Positions 1 through 64,000 of a stretch of 64,000 bases of DNA are shown here, piece after piece (the first letter of the stretch is position 1; each line of letters starts with the position of its first letter). The notes below the pieces were generated by a model. It ran no database searches. It worked only from the letters and a program-made list of their open reading frames with translations, and was not told the origin of the DNA. The translations under genes were made by a program, and so were the position numbers. Origin of the DNA: Rhizobium sp. WYJ-E13 (lineage in GTDB: Bacteria > Pseudomonadota > Alphaproteobacteria > Rhizobiales > Rhizobiaceae); NCBI RefSeq assembly GCF_018987265.1, contig NZ_CP076853.1, forward strand, positions 1,488,001 through 1,552,000, written 5' to 3'.

Positions 1-1
1 C

Positions 2-478
2 ATGGGCATGACGCTGATCGCGATCGGCGAAGGCATCGTACTCGGCGTGGCCTATTGGATCGCCGGCGTCCCATCGCCTGTCACTCTCGGTGTGCTGACG
101 GGTGTCATGGCGCTGGTCCCCGGCGGAGCGCCGCTCTCCTTCACGCTGGTATCCGTCTATCTGCTGGCCAGCGGCTCGCATGTCGCCGGCATCGGCCTCT
201 TCGTCTGGGGCACGGTCGAACTCTTCATCGTCGACAAGACGCTGCGTCCGAAACTCGTCGGCGGACCGATCAAGCTGCCCTTCCTGCCGACCTTTTTCGG
301 CCTTGTCGGTGGCGTGAAGACGATGGGCTTCCTCGGCCTCTTCATCGGCCCGGTGCTGATGGCGCTGCTGGTCGCGATCTGGCGAGAGTGGATACACGAA
401 GTCCGTAGCGCCGATACGAGTCCACAGATCATCCTCGATGAACAGGCACCGCCGGTGCAGCGTGTTGCCGAGGGCTAA
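2..478 (+). CDS. AI-2E family transporter, C-terminal part (5' end outside the window)
   Basis: The open frame runs in from the left edge, so this is only the last 158 residues of a longer membrane protein. It is rich in hydrophobic helices and has the signature of the AI-2E/PerM family near its end: a PLP(T)FFGLVGG-like loop, followed by GLFIGPVLMALLVAIWREW. Full family members have about 340-370 residues and eight helices; they are placed among autoinducer or small-solute exporters, but the substrate of this one cannot be told. The terminal 25 residues are a polar cytoplasmic tail. The next gene is convergent, 24 bases away. Confidence 0.85.
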   Translation: MGMTLIAIGEGIVLGVAYWIAGVPSPVTLGVLTGVMALVPGGAPLSFTLVSVYLLASGSHVAGIGLFVWGTVELFIVDKTLRPKLVGGPIKLPFLPTFFGLVGGVKTMGFLGLFIGPVLMALLVAIWREWIHEVRSADTSPQIILDEQAPPVQRVAEG

Positions 479-502
479 GTCCCGCGAGACGCTTTGCCTA
501 AA

Positions 503-961
503 TCAGGCCAGTCGTTTTTCCATGAAAAGGCTGAGTGGGTCCGGCAGGTAGGAGCCGAAAGGCTCGATTTCGAGGAATCCATATTTCCTGTAAAGGCCGA
601 TCGCCTCCGGCTGGTAGATGCCCGTCTCCAGACGGATCGCAGCGAGCCCCTTGTCCCTGCCGAGTTCTTCAAGCCTGTCCATTAGTTGGCTCGCGACCTT
701 CAGGCCCCTCGCCTCGGGATCGACGAACATGCGCTTGATCTCGGCCGTGCCGTCGCCCGCCTCGACCAGTGCGCAGCAGCCCACGATCTCGCCGCCATTG
801 CGCGCCACGAGGAAGCTCACCGACGGCTTTTCCAGTGTTGAAATATCGACGAGGTGGTTGCTCTCGGGCGGATAAAGCGACTGGGCATAGGCGTCGGAGA
901 GTTCCAGAAGACGGATCACGTCATCCTGACGCGGCGGTTCCAGAGCGATGGTGACGGGCAT
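503..961 (-). CDS. GNAT family N-acetyltransferase
   Basis: A 152-residue Gcn5-related acetyltransferase that should move an acetyl group from acetyl-CoA to an amine; the substrate is unknown. The acetyl-CoA loop is visible as the V-DPEARG-KVASQL segment near residue 90-105, and the C-terminal AIGLYRKYGF motif is typical of the fold. The frame is open 23 codons further upstream, but I chose the ATG at 961 because AGGAAAG lies just before it and the family homology starts there. It stands alone between convergent and divergent neighbours. Confidence 0.85.
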   Translation of the reverse strand: MPVTIALEPPRQDDVIRLLELSDAYAQSLYPPESNHLVDISTLEKPSVSFLVARNGGEIVGCCALVEAGDGTAEIKRMFVDPEARGLKVASQLMDRLEELGRDKGLAAIRLETGIYQPEAIGLYRKYGFLEIEPFGSYLPDPLSLFMEKRLA

Positions 962-1088
962 TTTCTTTCCTATTGCGACCAACGGCGCGAATTTTCCCGG
1001 ATGACGGGGAGTTAATATCGCTGCCTTCATTCCGTTGGAATTGTGTTGTCGAAGATTGTGACACGCTCAATAGCCATGGAGGCAAAAT

Positions 1089-1496
1089 ATGCAAGCCGTC
1101 CTCATCGCCATGACGATCCTCGGTTGCGACGATTCGGTCAGCCAATGCAATTACGTGGCTACGGTCGACAAGCACTGGGAAACCGTCGTCGCCTGCGATG
1201 CCGAGGCAGAACAGCGGCTGAAAAATTATGCCAATGCGAGCTATCCGACGGTCATTGCCGTCTGCGAGGCGCCGAAATCGCTTGCTGCTGCCGAACCGGC
1301 CAAGCCGGCGCCTGCTCCACCAGCGACACCTGAGGTGGTCGAACAGCGGGATGGTCTTGGCGGTTTTGTGGATGATATTGCCGGGCGCGTTCGCGCCAGC
1401 CTGCCCTCGGGCCAGGAGGTGAAACACACCCTGGCAAAGCCATTGCATTTCGTCTCCGCGAGCTATTCCTGGGCGGCGGCGCGATTTGCGGATTAA
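1089..1496 (+). CDS. Hypothetical protein with a Cys-containing N terminus and Pro/Ala linker
   Basis: I do not recognise a named family. The protein has 135 residues: a hydrophobic, possibly exported or anchored N terminus (MQAVLIAMTILGC), three further cysteines by residue 57, a proline/alanine-rich linker at about residues 66-80, and an amphipathic C-terminal part. GGAGGCAAAAT precedes the ATG, a strong ribosome binding site. The stop overlaps the stop of the converging DUF2336 gene by four bases. Composition fits its neighbours. A small periplasmic protein is possible, but this is inference. Confidence 0.6.
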   Translation: MQAVLIAMTILGCDDSVSQCNYVATVDKHWETVVACDAEAEQRLKNYANASYPTVIAVCEAPKSLAAAEPAKPAPAPPATPEVVEQRDGLGGFVDDIAGRVRASLPSGQEVKHTLAKPLHFVSASYSWAAARFAD

Positions 1497-2623
1497 GCGG
1501 CAGCAAGCGACGCATAGACGCGAGCCGAGCGGCGCTGTTCGGCCACATGCAGCTTCTCCACCATGTCGAGCAACTCGCCGACGGCGTCATGCTGCCCGAT
1601 CCGAGTGTGGAACTTTTGAAGCAGGCGTCCGCAAATGCTGCTGAGCAACGATGCCGACGTCTTGCGCGAAGCCTCACGCCACAAGAAAGTCGCTTCAACG
1701 AAGATGATGCTGATATCGCGCGGCAGGCCCGCGGATTCATAAAGTGCACGCACGGCATGCATGCGGCCGGTGGCCAGAATTGCCCGCACACGCCGGTCGC
1801 TGCAATCAGACAGGTTGACGATGGCACAGCAGAAGAATTCCACCTTGCCGCAGCAGAGCGCATGTATGAGGAAAGACGGCGTCAGCCGCTCGTTCAGGCG
1901 AAGATGCTCGACGAGGTCAGGAACTTCGGTCGGCGCGATATCGCCGGCGATGGAAACGATTGCCGCTTCCGTCGCCTCGCGGCTGATGCGCTGCAGCCTC
2001 TGCAGGCCGATTGCTGCCTGCGCAAGCGGCAGGCCGACCAGCGCATTGCTGACATGCTGGGTCAGAAGCTGGCGGGCATCGGCCGGCAGGTCGCTGCGAT
2101 CGAGTAGCAGGTTCCTGATGTCGCTGATATCACCGAGCCGTTCGGCAATCCGCTTCAGGGATTGGGCGGAAATCGAGGCGCCGTCATTTTCCAGGAGGCA
2201 GAGAACTTCGTCCTCGTCGCCGACCTCGGCGAGCGCTGCGGAAACCGGGCGGGTCACATGGGTACGTGCGGCAATCAGCATCCGCGTTGTGCCGCTGCCG
2301 CGTGCTGCGAGATCGACGAGATCTGCATCCGTCAACAGCGGCGAGCAGGTCACGGCGTGGCAGGCAATTTCCGGCTGGTCCTCGGCGAGCGAAAGAATGA
2401 TGTTGCGCGGCGCATGGGGCGCCCAGGCGATCGCTTCGGCGAGCGCAAGCCGCACACGCGGCGACGGATCGTCGAGCAGATAGGTCATCGCCTTTTCAGC
2501 AGCGTCGCGCCGTTCGACCGACATTTCGGATCTCAGATAGACGCGTCCGAGGGCACTTGCAGCGGCCGCCCTGTCAGCCGTCTTGGCCGTTTCGACCCAA
2601 CGAAGAAATGCCTCAATGATCAC
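1493..2623 (-). CDS. DUF2336 domain-containing protein
   Basis: An all-alpha protein of about 376 residues with HEAT-like repeats: the stretch around residues 45-100 (DDPSPRVRLALAEAIA) is the conserved core of DUF2336, a family largely confined to Alphaproteobacteria and of unknown function. No membrane segment or catalytic motif is seen. The frame is open to an ATG at 2668, but related proteins begin at IIEAFLRWVETA, so I place the start at GTG 2623; the ribosome binding site is weak and the start is uncertain by about 15 codons. The gene is monocistronic. Confidence 0.75.
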   Translation of the reverse strand: MIIEAFLRWVETAKTADRAAAASALGRVYLRSEMSVERRDAAEKAMTYLLDDPSPRVRLALAEAIAWAPHAPRNIILSLAEDQPEIACHAVTCSPLLTDADLVDLAARGSGTTRMLIAARTHVTRPVSAALAEVGDEDEVLCLLENDGASISAQSLKRIAERLGDISDIRNLLLDRSDLPADARQLLTQHVSNALVGLPLAQAAIGLQRLQRISREATEAAIVSIAGDIAPTEVPDLVEHLRLNERLTPSFLIHALCCGKVEFFCCAIVNLSDCSDRRVRAILATGRMHAVRALYESAGLPRDISIIFVEATFLWREASRKTSASLLSSICGRLLQKFHTRIGQHDAVGELLDMVEKLHVAEQRRSARVYASLAAA

Positions 2624-2747
2624 GAGCACGCCCCAGCACTGAACGCGATTCCTTCGCGCCTCATTCAATACAGGGACGGTAGCCGAAAAAAGTTTATGAT
2701 TGGTTCACCATATTCGTTAGGATTTGTCCGGCCTTACGCGGCAGCCG

Positions 2748-3350
2748 TCAGACCTTCGGCCTGAACATTTCGAAGACTTCACTGCCCTCGCAATAATCCA
2801 TATAGCCCATCCGCGCGACCGGCCGCGCCAGCGCCATATCGAGCCGCCCGTCGCTGACGATGGCCTCATCGATATGGATGCCGACAACCTCTCCGAAGAC
2901 GAAGACATTCTCGGTCGGCTCGCCGGACAGTGTCTTCGGCTCGATGATCTCGGTCACCTTGCATTCCAGCACGGCAAAAGCCTCGGCCACATAGGGTGCA
3001 TCGATCAACTCGGCCTGCTTCGGCGTCAATCCTGCATATTCGAATTCGCTCGTTCCGTAAGGCACCGCTGCCGAAGTGAGGTTCATCTTCTCCGCAAGAT
3101 TGCGGCTGACGAAATTGCAGGTGAAGACACCGGCCTCCCTGGCATTTCGCTGGCTGTGTTTGTGCCCGCTCGACGAAAACATCACCAGCTTCGGCCTGTC
3201 GGCAACCGCGTTGAAGAAGGAATAGGGCGCGAGATTGATCGACCCATCCCTGCCCTTGCTGCCGATCCAGCCGATCGGGCGCGGCGCGACGATAGCCTTG
3301 AAGGGATCGTGCGCCAGCCCGTGCCGGTTGGTATCCGTCGTATAGAACAT
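2748..3350 (-). CDS. Flavin reductase family protein (FMN-binding split barrel)
   Basis: A 200-residue protein of the flavin-reductase-like split-barrel family: IVAPRPIGWIGS near the N terminus, NLAPYSFFN, and a following FSSSGHKHSQRNA segment that usually contacts FMN phosphate. Such proteins bind FMN and either reduce free flavin or act with a partner oxygenase. The ATG lies on the last base of the nitroreductase stop codon and has GGGGAAGG in front, so the two genes are translationally coupled. Coupling to a nitroreductase suggests joint work in flavin-dependent reduction of small molecules; the substrate is unknown. Confidence 0.85.
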   Translation of the reverse strand: MFYTTDTNRHGLAHDPFKAIVAPRPIGWIGSKGRDGSINLAPYSFFNAVADRPKLVMFSSSGHKHSQRNAREAGVFTCNFVSRNLAEKMNLTSAAVPYGTSEFEYAGLTPKQAELIDAPYVAEAFAVLECKVTEIIEPKTLSGEPTENVFVFGEVVGIHIDEAIVSDGRLDMALARPVARMGYMDYCEGSEVFEMFRPKV

Positions 3351-3934
3351 CAGCCTTCCCCGCCGACCCAGGTGACGGTCTCGGTGAGTTCAGGGCGCGG
3401 ACGCTCGACGGCCGGGAACGTGGTCGAGCCGATATGGATGAAGCCGGCAATTTTCTCGCCCGGCTGGACGCCAAGCAGCGGATAGGCACGCTCGTCGAAG
3501 GCGAACCATTCCGTCAGCCAGTTGGCGACATAGCCATGCGCATTGGCAGCCAGAATGACATTGAAGCATAGCGCGCCCACCGACATGATCTGCTCCCATT
3601 CCGGGATCTTGAAATGCGGAGCGGCCTTGCTGACCACGCCGATGACGACGGGTGCGCGGGTAAAGCGGGTGCGCTCGACCTGGATCATCTCGTCCGAAAG
3701 GTCGGGCTTGGCTTCCAGCGCGAGCTTCAGCAGCTCTTCGCCAAGCCGCACGCGCTCCTCGCCGCGATAGACGATGAAGCGCCAGGGCGCGATCTTGCCG
3801 TGGTCGGGAACGCGCGACGCGAGACGCAGGATCTCCTCGATCTCGGCCTTTTCCGGTCCCGGTTCGCACATCTGGAACGCAGGGATGGAGCGGCGCACGG
3901 CGAGATAATCGATCAGCTTGATATCGGATTTCAT
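3350..3934 (-). CDS. Nitroreductase family protein
   Basis: A 194-residue FMN-dependent oxidoreductase of the nitroreductase fold, closest in layout to the short YdjA type: RRSIPAF near residue 15 (FMN phosphate), the [12 protein letters not shown] segment near residue 45, and [16 protein letters not shown] near the C terminus. It would use NAD(P)H to reduce nitro compounds, quinones or enones; the natural substrate is not evident. It is the first gene of a two-gene unit with the flavin reductase downstream (one-base overlap). The 70 bases to the divergent neighbour leave room for promoters on both strands. Confidence 0.88.
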
Positions 3935-4047
3935 GCGGGAGAAACTCTCATTTGTATGCAGAGGGTGGCCGGAGGTCTTGAATTTGCCATGGCATTGGTC
4001 TTGAAGTGGACTCTGCGATTTCAGAAGTCAATCGGTTCACGAACAGG

Positions 4048-5157
4048 ATGTTTGGCATTTTGCCTTTTGCACGGATCGGCCTTGCTCTTGCCCTTGTCTT
4101 GCTGACGCCGTTTGGCGCTGCCGCCCAGGATGCCTTCAAGGAATTCAAGCAGCTCGAATCGACGCCGAAAATGCCGAAGCTCAACGCGTTCATTGCGCCG
4201 GGAACGGCACAGGAAGGTGCGCACCTGCGTGACGTTTCGCTGGAAGCGAAGCTTACGGCCGATGGGGCGCCTGTGGAAGATGGTCTTTCCTGGTATGTAT
4301 TCAGCCCGGTTACCGGAACCGACGGCAAGCTGCCGCTGATCGCAAGCTCACGGGGCGGCAGCGCGGCATTCCAGCTCGCTGCCGGCGATTATTTCGTCAA
4401 CGTCTCCTTCGGCCGCGCCGGCGTCACCAAGAAGCTGACGGTGCCGGATGAGGGCGAAGTCGACAAGCAGGTCATGGTGCTCGATGCCGGCGGCCTGTTG
4501 CTCAATGCCGTCTCCGGCTCCGATGTCCGCATCCGTCCCGACCAGCTGAGCTTTTCGATCTACTCCGCGGAGGTTCGCGACGACGGCGAGCGCGGCCTTG
4601 TCATGGCCGACGTGCCACCGAATACGGTCGTGCGCCTCAATGCCGGCACCTATCACATCGTTTCAGAATACGGCAACGTCAACGCCAGCATCCGCGCCGA
4701 TATCCAGGTCGAGGCCGGCAAGCTCACCGAAGCAACGATCCAGCACAGAGCGGCCCAGATCAATTTCAAGCTAGTGTCGGAAACCGGCGGCGAAGCGATC
4801 GCCGATACTGCTTGGTCGATCCTGACGGCGGCTGGCGACAGTGTCGGTGAAAGCGTCAGCGCTTTCCCGACCATGGTTCTGTCGGAAGGTGAATACACCG
4901 CGGTCGCCCGCAACAAGGACAGGATCTTCCAGCGCGACTTCACTGTCGTCGCGGGCGTCAACACCGATGTCGAAGTCCTGATGAAGGACCAGCAGGCCCA
5001 GCAGCCGATCGCACCGGCCGCCACGGCCGTAGCGCCGGGCGGCCAGGCCGCGGCCGGGCCAAAGGGCGTGCCTCAGCCGGGCGGTGAGATCCCGCCGCAG
5101 CCGCCCTTGCCGTCCTATGAAGATCTTCAAAGCGGCGACGGCGCCAGCCTCGACTGA
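4048..5157 (+). CDS. Exported hypothetical protein with beta-sandwich-like repeats
   Basis: About 369 residues. The N terminus is a clear signal peptide (FARIGLALALVLLTPFGAAAQ, cleavage expected after AAA). The mature part seems to contain several beta-rich segments that repeat a pattern (LAAGDYFVNVSFG, LNAGTYHIVSEYG, LSEGEYTAVARNK), each like the edge of an immunoglobulin-like or CNA-B-like domain, then a Pro/Gln/Ala-rich tail from about residue 325. I recognise no enzyme. A GTG at 4006 is an alternative start; neither has a convincing ribosome binding site, and 4048 gives the more natural signal peptide. Likely periplasmic. Confidence 0.7.
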   Translation: MFGILPFARIGLALALVLLTPFGAAAQDAFKEFKQLESTPKMPKLNAFIAPGTAQEGAHLRDVSLEAKLTADGAPVEDGLSWYVFSPVTGTDGKLPLIASSRGGSAAFQLAAGDYFVNVSFGRAGVTKKLTVPDEGEVDKQVMVLDAGGLLLNAVSGSDVRIRPDQLSFSIYSAEVRDDGERGLVMADVPPNTVVRLNAGTYHIVSEYGNVNASIRADIQVEAGKLTEATIQHRAAQINFKLVSETGGEAIADTAWSILTAAGDSVGESVSAFPTMVLSEGEYTAVARNKDRIFQRDFTVVAGVNTDVEVLMKDQQAQQPIAPAATAVAPGGQAAAGPKGVPQPGGEIPPQPPLPSYEDLQSGDGASLD

Positions 5158-5185
5158 GGCCGCATCCCGAGGTGTCAGGAAATTT

Positions 5186-6025
5186 TCAGCTTGCGCGCTT
5201 GAGGAAGGCCTTCTTCTTCGGCGCCATCGAGAAGACGGCCTCAAAGAGACGAGCAAGCAGATCCTTCCGGTCGCTGCCGCTGCTCAATTCTTCGAAGGAC
5301 AGGACCCTGCCCACATGCGCTGTTATCGTGCTGCCTGAAAGGCGGCGGAACTCGCGGATCAGCAGCGACAGCCGCAGCGTCATCGAAACCCTGCTGGCAA
5401 GATGGAAGAGCCGGCCGTTCTGGCCCTCGAAATAGATCGGCAGCACGCTGGCGCGCGCTGCCTGGATGAGCTTGGCCGGGAACATCTTCCACGGCAGGTC
5501 CTCGGCGCGACCGAAGCCTTTCTTGGCGGTGGCCACGCCGCCAGCCGGGAAAACCACGATCGTCGTGCCTTCCTTCAGCAGGCGAACTGCCTCGTGACGG
5601 CTCTTCATGTTCATCGCCATCGCTTCCTTGGTCTCCTCAAAAGAGATCGGCAACGAATAGGGCGCCATCTCCGGCACCTTGAGAAGGTCGTTATGGATCA
5701 GCACCCGGAACGGACGGCCGAGCTGTTCGGCAAGCGCCAGCACCGCAATGCCGTCGCCGATGCCGAAGGGATGGTTGGCAACGATGACGATCGGGTCTTC
5801 CGGCACCGGTTCGAGCGGCCAGTTGCCCTTCACATCGACCTCCACATCGATGAGATCGAGCATCTTGCCGAAAACGCGGTCGCTCTTGCCGACGATATCG
5901 CTGCGCCAGATGTCATAGAGCCGGACATAACGGTCGCGGCCCGAAAGCCCCTCGATGGAGCGGATGAGCCAGCGCTTGAAGCGCGGGTCTCTTTCGTTCG
6001 CGTAGGAAAGCTCTTTGAAGCGCAC
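5186..6025 (-). CDS. PlsC-like lysophospholipid acyltransferase family protein
   Basis: About 279 residues with the hallmarks of glycerolipid acyltransferases: ANHPFGIGDG (the NHxxxxD block, catalytic His and Asp) near residue 84, and FPAGGVATAKKG further on, the phosphate-binding block. It probably transfers an acyl chain to a lysolipid at the inner membrane; whether it serves phosphatidic acid or ornithine lipid synthesis cannot be decided here. I place the start at GTG 6025, preceded by AAGG with seven bases spacing; the frame stays open to 6133 without a better signal. It sits just downstream of thrS on the same strand. Confidence 0.75.
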   Translation of the reverse strand: MRFKELSYANERDPRFKRWLIRSIEGLSGRDRYVRLYDIWRSDIVGKSDRVFGKMLDLIDVEVDVKGNWPLEPVPEDPIVIVANHPFGIGDGIAVLALAEQLGRPFRVLIHNDLLKVPEMAPYSLPISFEETKEAMAMNMKSRHEAVRLLKEGTTIVVFPAGGVATAKKGFGRAEDLPWKMFPAKLIQAARASVLPIYFEGQNGRLFHLASRVSMTLRLSLLIREFRRLSGSTITAHVGRVLSFEELSSGSDRKDLLARLFEAVFSMAPKKKAFLKRAS

Positions 6026-6151
6026 TGAAATGCCTTGCCGGGATGAGACCCGTCCCCTGTTTGTGGCGGCTATATTACTGCTGCATGTCAGATTTCTGAC
6101 AGCGCCAAGCAGAGCAATGCCGGGCGCTGTCATTATCCATAAGGCAATTTA

Positions 6152-8158
6152 TCAGGCCGCTTTGGCCTTCTTTGCCTCGAGCTTGCGACGGATATCGGGC
6201 GCAGTCGCCTCCAGGGCAAGGCTTTCGATCGCCGAATCCAGTGACATCGACGTCTGCTCCTGGCTGCCGAGGCGACGGATATTGACCGTGCGCTCTTCCG
6301 CTTCCTTCTTGCCGCAGACGATGATGACGGGAACTTTCGTAACGGAATGTTCGCGGATCTTGTAATTGATCTTCTCGTTACGGAAGTCGGTCTCGACATG
6401 CAAACCGGCGTCGCGCAGCGCATCGGCTACTTCCTGGCCGTAGCCGTCGGCTTCCGAGGTGATCGTCGCGACGACGACCTGCAGCGGCGAAACCCACAGC
6501 GGCAGATGGCCGGCGAAGTTTTCGATGAGGATGCCGAGGAAGCGTTCCATCGAGCCGCAGATGGCGCGATGGATCATCACCGGCTGCGTCTTCTCCGAAT
6601 TGCTGTCGATATAGAAGGCGCCGAAGCGTTCCGGCAGGTTGAAGTCCACCTGCGTCGTGCCGCACTGCCATTCGCGGCCGATCGCGTCCTTCAGCGTATA
6701 TTCGAACTTCGGCCCGTAGAAAGCGCCCTCGCCCGGCAGGATGCCGGTCTTGATGCGGCCCTCGGACTGCGCCTCGATCGTCTTCAAGACATCGGTCATG
6801 ACGGCTTCCGCACGATCCCAGAGCGCATCGGTGCCGACACGCTTATCCGGACGTGTGGAAAGCTTGACGACGATTTCCTTGAAGCCGAAGTCTTCATAGA
6901 CCGACAGGATCAGATCGTTGATCTTCAGGCATTCGGCAGCCATCTGCTCGTCGGTGCAGAAGATGTGCGCGTCGTCCTGCGTGAAGCCACGCACGCGCAT
7001 CAGCCCATGCAGCGCGCCCGAAGGCTCGTAGCGATGCACCAGCCCGAATTCGGCGAGACGGATTGGCAGCTCGCGATAGGACTTGAGCCCATGCTTGAAG
7101 ATCTGCACATGGCCGGGGCAGTTCATCGGCTTCAGCGCAAAGACGCGGTTATCCGCTTCCTTGTCTTCAGGATGCGTCATCGCATGCGCCGATTTCACGG
7201 CGAACATGTTTTCCTGGTACCAGCCCCAGTGCCCCGAGGTTTCCCAGAGCGCAGTGTCGAGCACCTGCGGCGCATTGACTTCCTGATAGTCGATTTCAAG
7301 CCGCCGGCGCATATAGGCGACCAGCGACTGGAAGATGCGCCAGCCCTTGCCATGCCAGAACACGACGCCCGGACCCTCCTCCTGGAAATGGAACAGGTCC
7401 ATTTCGCGGCCGAGCTTGCGGTGGTCGCGCTTTTCGGCTTCCGCCAGCATGTGCAGGTAATTGTCGAGATCGGCCTGCTCAGCCCACGCCGTGCCGTAGA
7501 TGCGTGACAGCATCGCGTTGTTGCTGTCGCCCCGCCAATAGGCGCCGGCGACCTTCATCAGCTTGAAGGCTGAGCCGATCTGGCCGGTAGAAGCCATGTG
7601 GGGGCCGCGGCAAAGGTCGAACCATTCGCCCTGATTATAGATCTTCAGATCCTGCCCTTCGGGAATCGCATCGACGAGCTCGACCTTGTACTGTTCGCCC
7701 TTGGCAGCAAAAACTTCCTTCGCCTTCTCGCGCGACCAGATCTGCTTGGTGAAGGGCGCATTGCGGGCAATGATCTCCTTCATCTTCTTTTCGATCCTGG
7801 GCAGATCGTCGGGCGTGAAAGGCTCGTTCTTGGCGAAGTCGTAATAAAAGCCGTTCTCGATCACGGGACCGATCGTCACCTGCGTTCCGGGCCACAATTC
7901 CTGCACGGCTTCGGCCATCACGTGTGCGGCGTCATGCCGGATAAGCTCCAGCGCGCGCGGGTCTTTCCGCGTAATGATCTCGATCTTGCCGTCGGTCACG
8001 GCATCGGAAAGGTCTTGTACGGTACCGTCGATCGCAATGGCGACGGCGCTCTTGGCAAGCGACTTGGAAATGGATTCGGCGACATCCTTGCCGGTCGCGC
8101 CAGCGGGGAAGCTGCGCACCGAACCATCGGGAAATGTCAGGGAAACGGATTGGGACAT
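6152..8158 (-). CDS. thrS: Threonine--tRNA ligase
   Basis: Threonyl-tRNA synthetase, 668 residues, charging tRNA-Thr in the cytoplasm. Domains in order: TGS (about 1-60), the second additional/editing domain with [10 protein letters not shown] (HxxxH, about 75-80), the class II catalytic core (about 250-530) with the zinc ligands in MNCPGH and later HRAICGS, and the anticodon-binding domain (about 545-645). Length is slightly above the E. coli enzyme. AAGGAG precedes the ATG. There is no T-box or threonine-rich leader upstream; instead a short coding frame (8218-8319) lies between it and the Sel1 gene on the same strand. Confidence 0.98.
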
Positions 8159-8217
8159 CGAAATTCTCCTTGTCCAGTCCCGCCAACGAATGCGGGTGGT
8201 TGAAACGGAAGCGTCAT

Positions 8218-8319
8218 CTACTCGCGATGCGCTGCCGCCTGATACTGATATTTGCCGTCTGAGTAAAGGAAAAGCGAGGCGATCCAGTGGCGAAACGGGA
8301 TACTGCGCCTATCCGCCAT
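8218..8319 (-). CDS. Candidate 33-residue small protein between the Sel1 gene and thrS
   Basis: A short frame that starts with ATG inside the last codons of the Sel1 gene (AAGGACCT just before it) and ends 59 bases before thrS. The peptide is basic at the start ([12 protein letters not shown]), has a short hydrophobic middle (IASLFLY) and a Tyr/Gln-rich end (KYQYQ). It contains no threonine, so it is not a classical attenuation leader for thrS. Support is the start signal, the coupling geometry and sensible codon use. I recognise no family; it could be a chance frame. Confidence 0.35.
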
Positions 8320-10909
8320 AGGTCCTTATGTAGTTCGCGAGCGCCGATTTCAGGGGCCGATCGATCTCATCGTCCAGCGGCCCATCGTAAAGACCGCGTC
8401 GCGAAAGACTTCTTTTCAGGGCCGTGCGCGTGAAGGGCGAAAATACCTTCAGTTCGTCGGCAATCTGTCGATCGCCCTGCCTGATTGCCAGGAGGATGTT
8501 CTCAGCCGCATTATCCGAGATGAAGGTCGCGTCATAGGCATAGGCCAGCCGATAGGCGGCCCTTGCGAAGCCCGCGTCCGTCGCCCGCAAATACCATTTG
8601 ATGGCTTCTGGGCGGTTGACGGCAGTTCCCCGACCGTCATCGTAGAGACGCCCGAGCGCGAACATGCCTGCAGCCGAATTGAGCTCGGCGGATTTCTTGT
8701 AATATTTGAAAGCGATCGCCTGATCCTGATCCTTGCCGTTTTCGTAATACCACGCAAGATTGAGGGCGCCGGCAGCAGAGCCGGCGTCGGCCGCCTTCTG
8801 ATACCAGTTGCGGGCGATGGTCTGGTCTTCGTGCGTGCCGATGCCATTCTGGTAGTAATAGCCGACGGCATTCATCGCCTCGGGATATTGCTTGAAGGCC
8901 GCCATCATGAACCAGCTGAGCGCCTTGGAACGGTCGATCGGCACGCCCTGTCCATACTCGTACATATCGCCTAGAGAATATTGTGCTTTCACATTGCCGT
9001 TGGCTCCGGCTTTCGTCAGCCATTCCAAGGCCTTGTCATAGTCTTTCTGGTTTCCATCCGCCAGGCGATATAACATCCCGAGCCTGTACATCGCCTCGGC
9101 AGATTTCTTATTGGCCGCAGCTTGGTACCATTCGATCGCCTTGGTATAGTCGCGGGTGACCCCGTCGCCATCTTCATATTTGATCCCGAGCAGGATCAAC
9201 GCCGAGGTGTCGCCGGCCGCCGCACCCTTCTCGAGATAGTCGGTCGACTTCCCATCATCGCGCGGCAAATTGGCGTCATTGGCATACATTGGACCAAGCT
9301 CGGCGAAGGCCTCGGTATATCCATTCTCCGCAGCAGCTTTGAACCAGTGCACCGCTTCTCTCGAATCCCGGGCTGTCCCCTCGCCTCTTTCGTATAGCAG
9401 CGCGACGGAGTACTGAGCCCTGGCCGAACCGCCTTCGGCAGCCTTGAGATACCACGCAAAAGATTTTTGGGCATCGGTACTGGTGCCGGAACCATCATAA
9501 ATGCGGTCGGCAACTTCGAGGAAAGCCTTGGAATCCCCAGCATCGGCCGCCTTTCGGAACCATTCGAAAGCTTTCACCGCGTCCTTCGGAAGGCCGTCGC
9601 CCTTTTCATAACCATAGGCAAGCACCCGCATGGCGTACGTATTGCTAGCTGCCGACGCCTTCTGGAGCCATTTTAGGCCGTTTTCGATGTCTCGAGGGCC
9701 GCCCACCCCGAAATAAAGGGACTCGCCGAAATGACTGGCGCCGGTAGGACTTCCGAGTTTGGCAGATCTTTCATACCAGATACGCGCTTCGCCTTCGTCT
9801 ACCGGCACACCTTTGCCTTGCTCATAAAAGGCGCCGACGTCTGACATGGCATAAGCATCCCCACGGGAGGCGGCCTCTTTCATCCAGTACATGGCTTGGC
9901 CGTAACGCGGATCAGGCATCTTAAAGAAAAGCAAAGCCCTCCCTCGGTAGCCAAGCACACTTCCTTGCGCAATTGCTCGATCCAGCAGGCCCTCAGCCTT
10001 TGCGAAGTCGCGTGTCCTTTCCTTGCCCGCGATATAGACATCTGCCAGCGTCTTCATGGCATCGCCGTCGCCAAGTTCCACTGCTTTCTCAAGTAGGTCG
10101 AGAGCCGTCTTTTTCTGAGCTTTGTCACCCTCCCTCAAATAGTGTCGCCCAAGAGCCCGCATCGCATCGGTGGAACCTCTACGCGCCATGTCGTCCAGCA
10201 GGGCAACGGCACGGACTGGGTCTTTATCCGTTCCGATGCCTTCCATGTGAAGATACGCGACGTCTATAGCCGCGGTTTCGTCGCCCTGCTCCGCTGCAAC
10301 TGAAAGCAGCCCAAAACCTCTGCTGGCATCGACAGGAACGCCAATCCCATCCAGATACATCCACGCAAGGGATCTCTTGGCGGGAATGTAGCCCAGCCGG
10401 TCTGCAAGCTCGAAATAGGTTCGCGCGGCATCAAAATCCTGTGCGACACCCCACCCAAACTTATACATCTCTCCGAGATATTCGGCGGAGCGTGGATCCC
10501 CTGCTTCTCTCGCCTTTTTCAGCCACGACAAGGCTGTCTTGAAGTCACGTCCGCGCCCGAAACCGTAGGCATACGTCGTCGCCAAGTAGTCCATGGAAGC
10601 AGCATGCCCGTGAGCGGCCAATGCCTCAAAGCCGCTAAGCGCTGATTCATATTGCTGGAGGTTGAACTGGCTTGCGAGCACAAAATAGCGGGCGTCGATA
10701 GAGCCTGGATCCCCCTTCAGATAGGTTTCGCAGGCGGAAAGCGCATCTCGCCAATAAGCGAGATTGTCAATGTCTACGCCATCACGCGCCAGATGGCGGC
10801 ACTTGGTTTCCGACGCGGCTGGGGCTGCGCTTGCTGCAGTTGCCAGGAAATTAACGGTGGAAAGGGCGAGAAAAAACGACCCGGTGGCAAAATACCGAAA
10901 GAGATTCAT
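8309..10909 (-). CDS. Very long Sel1-repeat (SLR) exported protein with PG-binding-like C terminus
   Basis: 866 residues. A signal peptide (residues 1-28, ending SAAPAAS) is followed by about twenty Sel1-like repeats of roughly 36 residues, recognisable by the recurring A-x-x-LG-x-x-Y-x-x-G-x-G and AxxWxxKAAxxG pattern, spanning most of the chain to about residue 800. The last 60 residues (LKRSLSRRGLYDGPLDDEI) look like a peptidoglycan-binding type 1 module. SLR proteins are adaptor scaffolds; rhizobial relatives such as ExoR and PodJ-like proteins act in signalling or at the cell envelope. Periplasmic placement is inferred. The start is preceded by a plain leader; an IS element lies 120 bases upstream. 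Confidence 0.85.
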   Translation of the reverse strand: MNLFRYFATGSFFLALSTVNFLATAASAAPAASETKCRHLARDGVDIDNLAYWRDALSACETYLKGDPGSIDARYFVLASQFNLQQYESALSGFEALAAHGHAASMDYLATTYAYGFGRGRDFKTALSWLKKAREAGDPRSAEYLGEMYKFGWGVAQDFDAARTYFELADRLGYIPAKRSLAWMYLDGIGVPVDASRGFGLLSVAAEQGDETAAIDVAYLHMEGIGTDKDPVRAVALLDDMARRGSTDAMRALGRHYLREGDKAQKKTALDLLEKAVELGDGDAMKTLADVYIAGKERTRDFAKAEGLLDRAIAQGSVLGYRGRALLFFKMPDPRYGQAMYWMKEAASRGDAYAMSDVGAFYEQGKGVPVDEGEARIWYERSAKLGSPTGASHFGESLYFGVGGPRDIENGLKWLQKASAASNTYAMRVLAYGYEKGDGLPKDAVKAFEWFRKAADAGDSKAFLEVADRIYDGSGTSTDAQKSFAWYLKAAEGGSARAQYSVALLYERGEGTARDSREAVHWFKAAAENGYTEAFAELGPMYANDANLPRDDGKSTDYLEKGAAAGDTSALILLGIKYEDGDGVTRDYTKAIEWYQAAANKKSAEAMYRLGMLYRLADGNQKDYDKALEWLTKAGANGNVKAQYSLGDMYEYGQGVPIDRSKALSWFMMAAFKQYPEAMNAVGYYYQNGIGTHEDQTIARNWYQKAADAGSAAGALNLAWYYENGKDQDQAIAFKYYKKSAELNSAAGMFALGRLYDDGRGTAVNRPEAIKWYLRATDAGFARAAYRLAYAYDATFISDNAAENILLAIRQGDRQIADELKVFSPFTRTALKRSLSRRGLYDGPLDDEIDRPLKSALANYIRTYGG

Positions 10910-11028
10910 GAGTACAGCATCTGAAAAATCGTGTGGGAGCTACAGTGATATCTCCAACTTATTCAACTGCAAGTGTAATTTCCTGCCGCCGATGAAAAGC
11001 AACGAAACCGTGTTCTTCGTGCATCTAG

Positions 11029-11044
11029 TACTACAGTTGCGTTT
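11029..11044 (+). repeat. Left terminal inverted repeat of the IS element
   Basis: TACTACAGTTGCGTTT, identical in complement to 12443-12458. Immediately outside lies CTAG. Confidence 0.9.
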
Positions 11045-11092
11045 TACTGGAAATCATGATTCACTTCCCGCATTTGGCGGGAGGGAAGTTCA

Positions 11093-12280
11093 ATGTCGGT
11101 TGCGGGTTGGTCCGGGTCGGTTCTGGCGTGGCATCGTGAGCTCGATGCCTTGAAGGTGCGGTTGGGCTCGGTCTTTGGTCGCCGAGAATTGCGCGCATCG
11201 TGCGGTGCCTTTCTGGATGGGTTGTTGTCGGGAGTAGAGCGCAAGACTGGCTGGCTGATGGCGGAACAGGCAGGACTGGAGCGCCCTTATCGGATGCAAT
11301 CGCTGCTGGGGCGCAGCCATTGGGATGCTGACGCATTGCGCGATACGGTTCGCGCTTATGCAATAGAGTCTCTCGGTGACGCGGACGGCGTTCTTGTGGT
11401 CGATGAGACCGGCTTCCTGAAGAAAGGCGCCCATTCAGTCGGTGTCGCACGACAATATTCCGGCACGGCCGGCCGGATCGAGAACTGTCAGATCGGTGTT
11501 TTCCTTGCCTATGCAAGCCGCTACGGTCAGACCCTGATCGATCGGCAACTTTATCTACCGAAGGAGTGGGCCGAGGATGAAGCCCGCCGTGCTTCGGCTC
11601 ACGTCCCCCAGTCCCAAGCCTTCGCGACCAAACCGGCCATTGCAGCCAAGCTCATTGCCGATGCGCTGGATGCCGGCGTGCCTTGTGCCTGGGTATTGGC
11701 GGATGCGCTTTATGGTTCGGATTCCAAGCTGCGCCGGATGCTGGAAAGCCGTGGCCAGCCTTATGTTCTGGCAGTGCGCTCCAATCAATGCCTGCGCTTT
11801 GTGCGTGAGCAAGGGATCGAGCAGACCGATCCCGAAACGATGGCTGATGAGTTGAAACCGGAGGTTTGGCAGAGCCATGCAGCAGGCGAAGGTGCCAAGG
11901 GTCTTCGGCTTTATGATTGGGCCCGTATTCCTCTCAGCTCTCGCCCGGATCCACAATGGGAGCGCTGGCTTCTGATCCGGCGCAGCCGACGCGAACCCGA
12001 TGCGCGCGCCTATTACTTTGTCTTTGCGCCCGCCGGTACCGAATTGAGCGAATTGGCGGGCGCTGCCGGGCTGCGTTGGACCGTGGAAGAATGCTTCCAG
12101 CGTGCGAAGGACGATCTCGGCCTGGATCATTGCGAAGCGCGATCCTGGCATGCTTGGAAGCGGCACATGACGCTCGTCATGGCAGCCGCTGCATTCCTCG
12201 CCAAACTCGGCGCCGATCTACGCCGCACCGCTGCTGGCAAACCGAACGAAACGAGTCCAAACCCGCCAATCGCCGCCTGA
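11093..12280 (+). CDS. IS701-type DDE transposase, C terminus frameshifted
   Basis: 395 residues in this frame. The DDE triad is visible: Asp104 in VVDETGF, Asp204 in LADALYGSD and Glu332 in WTVEECFQRAKDDLG. The reading frame ends at 12280, but the other frame continues from about 12256 to 12456 with a stretch (MAFVPSVAEIRYLIKRL, then ILAWSLWRRRHQA) that matches the usual C-terminal block of this transposase family. A one-base slip near 12256-12280 would join them into a protein of about 450 residues. No slippery heptamer of the usual kind is at the junction, so a damaging indel is likelier than programmed frameshifting. Confidence 0.88.
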   Translation: MSVAGWSGSVLAWHRELDALKVRLGSVFGRRELRASCGAFLDGLLSGVERKTGWLMAEQAGLERPYRMQSLLGRSHWDADALRDTVRAYAIESLGDADGVLVVDETGFLKKGAHSVGVARQYSGTAGRIENCQIGVFLAYASRYGQTLIDRQLYLPKEWAEDEARRASAHVPQSQAFATKPAIAAKLIADALDAGVPCAWVLADALYGSDSKLRRMLESRGQPYVLAVRSNQCLRFVREQGIEQTDPETMADELKPEVWQSHAAGEGAKGLRLYDWARIPLSSRPDPQWERWLLIRRSRREPDARAYYFVFAPAGTELSELAGAAGLRWTVEECFQRAKDDLGLDHCEARSWHAWKRHMTLVMAAAAFLAKLGADLRRTAAGKPNETSPNPPIAA

Positions 12281-12456
12281 CCAACACCATGGCCTTCGTG
12301 CCCAGCGTCGCAGAGATCCGCTATCTGATCAAACGCCTCCTGCTACAGCCCCCGATTAGAGTTCGCCTCATCTTGGCATGGTCACTCTGGCGACGCAGGC
12401 ATCAAGCATCCGCAATGCTTTCTCACTACAAAGCAAGGCATCAAACGCAACTGTAG
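12256..12456 (+). pseudogene. Detached C-terminal block of the transposase in the shifted frame
   Basis: Codons TCC AAA CCC at 12256-12264 begin the frame that continues to the stop at 12456. It encodes LTNTMAFVPSVAEIRYLI followed by a basic LAWSLWRRRHQA segment, the conserved end of IS701-like transposases. It has no start signal of its own and is best read as the severed tail of the gene at 11093-12280. It ends two bases before the right end of the element. Confidence 0.7.
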
Positions 12457-12458
12457 TA
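12443..12458 (-). repeat. Right terminal inverted repeat of the IS element
   Basis: AAACGCAACTGTAGTA, the complement of the left end. The next bases TTAG are both the presumed target sequence and, on the minus strand, contain the TAA stop of the neighbouring gene. Confidence 0.9.
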
Positions 12459-12986
12459 TTAGAGGACCATCTCGAAAAGGCCGCGTACGGTGTTCCAGTT
12501 GCGCATCGTTCCCACACCCATGCGCTTTGTCGTCAGCGCCGAGAGCAGCTTGGATTGACTCGGCTTGCCGTGGAAATCGATCCAGAGATCGCAGCCGACC
12601 AGTTTCATTCGTTGCCCTTCGGCAAGAAGCGGTTTCAGCGCCTCCACCTTTTCCGGGTCGATCGGCAGGCGGTTGACGCGCACGATCACCTGATCGCCGA
12701 CGCCGTCCTTGAAGGGATTGGCGCTGCAGAGTGCCATCCAGGTGCAGTCGCTGCGCACGATGATATCGACATGCTTGCCGAACTTTTCTTCAAAAGCCTC
12801 CTCCAGCTGCTCTTCGACTTCATGAGGCCGCATGTCGTCCGCCTCGAAAACGAGGTTGCCGGTGGAAACCAATGTGCGGGGATCGCGATAGCCGAGCTCT
12901 CTAGCAAGCGTGCGCAGATCCTCCATGATGACGCGTCGCTCGGAGGTCAGGACGATGCTGTGCAGAAGTGCGATGAAGGTACACAC
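12459..12986 (-). CDS. DUF1697 family protein
   Basis: 175 residues of the DUF1697 family (unknown function, cytoplasmic, about 170-180 residues). Typical features are the starting FIALLHSIVL segment, MEDLRTLARELGY, and STGNLVFEAD near residue 45. The GTG at 12986 is preceded by GGGAGG at ideal spacing; the frame stays open a little further but without a signal. It follows yidD after two bases and is probably co-transcribed with it. The insertion sequence ends exactly at the stop codon, so the coding part appears intact but its downstream sequence has been replaced. Confidence 0.8.
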   Translation of the reverse strand: MCTFIALLHSIVLTSERRVIMEDLRTLARELGYRDPRTLVSTGNLVFEADDMRPHEVEEQLEEAFEEKFGKHVDIIVRSDCTWMALCSANPFKDGVGDQVIVRVNRLPIDPEKVEALKPLLAEGQRMKLVGCDLWIDFHGKPSQSKLLSALTTKRMGVGTMRNWNTVRGLFEMVL

Positions 12987-12987
12987 C

Positions 12988-13389
12988 CTATGCCTCCCTC
13001 CGCCCAAGCATGAAATAGCGCCAGGGCGTGAACCAGCGGAAACGGGATTCGAGATTATCAGGCACCGGGTCGAGCCCGCTGGTGCCGCCGGGTCCGCACC
13101 GGCCGACGCGGAAGAGCGTCATCCAGCCACCGGCCCAGAGCCCGTGGCGGGCGATCGCCTCATAGCCATATTCGGAACAGGTCGGGATATGCCGGCACGA
13201 ATTGCCGACGAAGCCTGAGAGCGTCAGCTGATAGAGGCGGATCAGTCCCATGCCGAAAAGGCGGTCCGGCGTCTTGCGGAATGGCCCCTGGTAATTGCGG
13301 GAGAATTTCTGTTGTTGCTGGGCGCGCGGCTTCGGGGCAGCGGCGCGGCCCTCATCTTCCTCCTCACGCAGCAAGCAGAATTCGCACAT
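12988..13389 (-). CDS. yidD: Membrane protein insertion efficiency factor YidD
   Basis: 133 residues. The YidD core (about residues 47-120) is clear: IRLYQLTLSGFVGNSCRH-PTCSEY, the YEAIARHG segment, and RCGPGG followed by GLDPVP. YidD helps YidC-dependent insertion of inner membrane proteins. Unlike the usual 70-90 residue protein, this one has a charged N-terminal extension of about 40 residues with a CEFC pair and a run of glutamines. It lies four bases behind the IscU-like gene and two bases before the DUF1697 gene, forming a short operon. The true start could be internal. Confidence 0.92.
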   Translation of the reverse strand: MCEFCLLREEEDEGRAAAPKPRAQQQQKFSRNYQGPFRKTPDRLFGMGLIRLYQLTLSGFVGNSCRHIPTCSEYGYEAIARHGLWAGGWMTLFRVGRCGPGGTSGLDPVPDNLESRFRWFTPWRYFMLGRREA

Positions 13390-13392
13390 AGC

Positions 13393-13839
13393 TCATGCCC
13401 CGACGGGTTCCGCGCGCTTCGCCTCGATCTGGCCGATGGCGTCAACGACGGCATCGAAGGTCAGCATGGTGGAAGCGTGGCGCGCCTTGTAATCACGCAC
13501 GGGAAGAAGATAGCGCATGTCGGCAAACCGTCCATCCGGCCCTTCTCCATCCGCTTTCAGCATCACAAGCATATCCTCGCGCGCCTTGCGCACTTCGCCG
13601 GCCGTAGCGCCGACGACATGGCGCGCCATGATCGAGGAGGAAGCCTGGCCGAGCGCGCAGGCCTTCACGTCATGCGAAAACGCGCTTATCGTGTCGCCGT
13701 CCATTTTCAGCCAGATGCGCACTTTCGAACCGCAGAGCCGGGAGTGTGCCTGGGCGCTCGCATCTGCGTCTTCAATCGTTCCAGTCAGCGGAATATTGCC
13801 GGCAAATTCGAGGATTTTGCTGTTGTAGATATCATCCAT
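13393..13839 (-). CDS. IscU/SufU-like iron-sulfur scaffold homologue, atypical ligands
   Basis: 148 residues of the NifU N-terminal/IscU fold: SRLCGSKVRIWLKMDGD near residue 35-50 and KACALGQASSSIMARHVVG near 62-80 give two of the family cysteines. In SufU the Asp after the first Cys-Gly and a third Cys in an R-x-KC-A-L context complete the metal site; here the first is Ser (CGS) and the C-terminal segment reads YKARHAST, without Cys. So a canonical cluster site is not complete. The ATG at 13839 has GGGAG before it. First gene of a unit with yidD and DUF1697. A true scaffold role is uncertain. Confidence 0.8.
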   Translation of the reverse strand: MDDIYNSKILEFAGNIPLTGTIEDADASAQAHSRLCGSKVRIWLKMDGDTISAFSHDVKACALGQASSSIMARHVVGATAGEVRKAREDMLVMLKADGEGPDGRFADMRYLLPVRDYKARHASTMLTFDAVVDAIGQIEAKRAEPVGA

Positions 13840-14146
13840 GACGGATTTGGCTCCCAAAACGCCTGAAACCGACGCTAATTCCTATGTGATTGTCGTGTAA
13901 ACAAAAAACACACAGTCTCACGACAGCATACTTACATAGCCGGGTCGTCTTCCTATATGTATGTCGTTCGAGGGCCATCGAAATGCAATGGCCTCGAAGA
14001 AGTTTGATTGGGAAACCGTGCCGGAAGGGTTCGAGAAAGCGAGCCCGGAAAGCCTCGGAGCCTGCCAAAGGTGCAAGAATTCCCGCTTGGGGTACCAGTG
14101 GCTAGTCCGAATACGGTCCGCATTGCGGGCCAGGAGACCATTGAAT
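13840..14146. other. Divergent intergenic region between the IscU-like gene and folE
   Basis: Carries the promoters of both units. A near-perfect hairpin lies at 13967-13998 (TTCGAGGGCCAT and ATGGCCTCGAA, one bulged G). A frame open from 13961 into folE encodes plausible-looking residues but has no good start signal; I treat it as leader. No other feature is evident. Confidence 0.5.
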
Positions 14147-14761
14147 ATGGACGCCATCGTCAAGAATTTTCCGCAGACCGCCCGTGAATCCGACCGCCCC
14201 TCCCAGCAGGAGGCAGAAGACGCCGTTCGCGTCCTGCTGCGCTGGGCTGGCGACGATCCTTCGCGCGAGGGTCTGCTGGATACGCCTGCCCGTGTCGCCA
14301 AGGCCTATCGCGAGCTCTTCGCTGGCTATGAGATGAGCCCGGAGGATGTGCTCGGCCGGACCTTCGAAGAGGTTGCCGGCTATGATGACATGGTGTTGGT
14401 GAAGGACATACCCTTCTTCTCCCATTGCGAACATCACATGGTGCCGATCATCGGCAAGGCGCATGTCGCCTATATGCCGGACGGGCGGGTTCTCGGCCTC
14501 TCAAAGATCGCCCGCGTCGTCGAAATCTACGGTCGCCGCCTGCAGACGCAGGAGACGATGACCTCGCAGATCGCCAAGGCCATTGACGAAACGCTGCGTC
14601 CGCGCGGCGTCGCCGTCATGATCGAGGCCGAACACATGTGCATGGCCATGCGCGGCGTTCAGAAGCAGGGCTCGACCACATTGACGACAACCTTTACAGG
14701 AACGTTCAAGACCGAACCGGCCGATCAGGTCCGATTCATGACGATGGTAAGGGGCCGCTGA
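14147..14761 (+). CDS. folE: GTP cyclohydrolase I
   Basis: 204 residues, the usual length. It converts GTP to 7,8-dihydroneopterin triphosphate, the first step of folate (and pterin) synthesis. The zinc and catalytic motifs are present: [20 protein letters not shown] (zinc Cys and His), then [15 protein letters not shown] with the second zinc Cys near the C terminus. I chose the ATG at 14147, with GGAG ahead, because homology starts at AIVKNFPQ; the frame is open for 62 codons upstream. hisI follows 25 bases later on the same strand. Confidence 0.96.
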
Positions 14762-14786
14762 TACCGGCTCCCTCAGGAGGGCCGCG

Positions 14787-15239
14787 ATGCGTGAGATGAT
14801 TTTCAATCAGCCGTCGGACGATAAATCCGAGCTGGAGGATGCTGGCGATTTCACGCCGCGCTTCGACGATCGCGGCTTGATCACGGCCATCGTCACTGAT
14901 GCCGGTGACGGCGAACTCCTGATGGTTGCCCATATGAATGCGCAGGCCCTGGCGCTGACCATCCAGACCGGAATCGCCCACTATTTCAGCCGCTCGCGCG
15001 GCAAGATCTGGAAGAAGGGCGAAACCTCCGGCAATCTCCAGACCGTCAAGGAAATCCGCACAGATTGCGATCAGGACGCCATCTGGCTGAAGGTCCAGGT
15101 TGCCGGCCATGACGCTACCTGTCACACGGGCCGCCGCTCCTGCTTCTACCGTACCGTCACTCTCGAAGATGGAAAGCCTGTTCTGACCATCGTCGATGAC
15201 GATCTGCACTTCGATCCGAAGGATATTTACGGGAAATAG
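14787..15239 (+). CDS. hisI: Phosphoribosyl-AMP cyclohydrolase
   Basis: 150 residues. Opens the adenine ring of PR-AMP in histidine synthesis. Recognised by the core [30 protein letters not shown], the metal-binding DCDQDA and [11 protein letters not shown] near the C terminus. It is the cyclohydrolase alone, without a fused HisE. GGAGGGCCGCG precedes the ATG. It is separate from any other his gene in this window and probably co-transcribed with folE, an order I recall from other Rhizobiales. Confidence 0.96.
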
Positions 15240-15355
15240 CCCAAATCCCGGTCGCCTGCCCCTTATTGCGACGCAAATCGCCTCCATATACACTTTGGAA
15301 AGGGTTCGGGGCGGCTAATGGAAATCCAAGTGTTCTGCCGGGAGAGAGGAACGCC

Positions 15356-16324
15356 ATGCTGGGCTGGAATATGCATCGTCAAAGCGCCGAGGGCGGCAGT
15401 TCAGGCACGGCAGCGCTTCAGGATATGGCAGTTCCCCCCGTTCAACCCGCATCCGAAGAAAAAGCAAAGCTTGCTCTCGCGCTCGGCGGCGGAGCCGCTC
15501 GCGGCTGGGCGCATATCGGCGTGCTGCGCGCGCTCGATGAGGCCGGCATCGAGATCGGCATGATCGCCGGCACCTCGATCGGCGCGCTCGTCGGCGGCTG
15601 CTATCTGGCCGGCAAGCTGGACGAGTTGGAAAACTTCGCTCGCTCGCTCACCATGCGCCGCATCGCAAGCCTTCTCGATCTGACGATCGGCGGTTCCGGC
15701 CTCTTCGGCGGCATGCGGCTGACCAAGCGGATGCAGGAACATCTGGAAGGTCTGACGATCGAAGATCTCGACCGGCCCTTCGTCGCAGTCGCGGCCGAGG
15801 TCAATACGGGGCACGAGGTCTGGATCGCCAACGGCTCGCTGATCACGGCCATCCGTGCATCCTATGCCCTGCCCGGCATTTTCGAGCCGGTGCGCAGCAA
15901 TAATCGCACATTGGTCGATGGCGCGCTCGTCAATCCCGTGCCGGTTTCCGTCTGCCGCAGCTATGAGCAGCCGCTCGTCGTCGCCGTCAACCTCAACTAC
16001 GATCTCTACGGCCGTTCCGCCGTTGTCCGCCACAATGCCAGCCTCTCGCCAGCTGAAGTTCAGCAGCAGAAGAATGCGCCCTATGCCGCGCGGCTCGGCA
16101 TGACCGGCGTCATGGTGCAGGCCTTCAACATCATTCAGGATCGTATCGCCCGCGCCCGCCTTGCCGGCGATCCGCCCGACATTTCATTGCAGCCGCGCCT
16201 GTCGGATGTCGGCCTGTCGGAATTCCATCGCGCAGGGGAAGCCATCGAACGTGGCTATGAGGAAGCCCGGGCAAGGCTGCCCGAGCTGCAGCGTATGCAG
16301 GAACTCTACGCCAGGCACCCCTGA
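15356..16324 (+). CDS. Patatin-like phospholipase family protein
   Basis: 322 residues. A patatin/RssA-type serine hydrolase: oxyanion loop LGGGAARGWAHIG at 43-55, nucleophile Ser74 in GTSIGA, and Asp188 in VDGALVNPVP complete the Ser-Asp dyad. It probably cleaves acyl esters of phospholipids at the cytoplasmic side of the membrane; no signal peptide is visible. GAGAGGAACGCC precedes the ATG at 15356; the frame is open 30 codons upstream without signal. Monocistronic, converging on the CBS gene. Confidence 0.9.
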   Translation: MLGWNMHRQSAEGGSSGTAALQDMAVPPVQPASEEKAKLALALGGGAARGWAHIGVLRALDEAGIEIGMIAGTSIGALVGGCYLAGKLDELENFARSLTMRRIASLLDLTIGGSGLFGGMRLTKRMQEHLEGLTIEDLDRPFVAVAAEVNTGHEVWIANGSLITAIRASYALPGIFEPVRSNNRTLVDGALVNPVPVSVCRSYEQPLVVAVNLNYDLYGRSAVVRHNASLSPAEVQQQKNAPYAARLGMTGVMVQAFNIIQDRIARARLAGDPPDISLQPRLSDVGLSEFHRAGEAIERGYEEARARLPELQRMQELYARHP

Positions 16325-16339
16325 CTCACCGATCTCCAA

Positions 16340-16774
16340 TCAGCTCGCAATATAGGCCTTGATCTCTTCGGCCTCGCGCTCGACCTCGGCGATACGCGAC
16401 TTCACGACGTCGCCGATCGAGATGATGCCGGCGAGCTTGCCGTTGGCCTCGACCGGAATGTGGCGGAAACGCTTGCTGGTCATCAACTCCATGAGCTCGT
16501 TGACCGAGGTCTGCTCGTTGCAGCGGAAGACCTTCGAGGTCATGACGGAAGAAAGCGTCTGGTCGAGCCCGTCCTTGCCGGACTTGGCGACGACATGCAC
16601 GAGATCGCGCTCGGTGAACATGCCGGAAATCTTGTTCTCCATGCCGACGACGACGATCGCACCGATCTTCTTCTTGCTGAGTATCGCAGCCGCCTCCGAA
16701 ACCGTGGTGTCTGGCCCGGTTGTGACGACGTCACGACCCTTCAGATCGAGTATTGCTTTGACGGAACTGGCCAT
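16340..16774 (-). CDS. CBS-domain pair protein
   Basis: 144 residues that consist almost wholly of two CBS motifs (about 10-65 and 75-130), recognisable by IGAIVVVGMENKISGMFTERDLV and FRHIPVEANGKLAGIISIGDVV. Such pairs bind adenine nucleotides and act as regulatory modules. The C terminus is a short acidic helix. No enzymatic domain is attached. It lies downstream of the rhomboid gene on the same strand with about 100 bases between. Confidence 0.9.
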   Translation of the reverse strand: MASSVKAILDLKGRDVVTTGPDTTVSEAAAILSKKKIGAIVVVGMENKISGMFTERDLVHVVAKSGKDGLDQTLSSVMTSKVFRCNEQTSVNELMELMTSKRFRHIPVEANGKLAGIISIGDVVKSRIAEVEREAEEIKAYIAS

Positions 16775-16873
16775 TCGGACCTCCTATGGCGAAAGTGAAA
16801 CCCTTGTCGGGAACACAGGCTCCGCGGTGGTCTCTCCTCCAATCGCGGATCGGTCAATGGTGCACTGCTTGGG

Positions 16874-17653
16874 TCAGGATTGCAACTCGTCGTCAGGTTC
16901 CGGCACGGGTTCCGGCGGCAGTTTTCGGTCGAACAGCGCAAAGAGGAAAAAGCCGAAGACGAAACCGCCGATATGCGCATCCCAGGCTATCTCCTGGCTG
17001 CCGTCGCCGACAAGCGGGATGCCGACCGCGATCAGCGCGTTGCCGACCAACCAGAAAAGCATGAACATGATCACGGTGCGGCTCTGAACCGCCTGCGTGA
17101 CGGACAGGCGCGGATTGAGATGCGCCGGGCCGAACATTTGCCGCCCGGAGGGGAAGGCAAAGCGGCAGGCCGAGCCCATCAGTCCCGAGACAACGCCGGA
17201 CGCGCCGATAAGCAGCGCTTCGCTGCCCCAGTTCAGCGCCGTGTGCAGCGCAGCCGAGGCGACAGAAGAAAGAACCCAAAAGGCGATATATCGGGCCGTG
17301 CCGATGCGGCGCACGACCGGCGCGCCGAAGGCCATCAGCCATAGCCCGTTGAAGACGATATGCTCGACGCTACCATGCAGCAGCGAATAGGTGACGGGCG
17401 TCCAATAGAGCTGCGGCCCCTGCTCGGCGAGCGAAACGGCATAACGCAGTGGAATGAAGCCGAAGTTGAACAGGAACCAGTTGAACCCATCGACTGGCAG
17501 AAGCGATTGCACGGCATAGATCAGGATCAGCAGCAGCAGCGTGGCGAGCAATGCCGGCGGAAGATTGAAAACCGGCTGGCGCGGCGGCCGGGCGGGCGGC
17601 TCGGGCTGTGAAGGCTGGAATGCCTGGTTAGGCCCGGACGTCTGTTCATTCAT
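16874..17653 (-). CDS. Rhomboid family intramembrane serine protease
   Basis: 259 residues with six or more hydrophobic helices. The catalytic pair is visible: Ser152 in GASGVVSGLMG and His227 in WDAHIGGFVFGF; the HGSVEHIVFNGLWL segment at about 93-106 is the family's helix 2 motif. The cytoplasmic N terminus (1-30) is Pro/Gln-rich and the C terminus acidic. It should cleave membrane proteins within the bilayer. The start at 17653 has GAGG ahead. A strong minus-strand terminator lies only about 50 bases upstream, so the gene must have its own promoter in between or depend on read-through. Confidence 0.9.
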   Translation of the reverse strand: MNEQTSGPNQAFQPSQPEPPARPPRQPVFNLPPALLATLLLLILIYAVQSLLPVDGFNWFLFNFGFIPLRYAVSLAEQGPQLYWTPVTYSLLHGSVEHIVFNGLWLMAFGAPVVRRIGTARYIAFWVLSSVASAALHTALNWGSEALLIGASGVVSGLMGSACRFAFPSGRQMFGPAHLNPRLSVTQAVQSRTVIMFMLFWLVGNALIAVGIPLVGDGSQEIAWDAHIGGFVFGFFLFALFDRKLPPEPVPEPDDELQS

Positions 17654-17701
17654 GCTTTTGTCGCCTCGTCTTGAGGCCTCAGCCATACAGGAGCCGGCTT
17701 C

Positions 17702-17735
17702 AAAAAAAAAGCCGTCCGGTATGGCCGGACGGCTT
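17702..17735 (-). terminator. Intrinsic terminator facing the rhomboid gene
   Basis: On the minus strand: an 11-base-pair stem AAGCCGTCCGG/CCGGACGGCTT, short loop, then nine U residues (A9 at 17702-17710 on the plus strand). No minus-strand gene lies upstream of it, so it must end a non-coding transcript or attenuate the rhomboid mRNA. Confidence 0.75.
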
Positions 17736-17751
17736 GCCTGAGCATTCCCAA

Positions 17752-17849
17752 GCATCGGCCCGAACATCGAAATCGATTTTCGGAAAGCCTGATGCGTACT
17801 CAAAGAGTAGAGCGTCCCTTGTTCGCCCGAATCGGCGAACGGCGCTCTA
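17752..17849 (-). repeat. Dispersed palindromic repeat, family A, copy 1
   Basis: Read on the minus strand it begins with TAGAGCGCCG, contains the inner palindrome TTCGCC-gattcg-GGCGAA and closes with GGACGCTCTA at 17808-17817, followed by a tail (CTCTTTGA...CGCATC...CCGAAAATCGATTT). The same core and the beginning of the tail recur at 42394-42451. The inner stem differs between copies but keeps pairing, which points to conserved secondary structure. It resembles the intergenic palindromic elements known from rhizobia. Confidence 0.7.
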
Positions 17850-18044
17850 TGGATGACCTCTGCCCTGGCAGTATCGTGCAGAACTTCACTGTTCAAAGTG
17901 ATGAAGAAACGGTCTCACGACAGTCCCCAGCACTCAAGCAAAACTCTTTTTTAACCTTAACTCCCCGGATTTGGCATGAAATCCGCAAGGTAGAAGGTGA
18001 AGGGGCGAAAACCGCCCGCCACTGAACCGAAATGAGACAGCGTC

Positions 18045-18662
18045 ATGCGCCTTCAGATCACAACCGACATCTTCGACTACTGGAATGCTCTGCGCGGTGA
18101 GCAGGATGCTCCGCTGAAATCGCAGATCGAGCCTGGCGCGATCCCTCACCTCCTGTCGAGCCTCTTCATTCTGGAGACCGAGGCAGACCGGCAGATCCGC
18201 TTCCGCCTTGCCGGCACGAAGATCTGCGATCTCTTCGGCCACGACCTGCGCGGCGAACGCTTTTCCTCTCTCTGGGCCAATGGTCATAACGAAGATATCG
18301 AAAGAACCGCCAAAGGCGTCATGGATCACACCATCCCGACGCTTTTCAATGCAACGGGCTACAGCACCGCCGGCCATCACGCAGCCTTCGAGATCATCGT
18401 GATGCCGCTGCGTTCGCACGAAGGTGGCTGTGACCGCCTGCTTGGCGCCATTGCGCCTGCCGTTGCCGCAAGCTGGCTGGAGATCGTGCCGTTGGAGCTT
18501 CTTGCCCTCGACCGCAGCCGCCTGCTGCACGATAAGTTCGGTCGCGCAGCCCAGGTCGAGCCCCGTCGTCCCGTCGAAGTGGCGGCCGAAAAGCACCCCA
18601 CGTTCGGCCAGGCCGTGCTGCGCGTCATGTCGCATTTCCTGCATGGGGCAACTGCTCGCTGA
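18045..18662 (+). CDS. PAS_5 domain protein (DUF1457)
   Basis: 205 residues. The N-terminal 150 residues fit the PAS_5 family, an alphaproteobacterial PAS variant: DIFDYWNALRG at the start, IPHLLSSLFILE, and IRFRLAGTKICDLFGHDLRGERFSSLW. The function of the family is unknown; a sensory role without an attached output domain is likely. No signal peptide or membrane segment. The next gene on the same strand encodes a PilZ protein; rhizobial PAS_5 and PilZ proteins often sit together, which suggests a link to c-di-GMP responses (inference). Confidence 0.82.
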   Translation: MRLQITTDIFDYWNALRGEQDAPLKSQIEPGAIPHLLSSLFILETEADRQIRFRLAGTKICDLFGHDLRGERFSSLWANGHNEDIERTAKGVMDHTIPTLFNATGYSTAGHHAAFEIIVMPLRSHEGGCDRLLGAIAPAVAASWLEIVPLELLALDRSRLLHDKFGRAAQVEPRRPVEVAAEKHPTFGQAVLRVMSHFLHGATAR

Positions 18663-18784
18663 CTGTCCGATTTTGGGTCACCGCCCATAGTACTTTAGGG
18701 TTATAGGTCGCCTGCTCCCACAACCTTCTGTTAATGGATTGGGGGTAAGGATTGGGCCTAGCAATTTCATGAAGAAGCCCTTTG

Positions 18785-19396
18785 ATGCACTCGTTCCAGT
18801 CCGCTCAGACGCACAGACCTGCGCCGCGCCCTGAACAGGGAGTATTCCAGCGCGTGCCCATCAATATGCAGGGCCGCCTGATGCTTGCGAATTACGAGGA
18901 ATTCGAGTGCGTGGTGATCGATATGTCGCCCGGCGACATGTATGTCACCTGCGCCGGCCGCCCGCGCGCCAATGAACGTGTCGTCGCCTACATCGACCAT
19001 CTCGGCCGCGTCGAAGGCCATGTGCAGACGGTCGATATGCGCGGTTTCACCATGTCGATCAACGCCACCGATCGCAAGCGCGAGAAGCTCGCGGCCCAGC
19101 TCACCTGGCTTGCCAACAAACACGAGCTCGGCCTGCCGGAAGATCGCCGTCATGATCGTCTGACCCCGCGCGAGACCAAGACCGAACTCACCCTCGATGA
19201 CGGCACGCTCTATATCTGCCGCATCATGGACCTTTCGCTCTCGGGCGCCGCCGTCGATTGCGAAGTGCGTCCGCCGCTCGGCACGCCTGTTCGTCTCGGC
19301 AACATGCGCGGCCGCGTCGTTCGCCACTTCTCAGAAGGTGTTGCGATCGAGTTCCTGTCGGTCCAGTCGCGCGAGACGCTGCGCGAATTCCTCTAA
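18785..19396 (+). CDS. Tandem PilZ domain protein
   Basis: 203 residues. Two PilZ-like domains: the first with QRVPINMQGRLML and DMSPGD (DxSxxG) at about 25-50, the second with RRHDRL near 125 and DLSLSGAAVDC (DxSxxG) near 150. PilZ domains bind cyclic di-GMP through an RxxxR motif and DxSxxG; the second copy has the better consensus, the first RxxxR is irregular. Cytoplasmic; probably changes motility or surface traits when c-di-GMP binds. Start at ATG 18785 (a TTG precedes it in frame). Confidence 0.87.
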   Translation: MHSFQSAQTHRPAPRPEQGVFQRVPINMQGRLMLANYEEFECVVIDMSPGDMYVTCAGRPRANERVVAYIDHLGRVEGHVQTVDMRGFTMSINATDRKREKLAAQLTWLANKHELGLPEDRRHDRLTPRETKTELTLDDGTLYICRIMDLSLSGAAVDCEVRPPLGTPVRLGNMRGRVVRHFSEGVAIEFLSVQSRETLREFL

Positions 19397-19534
19397 TTCT
19401 GGCAAAGTGCGCCGCCGTTCTGCGTTCGGTTTTCGAGCTGTCAGCCTATACGGCCGATGCCGTGGAATTCCACATCCGTCATCTATCCGTTACAGACTTG
19501 AAGGATACAGCGCGCCTCAACGAAGGGCACCGTC

Positions 19535-20494
19535 ATGTCAGTCCTGTTTCCCGAAATCGAACCTTACGAACATGGCTTGCTCGACACGGGCGACGGCAAC
19601 CTCGTCTACTGGGAAGCTTGCGGTAATCCGTCTGGCAAGCCTGCGCTCGCCCTGCATGGCGGACCGGGTTCCGGTTGCTCGACAACTGCACGGCGCTATT
19701 TCGATCCTTCGGTCTACCGCATCATCCTCTTCGATCAGCGCAATTGCGGACGCAGCCTGCCGAATGCCGCCGACGCCGCAGCCGACCTCTCCCGAAACAC
19801 GACCGCGCATCTCATCGAGGACATAGAGAGACTGCGCACCCTCTTCGGCGTGGAAAAGTGGACGATCTTCGGCAATTCCTGGGGCTCGACGCTGGCACTT
19901 GCCTATGCGCAAACCCATCCGGATCATGTCAGCGCTATCGTGATTGCTGGCGTTACCACGACGCGACGCTCCGAGATCGACTGGCTCTATCGCGGCATGG
20001 CGCCGCTCTTTCCGGAGGAATGGCACCGTTTCGGCGAGGCGCTGCCGCCGGCTCTTCGCAGCATCGACCGGGTAAGCGCCTACCATGGCCTCCTCAACGA
20101 TCCCGAAGAGCAGGTGCGACTGAAGGCGGCGCGCGACTGGCATGAATGGGAAGCGGCCACGATTCTGCTTGCCGATCCCGCCGGCCTGCCCCGGCGCTGG
20201 TCCGATTCACACTATCTCCTGACGCGCGCCCGTATCATCACCCATTATTTCCGCGAGGGTGCATGGCTGGAAGACGGCATACTCTTGAAGAATGCCGGTC
20301 GCCTTGCGGGCATTCCCGGAATCCTCATCCACGGACGTTTCGATATCGAAGCGCCGCTTGTCACCGCCTGGGAACTTGCCCGCGCATGGCCCGGCGCGGA
20401 ACTCATCGTGTTGCCGAAGGCCGCCCATTCCACTGCAAATGCAGATATTGCCGTCGCGATTGTCGGTGCGATGAACAGATTTCGCGATCTCTGA
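19535..20494 (+). CDS. pip: Proline iminopeptidase
   Basis: 319 residues, alpha/beta hydrolase of the S33 family that releases N-terminal proline from peptides. Oxyanion HGGPG at 41-45; triad Ser115 (GNSWGS), Asp270 (HGRFDIEAP) and His298 (KAAHST); the DQRNCGRS loop at 67-74 is diagnostic for this peptidase. Cytoplasmic, no signal peptide. AAGGGCACCGTC precedes the ATG. Length is normal. Monocistronic. Confidence 0.94.
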   Translation: MSVLFPEIEPYEHGLLDTGDGNLVYWEACGNPSGKPALALHGGPGSGCSTTARRYFDPSVYRIILFDQRNCGRSLPNAADAAADLSRNTTAHLIEDIERLRTLFGVEKWTIFGNSWGSTLALAYAQTHPDHVSAIVIAGVTTTRRSEIDWLYRGMAPLFPEEWHRFGEALPPALRSIDRVSAYHGLLNDPEEQVRLKAARDWHEWEAATILLADPAGLPRRWSDSHYLLTRARIITHYFREGAWLEDGILLKNAGRLAGIPGILIHGRFDIEAPLVTAWELARAWPGAELIVLPKAAHSTANADIAVAIVGAMNRFRDL

Positions 20495-20872
20495 CGAAAT
20501 TATTTTTTTGCTGAAATTTGGGACGTGAGGCGAAATCGGCTCTTGGAGCCGCGATTCCGGCGGTTTGTGGGCTTCGATCAGGCGTCCGCCGGCTGCCGTC
20601 CCGCCGCGGCCCATTGCAGAAATTTACCCGGCATATCGAAAATCGTTAACGGCCTGTCCGGTTTCCTGCCATTTCCGGCTCGGAAACCTTTTTCCCAATC
20701 CTTCAATTTTAATCGAATTCGACACGAATACGCTCTTAATTTTAGGCGTATTCGATATGGATTTGAATCAAGTTCGTTGCGTGTTTAAATCAAGTAAGCT
20801 ATTAATTTTACTGCGTAATTTTGCGTGAGATAAAAACGTCCGTGTCATTGTCATCCTCATAACGGGGAGACG
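20495..20872 (+). other. Long AT-rich leader region upstream of the transglutaminase-like gene
   Basis: 378 bases, clearly lower in GC than the neighbouring genes from 20690 on. It holds a perfect 9-base inverted repeat CGAATACGC at 20725-20733 and GCGTATTCG at 20746-20754, which could be an operator, and a candidate promoter at 20776-20804. No gene is seen. Confidence 0.5.
20776..20804 (+). promoter_or_regulatory. Candidate promoter of the transglutaminase-like gene
   Basis: GTTGCG, 17 bases, CTATTA: fair match to the rhizobial CTTGAC-N17-CTATAT pattern, about 70 bases before the ATG. The -35 box is weak. Confidence 0.4.
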
Positions 20873-21481
20873 ATGATGGCAATTGGAAATCTTCTGAAAG
20901 GCGGCCTTCTGGCCGTTGTTATGGCAGTGGCAATGGCGGGCGCAGGACAGGCATCACCCGCCGGCATGACGCTTGCAGGCAATGCGAGCCCGCCGATCGG
21001 GCACTATGAATTCTGTCAGGCCAATCCGAGCGAATGTGCCTATGCCGGCGGCGATGCCGGCCCGGCGATCCTGACCGAGGATCGCTGGAAGGAAATTCTC
21101 AAGGTCAACTACACGGTCAACTCCACCATCCAGCCGATGACGGACAAGGAAATCTACGGTGTCGAGGAGCGCTGGGCCTATCCGCGCACCGTCGGCGACT
21201 GCGAGGATTTCGCGTTGCTGAAGCGCAAGATGCTGATCGATGCCGGCTTTTCTCCGTCAGACACGCTGATGACCGTCGTGCTGCAGCCGAATGGCGAAGG
21301 CCATGCCGTGCTGACGGTCCGCACCGACCATGGTGATTTCGTTCTCGACAACATGCGCAACAAGGTGCTGCTGTGGTCGGATACCGAATACACCTACCTC
21401 AAGCGCCAGTCCGCTGACGATCCGGCCCGCTGGACGAAGCTGCAGGACGGTCGCGCCGTGGCTGTTGGTAGCGTGAAGTAA
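20873..21481 (+). CDS. Bacterial transglutaminase-like cysteine proteinase (BTLCP)
   Basis: 202 residues. Signal peptide (1-27, ending GQAS). The catalytic triad of the DUF920/BTLCP family is complete: Cys110 in VGDCEDFALLK, His144 in GEGHAVL, Asp159 in VLDNM. The family includes LapG, which cuts surface adhesins, but no LapA- or LapD-like gene is nearby, so the target here is unknown. GGGGAGACG precedes the ATG. A good terminator follows, so the gene is transcribed alone from the AT-rich region upstream. Confidence 0.9.
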   Translation: MMAIGNLLKGGLLAVVMAVAMAGAGQASPAGMTLAGNASPPIGHYEFCQANPSECAYAGGDAGPAILTEDRWKEILKVNYTVNSTIQPMTDKEIYGVEERWAYPRTVGDCEDFALLKRKMLIDAGFSPSDTLMTVVLQPNGEGHAVLTVRTDHGDFVLDNMRNKVLLWSDTEYTYLKRQSADDPARWTKLQDGRAVAVGSVK

Positions 21482-21533
21482 CAGGCATACCGGCCCCGGT
21501 CAGTCCCCGCATCCCCGTCCCGACCGGCGCCCA

Positions 21534-21572
21534 GAGCCGTTCCCGCTGTCCCGGGAACGGCTCGCTTCTTTT
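21534..21572 (+). terminator. Intrinsic terminator of the BTLCP gene
   Basis: Stem GAGCCGTTCCC/GGGAACGGCTC at 21534-21563, followed by a T-rich tail. Confidence 0.85.
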
Positions 21573-21594
21573 GTAGCGCTCCCACAAAACAGAG

Positions 21595-21610
21595 TTAACG
21601 GCCCATTAAC
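21595..21610 (+). promoter_or_regulatory. Candidate CtrA binding site
   Basis: TTAA-N7-TTAAC, the full consensus of the cell-cycle regulator CtrA, about 90 bases before the ATG at 21700. It is also part of a 7-base palindrome GAGTTAA/TTAACTC. It is the only exact TTAA-N7-TTAAC I noticed in an intergenic region of this window. Confidence 0.55.
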
Positions 21611-21699
21611 TCCGCCATCTCATCATCCCCAACAGAGATTCTACACCGGCACCGACGACTCGCGTTTTTCCTGCGGCGGCCCGATATCCGAGGACGACG

Positions 21700-22446
21700 A
21701 TGAGCCATTCCGCCACGGGCCATCTTGCCGAGCAGCCCCTTCTTTCGACCCGCTTTCTGGTTCGTGTCACTGTAACGATTGCGGTCCTGGCGCTTCTGAC
21801 GGTTGCGATCAGCGTTGCCGGTCGATGGTTCGGCCGTCACATTTCACTTGCTGGCAATACGGAAAGCACCACCACGATCACGCTCGCCATCGGCCGCGAT
21901 ACGGTCGGCCTGCCCGCCAACACGATTCGCTTCCCGAGTGAACGTCATGACGGTGCGGCTGAACGGGTCGATCTCTACCTCACTTGGCCGGAAATGCAGG
22001 GTTACAGCAAGGACACACGCCAGCGTTTCGACGATACCGCTCAATCGTCGGGCCTGATTTTCCTGCAAATCACCCAGGGCACGATGTCGCGGGACATGTC
22101 GGGCCGGCTGGAGCCGATCTATTCGCATCTCATGGACGGTGCACCGGAGGCCTTTGCGCATGGCCTGACGTTGCATCGCTTGCGTGCCGATGCCGGCTAC
22201 AGCGGCGAGGTTCTGCTGGCCGCGCCGCGTGCAGGTGCCGACGATTATGTCGTACGCTGCGTTCTGCCCCCATCTGTGGAAACGGCGACCAGCGGAGATT
22301 GCCAGCGCGATATCAAGGTCGGCAAGGACTTGAGTGTGCTCTACCGGTTCTCAAGCCGTCATTTGGCCGACTGGGGCCATATTGATGCCGCGATCAGGAC
22401 CTTTGTGCAAACTCGGCTGGTGAGCCAGTCTGCAACAGTTCGCTAA
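21700..22446 (+). CDS. Hypothetical membrane-anchored protein, possibly CtrA-controlled
   Basis: 248 residues, no family recognised. One N-terminal membrane helix (about 20-42, VTVTIAVLALLTVAISVAG), short cytoplasmic start, then a soluble periplasmic part of about 200 residues with two cysteines (VRCVLPP and GDCQRDI, near 186 and 201) that could form a disulfide. No enzymatic motif. A CtrA box upstream and a D,D-carboxypeptidase gene 100 bases downstream on the same strand suggest an envelope or cell-cycle function, which is inference. Confidence 0.7.
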   Translation: MSHSATGHLAEQPLLSTRFLVRVTVTIAVLALLTVAISVAGRWFGRHISLAGNTESTTTITLAIGRDTVGLPANTIRFPSERHDGAAERVDLYLTWPEMQGYSKDTRQRFDDTAQSSGLIFLQITQGTMSRDMSGRLEPIYSHLMDGAPEAFAHGLTLHRLRADAGYSGEVLLAAPRAGADDYVVRCVLPPSVETATSGDCQRDIKVGKDLSVLYRFSSRHLADWGHIDAAIRTFVQTRLVSQSATVR

Positions 22447-22544
22447 AATCCCCACCAATGTCTGAAGAAACGATTCATCATAAACGGATTGGTAACGCTG
22501 AGCCGGTAGTTTTCAAAGACAGCCGGTTACGCAACAGGGGGTGT

Positions 22545-24137
22545 GTGGCCCGCCGAACATCAGAAATGCAAGCGAAGAGTCGAATAGTGTCAAGGTCAAT
22601 TTCCTCCGTATCATCGCCGCGGTCTGCCGGTTTCCTCGCAAAGGTGCTGACGATCCTTTCGATGGCGATCGCGATCGTCGCGGTCGACTCGGTCAATGCC
22701 GAAGCGGAAGCTGCAAATCCGAAATATGCCGGCATCGTTGTCGATGCCCGGACCGGGAATGTTCTCTACAGTGAGAATGCCGACCGTCTGCAATATCCGG
22801 CGTCGCTCACGAAGATGATGACGCTCTACATGACTTTCGAGGCCCTCGAGCAGGGCCGCATTCGCCTTGATACGCCTGTCCCCTTCTCCGCTCACGCCGC
22901 AGCCCAGGCGCCGACCAAGCTCGGCGTTCGCGCCGGCGGCACGATAACAGTCGAACAGGGCATCCTCGGCCTCGTGACGCTTTCGGCGAATGATGCGGCG
23001 ACGGCGCTTGGCGAAATGCTCGGCGGTTCGGAAGATCGCTTCGCCCAGATGATGACCGCCAAAGCGCATGCGCTCGGCATGACGCGCACCACCTATCGCA
23101 ACGCCAACGGCCTGCCGAACACCGCGCAGATGACGACGGCCCGCGACCAAGCCCGCCTCGGTATCGCCCTTCGCCAGCATTTCCCGCAATATTATGGTTA
23201 TTTCAGTACGCGCGCCTTCAAGTTCGGCAATCGCGTGATCCGCAGCCATAACCGCCTCGTCGGTTCCGTCCGCGGTGTCGATGGCATCAAGACCGGTTAC
23301 ACCCGCGCTGCCGGCTTCAATCTGGTCAGTTCGCTGCAGGTCGATGGCAGGTCGATTGTCGGTGTGGTTCTTGGCGGGGCGTCCACCCCTGCCCGCGACG
23401 CGCAGATGCGCAAGCTGCTCGCAACCTATATGCCGAAGGCTTCCACCAGCGGCGGCACGCTCGTCGCCCAGTCGAAGCCGATGCCCGAGATGATCGAAAC
23501 GCCTGCTCCGGTTTCTCCTGCCAAGGTTGCTCAGGTCGCGGAAAAGAAAACGATCGCCGCCAATCAGCTGCCAGTCGCAGCCGATCTTGGTCTGCCGCAC
23601 AAGGGTCCGCTTCCGGACGCACGTTATCAGGCGGCAAGCACAGAGGTCGCCTACGCAGAGACATCGACACGCAAGACCGACAATCCGCTGGTAACGCAGC
23701 AGATGCCGTCTCCGACCAAGGTCAAGACCGTCGCGATCAAGCAGCAGGAACAGGCTTCCGTCGCCGTGCCGACACCTGCGCCCGCCTATATGCCGCCGGA
23801 ACAGGGTGATACGTCAGTCGATGAACTGACGACAGCCTCTACAAAGCCTGCTCCTGCCAAAGAGATTGCCACCAGGGAAGTGCCGCAGCCATCGGGCTGG
23901 GTTGTCCAGATCGGCGTTTCCGCGAGCCGTGAATCGGCGATGGATCTTCTGCGGAGCGCAAAGGCCAAGGGCGGCAAGGCGCTGAGTTCCGCAAAGCCGT
24001 TCGCTATCGCCTATGCCAATGATGGCGATCAGGTCTTTCGCGCCCGCTTCGGCGGATTCGACGGCCAGCGTGATGCGGTCAACGCCTGCAAGGCTCTCAA
24101 GAAGGCCGGCGTCAAGTGCTGGGCGGCGGCTCAATGA
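22545..24137 (+). CDS. D-alanyl-D-alanine carboxypeptidase with C-terminal SPOR domain
   Basis: 530 residues from the chosen GTG. Penicillin-binding protein of the S11 family: Ser87/Lys90 in ASLTK, Ser147/Asn149 in LSAND, Lys249 in KTG. It trims the terminal D-Ala of peptidoglycan stem peptides in the periplasm. A membrane/signal segment (about 29-50) precedes the catalytic domain; a Pro/Thr-rich linker (about 310-440) leads to a SPOR domain (about 450-530, WVVQIGVSAS at its start) that binds denuded septal glycan. The start is uncertain: GTG 22545 has AGGGGG close by, an ATG at 22458 is also in frame. Confidence 0.92.
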   Translation: MARRTSEMQAKSRIVSRSISSVSSPRSAGFLAKVLTILSMAIAIVAVDSVNAEAEAANPKYAGIVVDARTGNVLYSENADRLQYPASLTKMMTLYMTFEALEQGRIRLDTPVPFSAHAAAQAPTKLGVRAGGTITVEQGILGLVTLSANDAATALGEMLGGSEDRFAQMMTAKAHALGMTRTTYRNANGLPNTAQMTTARDQARLGIALRQHFPQYYGYFSTRAFKFGNRVIRSHNRLVGSVRGVDGIKTGYTRAAGFNLVSSLQVDGRSIVGVVLGGASTPARDAQMRKLLATYMPKASTSGGTLVAQSKPMPEMIETPAPVSPAKVAQVAEKKTIAANQLPVAADLGLPHKGPLPDARYQAASTEVAYAETSTRKTDNPLVTQQMPSPTKVKTVAIKQQEQASVAVPTPAPAYMPPEQGDTSVDELTTASTKPAPAKEIATREVPQPSGWVVQIGVSASRESAMDLLRSAKAKGGKALSSAKPFAIAYANDGDQVFRARFGGFDGQRDAVNACKALKKAGVKCWAAAQ

Positions 24138-24143
24138 GATATC

Positions 24144-24246
24144 GAGAGCAATTCCAGCAAAAGTGCTTGAACGTTTTGCGTCCGGAATTGCGTGAAAGCA
24201 AAGAGATAGAGCATTTTAGGGATTCGAGGAAAAACGGAAATGCTCT
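24144..24246 (+). repeat. Dispersed intergenic repeat, family B, copy 1
   Basis: About 100 bases starting six bases after the carboxypeptidase stop: GAGCAATTCCAGCAAAAGTG, then GTTTTGCGTCCGGAATTGCG, ATAGAGCATTTTA, and AAAACGGAAATGCTCT at the end. A second copy with the same order of blocks lies at 30620-30717. The outer ends can pair (AGAGC near the start and GCTCT at the end). Confidence 0.75.
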
Positions 24247-24351
24247 GGCGCTGCTTATGACTGATTTGGCGGCGCCCCTGCCTGCCGGCTGCGGTGTTCG
24301 CGCTGCCGGCAGTCGGTCCTAGTTCGGTTTGTATTGCGTACGAGGAAGATG

Positions 24352-24627
24352 ATGTCGATCAACGAGAATGTTCCAAATGCGCCTGCAGGGCGCCGGGCGG
24401 TCAATAAGGGGCGCTCCGGCCTGCATCCGCTGCACGAAGCAGCACTCCGCCTCGCCGAAATCGGCCTGCAGCGCCCGAAGGCGAAATCGCCGAAGACGCG
24501 TGATCTTATCAACCTGCTGCTTTGTCACGGCGCGCGGGCCTGGCGCTATTCGCAGCCGGAAGCGCATATCCATTTGCACATCACTTCGCCCGATGGCACC
24601 TCGCCCGTCGTGCTGCGCCTGCGCTGA
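24352..24627 (+). CDS. Conserved-looking small hypothetical protein
   Basis: 91 residues, basic, no membrane segment. The middle (LHEAALRLAEIGLQRPKAKSPKT) and the end (HIHLHITSPDGTSP) look structured, but I recognise no family. GAGGAAG precedes two successive ATG codons; the second (24352) has the better spacing. Converges on the DUF1489 gene with six bases between stops. Confidence 0.6.
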   Translation: MSINENVPNAPAGRRAVNKGRSGLHPLHEAALRLAEIGLQRPKAKSPKTRDLINLLLCHGARAWRYSQPEAHIHLHITSPDGTSPVVLRLR

Positions 24628-24633
24628 AGTGCT

Positions 24634-25071
24634 TTAGAGTAGGCCGAGTTCCAAAAGCTCGCGGCGAAGATCCGCGGGCAGTTCCGCAATGCCGGCGCCG
24701 AAACTGTCGAGATCGCGCGGCACATCCTCATCAGGATAATAACGCCAGCCCTGGAAGGCGCGCTTCGGCTGAACCGCAGTTTCGATTACCTCGGGGCCGA
24801 GCATCAGGTGGCAGCGCCCGATCCCCTCTCCGTCTGTAAACGTCTGGACGTCGAGAATCTTCTGCCGGGCCTGCACCTGCCCCTTGATCACCCAATAGAG
24901 AGAACCGCCGTCGAGCAGCTCTTCCACGCGTTTGGGCACCATGCGAGTCGTATGGACAGAATGTGGCTCTTGACCGGCGGCAATGGCGCGCAGCGAGCGC
25001 TCGGCCACCCATTCACGCAGATCTTCTATCGAGTCGCAGCCGACGCAGAGTTTGATGAGATTCAGTGCCAT
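24634..25071 (-). CDS. DUF1489 family protein
   Basis: 145 residues of DUF1489, an alphaproteobacterial family without known function; the start ALNLIKLCVGCDSIEDLREW is its signature, with a CVGC pair near residue 9. Mixed alpha/beta, cytoplasmic. AAAGGA lies about 14 bases before ATG 25071; the frame extends upstream to 25158 and would overlap the sdaA stop, without any better start. Located 61 bases behind sdaA on the same strand. Confidence 0.88.
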   Translation of the reverse strand: MALNLIKLCVGCDSIEDLREWVAERSLRAIAAGQEPHSVHTTRMVPKRVEELLDGGSLYWVIKGQVQARQKILDVQTFTDGEGIGRCHLMLGPEVIETAVQPKRAFQGWRYYPDEDVPRDLDSFGAGIAELPADLRRELLELGLL

Positions 25072-25132
25072 GCTGCCGTTGAAATCCTTTTGACCGGCAG
25101 CGTCAAGTAACAAGCGGGAAACGTCCACAAAC

Positions 25133-26539
25133 TCAGCATTCGACGACGTTGACGGCAAGGCCGCCGGTCGAGGTTTCCTTGTATTTCTCGCTCATGTCGT
25201 AGCCGGTCTGGCGCATCGTCTCAATACAGGCATCGAGCGGCACGAAATGCTGGCCATCGCCCTTCACTGCGAGGGATGCGGCCGTGACCGCCTTCACGGC
25301 GCCGAGCGCATTGCGCTCGATGCAGGGAACCTGCACCAGGCCGGCGATCGGATCGCAGGTCATGCCGAGATGATGTTCGAGGGCGATTTCCGCGGCATTC
25401 TCGATCTGGGCCGGCGTGGCGCCCATGACCGCTGCGAGGCCGGCAGCTGCCATGGCGGCAGCCGAGCCGACCTCGCCCTGACAGCCGACTTCGGCGCCAG
25501 AGATCGACGCATTGTGCTTGATGATGCCACCGATCGCTGCTGCGGTCAGCAGATAGTCGTGAATGCCCTTCTGGTCCCAGTCTTCATGGAAATGCTCGTA
25601 ATAACGGATTGTCGCGGGAATGACGCCGGCCGCGCCATTGGTCGGCGCGGTTACGACGCGCCCGCCCGCGGCATTCTCCTCGTTGACCGCCATCGCGTAG
25701 ACGCTCAGCCAGTCATTGGCGAGCAGCGGGTTGACGCGGTTGCTGCGCCATTCCTCCTGCAGCTTGTCGTGAATATGCTTGGCGCGGCGCCTGACATGGA
25801 GGCCGCCGGGCATTATGCCCTCGACCTTCAGCCCGCGTTCGATGCAGGAGCGCATCGCTTCCCAGATGCGGTCGAGACCGGAATCAAGCTCCTCGCGGCT
25901 GCGCTGGCTTTCCTCGTTGGCGCGCTTCATCTGCGCGATCGACAGGCCGGCACGTTCGGCCATTTCCAACATCTGCTTGGCGCTGGCGAAGGGGTAAGGC
26001 ACCTTGTAAGTGCCTTGCGACGCCTTCTTGCGCGCCCGCATCTGCTCCAGCTCCGTATCGGTGACGACGAAGCCACCGCCGACGGAATAATAGATGCGCT
26101 TGACGAGCAGCCGGCCGTCCTTGTCATAGGCGGAGAAGGTCATGCCATTGGCGTGGCCCGGCAGTGGCTGCTTCTTGTCGAAGATCAGGTCTGTTTTCGG
26201 CTGGAACTGATAGGTCTGATGTCCCTCAGGTTTGATCCGTCCGGCCTTCTCCACCTCGTCGATGATGACATCCATGCGATCAGGGTCGACCTTGTCGGGC
26301 GCTTCGCCCATCAGGCCGAGGATGACCGCCCTGCCCGTGCCGTGTCCGATACCCGTATGGGCGAGCGACCCGTGCAGGCTCACCTTGATGGCGGCCACCT
26401 GCGCGCCGGTGGAAGGGCGCGGCCATTCGTTGGACAGGATAAGCTCAAGGAACCGGTTGGCAGCCGTCATCGGCCCCATCGTATGCGAGCTCGACGGCCC
26501 GACACCGATCTTGAACACATCGAATACCGAAAGAAACAT
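25133..26539 (-). CDS. sdaA: L-serine ammonia-lyase (iron-sulfur type)
   Basis: 468 residues, single-chain L-serine dehydratase converting L-serine to pyruvate and ammonia. The N-terminal beta domain starts with [20 protein letters not shown]; the C-terminal alpha domain contains NGAAGVIPA and the cysteines that hold the oxygen-sensitive [4Fe-4S] cluster ([23 protein letters not shown]). Length is normal. It may feed on serine produced from glycine by the glycine cleavage system encoded later in the window, though the genes are far apart. Confidence 0.96.
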
Positions 26540-26748
26540 GGAGGCGCCTTCTAAACTTGACGATGCAGACTATACGAACCCGGTTCGGCATCCGCGTGGC
26601 GGACCGACATCGCCTAGAACCGGTGCGACATCCGGCTGGACACTAATTCGAAGCTGCCCGTCTTGCCAGTGATTCTCATCTTGCCGGTCATTGCAGCATT
26701 CGAATGCATCTGTAGAGTGGCCGCATTTCTACGGGAACTGACTCGCTG

Positions 26749-27519
26749 ATGATGACGACGGCGGACTACATCGCGCTTGCCTTCTTTATCTTTATCTGGA
26801 TGGGCTACTCCTGGCTGCTGCGCGGCCAGACCTTCTTCGGGCGCACGAGCCTGACCCATGCCATGGTGGAGCGGCGCCGTGAATGGATATATAATTCCCT
26901 GCGCCGCGACTTGAAGATGATCGACACCCAGATCATGGCCGGGCTGCAGAATGGCACGGCCTTTTTCGCCTCGACGTCCATCTTCGCGGTCGGCAGCTGT
27001 TTTGCGCTGCTCGGGGCGACGGAAAAGGTGGATGCGGTTTTCGCCGACCTTCCCTTTGTCTTCCATAGCGGGCATGCGGTCTTTGAGATGAAGGTCGGCG
27101 GCCTTGCCGCTTTGTTCGGCTACGCCTTCTTCAAGTTCGGCTGGGCTTATCGCCTCTTCAACTATTGCACCATCCTCTTCGGCGGCATTCCGATGGTGCA
27201 TGACTCGGAGAAGGACATGATCGCTGCCGAGCGAGCGGCAGAGCGGGTCATCCGCATGAACGTCATCGCCGGCGGCCATTTCAACGAGGGGCTCAGGGCG
27301 ATCTTCCTGTCGATCGGCTATCTCGGCTGGTTCATCAATCCCTATGTTTTTATGGGTACGACGGCGATCGTCGTCTTCGTTCTGACCCGTCGGCAGTTCT
27401 TCTCGGAAGCGCGCCTCGCCATCATGGACGCGAACCCGCCACCAAATCTCCACCTTTCTGCTGTTCAGCGCGACAGGCCGTCAGCGAGTGACGGTGATGA
27501 GCTGTCCGGGGGACTGTGA
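26749..27519 (+). CDS. DUF599 family membrane protein
   Basis: 256 residues with four to five predicted helices (about 5-22, 70-90, 115-135, 185-215). The family signature RREWIYNSLRRDLKMIDTQIMAGL at about 42-66 is cut here into its parts: RRREWIYNSL and MIDTQIMAGLQNGT. Function unknown. The stop is followed at once by the ATG of the DUF1624 gene, so the two are co-translated. Two consecutive ATG codons begin the gene. Confidence 0.88.
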   Translation: MMTTADYIALAFFIFIWMGYSWLLRGQTFFGRTSLTHAMVERRREWIYNSLRRDLKMIDTQIMAGLQNGTAFFASTSIFAVGSCFALLGATEKVDAVFADLPFVFHSGHAVFEMKVGGLAALFGYAFFKFGWAYRLFNYCTILFGGIPMVHDSEKDMIAAERAAERVIRMNVIAGGHFNEGLRAIFLSIGYLGWFINPYVFMGTTAIVVFVLTRRQFFSEARLAIMDANPPPNLHLSAVQRDRPSASDGDELSGGL

Positions 27520-28521
27520 ATGATAGTGTCGGCAACGGAAGCGGCGGCTCACGCAAAACCACCGCGTATCGGCCTCGTGGATACGGCGCGTGGTGCAGCA
27601 CTGCTTGCTATGGCCTCCTACCACTTTAGTTGGGATCTGGAGTTCATGGGCTATCTTACGCCCGGAACGGCTGAAACTGGCTGGTTGAAGATCTATGCGC
27701 GGGCGATCGCCACAACGTTCCTCTTCATCGTCGGCGTCAGCCTTGTACTATCAAGCCGGCCGGAGATCCGCTGGCCGTCCTTCTGGAAGCGTTTCGGGAT
27801 GATTGCCGCTGCCGCCGGGGTGATCTCAGCGGCCACGCTGTATCTGGTGCCCGGCGGATGGATCTATTTCGGCATCTTGCATTCCATCGCAGTCCTGAGC
27901 CTCATAGGCGTGGTCTTCCTGCGCCTGCCGTTGCCGGTGACGCTGCTCGTCACGCTGGCACTGTTCGTCGCTTGGATCACCGACACTTTCGTCATGCCCG
28001 GTATACTGGGTTCGCACCTGTTCGATCCGAGATATCTTGCCTGGCTCGGCTTTGCGGCCACGCCCGACCGGTCGAACGACTATGTGCCGCTCTTCCCCTG
28101 GGCGACGCCCTTCTTCTTGGGAATGAGCCTTGCGCGCCTCGCCTTCCGGACGAATCTGCCGCAGCGACTTGCCGCTCTTGGCACTGGCGGAACGTGGCTT
28201 GCGCGCCTCGGCCGCCACAGCCTTGCCTTCTATCTGATCCACCAGCCCGTGCTGATCGCCATCGCCTATGGCCTGACCTTCATCGTCGCGCCGCCGAAGC
28301 CTGATCCCGTCGTGACCTATCTGCGCCAGTGCAATACGTCCTGCTCGGTCGAACAGGGCGAAGCGCTTTGCCGCAGTTTCTGCCAGTGCACGCTCGATCA
28401 ACTGCAGGCACAGCAGCTCTTCACGCCATTCCAGGCAGGCGAGGTCAAAGCGGATGATGAGCGGATTATGGCGCTCGCCAGCCAGTGCAGCGCCCAGATC
28501 GAACCGGCGCCGCAGCAATGA
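27520..28521 (+). CDS. DUF1624 / heparan-alpha-glucosaminide N-acetyltransferase-like membrane protein
   Basis: 333 residues. About seven to eight helices; GLVDTARGAALLAMASYHFSWD near the N terminus is the DUF1624 start, and the LARLGRHSLAFYLIHQP segment near residue 225-250 is typical of membrane acyltransferases. Such proteins are thought to move acetyl groups across the membrane. The unusual part is the tail after residue 265, with Cys271, 275, 284, 288, 290 and 323, possibly disulfide-bonded or metal-binding. Starts immediately after the DUF599 stop. Confidence 0.85.
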   Translation: MIVSATEAAAHAKPPRIGLVDTARGAALLAMASYHFSWDLEFMGYLTPGTAETGWLKIYARAIATTFLFIVGVSLVLSSRPEIRWPSFWKRFGMIAAAAGVISAATLYLVPGGWIYFGILHSIAVLSLIGVVFLRLPLPVTLLVTLALFVAWITDTFVMPGILGSHLFDPRYLAWLGFAATPDRSNDYVPLFPWATPFFLGMSLARLAFRTNLPQRLAALGTGGTWLARLGRHSLAFYLIHQPVLIAIAYGLTFIVAPPKPDPVVTYLRQCNTSCSVEQGEALCRSFCQCTLDQLQAQQLFTPFQAGEVKADDERIMALASQCSAQIEPAPQQ

Positions 28522-28543
28522 TCAGCCAGTGATCAGACAATAA

Positions 28544-28936
28544 TCAGGTGGTGACGCCGATCTCGGCGAGGCGGCCGAGGCAGGCCTCCTCGATATTGTC
28601 GAGCTCTGTGATCGTTTCGTCGATGTCCTTGCGCTTCTGGCGCAGCTCTTCCCGCTTTTCGTCCACACGCTTCATCAAAAGCTTGAGCTGGCCGAGTTCG
28701 CCCGGCGGCTCTTTGTAGACCTGAATGATTTCCCGGATTTCGGCGATGGTGAAGCCGATGCGCCGGCCACGCAGGATTTCCTGAATGAGGCGCCGGTCGG
28801 CAGGACGGAACAGCCGGGTGCGGCCGCGGCGCTCCGGATGAATCAAGCCCTCATCTTCATAGAAGCGAAGCGTACGCGTCGACACCCCGAATTCGCGCGT
28901 CAACTCCGTTATAGTATAGTATTTGTTCACTAGCAT
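28544..28936 (-). CDS. MerR family transcriptional regulator
   Basis: 130 residues. The winged-helix DNA-binding domain fills residues 5-75 (YTITELTREFGVSTRTLRFYEDEGL), followed by a long dimerisation coiled coil (80-120). There is one Cys (CLGRLAE, near 119), so no obvious metal site. It resembles the LiuR-type regulators of branched-chain amino acid or fatty acid breakdown in proteobacteria, but no such genes are adjacent. A palindrome at 28965-28988 lies 29 bases before its ATG and suggests autoregulation. Confidence 0.9.
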   Translation of the reverse strand: MLVNKYYTITELTREFGVSTRTLRFYEDEGLIHPERRGRTRLFRPADRRLIQEILRGRRIGFTIAEIREIIQVYKEPPGELGQLKLLMKRVDEKREELRQKRKDIDETITELDNIEEACLGRLAEIGVTT

Positions 28937-28964
28937 CTCATCCCCGTCGTCGATCTGACATAAT

Positions 28965-28988
28965 ATTGACTTTTACGTAATAGTCAAT
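28965..28988. promoter_or_regulatory. Probable MerR operator
   Basis: ATTGACT-N10-AGTCAAT, 24 bases, with TTTACGTAA in the centre. Length and symmetry fit a MerR-dimer site, and TTTACGTAA resembles half of the LiuR motif. It lies directly upstream of the merR gene. Confidence 0.6.
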
Positions 28989-28997
28989 TTCTGCGCT

Positions 28998-30413
28998 TCA
29001 GATGCCGAACCACCATGTCGCTAGGCCGAGGAAGGCGAAAAAGCCGGTACAGTCGGTGACGGTCGTGACGAACACGGACGAAGCGATCGCCGGGTCCGCC
29101 CCCATCTTGTCGAGCAGCAGCGGCAGCAGGATACCGGCAAGAGCCGCCGCGATCAGATTGATGATCATGGCCGCGCCGATGACGGCGCCAAGCTGGTAAT
29201 TGTGGAACCAGGTGCCGGCGATCATGCCCAGCAGCAAGGCGAAGAGCATTCCGTTCAGGATGCCGACACCGGCCTCCCTTCGGATGATCCGGCCGGCATT
29301 GTAGATATCGAGGTCGCGGGTCGCGAGCGCACGCACCGTCACCGTCATGGTCTGCGTGCCGGCATTGCCGCCCATGGAGGCAACGATCGGCATCAGCACC
29401 GCAAGCGCGATCATCTTTTCGATCGAACCGTCGAACAGCCCGATCACGCTGGCTGACAGCATCGCCGTGCCGAGATTGATCAAGAGCCAGAGGAAGCGCG
29501 AGCGCACGGTCGAAATGATGTTGTCGGACAGCTCTTCGTCGCCGACACCGCCGAGGCGCTTGATGTCCTCGTCCGCTTCTTCATGAATCACGTCGACCAC
29601 GTCATCGATGGTGAGCACGCCGACGAGGCGTTCGTTCTCATCGACGACGGCCGCGGAGAGAAGGTCGTATTGTTCGAAGAGCTGGGCGGCCTCTTCCTGG
29701 TCCATCTCTGCGGGGATCGGATGATTGGTTTCCCGCATGATGGCTTCGATCTTCGTCTGCCGCTTGGTGCGCAGGATCTGGTCGAGATCGACGGCCCCGA
29801 GCAGTTTGAAGGTCGGATCGATGACGAAGATCTGCGAGAAGGAGTAAGGCAGGTCCTCTTCGTCGCGCATGTAGTCGATGGTCTGTCCGACTGTCCAGAA
29901 TGGCGGCACGGCGACGAATTCCGTCTGCATGCGCCGGCCGGCCGAGCTTTCGGGATAATCGAGCGCGCGCCGAAGACGGACCCGCTCCGTAAACGGCAGC
30001 TGCGCGAGAATTTCTTCCCGGTCTTCCTGGTCGAGGTCTTCGAGAATGTAGACGGCATCGTCGGAATCCAGTTCGCCGATGGCTGCGGCAATCTGCTCGT
30101 TCGGCAGCTGATCGACGATCTCGCGGCGGATCGTCTCGTCCACCTCGGTCAGCGCCGTCATGTCGAAATCGTCGCCGAGCAGACGCACCATCGCCAGGCG
30201 CTGATCCGGCTGGATCGATTCCAGGAGGTCGCCTATTTCCGATTCGTGCAGGCGCGCGACGTTCTGGCGAAGAAACAGCGCGTCACGGTCGGCGATGGCT
30301 GCACCCAGCCGCGCCAGGAAATCGCTGCGCACATTGCCGTCTTCGTTATAAATATCGACGTCTTCGTCGGTCGGACGCTTGCGAATGCGGTCTTCGGTAT
30401 CGGTCGTCGTCAT
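28998..30413 (-). CDS. mgtE: Magnesium transporter MgtE
   Basis: 471 residues. Cytoplasmic N domain (about 40-135, with LPNEQIAAAIGELDSDDAV), a CBS pair (about 140-265) and five transmembrane helices from about 290; the pore signature ASMGGNAGTQT is intact. The protein imports Mg2+, gated by Mg2+ binding to the CBS domains. I chose the ATG at 30413 because GAGGG stands seven bases ahead. No M-box riboswitch is visible upstream. merR follows 61 bases downstream on the same strand. Confidence 0.95.
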   Translation of the reverse strand: MTTTDTEDRIRKRPTDEDVDIYNEDGNVRSDFLARLGAAIADRDALFLRQNVARLHESEIGDLLESIQPDQRLAMVRLLGDDFDMTALTEVDETIRREIVDQLPNEQIAAAIGELDSDDAVYILEDLDQEDREEILAQLPFTERVRLRRALDYPESSAGRRMQTEFVAVPPFWTVGQTIDYMRDEEDLPYSFSQIFVIDPTFKLLGAVDLDQILRTKRQTKIEAIMRETNHPIPAEMDQEEAAQLFEQYDLLSAAVVDENERLVGVLTIDDVVDVIHEEADEDIKRLGGVGDEELSDNIISTVRSRFLWLLINLGTAMLSASVIGLFDGSIEKMIALAVLMPIVASMGGNAGTQTMTVTVRALATRDLDIYNAGRIIRREAGVGILNGMLFALLLGMIAGTWFHNYQLGAVIGAAMIINLIAAALAGILLPLLLDKMGADPAIASSVFVTTVTDCTGFFAFLGLATWWFGI

Positions 30414-30754
30414 ATGCCGCCCTCGCATTTCTATCTGATTTCAAAGACTATCGAGCCGCATTCGAAAATGTCGGCTGAAAATGCATTGTCAACAAGCGGA
30501 TAAGCGAATTCCGCCTTGGCCTTGCCGCTGCCGGAATCCTTGATCGACCAGCTAGCCGAAAGCATTTCTGCCGTAAAGCGCAAACCCGTGCTTTCTGATG
30601 ACAATGCCTGTGGTCGGCTTTAAGCAATGCCAGCAAAAGTGTGTAGCGGTTTTGCGTCCGGCACCGCGTGACGAAAAACGGAGCATTTTCGCGCTTCGAA
30701 GAAAAGCGGAGATGCACCTGTTTCCGCCGCCATTTATCGAAAGGAAGCTTAGCC
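30414..30754. other. Divergent intergenic region with a family B repeat
   Basis: Between mgtE and the deformylase-like gene. The right half (30620-30717) is a dispersed repeat; the left half must hold the mgtE promoter. No gene is seen. Confidence 0.5.
30620..30717 (+). repeat. Dispersed intergenic repeat, family B, copy 2
   Basis: Same order of blocks as 24144-24246: AAGCAATGCCAGCAAAAGTG, GTTTTGCGTCCGGC, then GGAGCATTTT and a GAAAAGCGGAGATGCAC end, with a short internal deletion. It reaches to within 40 bases of the deformylase-like start. Confidence 0.7.
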
Positions 30755-31249
30755 GTGCCGATCCGCCCGATTCTCCGCTATCCGCATCCCGGCCTGAAGA
30801 CGGTCTGCACACCGGTAACCTCGTTCGATTCGGCCCTGTCAGAGCTCGCCGACGATTTGCTGCAGACGATGCGCGCAGCACCCGGTGTCGGCATTACCGC
30901 TGCCCATATCGGCGTCTTCCAGCGCCTGACCGTGCTGGAACTCGACAAGGCTTATGGCGTGCGCATTTGCGTCAATCCCGACATTATCTGGTTCTCGAAC
31001 GAGACGATGGTTCATATGGAGGGCAGCGTGTCCATGCCCGGCGCCACGGATGAGGTCGTGCGCTCAAAGGCGATTCGCTTCCGCTATCAGGATCTCGAAG
31101 GCCAGCAGCACGAAGAAGAGGCATCGGACTTCCTCGCTGTCTGCATCCAGCATGAGGTCGATCAGCTCGACGGCATTTTCTGGCTGCAGCGCCTGTCGCG
31201 GCTGAAGCGTGACCGGCTGATCAGGAAATGGGAAAAGATGAAAGGCTGA
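30755..31249 (+). CDS. Peptide deformylase-like protein lacking catalytic ligands
   Basis: 164 residues with the deformylase fold over its whole length (PIRPILRYPHPGL start, GVGITAAHIG, EGSVSMPG, QHEVDQLDG). True deformylases have Gln, Cys and two His at the active metal: GxGLAAxQ, EGCLS, HExDH. Here these read His51, Ser91 and HEVDQ with Gln137, so only His133 and Glu134 remain. Deformylase activity is therefore doubtful; the normal def gene must be elsewhere. GTG 30755 is chosen because AAGGAAG precedes it; the frame runs on upstream into the repeat. Confidence 0.85.
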   Translation: MPIRPILRYPHPGLKTVCTPVTSFDSALSELADDLLQTMRAAPGVGITAAHIGVFQRLTVLELDKAYGVRICVNPDIIWFSNETMVHMEGSVSMPGATDEVVRSKAIRFRYQDLEGQQHEEEASDFLAVCIQHEVDQLDGIFWLQRLSRLKRDRLIRKWEKMKG

Positions 31250-31327
31250 GGCCTCGCCGCTGTCGGCCGAACCAATAGCAGCCTTCCGGCGTTTGCCCTG
31301 CAGACGGAAACCCGGAAGGAGACGGCA

Positions 31328-31825
31328 ATGCCTGGAAAGAATGACAAGACCTCGCTTTCCCGCGAAGAGGATTACCGCGATTTCGAGGCACGCAACTTGG
31401 ATGATGGCTGGCCCTACGCCGATGGCAACGGCGCCAAGGCCGCCGGCAGTCAAAACCGCCCCTATGGGGAAACCTCGGCCAATTTCGACAGCGACCGCAA
31501 TAGCGGCTTCCGCATCGATGGCACGGACGAGGAAGGCAACGAAAACCGGCTCAAGGATTCGCTTGAGCCTGATACGATCGACCGAGATGAGAGCGACGAG
31601 CTCGAAGCCCGCGTCACCGAGAATCTGGAGAATATCCCCGACGTGGATGTCGACAGTGTCGAAGTTCACGCCGATGGCCATACCGTGACGCTGGAAGGTT
31701 CAGTTGAAACCATCGGCATCGCCCGCAAGGTCGAGCTGGGTGCCCTCTCCGTGGATGGTGTCCGTCGGGTGAGAAACCACCTGCGGATGACCGGCGTCGA
31801 TGCCCACATCCCGAACGAGGATTAA
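31328..31825 (+). CDS. BON domain protein
   Basis: 165 residues. The first 85 are polar, Asp/Asn/Gly-rich and probably disordered; the BON domain fills about 88-157 (VTENLENIPDVDVDSVEV, VTLEGSVETI). BON domains bind phospholipid membranes and are often in stress proteins; no signal peptide is visible, so location is unclear. AAGGAGACGGCA precedes the ATG. A perfect hairpin follows the gene. The upstream region has CGAAC-N17-CGTT, one base off the GGAAC-type general stress promoter. Confidence 0.85.
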   Translation: MPGKNDKTSLSREEDYRDFEARNLDDGWPYADGNGAKAAGSQNRPYGETSANFDSDRNSGFRIDGTDEEGNENRLKDSLEPDTIDRDESDELEARVTENLENIPDVDVDSVEVHADGHTVTLEGSVETIGIARKVELGALSVDGVRRVRNHLRMTGVDAHIPNED

Positions 31826-32155
31826 GGCCAAAAGACACGAAATCGCCACATTTGAAAGCCGGAAAGCACTCCGCTTTCCGGCTTTCATGTCTCTAAGATT
31901 ACAAATAGGTAATCAATTAGAGATTGTAGGATTATCATCCGGGTGAAAGCGCTGGAATCTCAGGCGATTAAGTGCGCCGGCTAAGGTAGCGCGCTACTCA
32001 AGAGCGTTGACAAACATGTGATTTCATTTGGACAAAACGTCGCAAGAGGGCTGTCATCTTTCTCACAAAATTGCCCGAATTGAGGAGCGGACTTGATCTC
32101 GCCGAGGGTTGGTTTTGCGTTGTTAAATTCAACAACAGATTGAGGAGATAGACCC
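31826..32155. other. Intergenic region before the small exported protein gene
   Basis: Begins with the hairpin at 31854-31886. AT-rich from 31890 to 31945. A short inverted repeat GTTGTT-AAATTC-AACAAC at 32119-32136 lies just before the ribosome binding site of the next gene and may shape its leader. TTGACA occurs at 32007, but no convincing -10 box follows at 17 bases. Confidence 0.5.
31854..31886 (+). terminator. Perfect 13-bp hairpin, probable terminator of the BON gene
   Basis: GAAAGCCGGAAAG and CTTTCCGGCTTTC with a 7-base loop. The T-run after the stem is poor on both strands, so termination efficiency is uncertain. Confidence 0.6.
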
Positions 32156-32527
32156 ATGCGCATGAAGTTCGCCGTCGCCGCCACCCTGTTTGCCGTCAGC
32201 ATGGCAAGTGCCGCTTTTGCACAGCCGAAATATATGGACGACTATTCCAATGATGGTGACGGTCTCTATCCAACGCCGGTCGCGCCGGCAAAGCCCGTCC
32301 ACTACCCAACGCATGCGACCCCCCCGGCCTATTCCAGCGACTATACGAATGACAGCGACGGTTTCGCACCCGTCGCGATGGCCAAGCCCGCGAAAGTCGA
32401 CAACACGGCAACGGCGAGCATCAAGCCGCTTCCGGATTGCCACAGCATGATCGGCCCGAAGGGGTCGCACCAGAAGGGTGCCGATAGCGGCGCAAGCCGG
32501 ACCGAAGCATGCCGCGCGATGCACTGA
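32156..32527 (+). CDS. Small exported protein with an internal duplication
   Basis: 123 residues. Signal peptide 1-22 (ends SAAFAQ). The mature part contains two copies of one motif: YMDDYSNDGDGLYP and YSSDYTNDSDGFAP, each followed by a Pro/Ala/Lys-rich stretch; a third part has two Cys (PDCHSMIG, EACRAMH) that may form a disulfide. No family recognised. TGAGGAGATAGACCC precedes the ATG. A strong terminator follows, so it is a single-gene unit, likely well expressed and periplasmic. Confidence 0.75.
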   Translation: MRMKFAVAATLFAVSMASAAFAQPKYMDDYSNDGDGLYPTPVAPAKPVHYPTHATPPAYSSDYTNDSDGFAPVAMAKPAKVDNTATASIKPLPDCHSMIGPKGSHQKGADSGASRTEACRAMH

Positions 32528-32538
32528 CATGATCCGAG

Positions 32539-32568
32539 AAAGGGCCGGTTTCCGGCCCTTTTCTTTTG
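32539..32568 (+). terminator. Intrinsic terminator
   Basis: AAAGGGCCGG and CCGGCCCTTT, three-base loop, then TTCTTTT. Ends the small exported protein gene. Confidence 0.9.
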
Positions 32569-32637
32569 TAAATTCAATGTCCCACGCGGCGTAATCCACA
32601 TCTCCCGCAAGCTTTTAAAAAAAACTGTCACATCGCG

Positions 32638-32666
32638 CTTGTGTCCGTCAGAGGCTTTTGCTACAT
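32638..32666 (+). promoter_or_regulatory. Promoter of tRNA-Leu
   Basis: CTTGTG, 17 bases, CTACAT; close to CTTGAC-N17-CTATAT. It lies 35 bases before the tRNA. Confidence 0.6.
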
Positions 32667-32700
32667 GCTGCCTCGCCGACGCAAATCGGCCTACCACGAT

Positions 32701-32785
32701 GCGGTCGTGGCGGAATTGGTAGACGCGCAGCGTTGAGGTCGCTGTGGGGCAACCCGTGGAAGTTCGAGTCTTCTCGACCGCACCA
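32701..32785 (+). tRNA. tRNA-Leu(GAG)
   Basis: 85 bases with an encoded CCA end. Acceptor GCGGTCG pairs with CGACCGC; the anticodon stem CAGCG/CGCTG encloses the loop TTGAGGT, anticodon GAG, reading CUC and CUU. A long variable arm (TGGGGCAACCCG), as in class II tRNAs, and a TTCGAGT T-loop are present. A terminator follows directly. Confidence 0.97.
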
Positions 32786-32788
32786 AAG

Positions 32789-32817
32789 AAACCCGCTTCG
32801 GCGGGTTTTTTCTTTTT
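32789..32817 (+). terminator. Terminator of tRNA-Leu
   Basis: AAACCCGC-TTCG-GCGGGTTT followed by a long T-rich tail, four bases after the tRNA CCA end. Confidence 0.92.
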
Positions 32818-33218
32818 GGCCAAGGGTTTAGTTCTCTGGTCTTAATCCGCCTGCCATAAGTCGCAATACCTTCGGCACACCTTCCTGCAGATCCCGCCCG
32901 TGCAGAGAGTGTAGCAGCCTGACTGTTCGGACTGCAATTCTGATGCGCAATCTCCTGCTTGACTTCCATCTTGAATTGAGAACATAAATGGAACGGTTAA
33001 GAGTCCAGGGGTGTTCATTCATGAAGATCATTTCGATCAGCAATTTTTGACGAGTCGCAAGACGGGTGACCGGTCGCCAGGTCGGTCACCGTAGGGGATA
33101 GAGCCGGCTCGAGGCAATCCAGCTTTTACACACCTTTGAACTCAAGCCGGATATTTCGGCTTAGCGCTTTCTGCTGTGATTGCGCGAGCGCACAGCTATC
33201 TGACGATTGGGGAATCGC
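32818..33218. other. Intergenic region between tRNA-Leu and the DUF1190 gene
   Basis: About 400 bases. A minus-strand frame at 32828-33043 (basic, 71 codons) has no clear family or start signal, and I do not call it. An 8-base-pair hairpin GGTGACCG/CGGTCACC lies at 33065-33090. The right end should contain the promoter of the ygiB-ygiC-like pair. Confidence 0.45.
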
Positions 33219-33791
33219 ATGACACCGGAAGATCGCGAGCGATACGTCAAAAGAGGCGTGAAGCTTGCCATTCTTGGAACGTTCATTTTCGCGATCTATC
33301 TCGTGGAGCGTTCCATCGGCGAGACTGAGACGGCGGCCTATAAGACGCTTGACGATTGTCTCAAGGATAGCAAGTTTGGTCCGGACGACTGCAAGAGCAG
33401 CTTCGAGACTGCCCGTGCCGAGCATCTGAAAAATGCGCCTTCCTATCAGAACCGCGAGGATTGCGAGGAGGAATTCGGCAACGGCCGCTGTGAACAGACA
33501 AGTTCAGCGCATGGTGGCGGTGCAGGACATTACAGCCCCTATCAATGGGGCTATCTCATCGGTCGAGCCGAAAAGAGCGTCAATGGCGTCTATTATCCGG
33601 CCGTACCGGCATCGGCGCTTTATGAAAGCAGCCATATCCCGGGCTTCGTGAATGCTGACGGCTGGTTGGTCACCAACAAAGTGGGGGGCTTCAAAATGAC
33701 TTATGGCAATGGAGCGCTCATCAGTCCCGATGTCCGTACGACCACGCTTGCCCGCTCCGGTTTCGGTACGCGCCACGTTTCCGCTTCTTGA
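33219..33791 (+). CDS. DUF1190 (YgiB-like) protein
   Basis: 190 residues. One N-terminal membrane helix (about 15-33, LAILGTFIFAIYLVERS), then a soluble Cys-containing part (DDCLKDSKFGPDDC, REDCEEEFGNGRC) and a Gly/Tyr-rich segment (HYSPYQWGYLIG), as in the DUF1190/YgiB family, which is of unknown function. GGGGAATCGC precedes the ATG. The glutathionylspermidine-synthase-like gene starts ten bases after its stop; the ygiB-ygiC pairing also occurs in E. coli. Confidence 0.85.
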   Translation: MTPEDRERYVKRGVKLAILGTFIFAIYLVERSIGETETAAYKTLDDCLKDSKFGPDDCKSSFETARAEHLKNAPSYQNREDCEEEFGNGRCEQTSSAHGGGAGHYSPYQWGYLIGRAEKSVNGVYYPAVPASALYESSHIPGFVNADGWLVTNKVGGFKMTYGNGALISPDVRTTTLARSGFGTRHVSAS

Positions 33792-33801
33792 GGGGCTGAA
33801 T

Positions 33802-34965
33802 ATGAAGCGCATTGCAACAGGCGAAAGGCCGGACTGGACCCGCAAGGTGGAAGCGCTCGATTTCACCATTCACCATATGTATGGCGAGCCCTATTGGGAT
33901 GAGCGTAACGCCTACCAGTTCACACTCGCTCAGATCGAAGACGATCTCGAAGACCCGACCAACGAGATCCTGCAGCTCTGCTATAAGGCGGTCGATTGCA
34001 TCTGCGCCGATCCCGCATTGATGACGCGCATGGCGATCCCGGCCGAATTCCATGAGGCAATCCAGCGGTCGTGGAAATGGTCCGATCGCGATATCTACGG
34101 CCGCTTCGACCTGCGTTACGATGGCAAGGGTCCGGCAAAGCTGTTCGAATTCAATGCCGATACGCCGACTTCGCTTTTCGAAAGCGCCGTCATCCAGTGG
34201 GAATGGCTTGAGGACATGAAGCGACTTGGCCGGCTGAATGCCGATGCCGATCAGTTCAATTCGATCCACGAGCAGCTGATCGGCGCTTTCCAGTATTTCA
34301 AGAACTCCAGCGACAGCGGCGTCTTCCATTTCGGCTGCATCACCGACAATGAAGAAGATTATCTCACCACGAAATATTTGGCGGATGTCGCGTTTCAGGC
34401 GGGCTTCGAAGTCGTGCTGCTCGACATGAAGGAGATCGGTATCGATCCCGAAAACTGGTTCACCGATCTGGAGGACCGTCGAATGGAAAACCTCTTCAAG
34501 CTCTATCCGCTGGAATTTATGGTCCACGAGGATTTTGGCGCGCACCTCAGCTCCACGCTCACGAAGATCCACGAGCCCCTGTGGAAGATGACCCTGTCGA
34601 ACAAGGGCCTCCTGCCCGTCCTCTGGGAAATGGCGCCCAACCATCCGAATCTTCTGCCGGCCTATTTTGCCGATGATCCGCGCGCCCAGCGGCTTGAAGA
34701 TTCGGTTCGTAAGCCGTTGCTGTCGCGCGAAGGTGCAAATGTCACGCTGACATCGGAGGGAAAGACGATCGCGGTGGACGGCGAATATGGCGAAGAAGGC
34801 TATGTCGTGCAGGAGGCCTGCCTGCTTCCGCAATTCGGCGACGACTATGCCGTTATCGGTTCCTGGGTCGTAGCGGGCGAAGCCTGCGGCATCTGCATCC
34901 GCGAAGACAAATCGCCGATCACCCAGAACCTCTCCCGCTTCGTCCCGCATTTCATCATGGATTGA
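33802..34965 (+). CDS. Glutathionylspermidine synthase-like ATP-grasp protein (YgiC-like)
   Basis: 387 residues, the C-terminal synthetase domain of GspS only, no amidase domain. ATP-grasp and substrate motifs include [28 protein letters not shown] near residue 90-118 (here noted as GRFDLRYDG and FEFNADTPT), [12 protein letters not shown] and the C-terminal [17 protein letters not shown]. It probably ligates an amine to a peptide or glutathione carboxylate with ATP; the actual product of YgiC-type enzymes is not established. GAGGGGCTGAAT precedes the ATG. Paired with the DUF1190 gene. Confidence 0.88.
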
Positions 34966-35090
34966 TTGCGCGCGGGCTGCGTCTCCGAGACGGCTGCTCG
35001 CCGCAAAGAGCGATTGAATCCCTCTTCGCCCAAGTCCATATAGAAGCCCGCGCCCGCCCTCTCCTTTTGCGGATAGCGCCAAGGACTGCC

Positions 35091-35816
35091 ATGCTACGCA
35101 CCGATCTCGATTTCTCCATGCTCCCGAAACTTGGTTCGCGCCCCGTGCGCTGGCGCATTTCCGATGGGCTCGTTCCCTATGCGGAGGCGGTGGAGACGAT
35201 GGAGCGGGAAGTGGCAGCGATTTCCGAAGGCGGCGACGAGCTCGTCTGGCTGCTGGAGCATCCGCCGCTTTATACGGCGGGTACCAGCGCCGATGCGAAA
35301 GATCTCGTCCAGCCCGATCGTTTCCCGGTCTTCGCGACGGGCCGCGGCGGCGAATATACCTATCACGGCCCCGGCCAACGCGTCGCCTATGTCATGCTCG
35401 ATCTCAAGCGCCGCAGGCAGGATGTGCGCGCCTTCGTCGCGGCACTCGAAGAAGTCATCATCCGTACGCTCGATTCGATGAATGTGCGCGGCGAACGCCG
35501 CGAGGATCGCGTCGGCGTCTGGGTCCGCCGGCCGGAAAGGCCGCTGCTACCTGACGGCACCATGGCGGAAGACAAGATTGCCGCGCTCGGCATCCGCCTG
35601 CGCAAATGGGTGACCTTCCACGGCCTGTCGCTGAACGTCGATCCCGATCTCGATCATTTCAACGGCATCGTGCCCTGTGGCATCTCGGCCTATGGCGTCA
35701 CCAGCCTCGTCGATCTCGGCTTGCTCGTAACGATGATCGATGCCGATATCCGCCTGCGCGCCGCGTTCGAAGAGATCTTCGGCGAAACCATCAACGATAG
35801 CGCACTCTGTCCCTGA
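35091..35816 (+). CDS. lipB: Lipoyl(octanoyl) transferase
   Basis: 241 residues. Moves octanoyl groups from acyl carrier protein to lipoyl domains. Family motifs: [41 protein letters not shown], and the catalytic Cys in [23 protein letters not shown] precedes the ATG; the frame extends 43 codons upstream without signal. The glycine cleavage H protein further along is one of its clients. Monocistronic with 125 bases to the preceding gene. Confidence 0.96.
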
Positions 35817-35879
35817 TTGCCGTTCTTGATTGCCCGGGCTTCCTGTGGTTGATGACATCATCCGCAAGAAGCTGCCATC

Positions 35880-36806
35880 ATGTCCGAATCTCCCTCCACC
35901 CAGAATCCGCTCCAGGGCATGGCCATCATGGCCGGCGCCATGGCCATCCTGCCGACGATGGATGCGATCGCCAAATATATGGCGACCTTCGAGGGGATGT
36001 CGCCCGGACAGGTAACTTTCTACCGCTTCTTCTTCCAGCTCGTCTGCATCCTGCCGATCCTGTTTGCCATGTTCGGCATACAGGCGCTGTCGGCCAAGCG
36101 CCCATGGATGAACCTGCTGCGCGGCGCGCTGCATGGCGCGGCCAGCCTGCTCTTCTTCGTCGCGGTCAAATACATGCCGCTCGCCGACGTCTTCGCCATT
36201 TATTTCGTTGAGCCTTTCATGCTGACTGCACTTTCGGCGCTGTTCCTGGGAGACAAGGTCGGCTGGCGTCGTTGGATGGCGATCGTCGTTGGTTTTGGCG
36301 GTGCCATGATCGTTATTCAGCCGAGCTACGAGATCTTCGGCCTGAAGGCGCTGCTGCCGGTCTTCTGCGCCTTCCTCTTCTCGCTTTATCTTTTCCTTAA
36401 TCGCGCCATCGGCGAGGCGGATTCGCCGCTGACGATGCAAACCATGTCCGGCATCGGCGGCACGATCTTCATGGCGGGCGCAATGTTTGTCGGAAGTGGC
36501 CTCGGCAGTGCCGACTTCACGCCCTCCCTGCCCGCCTCCTGGCTTGGCCTCGTCCTGCTGCTGATCCTCGGCACGATCTCAGGCTATGCACATATGCTGG
36601 TTGTTAAGGCTTTTCGCCTGGCGCCGCTGTCGCTGCTGGCGCCGTTCCAATATTTCGAGATCATTTCGGCGACCGTGCTCGGCTATGCCCTCTTCGGCGA
36701 TTTTCCGAATGTTTCCAAATGGATCGGGATCGCCATCATCGTCGCATCGGGGCTTTTCATCATCTGGCGCGAGCGTTTGCAGGCGCGATCATTAAAATCC
36801 GCATGA
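35880..36806 (+). CDS. DMT (EamA) family transporter
   Basis: 308 residues with ten predicted membrane helices arranged as two EamA repeats (about 12-145 and 160-295). Signatures are ALHGAASLLFFVAVKYMPLAD in the first and SLLAPFQYFEIISATVLGY in the second repeat (each the usual helix pair). Members export amino acids or other metabolites; the substrate is unknown. Preceded by a short gap after lipB on the same strand. Confidence 0.92.
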   Translation: MSESPSTQNPLQGMAIMAGAMAILPTMDAIAKYMATFEGMSPGQVTFYRFFFQLVCILPILFAMFGIQALSAKRPWMNLLRGALHGAASLLFFVAVKYMPLADVFAIYFVEPFMLTALSALFLGDKVGWRRWMAIVVGFGGAMIVIQPSYEIFGLKALLPVFCAFLFSLYLFLNRAIGEADSPLTMQTMSGIGGTIFMAGAMFVGSGLGSADFTPSLPASWLGLVLLLILGTISGYAHMLVVKAFRLAPLSLLAPFQYFEIISATVLGYALFGDFPNVSKWIGIAIIVASGLFIIWRERLQARSLKSA

Positions 36807-36903
36807 AATGCCGCATCGAGGGTTAACCGTCCTTCTTGAGGGATCTTCAATTCGGCATCGATAAAACCACTTCCGACTTCATGATGAAGTCTGGAGATAA
36901 AAC

Positions 36904-37608
36904 ATGAGTGAGTTCCGTCTCGCTTTTCCGGCGTGCGTCGTCGCCGGGAAGCATCGGCTGACGGCCGAAGACATTGTCCTGCTGCGCAAACACACCTTTC
37001 CGGAGGGAATCCGGACATCCGATCATGTCGTGGTGATGTTGGCGCTCAATAGTTCCTGCCCCGAAAAATGCTCCGAATGGAATACGTTCTTCGTCGAGCA
37101 GCTGGCAGGCTTCATCGTCGATTACACTTATCCGCAGGGCTCACTGGACGAGATCAATGTCGCATGGATCATGCGCATGTTCACGACCGACGGCGTCGTC
37201 AATTCCGCGCTCGAGCTCGAGCTCATCCTGCATGTCATGGAACTCAGCGCCTATGTTCCCGATGAGCTGCGGGCGCTGGCGCTCGACCAGCTTCGCCTGG
37301 CGCTGTCAGAGGATATTGGTGGCTACAGGCTGACCCGCGCCACCGACCGTAGAAGCATCGCGCGCCAGGATGTCGACTATGTCATGCGGATTCTGAGAAG
37401 CGTCAGCGAAGGCGGTATCATCGGCGTTTCTCCGGTGGAATACGGAGTCCTGCAGCGTATCGAGGCAGCAACCCAGCCCGGCGCCAATCACCAGCGCTGG
37501 GGCGAGATCATGGCTGCCGTCGAGCTCAGGGACTATGCCGAACCCAGACGGAGCCGTTGGCTGCGCATCATCGATGAAGAGCCGGTCGTCGAAGCTGTCG
37601 TTGCCTGA
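36904..37608 (+). CDS. Conserved-looking hypothetical cytoplasmic protein
   Basis: 234 residues, mostly alpha-helical, no signal peptide or membrane helix. Segments such as LTAEDIVLLRKHTFPEGI, SCPEKCSEWNTFFVEQLAGF (two Cys, near 50-54) and ISPVEYGVLQRIEA-like ends look like a helical repeat protein. I do not recognise a named family; a link to the TerB fold was considered and not supported. TCTGGAGATAAAAC precedes the ATG. Between an exporter and pccA with its own leader. Confidence 0.7.
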   Translation: MSEFRLAFPACVVAGKHRLTAEDIVLLRKHTFPEGIRTSDHVVVMLALNSSCPEKCSEWNTFFVEQLAGFIVDYTYPQGSLDEINVAWIMRMFTTDGVVNSALELELILHVMELSAYVPDELRALALDQLRLALSEDIGGYRLTRATDRRSIARQDVDYVMRILRSVSEGGIIGVSPVEYGVLQRIEAATQPGANHQRWGEIMAAVELRDYAEPRRSRWLRIIDEEPVVEAVVA

Positions 37609-37634
37609 TCTGCCGTGATCCGTCAGCCCGATTG

Positions 37635-37672
37635 TGCGTTCCGGCTTTTTATGCGTAAAACTCCGGAACGCA
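37635..37672 (+). promoter_or_regulatory. Inverted repeat in the pccA leader
   Basis: TGCGTTCCGG at 37635-37644 and CCGGAACGCA at 37663-37672, 18 bases apart, ending 20 bases before the pccA start. It could be an operator, or a weak terminator of the preceding gene (a T5 run sits in the loop, not after the stem). Confidence 0.4.
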
Positions 37673-37691
37673 TTTCCTGGGTGGAGTCTCG

Positions 37692-39701
37692 ATGTTCAAG
37701 AAAATCCTGATCGCGAATCGCGGCGAGATTGCCTGCCGCGTGATCAAAACTGCGCGCCGTATGGGCATTGCCACCGTTGCGGTCTATTCGGATGCCGATC
37801 GGGATGCCCTGCATGTCGAAATGGCCGATGAGGCCGTCCATATAGGCCCTGCCCCGGCTGCCGAAAGCTATCTCGTCGCCGAGAAGATCATTGCTGCCTG
37901 CAAGGAGACCGGTGCTGAAGCCGTGCACCCCGGTTATGGCTTCCTGTCGGAACGCGCCTCCTTCTGCGAGGCGCTGGAAAAGCAAGGCATCATCTTCATC
38001 GGCCCGAAGCCCAAAGCCATCATGGCGATGGGCGACAAGATCGAATCGAAGAAATTCGCCAATGCCGCCAAGGTCTCGACGGTGCCGGGATACCTCGGTG
38101 TGATCGAAGACGCCGCACATGCCGAAAAGATTGCAGCCGAAATCGGCTATCCCGTGATGATCAAGGCATCGGCCGGCGGTGGCGGCAAGGGCATGCGCAT
38201 TGCCTGGACGCAAGCGGAAGTGCGCGACGGTTTCGACCGCGCCCGCTCGGAAGCCAAAAGCTCCTTCGGTGACGACCGCGTGTTTATCGAAAAATATGTG
38301 GTCGATCCGCGTCATATCGAAATCCAGGTGCTGGCGGACGCCCACGGCAGTGTCGTTTATCTCGGCGAGCGCGAATGCTCGATCCAGCGCCGGAACCAGA
38401 AGGTTGTCGAAGAGGCACCCTCGCCTTTCCTCGACGAGAAGACTCGGGCCGCCATGGGCGAACAGTCGGTGGCGTTGGCAAAGGCTGTCGACTATCAGAG
38501 CGCCGGCACGGTGGAGTTCATCGTGGATCGTGATCGCAATTTCTATTTCCTCGAAATGAACACCCGCCTGCAGGTCGAGCATCCTGTGACGGAACTCGTG
38601 ACCGGCATCGACCTCGTCGAGCAGATGATCCGTGTCGCCGCCGGTGAAAAGCTGCCCTTCGCCCAGAAGGACATCAAGCTGAACGGCTGGGCGGTCGAAA
38701 GCCGCCTCTATGCCGAAGATCCCTACCGCAACTTCCTGCCCTCGATCGGCCGCCTGACGCGCTATCGGCCGCCGGCAGAGGGCCGCACTGGCGACGTGAT
38801 CATCCGCAACGATACCGGCGTCTTCGAAGGTGCCGAAATCTCCATGTATTACGACCCGATGATCGCCAAGCTTTGCACCTGGGCGCCGAGCCGTCTGCAG
38901 GCGGTGGAGGCCATGGGACAGGCGCTCGACGCTTTCGTCGTCGATGGCATCGAGCACAACGTTCCCTTTCTCTCGGCGCTCATGAAACATCCGCGCTGGC
39001 GCGAAGGGCGTCTCTCCACCGGCTTCATATCAGAGGAATATCCCGAGGGCTTTGCGCCGATGGCGCCGGACGCCTCCGAGGAGGCAGCCCTTGCTGCCAT
39101 CGCGCTGTCGGCGTCCCTGGTCGATGCTATCAGGCGCGAAGGCTTCGCAGATCGCCTGCGCCACCCGAGCGGCCCGCTGCGCGAAGAATGGGTCGTCAAG
39201 CTCGGCGGCAATTACGTGCCAGTGAAACTGGTCGATGGCCTCGTCACCATTCCCTTTGAAATGGAAATGGAAGTCGGCGGCCGCATGGAAACCGTTGTCA
39301 CCGATTGGAGACCAGGCGATCCGGTCTGGCGCGGCAGGATCGCCAGTCGGCAGGTGACGGCGCAGATCCGCCCTGTTCTCAACGGCCTGCGCATCGACTG
39401 GCAGGGTCTATCGGTCAGGGCGCGCGTCTTTACGCCCCGCCATGCCGAGCTCGATCGCCTGATGCCCGTCAAGCTGCCGCCCGATACCTCCAAGCTGCTG
39501 CTCTGCCCCATGCCGGGCCTTGTCGTCTCGATTGCCGTATCTGAGGGCCAGGAGGTCAAGGCGGGCGAAACGCTTGCCGTCGTTGAAGCGATGAAGATGG
39601 AAAACGTGCTGCGCGCCGAGCGTGATCTCGTCGTCGGCAGGATCAAGGCCGCTCCCGGCGAGAGCCTGGCGGTCGATGCCGTCATCATGGAATTCGCCTG
39701 A
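37692..39701 (+). CDS. pccA: Propionyl-CoA carboxylase alpha subunit (biotin carboxylase and carrier)
   Basis: 669 residues. Biotin carboxylase domain 1-450 (FKKILIANRGEIACRVI, HPGYGFLSE, the ATP-grasp glycine loop ASAGGGGKGMR, EMNTRLQVEHPVTE), a central BT domain, and a biotinyl carrier domain at the C terminus with Lys635 in EAMKME. With a beta subunit it carboxylates propionyl-CoA to methylmalonyl-CoA. Length and domain order favour PccA over acetyl-CoA carboxylase AccC; a methylcrotonyl-CoA enzyme is the main alternative. The presumed partner pccB is at 42970-44502 on the other strand. Confidence 0.9.
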   Translation: MFKKILIANRGEIACRVIKTARRMGIATVAVYSDADRDALHVEMADEAVHIGPAPAAESYLVAEKIIAACKETGAEAVHPGYGFLSERASFCEALEKQGIIFIGPKPKAIMAMGDKIESKKFANAAKVSTVPGYLGVIEDAAHAEKIAAEIGYPVMIKASAGGGGKGMRIAWTQAEVRDGFDRARSEAKSSFGDDRVFIEKYVVDPRHIEIQVLADAHGSVVYLGERECSIQRRNQKVVEEAPSPFLDEKTRAAMGEQSVALAKAVDYQSAGTVEFIVDRDRNFYFLEMNTRLQVEHPVTELVTGIDLVEQMIRVAAGEKLPFAQKDIKLNGWAVESRLYAEDPYRNFLPSIGRLTRYRPPAEGRTGDVIIRNDTGVFEGAEISMYYDPMIAKLCTWAPSRLQAVEAMGQALDAFVVDGIEHNVPFLSALMKHPRWREGRLSTGFISEEYPEGFAPMAPDASEEAALAAIALSASLVDAIRREGFADRLRHPSGPLREEWVVKLGGNYVPVKLVDGLVTIPFEMEMEVGGRMETVVTDWRPGDPVWRGRIASRQVTAQIRPVLNGLRIDWQGLSVRARVFTPRHAELDRLMPVKLPPDTSKLLLCPMPGLVVSIAVSEGQEVKAGETLAVVEAMKMENVLRAERDLVVGRIKAAPGESLAVDAVIMEFA

Positions 39702-39802
39702 GGCGAAGCCGATTTTCAGGAGGCGCTCAAGGTCTTTTTCCGCTTGAGCCATCCTCGCTGAGCGTGCAAGAGTCCGCCACGCAAATCACGAGGAGATCGA
39801 AG

Positions 39803-40930
39803 ATGGATGTTCGCGCCGCCGTTGCCGTTCAGGCAGGAAAACCGCTTGAGGTCATGACCGTTCAGCTGGAAGGCCCCAAGGCCGGCGAAGTGCTGGTCGA
39901 GGTCAAGGCGACGGGCATCTGCCACACCGATGATTTCACCCTTTCCGGCGCCGACCCGGAAGGCCTCTTCCCGGCGATCCTCGGCCATGAGGGTGCCGGC
40001 ATCGTCATCGATGTAGGTCCCGGCGTCACCTCGTTGAAAAAGGGCGACCACGTCATTCCGCTCTACACGCCGGAATGCCGCGAGTGCTATTCCTGTACCT
40101 CGCGCAAGACCAATCTCTGCACCTCGATCCGCGCGACCCAGGGCCAGGGCGTGATGCCCGATGGTACCTCGCGCTTCTCGATCGGCAAGGACAAGATCCA
40201 CCATTACATGGGCTGCTCGACTTTCGCCAACTTCACCGTTCTGCCGGAAATCGCGCTGGCCAAGATCAATCCCGACGCCCCCTTCGACAAGGTCTGCTAT
40301 ATCGGCTGCGGCGTGACGACCGGCATCGGCGCCGTCATCAATACCGCCAAGGTCGAGATCGGCTCGACTGCCATCGTCTTCGGTCTCGGCGGCATTGGCC
40401 TGAACGTTCTACAGGGCTTGCGTCTTGCCGGTGCCGACATGATCATCGGTGTCGATATCAACCCCGACCGCAAGGCATGGGGCGAAAAATTCGGCATGAC
40501 GCATTTCGTCAACCCGAAGGAGGTTGGCGACGACATTGTGCCCTATCTCGTCAATATGACGAAGCGCCATGGCGACCTGATCGGCGGCGCCGATTACACC
40601 TTCGACTGCACCGGCAATACCAAGGTCATGCGCCAGGCGCTGGAATCCAGCCACCGCGGCTGGGGCAAGTCCATCATCATCGGCGTTGCCGGCGCCGGCC
40701 AGGAGATTTCGACGCGTCCCTTCCAGCTGGTCACCGGCCGTAACTGGATGGGCACGGCCTTCGGCGGCGCTCGTGGCCGCACCGACGTGCCGAAGATCGT
40801 CGACTGGTACATGGAGGGCAAGATCCAGATCGACCCGATGATCACCCACACGATGCCGCTCGAAGACATCAACAAGGGCTTCGATCTCATGCATAAGGGT
40901 GAAAGCATCCGCGGCGTCGTGGTCTACTGA
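39803..40930 (+). CDS. frmA: S-(hydroxymethyl)glutathione dehydrogenase / class III alcohol dehydrogenase
   Basis: 375 residues. Zinc alcohol dehydrogenase of class III, oxidising S-hydroxymethylglutathione in formaldehyde removal (also reduces S-nitrosoglutathione). Catalytic zinc: GICHTD and GHEGAG; structural zinc: four Cys in TPECRECYSCTSRKTNLC; NAD fold FGLGGIGLNV and GVDINPDRK. GAGGAGATCGAAG precedes ATG 39803 (a GTG 13 codons upstream lacks a signal). The stop overlaps the next gene's ATG by one base. No fghA esterase gene is adjacent. Confidence 0.95.
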   Translation: MDVRAAVAVQAGKPLEVMTVQLEGPKAGEVLVEVKATGICHTDDFTLSGADPEGLFPAILGHEGAGIVIDVGPGVTSLKKGDHVIPLYTPECRECYSCTSRKTNLCTSIRATQGQGVMPDGTSRFSIGKDKIHHYMGCSTFANFTVLPEIALAKINPDAPFDKVCYIGCGVTTGIGAVINTAKVEIGSTAIVFGLGGIGLNVLQGLRLAGADMIIGVDINPDRKAWGEKFGMTHFVNPKEVGDDIVPYLVNMTKRHGDLIGGADYTFDCTGNTKVMRQALESSHRGWGKSIIIGVAGAGQEISTRPFQLVTGRNWMGTAFGGARGRTDVPKIVDWYMEGKIQIDPMITHTMPLEDINKGFDLMHKGESIRGVVVY

Positions 40931-41403
40931 TGGCCGCAATTGCCTACAAGGTTGACCTCAAGGGTCTCGATGAGCTCTCCGCGCGGGAGCTCTACGACCT
41001 CTTGAGGATGCGTGTCGACGTCTTCGTCGTCGAGCAGAACTGCCCTTACCCCGAACTGGACGGCAAGGACATCGACGCCCTGCATCTGCGACTGCTGGAT
41101 GACGGCGAACTGCTCGGCTCTACGCGGCTCCTGAAGCCATACAGGGCGCAGGATCCGGTAAAGATCGGCCGCGTCGTCGTCTCGCCCACCCACCGGGGCA
41201 AGCGGCTCGGCGATGCGCTGATGACTGAATCGATCGCCGTCTGCGAGCGGCTTTGTCCGGGAAATCCTATTGCCCTGTCGGCGCAGGCGCATCTGCGCCG
41301 CTTCTACGAATCCTTCGGTTTCGTGAAAACCTCGGAGGAATATCTGGAAGACGGTATTCCCCATATCGACATGGTCCGCCAGCCAGCCACCCAGCCGGCG
41401 TGA
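40930..41403 (+). CDS. elaA: ElaA-like GNAT acetyltransferase
   Basis: 157 residues of the ElaA branch of GNAT proteins: LSARELYDLLRMRVDVFVVEQNCPY is its starting signature (shown in part by LYDLLRMRVDVFVVEQ), VVSPTHRGKRLGDALM is the acetyl-CoA loop, and HLRRFYESFGF the C-terminal motif. Substrate unknown. ATG overlaps the frmA stop (TGATG), so it is coupled to formaldehyde dehydrogenase. The DUF188 gene follows after 10 bases. Confidence 0.9.
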   Translation: MAAIAYKVDLKGLDELSARELYDLLRMRVDVFVVEQNCPYPELDGKDIDALHLRLLDDGELLGSTRLLKPYRAQDPVKIGRVVVSPTHRGKRLGDALMTESIAVCERLCPGNPIALSAQAHLRRFYESFGFVKTSEEYLEDGIPHIDMVRQPATQPA

Positions 41404-41413
41404 GGATATCGCC

Positions 41414-41857
41414 ATGATCTATGTCGATGCGGATGCCTGCCCCGTCAAACCCGAAATCCTGAAAGTCGCTGAACGCCTCGGCATGGAAGTGACCTTCGTC
41501 GCCAATTCCGGCCTTCGCCCATCGCGCGATCCGATGGTGCGCAACGTCATCGTCTCCAACGCCTTCGACGCTGCCGACAATTGGATTGCCGATAATACCG
41601 GCCCGACAGATGTGGTCGTCACCGCCGATGTGCCGCTTGCAGTCCGCTGCGTCGCCAAGGGCTCCTTCGTGACAGGTCCGACAGGTCGCGTCTTTGACGA
41701 GACCAATATCGGCATGGCGAGCGCCATGCGCGATCTCGGCGCCCATCTGCGAGAGACCGGCGAGAGCAAGGGCTACAATGCGGCTTTCAGCCCCAAGGAT
41801 CGTTCGCGTTTCCTCGAAACCTTCGATCGTCTCTGCCGCCGCGCGAAGAACGCCTGA
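41414..41857 (+). CDS. YaiI/YqxD family protein (DUF188)
   Basis: 147 residues of the DUF188 family, a NYN/PIN-like fold of unknown function. Acidic residues at the start (IYVDADACPVKPEI) and in VVTADVPLA form the presumed metal site; KGSFVTGPTGRVFDETNIG is a conserved loop. Third gene of the frmA-elaA unit, ten bases behind elaA. AGGATATCGCC precedes the ATG. Confidence 0.93.
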   Translation: MIYVDADACPVKPEILKVAERLGMEVTFVANSGLRPSRDPMVRNVIVSNAFDAADNWIADNTGPTDVVVTADVPLAVRCVAKGSFVTGPTGRVFDETNIGMASAMRDLGAHLRETGESKGYNAAFSPKDRSRFLETFDRLCRRAKNA

Positions 41858-41903
41858 TTGCCGCTCCGGAATCGGGTGGCATGGCAGCTATGCCAATTCC
41901 TAA

Positions 41904-41932
41904 CTTGAAGTCAGCCGTTCCCTCGTCCATAT
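41904..41932 (+). promoter_or_regulatory. Promoter of the guanidine riboswitch and gdx
   Basis: CTTGAA, 17 bases, CCATAT; five of six and four or five of six positions match the rhizobial consensus. The expected start is about ten bases before the first riboswitch hairpin. Confidence 0.65.
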
Positions 41933-41941
41933 CGAATGTGA

Positions 41942-42001
41942 CGCAGACGACTGCGGCGCTCGGGTCTGCCCGGGTCGCAAAAGTCGCGGGGACGGCCTCG
42001 C
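41942..42001 (+). ncRNA. Guanidine-II (mini-ykkC) riboswitch
   Basis: Two hairpins with the diagnostic ACGR tetraloops: CGCAG-ACGA-CTGCG at 41942-41955 and GCGGGG-ACGG-CCTCGC (one G-U pair) at 41986-42001, 30 bases apart, followed after 9 bases by the GGAGAG ribosome binding site of an SMR-type exporter gene. Loop sequence, spacing and gene context all fit the class. It probably exposes the ribosome binding site when guanidinium is bound. Confidence 0.85.
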
Positions 42002-42020
42002 TCTTGATATGGAGAGTATG

Positions 42021-42335
42021 ATGGCCTGGTTTCTGCTTTTTCTCGCTGGCCTTTTTGAATGCGGTTGGGCAATCGGTCTGAAATATACCGATGGCTTCAC
42101 CCGTCCGATGCCGACGATCCTCACGGTCATTTCCATGGTGGTGAGCGTCATCCTGCTCGGTCTCGCCGTCAAGACTTTGCCGATCGGCACGGCTTACGCG
42201 ATCTGGACCGGCATCGGCACGGTCGGCACGGTGCTGCTCGGCGTCTGGCTTCTGGGGGACGCGGCAAGCGCCTCGCGCCTGATCTGCATAACGCTGATCG
42301 TCGCCGGCATTGCCGGCCTCAAGCTGACGGTCTGA
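42021..42335 (+). CDS. gdx: Guanidinium exporter (SMR family, SugE/Gdx)
   Basis: 104 residues, four membrane helices, small multidrug resistance family. AWFLLFLAGLFECGWAIGLKY contains the essential Glu (residue 13, in LFECGWA), and the WTGIGTVGTVLLGVW segment in helix 3 is typical of the Gdx rather than the EmrE subtype. It exchanges protons for guanidinium at the inner membrane. Start at ATG 42021, six bases after GGAG; ATGs at 42009 and 42018 are possible. Controlled by the riboswitch just upstream and ended by a clear terminator. Confidence 0.93.
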   Translation: MAWFLLFLAGLFECGWAIGLKYTDGFTRPMPTILTVISMVVSVILLGLAVKTLPIGTAYAIWTGIGTVGTVLLGVWLLGDAASASRLICITLIVAGIAGLKLTV

Positions 42336-42360
42336 AATAGAAATATCTCAAATGAAGAAG

Positions 42361-42391
42361 AGGCTGCGGGCGATAAACCCGCAGCCTTTTT
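42361..42391 (+). terminator. Terminator of gdx
   Basis: AGGCTGCGGG and CCCGCAGCCT with a 7-base loop, then T5. Confidence 0.92.
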
Positions 42392-42393
42392 GC

Positions 42394-42451
42394 TAGAGCG
42401 CCGTGCGTCCATTTGGACGCACAAAGGACGCTCTACCTCTTTGAATCTACG
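42394..42451 (+). repeat. Dispersed palindromic repeat, family A, copy 2
   Basis: TAGAGCGCCG at the start, inner palindrome GCGTCC-att-TGGACGC, GGACGCTCTA at the end (42426-42435), then CCTCTTTGAATCTACG. Outer and inner arms match the copy at 17752-17849 in order and, in part, in sequence. It overlaps the last codons of the DoxX gene. Confidence 0.7.
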
Positions 42452-42842
42452 TGGTCGCGTTTCTGTTGTCGACGGACAACGCGCCGGCGCCGGCAAAGAA
42501 CAGGTACAGGAAGATGAAGCAGAACAGGATTGCGGCATCGCCCTGGTTGAGAGCCGGGAAGAAGCTGTGCGGCATATGCGCCATGAAATAGGCGATCGCC
42601 ATTTCACCCGCCAGCAGGAAGGCCACCGGCCGTGTCGCAAAGCCGATGAGGATGAGGATGCCGCCGAAGGTTTCCAGCAGTGCCGCAATCAGGAACAGAG
42701 TGGAAAGCGGGCCATCGCCCTGCGCGGCCGGGAAGCCGAAAAGCTTCATCGTGCCGTGTTCGATGAACAGAAGCGCAGTCATGATTCTGAGAGCGGCCAA
42801 ACCATAGGGGCGGTAGGCGGATAGACGCTCGAAAGTTGACAT
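42447..42842 (-). CDS. DoxX family membrane protein
   Basis: 131 residues with four hydrophobic helices. ALRIMTALLFIEHGTMKLFGFP is the DoxX starting pattern, and LLETFGGILILIGFATRPVAFLLAGEMA the helix 2-3 hairpin. DoxX/DoxD-like proteins are linked to redox or thiol chemistry at the membrane, but the function here is unknown. AAGGAGAGTCTTT precedes ATG 42842. The last codons run into the repeat at 42394-42451, which may have supplied part of the C terminus. Confidence 0.88.
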   Translation of the reverse strand: MSTFERLSAYRPYGLAALRIMTALLFIEHGTMKLFGFPAAQGDGPLSTLFLIAALLETFGGILILIGFATRPVAFLLAGEMAIAYFMAHMPHSFFPALNQGDAAILFCFIFLYLFFAGAGALSVDNRNATT

Positions 42843-42969
42843 AAAGACTCTCCTTAAGGGTGTGCTGCCGAGCGTTACCGCGTCTCTAACAGGGATTGAA
42901 GACACGTTTGCTGACAGGTGTTCACAACTTCGACAGTGGATAAACACCTGAAGAGCCTCTTTTATTCGA

Positions 42970-44502
42970 TCATAGCGGGATGTTGTCGTGCTTCTTCCAG
43001 GGATTGCTGAGATCCTTGTTCTTCAGCATCCTGAGCCCTCGCGCCAGCCGCCGCCGCGTCGAATGCGGCATGATCACCTCATCAATATAGCCGCGCTCGG
43101 CCGCGACGAAGGGCGACAGGAAGCGATCCTCATACATCTTCGTATGCGCCGCAATCTTTTCGGGATCGGCGATGTCCTTGCGGAAGATGATCTCCACCGC
43201 CCCCTTGGCGCCCATGACGGCGATCTGCGCCGTCGGCCAGGCATAGTTGAGATCGCCGCGCAGATGTTTCGACGCCATCACGTCATAGGCGCCGCCGAAG
43301 GCTTTACGGGTGATGACCGTCAGCTTCGGCACCGTCGCCTCGGCATAGGCAAAGAGCAGCTTCGCCCCGTGCTTGATCAGCCCGCCATATTCCTGCGCAG
43401 TACCAGGCAGGAAGCCCGGCACATCGACGAAGGTGACGATCGGAATATTGAAGCAGTCGCAGAAGCGCACGAAACGCGCCGCCTTGCGCGAAGCATCGCT
43501 GTCGAGCACGCCGGCAAGCACCATCGGCTGATTGGCAACGAAGCCGACCGTCGAGCCCTCGATACGCCCGAAACCGCAGACGATATTCTTGGCAAAGCTC
43601 GCCTGGATCTCGAAGAAATCCCCCTCGTCCGCCACCTTCTGGATCAGTTCCTTGATGTCGTAGGGCTTGTTCGCATTGGCGGGGATCAGCGTGTCCAGCG
43701 AATTGTCCGCGTCGGTCACCGACTGGTAACATTCGATTTCCGGTACCGGCGACGTGTTCGACTGCGGCAGAAAATCGATGAGCCGGCGCACTTGCAACAG
43801 CGTATCGACATCGTTGTCATAGGCGCCGTCGGCGATCGAGGAGCGCGTGGTATGCACGCTCGCGCCACCAAGCTCCTCGGCAGTAACCGTCTCGTTGGTG
43901 ACGGTCTTCACTACATCGGGACCGGTCACGAACATGTAGGACGTATCGCGCACCATGAAGATGAAATCGGTCATGGCGGGCGAATAGACGTCGCCGCCGG
44001 CGCACGGCCCCATGATGACCGAGATCTGCGGAATGACGCCGGAGGCCAGCACATTGCGCTGGAAGACCTCGGCATAACCGCCGAGTGCTGCAACACCCTC
44101 CTGAATACGCGCGCCGCCCGCATCATAGATGCCAATGATCGGCGCGCGGTTCTTCAGCGCCATGTCCTGCACCTTGATGATCTTCTCGGCATGGGCTTCC
44201 GAGAGCGAACCGCCGAAGACGGTAAAATCCTTGGCGAAGACGAAGACCGTGCGGCCGTTGACCGTGCCCCAGCCCGTCACCACGCCGTCGCCGGCAATGC
44301 GGCTCTTGTCCATGCCGAAATCGGTGGAGCGGTGCTCGACGAACATGTCGAACTCCTCGAAGGAGCCTTCGTCGAGGAAGAGATCGATGCGTTCGCGCGC
44401 CGTCAGCTTACCGCGCTGGTGCTGCGCGTCGATGCGCATCTGTCCGCCGCCCAGGCGAGCAATACCGCGGCGGCGTTCGAGCTCTTCCAGAATATCCTTC
44501 AT
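42970..44502 (-). CDS. pccB: Propionyl-CoA carboxylase beta subunit (carboxyltransferase)
   Basis: 510 residues, typical length. Two crotonase-like halves: the acyl-CoA part with [12 protein letters not shown] and [13 protein letters not shown] (about 120-180) and the carboxybiotin part with [17 protein letters not shown] and [12 protein letters not shown] (about 370-440). Transfers CO2 from biotin on PccA to propionyl-CoA, leading to methylmalonyl-CoA and, via the mutase, to succinyl-CoA. GAGGGGAGATC precedes ATG 44502. It faces pccA across 3.3 kb; in some rhizobia the two are closer, with the mutase gene. Confidence 0.94.
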
Positions 44503-44540
44503 GATCTCCCCTCGCCGCATTCTGCGGTCTTTCGTAAAAG

Positions 44541-44993
44541 CTACCGTCCGCTGAGTGCGAAGGCGGAGCGTACGCGCGCCGCGATATCTTCCGCCAGAAT
44601 GTCGTCGGCCAGGTTCGGGTCGGCGGTCATGCTTGTGACTTCGAAGGAGGTGACGGCGATGACCGATCCATCCTCCACGGATGCGGCATCGACGCTGACC
44701 TTTGCGACATTGCGGTCTTTCTGAAAGCCGAGACCCTTCGTGACGGAAACAATGCGAATCGTCAGCACCACGCGTGGCAATTCCGTTGTGCGAACCGTCG
44801 CGCGAATGGCGGCGTTGACGCGATCGCTGATGCCGGAAAGCAGTTCCCCCGACATGGTCGTGCTTGACAGCACGACGGCACTGCGCACGTCATAGACAGG
44901 CTTTTCCTGCTTCTTCGGCATGAGACTGGCGCAGGCCGTCAGCGCCGCGCAAACAAGCGCTATCAGGCAAAATCTCGACCTCAGCCAGTTCAT
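44541..44993 (-). CDS. Putative lipoprotein, hypothetical
   Basis: 150 residues. Type II signal peptide with lipobox LTAC near residue 20, so probably anchored to a membrane by its Cys. The rest looks like an alpha/beta protein ([25 protein letters not shown]); it resembles LPS-assembly-like or DUF4410-like lipoproteins only loosely, so no family is assigned. GGAATTTGGA lies just before ATG 44993. Behind it on the same strand, 38 bases away, is pccB; co-transcription is possible. Confidence 0.7.
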
Positions 44994-45062
44994 TCCAAAT
45001 TCCCGCAAAAACCCCGTCCAGAGTCGCAGATTTCGTCATAAAGCCCATGAAGGCAATATGAT

Positions 45063-45848
45063 TCAGGCCCTTAGCGCGAAAAAAACATCGGTCGCCGCCT
45101 TGAAATCTTCAAAACGCTTGGCGCGGCGCTGTTCGGCTTCCTCGTCGCTCCCCCAGTGTTCGATGGTCCAGTCTTCGTCGAGATGGGCGAGCGACCAGGC
45201 TTCTTCAGGCGTGGTCTGTCCTTCAGCGATCGCGAGCGCCAGGAGCGCCGAACCGGTCAGCGTTGTCACCGTATGGAGAGCTGCAAGTTCGAGTGCGCTA
45301 TCGTGCCGGCGCAGCGCCGAACCGAAGGCGGCGATCGCCTCGCGTGGCTGCTCGTGATGCATGACGCCTTCGACGAGGATGAAGCGCGCACCGAAATCGG
45401 CTGCGGCCCAGTCGAGTACCGGATCCCAGCGCTCGGTCTGCCGCTCTACCAGTTCTTGCGGACTATCGGCGCGATAGCAGAGCAGGTCGCTCGAGGAGAA
45501 GCGCAGGATGTCTTCGAAGACGGCCTGCGTGTCAGTCGCCACGCCATCGATTGCCGTATTAACGAGGCGCGTGACCGGCATCAGCGAGGGGTCGATCACC
45601 TCTGCCTGTGCATCCCATTCGGTCGCGACAAGCTTTGCCAGCGCCTCATTCGGCACGGCCAGCACTTGCCTTGCCGGTGTGCGTACGGCCTTGCCATCGA
45701 GCGCAATGGCGAAGCCTTCCTCATGCGGAGCGACGGAAACCGTCTGATAGAAACGCTTCGGCAGCGGTTTCTTCATCTGGATCTGCGCGCGGCGGACTGG
45801 ATCGGGATGGCTCAGATCTTCGGAAAGGTCGTTCAGCAGGTCGCGCAT
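45063..45848 (-). CDS. ATP12 family F1-ATPase assembly protein
   Basis: 261 residues of the ATP12 family, the chaperone that binds the F1 alpha subunit in mitochondria; found also in Alphaproteobacteria. Signatures: KRFYQTVSVAPHEEGFAI, ALDGKAVRTPAR, LVATEWDAQ, TRLVNTAIDG, and ALAIAEGQTTPEEAWSLAHLDEDWQ-like end (here DEDWTIEHWG). Cytoplasmic. It is the third gene of the rluC-HAD-atp12 unit, nine bases behind the HAD gene. Confidence 0.92.
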   Translation of the reverse strand: MRDLLNDLSEDLSHPDPVRRAQIQMKKPLPKRFYQTVSVAPHEEGFAIALDGKAVRTPARQVLAVPNEALAKLVATEWDAQAEVIDPSLMPVTRLVNTAIDGVATDTQAVFEDILRFSSSDLLCYRADSPQELVERQTERWDPVLDWAAADFGARFILVEGVMHHEQPREAIAAFGSALRRHDSALELAALHTVTTLTGSALLALAIAEGQTTPEEAWSLAHLDEDWTIEHWGSDEEAEQRRAKRFEDFKAATDVFFALRA

Positions 45849-45857
45849 GGGCTCACC

Positions 45858-46511
45858 TCAGGAAAAATGGCGCAATATCTCGTTCGGATGATAGGCGATC
45901 GCATCGGCGCCGTTGGCGATCAACTCATCCACGCTGGCATAGCCCCAAGCAACGCCGATCGCCTTGGCACCGGCAGCCTTTGCCATCTGCATATCGTAGA
46001 TCGCGTCACCAATGACAATGGCGTCAGCGGCATTCATGCCGGTTTCGTCGCAGCACTCGCTTACCATGGCGGGGTGCGGCTTGGAGGGGCAATCGTCGGC
46101 GGTACGTGCGACGACGAAATGTTTGTCGAAGCCGTGCGTCTCCATTACGAGCTTCAGCCCGCGCCGGGACTTGCCGGTGACGGCGCCAATCAGCAGATCC
46201 TGGCGCCCACTGATCGCATCGATCATCTCACGAATGCCGGCAAACAGCGGCTCCCGGTAATCGAGATCCTGCCGCACGATCGAAAACAGCGATTTGTAAT
46301 GCGCCGTCATGTCGATGTCTTCCTGTTCGACATGCGGCTTGCCCTGCATGCGGGCGATGGCGATATCGAGGGTCAGGCCGATGATGGCCTTTGTGTCTTC
46401 AAATCGAGGTTCCGGCTTGCCGAATGTCTCGAAGGTGCGGCGCATGGTTTCGTGGATCAGCCCGGCGCTGTCGACCAGCGTGCCGTCGCAATCAAAAAGC
46501 GCGAGTTTCAT
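45858..46511 (-). CDS. HAD family hydrolase (phosphoglycolate-phosphatase-like)
   Basis: 217 residues. HAD motif I DCDGTLVDS (Asp7 and Asp9), motif II in IGAVTGKSRRGL, motif III Lys and motif IV in VIGDAIYDMQMAKAAG. A C1 cap (about 17-80) places it with phosphoglycolate/beta-phosphoglucomutase-like phosphatases; the substrate is unknown. Its ATG overlaps the rluC stop by four bases (ATGA), so the two are translationally coupled. Confidence 0.92.
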   Translation of the reverse strand: MKLALFDCDGTLVDSAGLIHETMRRTFETFGKPEPRFEDTKAIIGLTLDIAIARMQGKPHVEQEDIDMTAHYKSLFSIVRQDLDYREPLFAGIREMIDAISGRQDLLIGAVTGKSRRGLKLVMETHGFDKHFVVARTADDCPSKPHPAMVSECCDETGMNAADAIVIGDAIYDMQMAKAAGAKAIGVAWGYASVDELIANGADAIAYHPNEILRHFS

Positions 46512-47500
46512 TCACTGTCCCTTTCAGCGCCGGCAAGGTCGAGACCGAGAAGGTTCCAGGTCTGCACCATATGCGGTGGCAGTGGCGCGCTGATGCGCAG
46601 GCGCCCGCCCGAGGGGTGCGGGATGTCGATGTGGCGCGCGTGCAGATGCAGCCGCTTCTGGATGCCGCCGGGAAAATCCCAATTCAGATCCTCGTCGAAA
46701 TATTTCGGATCGCCGATGATCGGGTGGCCGATATGCAGCGCATGAACGCGCAGCTGGTGGGTACGCCCGGTATAGGGCTCCATCTCCAGCCATGCGAGGT
46801 TCTGCGCCGCCGTCTCCAGCACGCGATAGTAGGAAATCGCATGATCGGCGCCATCCTCGCCGTGTTTGGCGATGCGCATGCGGTCGCCATCGGCCGTCGG
46901 CTCCTTGACGAGCCAGGTCGAGATCTTGTCTTCATGCTTGCGCGGGACGCCTTTGACCAGCGCCCAGTAGGTCTTCTTGGTGTCGCGCTCGCGGAAGGCG
47001 GCCGTCAGCTTCTGGGCGGCGCCACGCGTGCGGGCGATGACGAGCACGCCCGACGTATCGCGGTCCAGGCGATGCACGAGGCGAGGCTTCTCGCCCTTCG
47101 GGCTGGTCCAGGCTTCGAGCATCTGGTCGATATGCCTGGCGACGCCAGAGCCGCCCTGCACCGCAAGTCCGGGCGGCTTGTTGAGGACGATGACCTTCTC
47201 GTCCTCATGCAGCACCATGCGCGAGAGAAGCTCGAAATCGGTCGAATGCTTGAGGTCCTTGCCGGCGATCGGCCCGGACTTCACCTTGGCATCCACGTCG
47301 AGCGGCGGTATGCGCACCATCTGGCCGGGCTGCACACGGGCATCCGACTTGACGCGGCCGCCATCGACACGCACCTGGCCGGAACGCAGCAGCTTTTGCA
47401 GTGGACCGAAGCCGAGCCCCGGATAGTGGATCTTGAACCAGCGGTCGAGCCGCATGCCCGCTTCATCGGGCTCCACCTTGATGTGTTCTATGCCTGCCAT
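46508..47500 (-). CDS. rluC: RluA-family 23S rRNA pseudouridine synthase (RluC type)
   Basis: 330 residues. An S4 RNA-binding domain (about 15-70) followed by the synthase domain with catalytic Asp146 in VHRLDRDTSG and a GRTHQLRVH motif near 250. Isomerises uridines in 23S rRNA; RluC acts at 955, 2504 and 2580 in E. coli, but RluD-type specificity cannot be excluded. First gene of the rluC-HAD-atp12 unit. A crcB-like gene fragment lies directly upstream on the same strand. Confidence 0.92.
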   Translation of the reverse strand: MAGIEHIKVEPDEAGMRLDRWFKIHYPGLGFGPLQKLLRSGQVRVDGGRVKSDARVQPGQMVRIPPLDVDAKVKSGPIAGKDLKHSTDFELLSRMVLHEDEKVIVLNKPPGLAVQGGSGVARHIDQMLEAWTSPKGEKPRLVHRLDRDTSGVLVIARTRGAAQKLTAAFRERDTKKTYWALVKGVPRKHEDKISTWLVKEPTADGDRMRIAKHGEDGADHAISYYRVLETAAQNLAWLEMEPYTGRTHQLRVHALHIGHPIIGDPKYFDEDLNWDFPGGIQKRLHLHARHIDIPHPSGGRLRISAPLPPHMVQTWNLLGLDLAGAERDSE

Positions 47501-47556
47501 GGAATTCTTTCGGAAAATGTGGGCGCGATCAAAGGCGGCGCCTCTCTTGCCGCTGC

Positions 47557-47586
47557 CTTTAGAGCATTTTTCAGAAAACGGAAATC
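47557..47586 (+). repeat. Possible fragment of repeat family B
   Basis: TTTAGAGCATTTTTCAG followed by AAAACGGAAAT, like the last third of copy 1 at 24144-24246 with an internal deletion. Short, so it may be coincidence. Confidence 0.35.
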
Positions 47587-47596
47587 GGAATCGAAA

Positions 47597-47668
47597 TCAG
47601 AGCAGCACGCGCATCTGGCCGAGGTCGACATAATATCTCAGAAGCGAACCGAGAGCGGCCTGGACCAT
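47597..47668 (-). pseudogene. crcB: Probable crcB remnant (N-terminal fragment)
   Basis: A 23-codon frame starting MVQAALGSLLRYYVDLGQ and stopping early. CrcB fluoride channels start with a short hydrophobic stretch, Gly-rich turn and GSxLRY; here GSLLRYYV is kept and a few residues before it seem deleted. GGGAG lies before the ATG. In several rhizobia, as I recall, crcB precedes rluC, which fits the position. The rest of the gene is missing; a repeat fragment follows it. Identification rests on a short stretch and is inference. Confidence 0.45.
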
Positions 47669-47779
47669 GCGCTCCCGTCTGTTGCGATTCCAGCCGGCTC
47701 TGTACATTTCTTACCATCCGGTAAAATGCGAATGATTTTTTTAATCCGAACGCGAAGGTCGGACCGGTATGACGGGCGC

Positions 47780-48043
47780 ATGACTCAGCTTGTTTCCATA
47801 TCCGCGAACACCGCTGCCCTTGCCTTCGACACTCTGCGCATTCCGCAGCGCGTGGCGACCGGCACGGCCATACGCGAGGCCCGCAAGATTGCGGAACGCC
47901 AGCTCAATCAGAGCGGTGAAGATCCGGAAGAAACCACCAACATCATCCAGAATACGGAAGTCGCGCTTGATCTCATGACCAAGGGCTTTCGCCAGCCGCA
48001 GGCCGGCTTGAAGCAGGCCCTGCAGTCTTACGAGGATGTCTGA
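47780..48043 (+). CDS. Small hypothetical protein
   Basis: 87 residues, helical, no membrane segment: TQLVSISANTAALAFDTLRI, then a charged helix and RQPQAGLKQALQSYED near the end. No family recognised. The ATG at 47780 lacks a clear ribosome binding site; the frame is open far upstream because it runs opposite to rluC. Codon use looks like a real gene from 47780 on. Faces the PCu(A)C gene with a perfect palindrome between. Confidence 0.5.
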   Translation: MTQLVSISANTAALAFDTLRIPQRVATGTAIREARKIAERQLNQSGEDPEETTNIIQNTEVALDLMTKGFRQPQAGLKQALQSYEDV

Positions 48044-48085
48044 GATCCAGGTTTTTGCTGGGAGGAGCAAAGCCAACGCATGAGA

Positions 48086-48124
48086 CTGACCCCCGAAAGT
48101 TGGACAACAACTTTCGGGGGTCAG
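48086..48124. repeat. Perfect 17-bp inverted repeat between convergent genes
   Basis: CTGACCCCCGAAAGTTG, five-base loop, CAACTTTCGGGGGTCAG; one more A-T pair extends it. It sits 43 bases after one stop and 32 bases before the other, where a bidirectional terminator would be expected, but neither strand has a T-run. The arms resemble terminal repeats of some IS3-group elements. Confidence 0.7.
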
Positions 48125-48155
48125 TTCGATGTCGCGGGCTTCTGTTTTTCAGCGT

Positions 48156-48686
48156 TTATTTGCCCTGTGCCGACAGAACATTCAGCACCAGATCGACCTT
48201 GCCGGCCTTTTCGAAGGTCAGCGTGACCGGCACCTTGTCCCCCTGCTTGAACGGCGTCTTCACCTTCTGGAACATCAGATGCAGATTGCCGGGCGCAAGC
48301 TCGACGGTCTGGCCGGCGGGAATGGCGATCCCGTCCTTGAGTTGGCGCATCTTCATGACGTTGCCCTGCATGGCCATTTCGTGGATCTGCACTTCGCCCG
48401 ATGTCGGCGAGGTAGCCGAAACTAGGCGGTCGTCGGCTGAACCCGTGTTCTTGACGATAAAGAAGCCGCCACCCACGGGCTGGCCGGGCAGCATCGCCTT
48501 GGCGAATCCGCCGGAAATTTCGAGATCGCCGGCCTTCACCACCTCGCTGCCGGCGGCCATGTTCATGGAGCTCATGCCGTTCATGTCCATGCCCTGCATG
48601 TTATGATGGTTCTGGGCGAGTGCTGATCCGGCAAAGCCGCAAGCACAAAGAAGGGCTGTCAAACCAAACGTCCTGACAATGTTCAT
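48156..48686 (-). CDS. PCu(A)C copper chaperone
   Basis: 176 residues. Signal peptide 1-24 (GSALAQ), a Met/His-rich stretch (HHNMQGMDMNGMSSMNM) and the PCu(A)C domain with the copper ligands in VQIHEMAMQGNVMKM (H-x-M ... M-x-M type) and LHLMFQ. Carries Cu(I) in the periplasm, in related bacteria to the CuA site of cytochrome oxidase. GATAATCG precedes the ATG region. No Sco-type gene is adjacent. Confidence 0.92.
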   Translation of the reverse strand: MNIVRTFGLTALLCACGFAGSALAQNHHNMQGMDMNGMSSMNMAAGSEVVKAGDLEISGGFAKAMLPGQPVGGGFFIVKNTGSADDRLVSATSPTSGEVQIHEMAMQGNVMKMRQLKDGIAIPAGQTVELAPGNLHLMFQKVKTPFKQGDKVPVTLTFEKAGKVDLVLNVLSAQGK

Positions 48687-48810
48687 CGATTATCTCCTCG
48701 CTTTGCGTCGCGTTAGCCAATTTCGTCCGCAAATGCAAAAGCCCATTTGCCACGCATCGCAACCGGCTTCTTTGAGCCGCGACAAAAATTTGTGCGTCAC
48801 CGACATTTCG

Positions 48811-48839
48811 CTTGCCAAGCCCTGCCGCCCCCGGATAAT
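48811..48839 (+). promoter_or_regulatory. Promoter of the glycine riboswitch-gcv operon
   Basis: CTTGCC, 17 bases, GATAAT: good -35 and -10 boxes, about 15 bases before the first aptamer. Confidence 0.6.
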
Positions 48840-48852
48840 TGCCGCAACCTTG

Positions 48853-49010
48853 TTGGGAGAAGCCGGTACGCGATACCGGTGCCGAAGGAGCAACCGCCCC
48901 GGAAACTCTCAGGCAAAAGGACCACAAGGGGCAGACGGAACTCTGGAGAGAGGCGTTCTCGAAACGTCCGCCGAAGGGATAACAATCTCAGGCACAGGGA
49001 CAGAGGGGGC
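48853..49010 (+). ncRNA. Tandem glycine riboswitch
   Basis: Two successive aptamers. First: GCCGAAGGAGCAACCGCCCC, CTCTCAGGCAAAAGGAC and the closing ACTCTGGAGAG. Second: GTCCGCCGAAGGGATAACA, ATCTCAGGCACAGGGACAGAG. These are the conserved cores of the class. Located 80 bases before gcvT. An adjacent long hairpin with an internal terminator-like stem (49007-49051) is the probable expression platform. Confidence 0.95.
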
Positions 49011-49051
49011 TCAAGGAGACAAGGCGCAACCGCGCCTTCAGTTTTGAGCCC
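49007..49051 (+). promoter_or_regulatory. Expression platform of the glycine riboswitch
   Basis: Outer arms GGGCTCAA/TTGAGCCC enclose an inner stem AAGGCGC-AACC-GCGCCTT, which is followed by CAGTTTT. The inner stem with its T-run can act as a weak terminator; the outer arm overlaps the end of the second aptamer (GAGGGGGC), so aptamer folding could change the balance. Confidence 0.55.
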
Positions 49052-49089
49052 GCGCCCGGACTATCCGGCGCAAACCCCGGAGGCGTCGT

Positions 49090-50226
49090 TTGGACGATAC
49101 TGCTGCCCTCAAGAAAACCCCGCTTCACGCGCTTCACCTGTCGCTCGGCGCCCGCATGGTGCCCTTCGCAGGTTATGACATGCCGGTGCAATATCCAGCC
49201 GGCGTCATGAAGGAGCATCTTCAGACCCGTGCCGCCGCCGGCCTGTTCGATGTCTCCCATATGGGCCAGGTCGTCATCAAGGCGAAGTCCGGCAGGTATG
49301 AGGATGTGGCTCTGGCGCTCGAAAGCCTCGTGCCGGTCGATATCCTGGGGCTTGCCGAAGGCCGCCAGCGCTACGGTTATTTCACGGATGAGAATGGCGG
49401 TATCCTCGACGACCTGATGATCACCCATCTCGACGACCACCTCTTCGTTGTCGTCAACGCTGCCTGCAAGGAGCAAGATCTCGCGCACTTGCAAAAGCAT
49501 CTCTCCGATACCTGCGACATCACCCTCCTCGATCGCGCCCTGATCGCGCTCCAAGGCCCGCGCGCCGTGGAAGCGCTTGCCGAACTCTGGGCCGATGTCG
49601 CCGCCATGAAATTCATGGACGTGCGCCACTGCCGCCTGCACGATGTTTCCTGTCTCGTCTCGCGTTCGGGTTATTCCGGCGAAGACGGTTTCGAAATCTC
49701 CGTTCCCGCCGACAAGGCCGTTGACGTCGCCAACCGGTTGCTCGAGCATCCCGATGTCGAGCCGATCGGCCTTGGCGCCCGTGACTCGCTGCGCCTCGAA
49801 GCCGGTCTCTGCCTCTATGGCAACGATATCGACACGACGACCTCGCCGGTCGAAGCCGCCATCGAATGGGGCATGCAGAAGGCTCGCCGCACCGGTGGCG
49901 CCCGCGCTGGCGGTTTCCCGGGTGCCGCGCGCATTCTCGGCGAATTGGATAATGGCGTTTCCCGCAAGCGCGTCGGCCTGAAGCCCGAAGGCAAGGCGCC
50001 GGTGCGCGGCCATGCCAAGCTCTATGCCGATGCGGAAGGCAAGACCGAGATCGGCGAAGTCACCTCCGGTGGCTTCGGCCCCTCCGTCGAAGGCCCCGTC
50101 GCCATGGGCTACGTGCCGGTCTCCCATGCGGGAATAGGCACGCAGATCTATGCCGAGGTGCGCGGCAAGTACCTGCCCGTCACTGTCTCTGCCCTTCCCT
50201 TCATTAAGCCGACCTACAAACGCTGA
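49090..50226 (+). CDS. gcvT: Glycine cleavage system T protein (aminomethyltransferase)
   Basis: 378 residues. Releases ammonia from the aminomethyl-lipoyl H protein and transfers the methylene group to tetrahydrofolate. Signatures: ARMVPFAGYDMPVQYP near the start, AAGLFDVSHMGQ, SRSGYSGEDGFEISVP, and ARDSLRLEAGLCLYGNDI (the folate site). TTG at 49090 is taken as start, with CCGGAGG seven bases ahead. First gene of gcvT-gcvH-gcvP behind the glycine riboswitch; transcription should rise when glycine is abundant. Confidence 0.95.
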   Translation: MDDTAALKKTPLHALHLSLGARMVPFAGYDMPVQYPAGVMKEHLQTRAAAGLFDVSHMGQVVIKAKSGRYEDVALALESLVPVDILGLAEGRQRYGYFTDENGGILDDLMITHLDDHLFVVVNAACKEQDLAHLQKHLSDTCDITLLDRALIALQGPRAVEALAELWADVAAMKFMDVRHCRLHDVSCLVSRSGYSGEDGFEISVPADKAVDVANRLLEHPDVEPIGLGARDSLRLEAGLCLYGNDIDTTTSPVEAAIEWGMQKARRTGGARAGGFPGAARILGELDNGVSRKRVGLKPEGKAPVRGHAKLYADAEGKTEIGEVTSGGFGPSVEGPVAMGYVPVSHAGIGTQIYAEVRGKYLPVTVSALPFIKPTYKR

Positions 50227-50250
50227 CCCCTATTGCGAGAGGATTTTTCC

Positions 50251-50612
50251 ATGCTGAAGTTTACCCAGGAACACGAATGGCTGAAGCTCGAAGGCGATGT
50301 CGCGACCGTCGGCATCACCACCTACGCTGTCGAGCAGCTCGGCGACCTCGTTTTCGTGGAACTGCCTGAAGTTGGCGCCACCTTCTCCAAGAACGACGAT
50401 GCGGCCACCGTCGAATCCGTCAAGGCGGCCTCGGAAGTCTACTGCCCGCTCGATGGCGAGATCGTCGAAGTCAATCCGGCGATCGTTGCCGATCCCTCGC
50501 TCGTCAATTCGGATCCTCAAGGGTCTGGCTGGTTCTTCAAGCTCAAGCTGAAGACCCTCTCCGATGTCGACGGCCTGCTCGATGAAGCGGCCTATAAGGA
50601 GCTGACTGCGTA

Positions 50613-50613
<1 letters not shown>
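50251..50613 (+). CDS. gcvH: Glycine cleavage system H protein
   Basis: 120 residues, lipoyl carrier of the glycine cleavage complex. [22 protein letters not shown] at the N terminus and the lipoylation site Lys58 in [25 protein letters not shown] precedes the ATG. The stop overlaps the gcvP start (TAATG). Lipoylation depends on LipB, encoded at 35091-35816. Confidence 0.97.
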
Positions 50614-53477
<2,864 letters not shown>

Positions 53478-53509
53478 CAGTCGGCCAGACGTCCAACCCA
53501 GAGCAATCC

Positions 53510-53539
53510 AAGCCCCTTCCATCATGGGAGGGGCTTTCC
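53510..53539 (+). terminator. Terminator of the gcv operon
   Basis: AAGCCCCTTCC-ATCAT-GGGAGGGGCTTT (one T-G mismatch), then TCCT. Confidence 0.85.
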
Positions 53540-53578
53540 TAATTCTGATAGAGAATACGCGAAGAAAGGTCACACCAA

Positions 53579-53851
53579 ATGCCCCAGGATCAAAGCGAAG
53601 CAAGAATGCAGGCGCCCTGGTCGAAGCCTGTGCTCATCGCCCTCGAAGAGCCCGGCAAATATATGAGCATCGATACCACTCAGTCCGCGTCCTGGGCGAT
53701 GATCGAGGACTGGCCGACGGAGGATGGAGCCGCACTCGACCAGGCGCTGCTGATCTGCGCCGACGTCATCAAGGGCAAGCGCAACGGTGAGGACGCGCGC
53801 AAGGCGTTCATCGCCGCCGCAGTCGAAGCGGGTCTCGATATCAAGAGCTGA
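53579..53851 (+). CDS. DUF982 family protein
   Basis: 90 residues of DUF982, a short family confined mainly to Rhizobiales and often present in many copies per genome. Recognised by the SIDTTQSASWAMIEDWPTED segment (about 30-49) and the C-terminal ARKAFIAAAVEAG. Function unknown, cytoplasmic. AAAGG lies nine bases before the ATG. Confidence 0.88.
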   Translation: MPQDQSEARMQAPWSKPVLIALEEPGKYMSIDTTQSASWAMIEDWPTEDGAALDQALLICADVIKGKRNGEDARKAFIAAAVEAGLDIKS

Positions 53852-54340
53852 ATGGAGCCAGTCGGTAAAGAGCCGCATGGATGGATGATGCGCGGCTATG
53901 CATTCCAGACGATGAAAGAACGCCGGCAGACTTTTTCGGGGTCGTCATTGGGATCGGTGAACCATTTTCGGTTTGCTGCGTAATTATCGTTGCTGGCTAT
54001 TGCAAAACCAGCAGGGAGAAGGGTTGCCTGCCCCTGTACCGGGCGCTCTTCTCCTCTATCACCACGGTAGCCGGCGAGATCCGCCTGAAGATGGACACGC
54101 TCGACCTTTTGCGTGCGCTTGCCGGCGACGCGAGCATCAGCACCGGCCCCGCTTGGCGGGTAGCGGCACGGCAGCTCATCGATATCCTGATTGCAGGTAT
54201 GGGAGCCGGTCCCTGAAGCCTGCGTGCCATCTCGATACAGTCGTCTCAGATTCCCTCGCCTTTCGCTAACCGAAGCCGTTCAGTATTCCCTAAACCCTTG
54301 CCGGTAAAACGCTTGTTGTCCGGAAACAGGGAAACGGTCG
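53852..54340. other. Intergenic region of 489 bases
   Basis: Contains a plus-strand frame 53881-54216 whose last 42 codons (from ATG 54091, MDTLDLLRALAGDASI) have the composition of coding DNA, while the first part does not. There is no clear ribosome binding site at either possible start, so I do not call a gene. No RNA or repeat is seen. The promoter of the flagellar-like gene should lie in the right part. Confidence 0.4.
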
Positions 54341-54646
54341 ATGAGCATTTCTGCAATCACGCATACGGCTCTTTCGGGAATGCTGGCGCAGACGACGCGC
54401 GCTGGCGCAATCGCCGACAACGTCGCCAATGCGAGCACACCGGGCTACGGCCGGCTGAACACCAGTTTCCAGTCCGTCGAACCTTCGGGCGTTACGGCAA
54501 GCGTTGCCGAGACGGATCAGGGTGTGGATTTTGCGACTGAGCTCACCGATCTCATCGAGACTGAACAGAGCTACAAGGCGAATGCTGCGGTCTTCGAGAC
54601 CGGTGCCGATCTATGGGACGTGCTGATGAGCATCAAGCGTGACTAA
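54341..54646 (+). CDS. Orphan mini flagellar basal-body rod-like protein
   Basis: 101 residues. The N terminus has the flagellar rod/hook signature (ALSGMLAQTTRAGAIADNVA and NASTPGYG, the usual A-NN-ANxxTPGY motif) and the C terminus the matching end block (LTDLIETEQSYKANAAVFET, ADLWDVLMSIKR). Both coiled-coil-forming ends are present with a very short middle, as in a reduced FlgC/FlgB-type subunit. No other flagellar gene is within this window. It could be a real accessory rod protein or a secretion-system relative; unclear. Confidence 0.82.
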   Translation: MSISAITHTALSGMLAQTTRAGAIADNVANASTPGYGRLNTSFQSVEPSGVTASVAETDQGVDFATELTDLIETEQSYKANAAVFETGADLWDVLMSIKRD

Positions 54647-54679
54647 AGCGCACTTGCCCCTTTTCAGGCAGACAATTCT

Positions 54680-55300
54680 TTAAACGATCGAATAGGCTAC
54701 CGAACCCAGCGCTACGGCACCGAAGGCGAGCAGCATATAGCTCGTCGCGCGGCCGACTTTGGCCGTGAAATCGGCCGAGAGCCGGTCCCTTGCAAGGCTG
54801 ACGGCACCGCTGAGGCAGAACCACCACAATAGCGATCCGAGGAAGACGCCCGAGACGATGGCAGCCGAACTGAAGCGGCGTGTTTCCTCGGTCAGGCCCA
54901 GGCCGGCAAACAGCGCGCCGAAGGAAAGGATCGTCGCCGGATTGGAAATGGTCAGCAGGAAGGTCGAAATGGTCGTGTGCAGGAAGTCGGCCGCGTCGAT
55001 CTTCGCCGCCTTTACCTTCCCTCTGTTCTCCAGTCCCCGAAAGCCGAGCCAGAGCAGCATCAGCCCGCCGCCGAGCGCCAAGGGAATGGTGGCCATCGAC
55101 ATGGTCTCGGAGAAGACCGCAAGCCCGGCGACAGCGACCAGCGCGTAGCTCGCGTCACCGAGGGCAGTCCCGAGCCCGCCGGAAAAGCCGTACCAGAAAC
55201 CTTTCTCGATGCTTCTGTTGATGCAGAGCGTTCCGATCGGCCCGAGCGGCGCGGTGATGATGACACCCAGGAGGGCGCCTTTCAGGAACAGAAAGAGCAT
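54680..55300 (-). CDS. LysE family translocator
   Basis: 206 residues, six membrane helices. GALLGVIITAPLGPIGTLCINR near the N terminus is the LysE signature, with the GLGTALGDASYALVAVAGL helix following. Exports amino acids or related compounds; the substrate is unknown. Convergent with the flagellar-like gene, no operon partner. Confidence 0.9.
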   Translation of the reverse strand: MLFLFLKGALLGVIITAPLGPIGTLCINRSIEKGFWYGFSGGLGTALGDASYALVAVAGLAVFSETMSMATIPLALGGGLMLLWLGFRGLENRGKVKAAKIDAADFLHTTISTFLLTISNPATILSFGALFAGLGLTEETRRFSSAAIVSGVFLGSLLWWFCLSGAVSLARDRLSADFTAKVGRATSYMLLAFGAVALGSVAYSIV

Positions 55301-55403
55301 TGTCCGCTTTTCTTCTTGGTCGCTTGTCGGTCTCGGACAGGCTCGTCTAAATCAAAAGGCCGCCAATTATGGCGGCCATCAGGCAAATTCAACGGAAAAA
55401 TGC

Positions 55404-55799
55404 TTAATGCTGTGCGGGAACTACTGCATCGCCGCGTGCGGCAAGAGCTGCGAGATCAGCGGGTTTCAGTTCGACGGATTCGCCGCAGCCGCAGGCCGAT
55501 GTCTGGTTCGGATTGGTGAAGGTAAAACCAGAGCGCAGCGTGGTGGTTTCAAAGCCGAGTTCGGTGCCGAGCAGATAGAGAACGGCCGACGGCTCGATCC
55601 AGACTTTAGCACCATCGCGCTCGATCAGGTCGTCCTTGGCATTGGGCTCGGTCACCATGTCGATGGTATATTCCATCCCGGCGCAGCCGCCCTTCTTGAT
55701 GCCGACGCGAATGCCCTTGGCATCCGGTCCGCCATTTTCGACGATCGCCTTCACGCGGTCCGCGGCAGCTGTCGTCATGCTCATCACTGCAAAGCCCAT
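55404..55799 (-). CDS. sufA: A-type iron-sulfur carrier protein SufA
   Basis: 131 residues, HesB/IscA/SufA family. Three conserved cysteines: GGCAGMEY and the C-terminal SACGCGES. Carries assembled clusters to target proteins. AAGGAG lies nine bases before ATG 55799. Last gene of the suf operon, 77 bases behind sufT; its 3' end is 100 bases from the LysE gene, on the same strand. Confidence 0.95.
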   Translation of the reverse strand: MGFAVMSMTTAAADRVKAIVENGGPDAKGIRVGIKKGGCAGMEYTIDMVTEPNAKDDLIERDGAKVWIEPSAVLYLLGTELGFETTTLRSGFTFTNPNQTSACGCGESVELKPADLAALAARGDAVVPAQH

Positions 55800-55876
55800 G
55801 GGCTCTTTCTCCTTCCACAACCGGGGTCAAGATCCGGTGCTTCGTGATTCAAATGTAAGGCGATCACCTTAATGGA

Positions 55877-56251
55877 TCAATACCAGCCAACCGCGACCTG
55901 CGCCTCTTCGGACATCCGGTCCGGCGTCCACGGCGGATCGAAGGTCATGGAAACCTCGACACCCGAAACGCCTTCGACGGCGCCGACAGCGTTTTCCACC
56001 CAGCCCGGCATCTCGCCGGCAACTGGGCAGCCAGGCGCGGTTAGCGTCATGACGATCTTGACCATGCGGTCGTCTTCGATATCGATCTTGTAAACGAGGC
56101 CGAGCTCGAAGATATCAGCCGGAATTTCCGGGTCGTAGACGGTCTTGAGAGCGCCGATCACGTCGTCGCTGAGCCGCGCCAGTTCCGCCTCGGGAATGCT
56201 GGAATGCACGATGCCTTCGCGCACGTCGATCTTCTCTTCATCCAGACTCAT
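55877..56251 (-). CDS. sufT: Iron-sulfur assembly factor SufT (DUF59/MIP18)
   Basis: 124 residues. The DUF59 domain with VYDPEIPADIFELGLVYKI and the Cys-containing TLTAPGCPVAGEM loop; a short acidic N-terminal extension precedes it. SufT assists maturation of Fe-S proteins; in rhizobia it was first named sufX as I recall. GAGGAAGAAGCC precedes ATG 56251. Ten bases behind sufS. Confidence 0.93.
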   Translation of the reverse strand: MSLDEEKIDVREGIVHSSIPEAELARLSDDVIGALKTVYDPEIPADIFELGLVYKIDIEDDRMVKIVMTLTAPGCPVAGEMPGWVENAVGAVEGVSGVEVSMTFDPPWTPDRMSEEAQVAVGWY

Positions 56252-56261
56252 GGCTTCTTCC

Positions 56262-57503
56262 TCAAGCAAAGAACTTGCGCGCATAGTCGAGCGCATCGGC
56301 CAGCGCATCCACTTCGGCGCGGGTATTATACATGCCGAAGGATGCCCGGCATGTGGAGGTCACGCCGAAGCGTTTCAAGAGCGGCATGGCGCAATGCGTG
56401 CCGGCGCGAACGGCAACACCCTGGCGGTCGATCACCATCGAGACGTCATGGGCATGGATGCCCGCAAGCTCGAAGGAGAAGATCGCGCCCTTGCCTGGCG
56501 CATTGCCGAAGATGCGTAGCGAATTAATCGCCTTGAGCCGCTCTTCGGCATAAACAGTCAGATCTGCCTCATGGGCTGCGATATTCTCGCGGCCGATCTT
56601 TTCCATATAGTCGAGCGCATAGCCGAGCCCGATCGCCTGCACGATCGGCGGCGTACCGGCCTCGAAACGGTGCGGCGGATCGTTGTAGGTGACGATGTCC
56701 TCGCTCACCTCGAAGATCATCTCGCCGCCCCCCTGGAACGGCCGCATCTCCTTCAGCCGGTCCTTCTTGCCGTAGAGCACGCCGATGCCAGAGGGGCCAT
56801 AGAGCTTGTGGCCCGTCATGACATACCAGTCGCAATCGATATCCCGCACGTCGACCGGCAGATGCACGGCGCCCTGCGAACCGTCGATCAGCACGGGAAT
56901 GCCGCGCTCATGAGCGATGCGGCAGACTTCCTTGACCGGAACGATCGTGCCGAGCGCATTCGACATATGGGTGATCGCGACGAGCTTGGTCCTGTCGGTC
57001 AGGCTCTTTTCGAAATCCTCGATATGGAAAGCGCCCTCGTCATCGACAGGCACCCAGAGGAGCTTGGCGCCCTGCCTCTCCCGAATGAAATGCCATGGCA
57101 CGATGTTGGAGTGGTGCTCCATGATCGTCAGCACGATCTCGTCGCCCTCGCCAATGTTCGGCATGCCCCAGCCGTAGGCGACGGTGTTGATCGCCTCGGT
57201 CGAGTTCTTGGTGAAGACGATCTCGTTTACCGAAGGCGCGTTCAGGAAGCGGCGCACCTTTTCGCGCGACGCTTCATAGGCTTCCGTCGCCGCATTGGAG
57301 AGGTAGTGAAGGCCGCGATGCACATTGGCATATTCATGGCTGTAGGCATGCGAGATAGAGTCGATCACCGCCTGCGGCTTCTGGGCGGAAGCACCGTTGT
57401 CCAGATAGACCAGCGGCTTGCCATGCACCTTCTCCGCAAGGATCGGGAAATCCCTGCGGATGGCTTCGACATCATAGGCGGTTGCCGGTACGATCTTGTC
57501 CAT
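56262..57503 (-). CDS. sufS: Cysteine desulfurase SufS
   Basis: 413 residues, group II cysteine desulfurase. PLP lysine in TGHKLYGPSGIG, active-site Cys371 in RAGTHCAMPLL. Supplies persulfide sulfur to the SufBCD scaffold. Normally works with SufE or SufU; no SufE gene is in this operon, and the IscU-like gene at 13393 lacks the usual ligands. Twelve bases behind sufD. Confidence 0.96.
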   Translation of the reverse strand: MDKIVPATAYDVEAIRRDFPILAEKVHGKPLVYLDNGASAQKPQAVIDSISHAYSHEYANVHRGLHYLSNAATEAYEASREKVRRFLNAPSVNEIVFTKNSTEAINTVAYGWGMPNIGEGDEIVLTIMEHHSNIVPWHFIRERQGAKLLWVPVDDEGAFHIEDFEKSLTDRTKLVAITHMSNALGTIVPVKEVCRIAHERGIPVLIDGSQGAVHLPVDVRDIDCDWYVMTGHKLYGPSGIGVLYGKKDRLKEMRPFQGGGEMIFEVSEDIVTYNDPPHRFEAGTPPIVQAIGLGYALDYMEKIGRENIAAHEADLTVYAEERLKAINSLRIFGNAPGKGAIFSFELAGIHAHDVSMVIDRQGVAVRAGTHCAMPLLKRFGVTSTCRASFGMYNTRAEVDALADALDYARKFFA

Positions 57504-57515
57504 GGCGCTTTCCGA

Positions 57516-58790
57516 TCAGGCGTGCTTTTCCAGCCAGGCCGAGATGACGCCTTCCAGCGCCTCGACCAAGGCTTCGTCTTCCAGTTCCTCGACGATCTCG
57601 GCAACGAAGGCATTGACGAGCATGGCGCGTGCCTTGTTCTCCGGAATACCGCGAGCCATCAGGTAGTAGAGATGGTTGTGGTCGATATCGGCAACCGTGG
57701 CACCATGGCCGCACTGCACGTCGTCGGCGAAGATCTCGAGCTCGGGCTTGACCGAAAACTCGGCATCGTCGGACATCAGCAGCGTGTTGCAGGCCATCTT
57801 GGCATCGGTCTTCTGGGCATCGGGCGCAACCCGGATCATGCCCTGGAAGACGCCCTTGGCGCGGTCGAAGACCACGTTGCGGATCACCTCCGTCGAGCCG
57901 GTGTGCGGCACATCGTGGCCAAGCACCATCGTCACGTCGGTATGCGTGTCCGCGCCGAGCAGATTGATGCCGCGCAGCGTCAGATCGGCGCCCTCGCCCG
58001 TCACCTTGATATTCAGCTCTTGGCGCACCAGCTTGCCGCCGGCATTGATGACGAAGAGCTTCAGTTTGGTGTCAGCGCCGAGATCGATGCGGATCTGGCC
58101 GAGATGCGTGTCCTCTGTGCCCTGCTGCTGCACGATGATCCAGGTCAGCTCCGTGCCCTGTCCGACCGTGATGTCGCTGACATGCGACACGAGTGCGGCA
58201 TCGTCAGTCACCGAGCGGTGACGCTCGATCACGACGCCCTTCACGTTTGCGCCGAAGCTGACCGGCAGGCGGGTATGAATATCGCCGCCGGCATGCACGA
58301 ACTGGATTTCCAGCGGCTCTTCGAGCTCGGTACCATCAAGCACATCGATCACATAGCCGTCCTTGACGAAGCTGCCATTGATGCGGCCGATTGCATCGTC
58401 ACGGCCAAGCGCGTCGAGTCCTTCGACAGCCGAACCATCGGTCAGCTTTTCGGAATAAACGGAAACCGCGAGATCGCCGACTGAGGCCTTGTTGGCGGCC
58501 TTGCCCTGGATAACGGCAAGAACCGGAGAGCCGTCGACCAGCGGCTCCAGCGCTTCAGAGCCGGCATCGCCTGCCTGAGCCGGAACGCTGCGCAGCAGGT
58601 TCTTCAGGTCCGTATAGTGCCAGGCCTCGATGCGGCGCGTCGGCAGACCTTCCTTCTTGAGGTCGTCGAGCAGCCGGTCGCGCAGCGCAGTCACTGCACC
58701 ATTGCCTGGCAGTTCGCCGATCTGCTGATTGAACGCTTCGATCAGCGCCGATTCGGCCGCAGTCAGGCGGCTCGTCGTTTGCATGTTCAT
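57516..58790 (-). CDS. sufD: Fe-S cluster assembly protein SufD
   Basis: 424 residues. SufD of the SufBC2D scaffold complex: PTRRIEAWHYTDLKNLLR near residue 55, beta-helix core, and the family end block with CGHGATVADIDHNHLYYLMARGIP. The conserved His in CGHGAT is present. AAAGGA lies before ATG 58790; a GTG seven codons upstream is an alternative. Twenty-three bases behind sufC. Confidence 0.95.
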   Translation of the reverse strand: MNMQTTSRLTAAESALIEAFNQQIGELPGNGAVTALRDRLLDDLKKEGLPTRRIEAWHYTDLKNLLRSVPAQAGDAGSEALEPLVDGSPVLAVIQGKAANKASVGDLAVSVYSEKLTDGSAVEGLDALGRDDAIGRINGSFVKDGYVIDVLDGTELEEPLEIQFVHAGGDIHTRLPVSFGANVKGVVIERHRSVTDDAALVSHVSDITVGQGTELTWIIVQQQGTEDTHLGQIRIDLGADTKLKLFVINAGGKLVRQELNIKVTGEGADLTLRGINLLGADTHTDVTMVLGHDVPHTGSTEVIRNVVFDRAKGVFQGMIRVAPDAQKTDAKMACNTLLMSDDAEFSVKPELEIFADDVQCGHGATVADIDHNHLYYLMARGIPENKARAMLVNAFVAEIVEELEDEALVEALEGVISAWLEKHA

Positions 58791-58813
58791 GGACGTCGTC
58801 CTTTCCGCCACGC

Positions 58814-59569
58814 TCAGGCTGCGGCGCCGATGATGTCGGCGTAACCGTTGGCTTCCAGCTCATGGGCCAGCGTCTTGTCGCCGGACTTGATCACCTGGCC
58901 CTTATAGAGAACGTGGACAGTGTCCGGCACGATGTAATCGAGCAGGCGCTGGTAGTGGGTGATGACGATGACGGCGCGGTCAGGCGAACGCAGCGCGTTG
59001 ACGCCGTCGGCAACGATCTTCAGCGCGTCGATGTCGAGGCCGGAGTCGGTTTCGTCGAGCACGCAAAGCTTCGGCTCAAGCAGCGCCATCTGCAGGATCT
59101 CGGCGCGCTTCTTCTCACCACCGGAGAAGCCGACGTTCAGCGGGCGCTTCAGCATCTCGGTATTGATCTGCAGCTTGCCGGCAGCGTCCTTGACCCGGCG
59201 CATGAAATCCGGCGTCGTCAGCTCATCTTCGCCGCGCGCCTTGCGCTGCTCGTTCATCGCTACCTTCAGGAACTGCATGGTGGCAACTCCCGGAATTTCG
59301 ACCGGGTACTGGAAGGCGAGGAAGACGCCCTTGGCGGCGCGCTCAGCCGGATCGAGCTCAAGAATGCTCTCGCCATTATAGAGGATGTCGCCCTCGGTCA
59401 CTTCATAGTCTTCACGACCGGACAGCACATAGGAGAGCGTCGACTTGCCAGAGCCGTTCGGCCCCATGATGGCGGCAACTTCCCCGGCTTTCACCGTCAG
59501 GTTCAAACCACGGATAATCTCGGTGCCATCTTCGGCGATGCGGGCATGAAGGTTCTTGATTTCAAGCAT
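58814..59569 (-). CDS. sufC: Fe-S cluster assembly ATPase SufC
   Basis: 251 residues, ABC-type ATPase. Walker A GPNGSGKST (36-44), signature FSGGEKKR near 148, Walker B VLDETDSGLD near 171, and a switch His in VITHYQRLL. Drives conformational change of the SufB-SufD scaffold. 117 bases separate it from the small gene upstream. Confidence 0.97.
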   Translation of the reverse strand: MLEIKNLHARIAEDGTEIIRGLNLTVKAGEVAAIMGPNGSGKSTLSYVLSGREDYEVTEGDILYNGESILELDPAERAAKGVFLAFQYPVEIPGVATMQFLKVAMNEQRKARGEDELTTPDFMRRVKDAAGKLQINTEMLKRPLNVGFSGGEKKRAEILQMALLEPKLCVLDETDSGLDIDALKIVADGVNALRSPDRAVIVITHYQRLLDYIVPDTVHVLYKGQVIKSGDKTLAHELEANGYADIIGAAA

Positions 59570-59686
59570 CTTTGGTTCCTGCGTTTCTCTGCGCAGCTCA
59601 CTCAGAGCCTCGCGTAATTCGTAAGGGCGTTACCTGTGGCGCTCGGCGCTATCGCCAGAAGCAAATTGCGGCGAAAACCGCGCTCG

Positions 59687-59890
59687 CTACGAGCCGAAGC
59701 CATTCGACATAACCGGGATAGCCAGAATGGCCTCTCCCGGTTTTTCCACGCGCTGCCGGAGAAACACATAGGGCTGCTCCGGCGGCTTTTCTGTCTTGTA
59801 TTCCTGTTCGCGGGGGCGAATTTTCGCCAATACCTCCCCGCGCATGTCAGCCAGACGTTCAAGAATTCGCTTCTTGTCCGCCTCGCTCAT
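59687..59890 (-). CDS. Small protein encoded between sufB and sufC
   Basis: 67 residues. ATG lies one base after the sufB stop (TGATATG), so translation is coupled. The first half is a charged helix (MSEADKKRILERLADMRGEV), the second has a Pro-rich turn (TEKPPEQPYVF) and ends PVMSNGFGS. No Cys, no membrane helix, no family recognised. Position inside the suf operon makes a role in cluster assembly likely but unproven. The gap of 117 bases to sufC is unusually long for this operon. Confidence 0.7.
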   Translation of the reverse strand: MSEADKKRILERLADMRGEVLAKIRPREQEYKTEKPPEQPYVFLRQRVEKPGEAILAIPVMSNGFGS

Positions 59891-59891
59891 A

Positions 59892-61361
<1,470 letters not shown>

Positions 61362-61505
61362 GTCGTTCTCCAATCTCGCCGGAGAAAAGGTCCGGCAGCT
61401 TGTCGTGCGGGCAATTTTCTTTTGCCCCTGATATAAGTGGCCAAAAGGGACTTTTCAGCCCTGATGGCAAGTGGAAATTTGCGTTTCCGCAAGTTTGTGA
61501 GGCGT

Positions 61506-62672
61506 TCAGGCCGCCTCGCCCGCCAGCTTTCGGCGGGCGGCAATTTTCGTAAATGCGGCAATCGCCCGATCCACGTCTTCTTCCGTCGTCGAAAAGCCGA
61601 GCGACATGCGCAGCGCCCCGAGCTTGGGATCGCGACCCATTGCCGTCAGTACATGGCTTTCGCCGACCCTGCCGGAAGAGCAGGCCGAACCCGCCGAAAG
61701 GGCCACGCCTTCGAGATCGAAGGCGATCTGCCCGGTCTCCGCCTTCAGGCAGGGAAGCGTGAAGAAGATGGTGTTGGCGACGCGCGGGCCGCCTGCCCCA
61801 TGAATGATGACATCGGGCGCCGCAGCGCGCATGCCGGCTTCCAGCCGATCGCGCAGGACCGCAATCGCAGCATTGCGCTCCTCAAGATTCTGCAGCACGG
61901 CTTCAGCAGCTGCCCCGAAGCCGATCAGCGCCAGCGAATTCTGTGTCCCCGAGCGGTGACCCTTCTCCTGCCCGCCACCGCGGATCAGCGCTTTCGGCAT
62001 CAAAGCCTCGCCTCGGGCGATCAACGCGCCCGCTCCTTTCGGTCCACCGATCTTGTGGGAGGAAATGATCATGAAATCGGCGCCGATCCGCCCGATATCG
62101 ATCGGCAGCCGGCCGGCCGCCTGCACGGCATCGACCACGAAGAGTCCGCCATGAGCACGCACGATCCTGCCGGCCTCTTCGACCGGCTGGACGATGCCGG
62201 TCTCGTTGTTGACGAACATGATCGCCACCATCGGCAGGCCCGTCGACTTGTCGTGGGCGTCGAGAAGTGCTGAGAGCGCGGTGAGGTCGACAATGCCGGC
62301 ATCGGTCACCGGGATCTCGGTCGTCCTGTCCTTCGGGAAACGTCCACCCTCGCGCACTGCCAGATGCTCGACGGCGGAATGGTAGAGGCGGCCGAGCTTC
62401 AGCGGCGTGCGACCCATACTGAAATCAGGCGTCAACATCATATTGGCCGCTTCGGTCGCGCCGCTCGTAAAGATCACATTGGCCGGATCGGTGCCCGTCA
62501 GCAACGCGACTTTGCGGCGCGCGCCCTCGATGGCGGCACGGGCGGCGCGGCCCTCGCCGTGCACGGAATTGGGATTGCCGAAGACGTCCACGGCGCGCAT
62601 GACCGCGTCACGCGCGGCAGGGTGCATCGGCGATGTTGCGTTCCAATCGAGATAAAGGCGTGGCGGCGCCAT
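61506..62672 (-). CDS. sufS2: Cysteine desulfurase, first gene of the suf operon
   Basis: 388 residues, group I (NifS/IscS-like) desulfurase: PLP lysine in SSHKIGGPKG, active-site Cys331 in SAGSACSSG. A second desulfurase beside SufS in the same operon; the order sufS2-B-C-D-S1-X-A was described in Rhizobium leguminosarum as iron-regulated (established knowledge as I recall). AGGA lies before ATG 62672. Transcription starts about 130 bases upstream. Confidence 0.93.
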   Translation of the reverse strand: MAPPRLYLDWNATSPMHPAARDAVMRAVDVFGNPNSVHGEGRAARAAIEGARRKVALLTGTDPANVIFTSGATEAANMMLTPDFSMGRTPLKLGRLYHSAVEHLAVREGGRFPKDRTTEIPVTDAGIVDLTALSALLDAHDKSTGLPMVAIMFVNNETGIVQPVEEAGRIVRAHGGLFVVDAVQAAGRLPIDIGRIGADFMIISSHKIGGPKGAGALIARGEALMPKALIRGGGQEKGHRSGTQNSLALIGFGAAAEAVLQNLEERNAAIAVLRDRLEAGMRAAAPDVIIHGAGGPRVANTIFFTLPCLKAETGQIAFDLEGVALSAGSACSSGRVGESHVLTAMGRDPKLGALRMSLGFSTTEEDVDRAIAAFTKIAARRKLAGEAA

Positions 62673-62786
62673 TGTCTTCGGTCCTGCGCTTGACGAGCTT
62701 GCTTTGGCGTGGCGGCGCATTTTTCTTGAAATTTCCGCCGGGCTTGCCTTATGACACGTTCCACGCTGCGTGGATTGCCATGCAAG

Positions 62787-62803
62787 TTTCGAATTGTTCT
62801 AAA
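62787..62803. promoter_or_regulatory. Irr iron control element (ICE) of the suf promoter
   Basis: TTTCGAATTGTTCTAAA, one mismatch to TTTAGAA-N3-TTCTAAA. On the minus strand it starts six bases after the -10 box, so bound Irr would block transcription of the suf operon when iron is low. Confidence 0.65.
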
Positions 62804-62808
62804 CTGCG

Positions 62809-62837
62809 TTTTAGAAAAGCTGACAACCGTCGTCAAG
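62809..62837 (-). promoter_or_regulatory. Promoter of the suf operon
   Basis: On the minus strand CTTGAC (62832-62837), 17 bases, CTAAAA (62809-62814): perfect -35 box and fair -10 box. Confidence 0.75.
62821..62835. promoter_or_regulatory. Possible RirA (IRO-like) site
   Basis: TGA-N9-TCA overlapping the -35 box of the suf promoter; matches the minimal IRO form, but this short pattern is expected by chance about 15 times in 64 kb. Confidence 0.35.
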
Positions 62838-62888
62838 TCATGTTGTCGCCAAACGTGGCGTGAACGCGAAATAAAACCCGGAGTACCG

Positions 62889-63566
62889 ATGCCCGAAGTC
62901 ATTTTCAACGGCCCTGCCGGCCGTCTTGAAGGCCGCTACCAGCCCTCCAAGGAAAAGAGCGCACCGATCGCCGTCATTCTGCACCCGCATCCGCAGTTTG
63001 GTGGCACGATGAACAACCAGATCGTCTACCAGCTCTTCTACATGTTCCAGAAGCGCGGTTTTACAACACTGCGCTTCAATTTCCGGGGCATCGGCCGCAG
63101 TCAGGGCGAATTCGACCATGGTGCGGGCGAGCTTTCGGACGCGGCTTCTGCGCTCGACTGGGTGCAGAGCCTGCATCCCGATTCGAAGACCTGTTGGGTC
63201 GCCGGTTACTCCTTCGGCTCCTGGATCGGCATGCAGCTTCTGATGCGCCGCCCGGAAATCGAAGGCTTCATGTCGATTGCCCCGCAGCCGAACACCTATG
63301 ACTTCTCGTTCCTGGCGCCTTGCCCCTCTTCCGGCCTGATCATCAACGGCGAGGCAGACAAGGTGGCGCCCGAAAAGGACGTTAACGGCCTCGTCGAGAA
63401 GCTGAAGACACAGAAGGGCATCCTCATCACCCATCGCACGGTGCCGGGCGCCAACCACTTCTTCAACGGTCAGGTCGACACGCTGATGGCCGAGTGCGAG
63501 GATTACCTTGATCGCCGCCTCAATGGCGAACTCGTGCCGGAACCGGCAGCCAAGCGCATCAGGTGA
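62889..63566 (+). CDS. Alpha/beta hydrolase, dienelactone-hydrolase-like
   Basis: 225 residues. HPHPQFGGTMNNQIV is diagnostic of a family of small hydrolases; the nucleophile is Ser in AGYSFGSWIG (about 112), Asp in NGEADKVAP and His in GANHFFNG complete a plausible triad. Substrate unknown, cytoplasmic. CCCGGAGTACCG precedes ATG 62889. Divergent from the suf operon; they share the regulatory region. Confidence 0.9.
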   Translation: MPEVIFNGPAGRLEGRYQPSKEKSAPIAVILHPHPQFGGTMNNQIVYQLFYMFQKRGFTTLRFNFRGIGRSQGEFDHGAGELSDAASALDWVQSLHPDSKTCWVAGYSFGSWIGMQLLMRRPEIEGFMSIAPQPNTYDFSFLAPCPSSGLIINGEADKVAPEKDVNGLVEKLKTQKGILITHRTVPGANHFFNGQVDTLMAECEDYLDRRLNGELVPEPAAKRIR

Positions 63567-63570
63567 TTTC

Positions 63571-63996
63571 TTGATACGTCTCGTGGTGGATACGAACGTT
63601 TTGATAAGCGCTTGTATCGGCCGCGGGGCGGCCTCACGCGTTATAGAAGCTTGTCTCGAAGATCGCGTTGTTCCCTACATTTCCGGGCCGCTGCTGCTGG
63701 AATATCGCGATGTTATCGGCCGCGATGAGATTTTCCGTGCGGCCCGGTTGAACGCAAATGAGCGAATGTTTCTGCTCGATGTGTTTGTTTCCAAGTGCAG
63801 GTTGAGCATTCTGCATTTCAAATGGCGGCCGAACCTTGTCGATGAAGGCGACAATCACCTTGTCGAATTGGCAATCGCGGCGAACGCGCATATTATAGTC
63901 ACATCGAACATACGGGACTTTTCCAGGTCGGAACTCAAGTTTCCGCATTTGGTCGTGGAGACGCCCGAGCGTTTTATGGAAAGGTTGCAGCAATGA
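63571..63996 (+). CDS. PIN-domain toxin of a presumed toxin-antitoxin pair
   Basis: 141 residues of the COG1569-type PIN family. Acidic metal ligands: Asp in VVDTNVLISA at the start, Glu in LLEYRDVI, Asp in DEGDNHLVELA and Asp in SNIRDF. Such proteins are ribonucleases. TTG 63571 is taken as start, with AGGTGA before it, four bases behind the hydrolase stop. The stop overlaps an ATG (ATGA at 63993-63996) of the next gene; toxin-before-antitoxin order is usual in this subgroup. Confidence 0.85.
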   Translation: MIRLVVDTNVLISACIGRGAASRVIEACLEDRVVPYISGPLLLEYRDVIGRDEIFRAARLNANERMFLLDVFVSKCRLSILHFKWRPNLVDEGDNHLVELAIAANAHIIVTSNIRDFSRSELKFPHLVVETPERFMERLQQ

Positions 63997-64000
63997 GCGC
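63993..64000 (+). CDS. Start of the next gene, presumed antitoxin (cut by window end)
   Basis: ATGAGC overlapping the PIN gene stop by four bases. Only two codons are visible; identity as antitoxin is inferred from the overlap and the toxin family. Confidence 0.4.

Follow-up and report, generated by a model that had tools for sequence, protein, structure and literature searches.

The gdx (sugE) locus of Rhizobium sp. WYJ-E13 belongs to a 6.9-Mb genome in three contigs and was analyzed within a 64,000-nt stretch of DNA, here called the window. It is flanked by a YaiI/YqxD-family gene and by an open frame convergent to gdx. Between a probable promoter and the Shine-Dalgarno (SD) sequence, the leader contains two hairpins with ACGR loops, P1 and P2, separated by a linker that is itself predicted to fold into a hairpin (LH) followed by a short joiner (Table 1). 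We took the start of gdx to be at the conserved MAWF (42021), which the end of P2 precedes by 19 nt; in-frame ATGs are also found at 42009 and 42018. A preliminary description of this DNA, made from its letters, had a ribosome binding site and gdx following the hairpins, and both were confirmed, as the GGAG core and the SugE-type gene.

Table 1. Features of the gdx locus, in positions of the window
Feature	Position	Strand	Remarks
YaiI/YqxD-family gene	41414-41857		upstream neighbor of the gdx locus
−35 box TTGAAG, probable gdx promoter	41905..41910	+	conserved CTTGA motif
−10 box CATATC, probable	41928..41933	+	17 nt after −35; 8 nt before P1
P1 hairpin, CGCAG-ACGA-CTGCG	41942..41955	+	5 pairs; second pair from loop A-U ("AG-type")
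Linker hairpin (LH)	41956..41978	+	abuts P1 directly; from covariation, fold energy, and arm test
Joiner AAAAGTC, LH to P2	41979..41985	+	7 nt; length near-constant in variants
P2 hairpin, GCGGGG-ACGG-CCTCGC	41986..42001	+	6 pairs, one G-U
Proposed anti-Shine-Dalgarno CCTCGCTCTT	41996..42005	+	overlaps P2 3′ arm; from motif count and ligand-free fold
Shine-Dalgarno GGAGAG	42011..42016	+	core GGAG, 42011-42014
gdx/sugE, predicted SMR guanidinium exporter	42021..42335	+	104 aa; SugE equivalog and structure-chain matches
Terminator-like hairpin	42361..42391	+	10-11 pairs, then TTTT; read by eye
Open frame, convergent to gdx	42447-42947		downstream neighbor

The predicted protein passed the NCBIfam SugE equivalog model (129.1 bits; cutoff, 126) and, in the same profile comparison, scored below the cutoffs of the Qac- and EmrE-type models. 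When it was compared with solved structures, the top two chains were titled SMR-family multidrug resistance protein, the first being 6wk5_B (104 bits), which we take to be Gdx-Clo; EmrE chains reached 37 to 39 bits, and Glu at position 13 (E13) was aligned. Judged from these matches, the product appears to be of the Gdx subtype of the SMR family, closer to Gdx than to EmrE or Qac, and probably expels guanidinium. Gdx proteins are described as guanidinium/proton antiporters (PMC7695847). Among the relatives found, the closest named one by gdx protein was Rhizobium sp. BK418 (97% identical). As for the terminator proposed earlier for gdx, a hairpin (42361-42387) followed by TTTT can be read by eye, but the terminator scan reported the hairpin near these positions on the minus strand only; because of that orientation, the terminator may be bidirectional and also serve the convergent gene.

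Both leader hairpins have an ACGR tetraloop and a G-C closing pair, as is characteristic of guanidine-II riboswitches, and their stems (five and six pairs, one G-U) and 30-nt linker proved on remeasurement to be exactly as first described. A search of both strands of the window returned no further pair of ACGR hairpins (stems of at least 5 pairs; loop starts 15 to 70 nt apart), and none of 100 dinucleotide-preserving shuffles of the window contained such a pair. Among 80 gdx relatives, collected by protein alone with their leaders disregarded, two ACGR hairpins (stems of at least 4 pairs, within 150 nt upstream) preceded gdx in 66 and at least one did so in 74; among shuffled leaders, two hairpins occurred on average in 0.04 of 80. 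We also aligned 34 leaders, in which P1 and P2 were almost invariant and therefore uninformative about their pairing; since these leaders had been picked for ACGR hairpins, loop identity in the alignment carries no weight, the unselected count being that from the 80 relatives. Some leaders depart from the pattern: gdx of L027 (R. tibeticum) and L032 (Rhizobium sp. BK399) lacks a two-hairpin leader, and L122 and L126 have an AG-type P1 without a second ACGR hairpin of at least 4 pairs.

The linker was compared in 118 of 145 gdx leaders, the other 27 being left out for having fewer than two qualifying hairpins or a linker already counted. We labeled as variants those leaders whose linker had an energy of −4 kcal/mol or lower and a length of at least 19 nt; this label drops only 2 of the 61 AG-type leaders with linkers that long. 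The minimum free energy (MFE) of the window's linker was equaled by 1 of 200 shuffles. Linkers more stable than 95% of their own shuffles were found in 49 of 65 AG-type leaders versus 1 of 53 ordinary leaders and, among AG-type linkers, by length in 33 of 40 (≥25 nt), 15 of 20 (20 to 24 nt), and 1 of 5 (shorter). Using fixed positions, we asked how the first five bases of the linker pair with the five preceding the 7-nt joiner: 48 of 59 distinct variant linkers paired at four or more positions, and the total beat all 2,000 re-dealings of arms among the variants, although both linker stability and this arm test depend in part on the variant label, because the label uses linker energy.

Covariation in the 34 aligned leaders points the same way for LH: both sides changed in 6 of its 8 pairs, and 87.6% of cells pair. 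The covariation score for the whole structure was 0.185, to which kinship of the sequences may still contribute, versus 0.098 (standard deviation, 0.008) for shuffled and at most 0.065 for slid versions. In the window's own clade, one LH pair of the alignment (columns 23-50) is out of register owing to a bulge. The geometry is also regular; LH follows P1 without a gap in 48 of 59 variants and after 1 nt in 10, and the joiner is 7 nt long in 44 and 6 to 8 nt in 57, across linkers of 19 to 41 nt.

The window's linker falls inside the range of 7 to 40 nt stated for the class (PMC7544219), so in length it is, as previously judged, long but allowed; in structure, however, it is a covarying third hairpin plus joiner rather than the flexible, poorly conserved linker expected of guanidine-II. 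It is for this reason that we treat the window's element as a variant rather than a plain member of the class. The alternative, that this is an ordinary guanidine-II riboswitch with a long linker as mere filler and a neutral LH, would agree with the stated linker range and with a P1, P2, and gdx that are as in the class, but it seems unlikely given the covariation of LH, the near-constant joiner, and the single stable linker among the 53 ordinary ones.

At its own cutoffs, Rfam reported only a glycine riboswitch and tRNA in the window (the former a single aptamer at 48843-48934 on the + strand, 63.9 bits). The covariance search that the preliminary description had proposed as a check of its guanidine-II assignment likewise fell short: at a permissive E value, RF01068 (mini-ykkC) matched 41958-42000 with 20.5 bits against a gathering cutoff of 32, in an alignment that treats LH as P1 and excludes the true P1. 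None of 37 variants (the window, 16 related leaders, and 20 from other genomes) was found at the Rfam cutoffs, compared with 18 of the 20 tested among the 53 ordinary leaders; Rfam also finds the short-linker AG-type leader L041 and the genome's own ordinary guanidine-II copy. We attribute the failure of the standard model to the variant architecture, in which a third hairpin, absent from the preliminary description, abuts P1 and fills the linker. Thus, the assignment to guanidine-II is upheld by the ACGR pairs of the relatives and by the ordinary leaders that pass Rfam, although the window itself lies below the cutoff and has the variant form. By its loops, stems, location, and gene, we consider the element a guanidine-II riboswitch, and its three-hairpin leader appears to be a new structural variant of that class. 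The open literature searched, at title and abstract level, contained no folded-linker form of guanidine-II; the papers on the original validation, the P. aeruginosa structure, and the 2007 discovery were outside its scope.

We propose that CCTCGCTCTT is an anti-SD element. GCTC, CTCC, or CTTCC occurs within or beside the P2 3′ arm in all 59 variants versus 11 of 53 ordinary leaders, a comparison that is independent of the variant label. The median duplex between the P2-arm region and the SD was −7.7 kcal/mol in variants versus −5.9 kcal/mol in ordinary leaders; pairing between linker and SD was about equal (−4.6 and −4.8 kcal/mol, respectively), and anti-SD-like motifs inside the linker were less common in variants (10 of 59) than in ordinary leaders (24 of 53). 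If pairing with the first codons is left out of account, the duplex between the SD and the P2 arm is weak in the window (−3.9 kcal/mol) and across its clade. One genus supplies four leaders that bear on how the element relates to LH: L120, L124, and L125 combine an ordinary P1 and an unfolded linker of 14 to 15 nt with a P2-side anti-SD element, which the fourth, L128, lacks. Because these three have the element without the linker hairpin, the two are not strictly coupled, and such leaders are possible intermediates.

In predicted ligand-free ensembles, P2 had a probability of less than 0.1 in most variants (46 of 57) and in most ordinary leaders (27 of 41). For the window this value was 0.0 (P1, 0.8), and the predicted fold is one long hairpin, with both arms of P2 paired around the SD and the first codons. 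Forcing P1 and P2 to form, at a median cost of 6.2 kcal/mol, changed SD accessibility by at least 0.1 upward in 27 variants and downward in none (n = 59); in the ordinary leaders used as a control (n = 53), it rose in 18 and fell in 11. In the window, the same forcing gave no rise in SD accessibility (0.21 to 0.17), owing to other predicted pairings. An ON direction of switching is therefore reasonably motivated by these folding predictions for the variant set, but only weakly for the window sequence.

The promoter noted in the preliminary description has a recurring counterpart: CTTGA-N16..18-CATAT lies ahead of P1 in 24 of 27 variant leaders (L009-L044 plus the window) and in 27 of 59 over the full set of variants, although a promoter scan with an E. 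coli-type consensus found none at TTGAAG/CATATC. The position of the −10 box predicts a transcript that would start close to P1. A GGCCGTTCCC-like stretch partly complementary to P2 lies within the promoter spacer, at 41913-41922 of the window and likewise in many other Rhizobium leaders; it would not be transcribed if the promoter assignment is right.

The promoter also bears on a different way of hiding the SD, by a P0 helix in which the 5′ flank pairs with the SD region and encloses all of the hairpins, as has been proposed for P. aeruginosa guanidine-II (PMC9561414). The MFE fold of 41905-42035 (−59 kcal/mol; z, −3.7) does have a 13-pair P0 helix, and the duplex between flank and SD in the window reaches −16.6 kcal/mol. 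With a 30-nt flank, pairing of −10 kcal/mol or stronger was found in 28 of 41 ordinary leaders and in 20 of 57 variants including the window, some of which may use P0. However, P0 pairing is weaker (−6.9 to −8.4 kcal/mol) in the closest relatives (L009, L010, L012, and L013), and the probable −10 box falls on the 5′ strand of P0, which is therefore unlikely to be transcribed. For these two reasons we set P0 aside as the main mechanism and kept it as a rival that we consider quite improbable; provided that transcription does not begin upstream of the start implied by the promoter, P0 in the window ranks, in our modeling, as a coincidence specific to this strain.

The ligand of the variant might instead be another guanidino compound, such as methylguanidine or a plant-derived analogue. 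Many of the named host organisms are plant-associated, which would suit such a ligand, as would the second pair of the variant P1, next to the loop, which is A-U where ordinary leaders have G-C. This reading is nevertheless very doubtful, because the variant shares its ACGR loops, closing G-C pair, and Gdx gene with the class and each loop contacts one guanidine in the solved structures (PMC5486947). Finally, that the hairpins serve only as ligand-free stabilizers of the gdx leader transcript, with which the failure of our literature search to turn up binding data on gdx leaders of Rhizobium would agree, is hardly credible, since 66 of 80 relatives have two hairpins with exact ACGR loops and a stabilizer would need no such loop bases.

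We searched for the variant with a custom covariance model (R1), whose search filters lose weak matches. Within the window's family, taken to be Rhizobiaceae from the named relatives, R1 matched 70 of 297 sampled genomes (E ≤ 0.01): 33 had three-hairpin variants, 28 had other two-hairpin forms, 4 were unassigned, and 5 (L146, L150, L156, L157, and L158) lacked gdx in the stretch inspected. The R1 bit score by itself fails to separate the variant from other forms. Of the 109 genera covered within the family, 11 had the variant; named carriers include Rhizobium species, Metarhizobium album, Sinorhizobium medicae, and Shinella kummerowiae. An order-wide search (397 genomes; E ≤ 1e-4) gave 20 matches, of which six, at 68 to 98 bits, were all in the window's family. 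The other 14 were weaker (33 to 41 bits), 3 of them in the family and 11 outside it; nine had two ACGR hairpins with linkers of 15 to 20 nt, and in four of the nine a small linker hairpin is predicted (−3.4 to −3.9 kcal/mol); the remaining five had only one hairpin at threshold. None of the 14 was a clear three-hairpin variant. No clear three-hairpin variant was found outside the family in these 397 genomes of the order, sampled thinly per family and with strict search filters, for which reasons we regard restriction to the family as likely only.

Many Mesorhizobium gdx leaders (L053, L054, L056-L059, L062, L065, L069, L071, L072, L074, and L075 are of this type) have P2 about 50 to 90 nt before the start codon, often with a foldable insert between P2 and the SD. 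These leaders thus deviate from the standard arrangement in another way than the three-hairpin variant does.

The variant shares with RF01068 the two G+C-rich ACGR hairpins just ahead of the ribosome site and the guanidine-related gene, and differs from it in the A-U second pair of P1, the third hairpin in the linker, the 7-nt joiner, the anti-SD element in or beside the P2 3′ arm, and scores below the cutoff in all 37 tested. The ordinary leaders within L042-L155 (Mesorhizobium, Afipia, Microvirga, and others) precede the same gene and have the same kind of loop, but their linkers (n = 53) are 14 to 23 nt long, with one of 32 nt, and mostly unstructured. The E. coli sugE riboswitch also controls sugE/gdx and has two ACGR hairpins, and its putative anti-SD is described as lying in the linker (PMC9094411), which in the variant is folded instead. 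With the P. aeruginosa riboswitch (PMC9561414) the variant would share translational control by hiding of the SD, as proposed here, and has in common a transporter gene downstream; the P0 described there uses the 5′ flank, whereas in the window this flank holds the probable −10 box, and the nearest relatives of the window show weak P0 pairing.

An ordinary guanidine-II element (40.4 bits; G000:C2:1031942-1031991, or 1501-1550 of L001) lies on the second contig of the genome. It overlaps the last part of an open frame that looks, by eye, like an ABC-transporter ATPase, and it directly precedes genes matching UAAP1, UAAP2, urea carboxylase, and allophanate hydrolase. Its gene neighborhood places this copy inside a urea/guanidine carboxylase-type operon; operons for guanidine carboxylase, carboxyguanidine deaminase, and allophanate hydrolase are reported to be under guanidine-I or guanidine-II riboswitches (PMC12186494). 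With both the exporter gene gdx and a carboxylase-type operon, the strain thus appears equipped to use and export guanidine and to do so with two different forms of guanidine-II.

The gdx leader has two ACGR hairpins, a covarying LH, a near-constant joiner, and an element beside P2 capable of pairing with the SD, and the gene that follows is a Gdx gene. We put at about 0.8 the probability that this leader is a three-hairpin guanidine-II riboswitch that turns on gdx translation, and we infer the switch itself, together with ligand binding, loop docking, and the role of LH. The variant would most likely be a translational ON switch. Without ligand, P1 and LH would form and P2 would not; the P2 3′ arm and the adjoining CUCUU would pair with the SD and the first codons, masking both. 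With guanidinium bound, the P1 ACGA and P2 ACGG loops would dock via their CG bases, and docking would hold P2 together so that its 3′ arm leaves the anti-SD hairpin and the ribosome site opens. LH would act as a rigid filler stacked beside P1, with the 7-nt joiner bridging the docked stems. This arrangement is suggested by the solved structures, in which the docked stems lie in line and a 14-nt linker in Gloeobacter spans 49 Å (PMC5486947). We lean toward regarding the variant as a distinct subclass of guanidine-II, carried by Rhizobium and its family and having a different expression platform, in which a rigid hairpin stacked on P1 replaces the flexible linker and an arm of P2 is the anti-SD, such that docking and release of the ribosome site would be one event.

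As a minimal riboswitch, guanidine-II has been studied intensively; its linker has been described as flexible, and the placement of its anti-SD has largely been modeled. A lineage with a folded linker and with the anti-SD seemingly in an aptamer arm provides a natural experiment on how docking is coupled to translation. To the guanidine-related genes of soil and nodule bacteria, the variant would add members overlooked at the Rfam cutoff, which is of interest since plants are reported to produce guanidine (PMC12186494).
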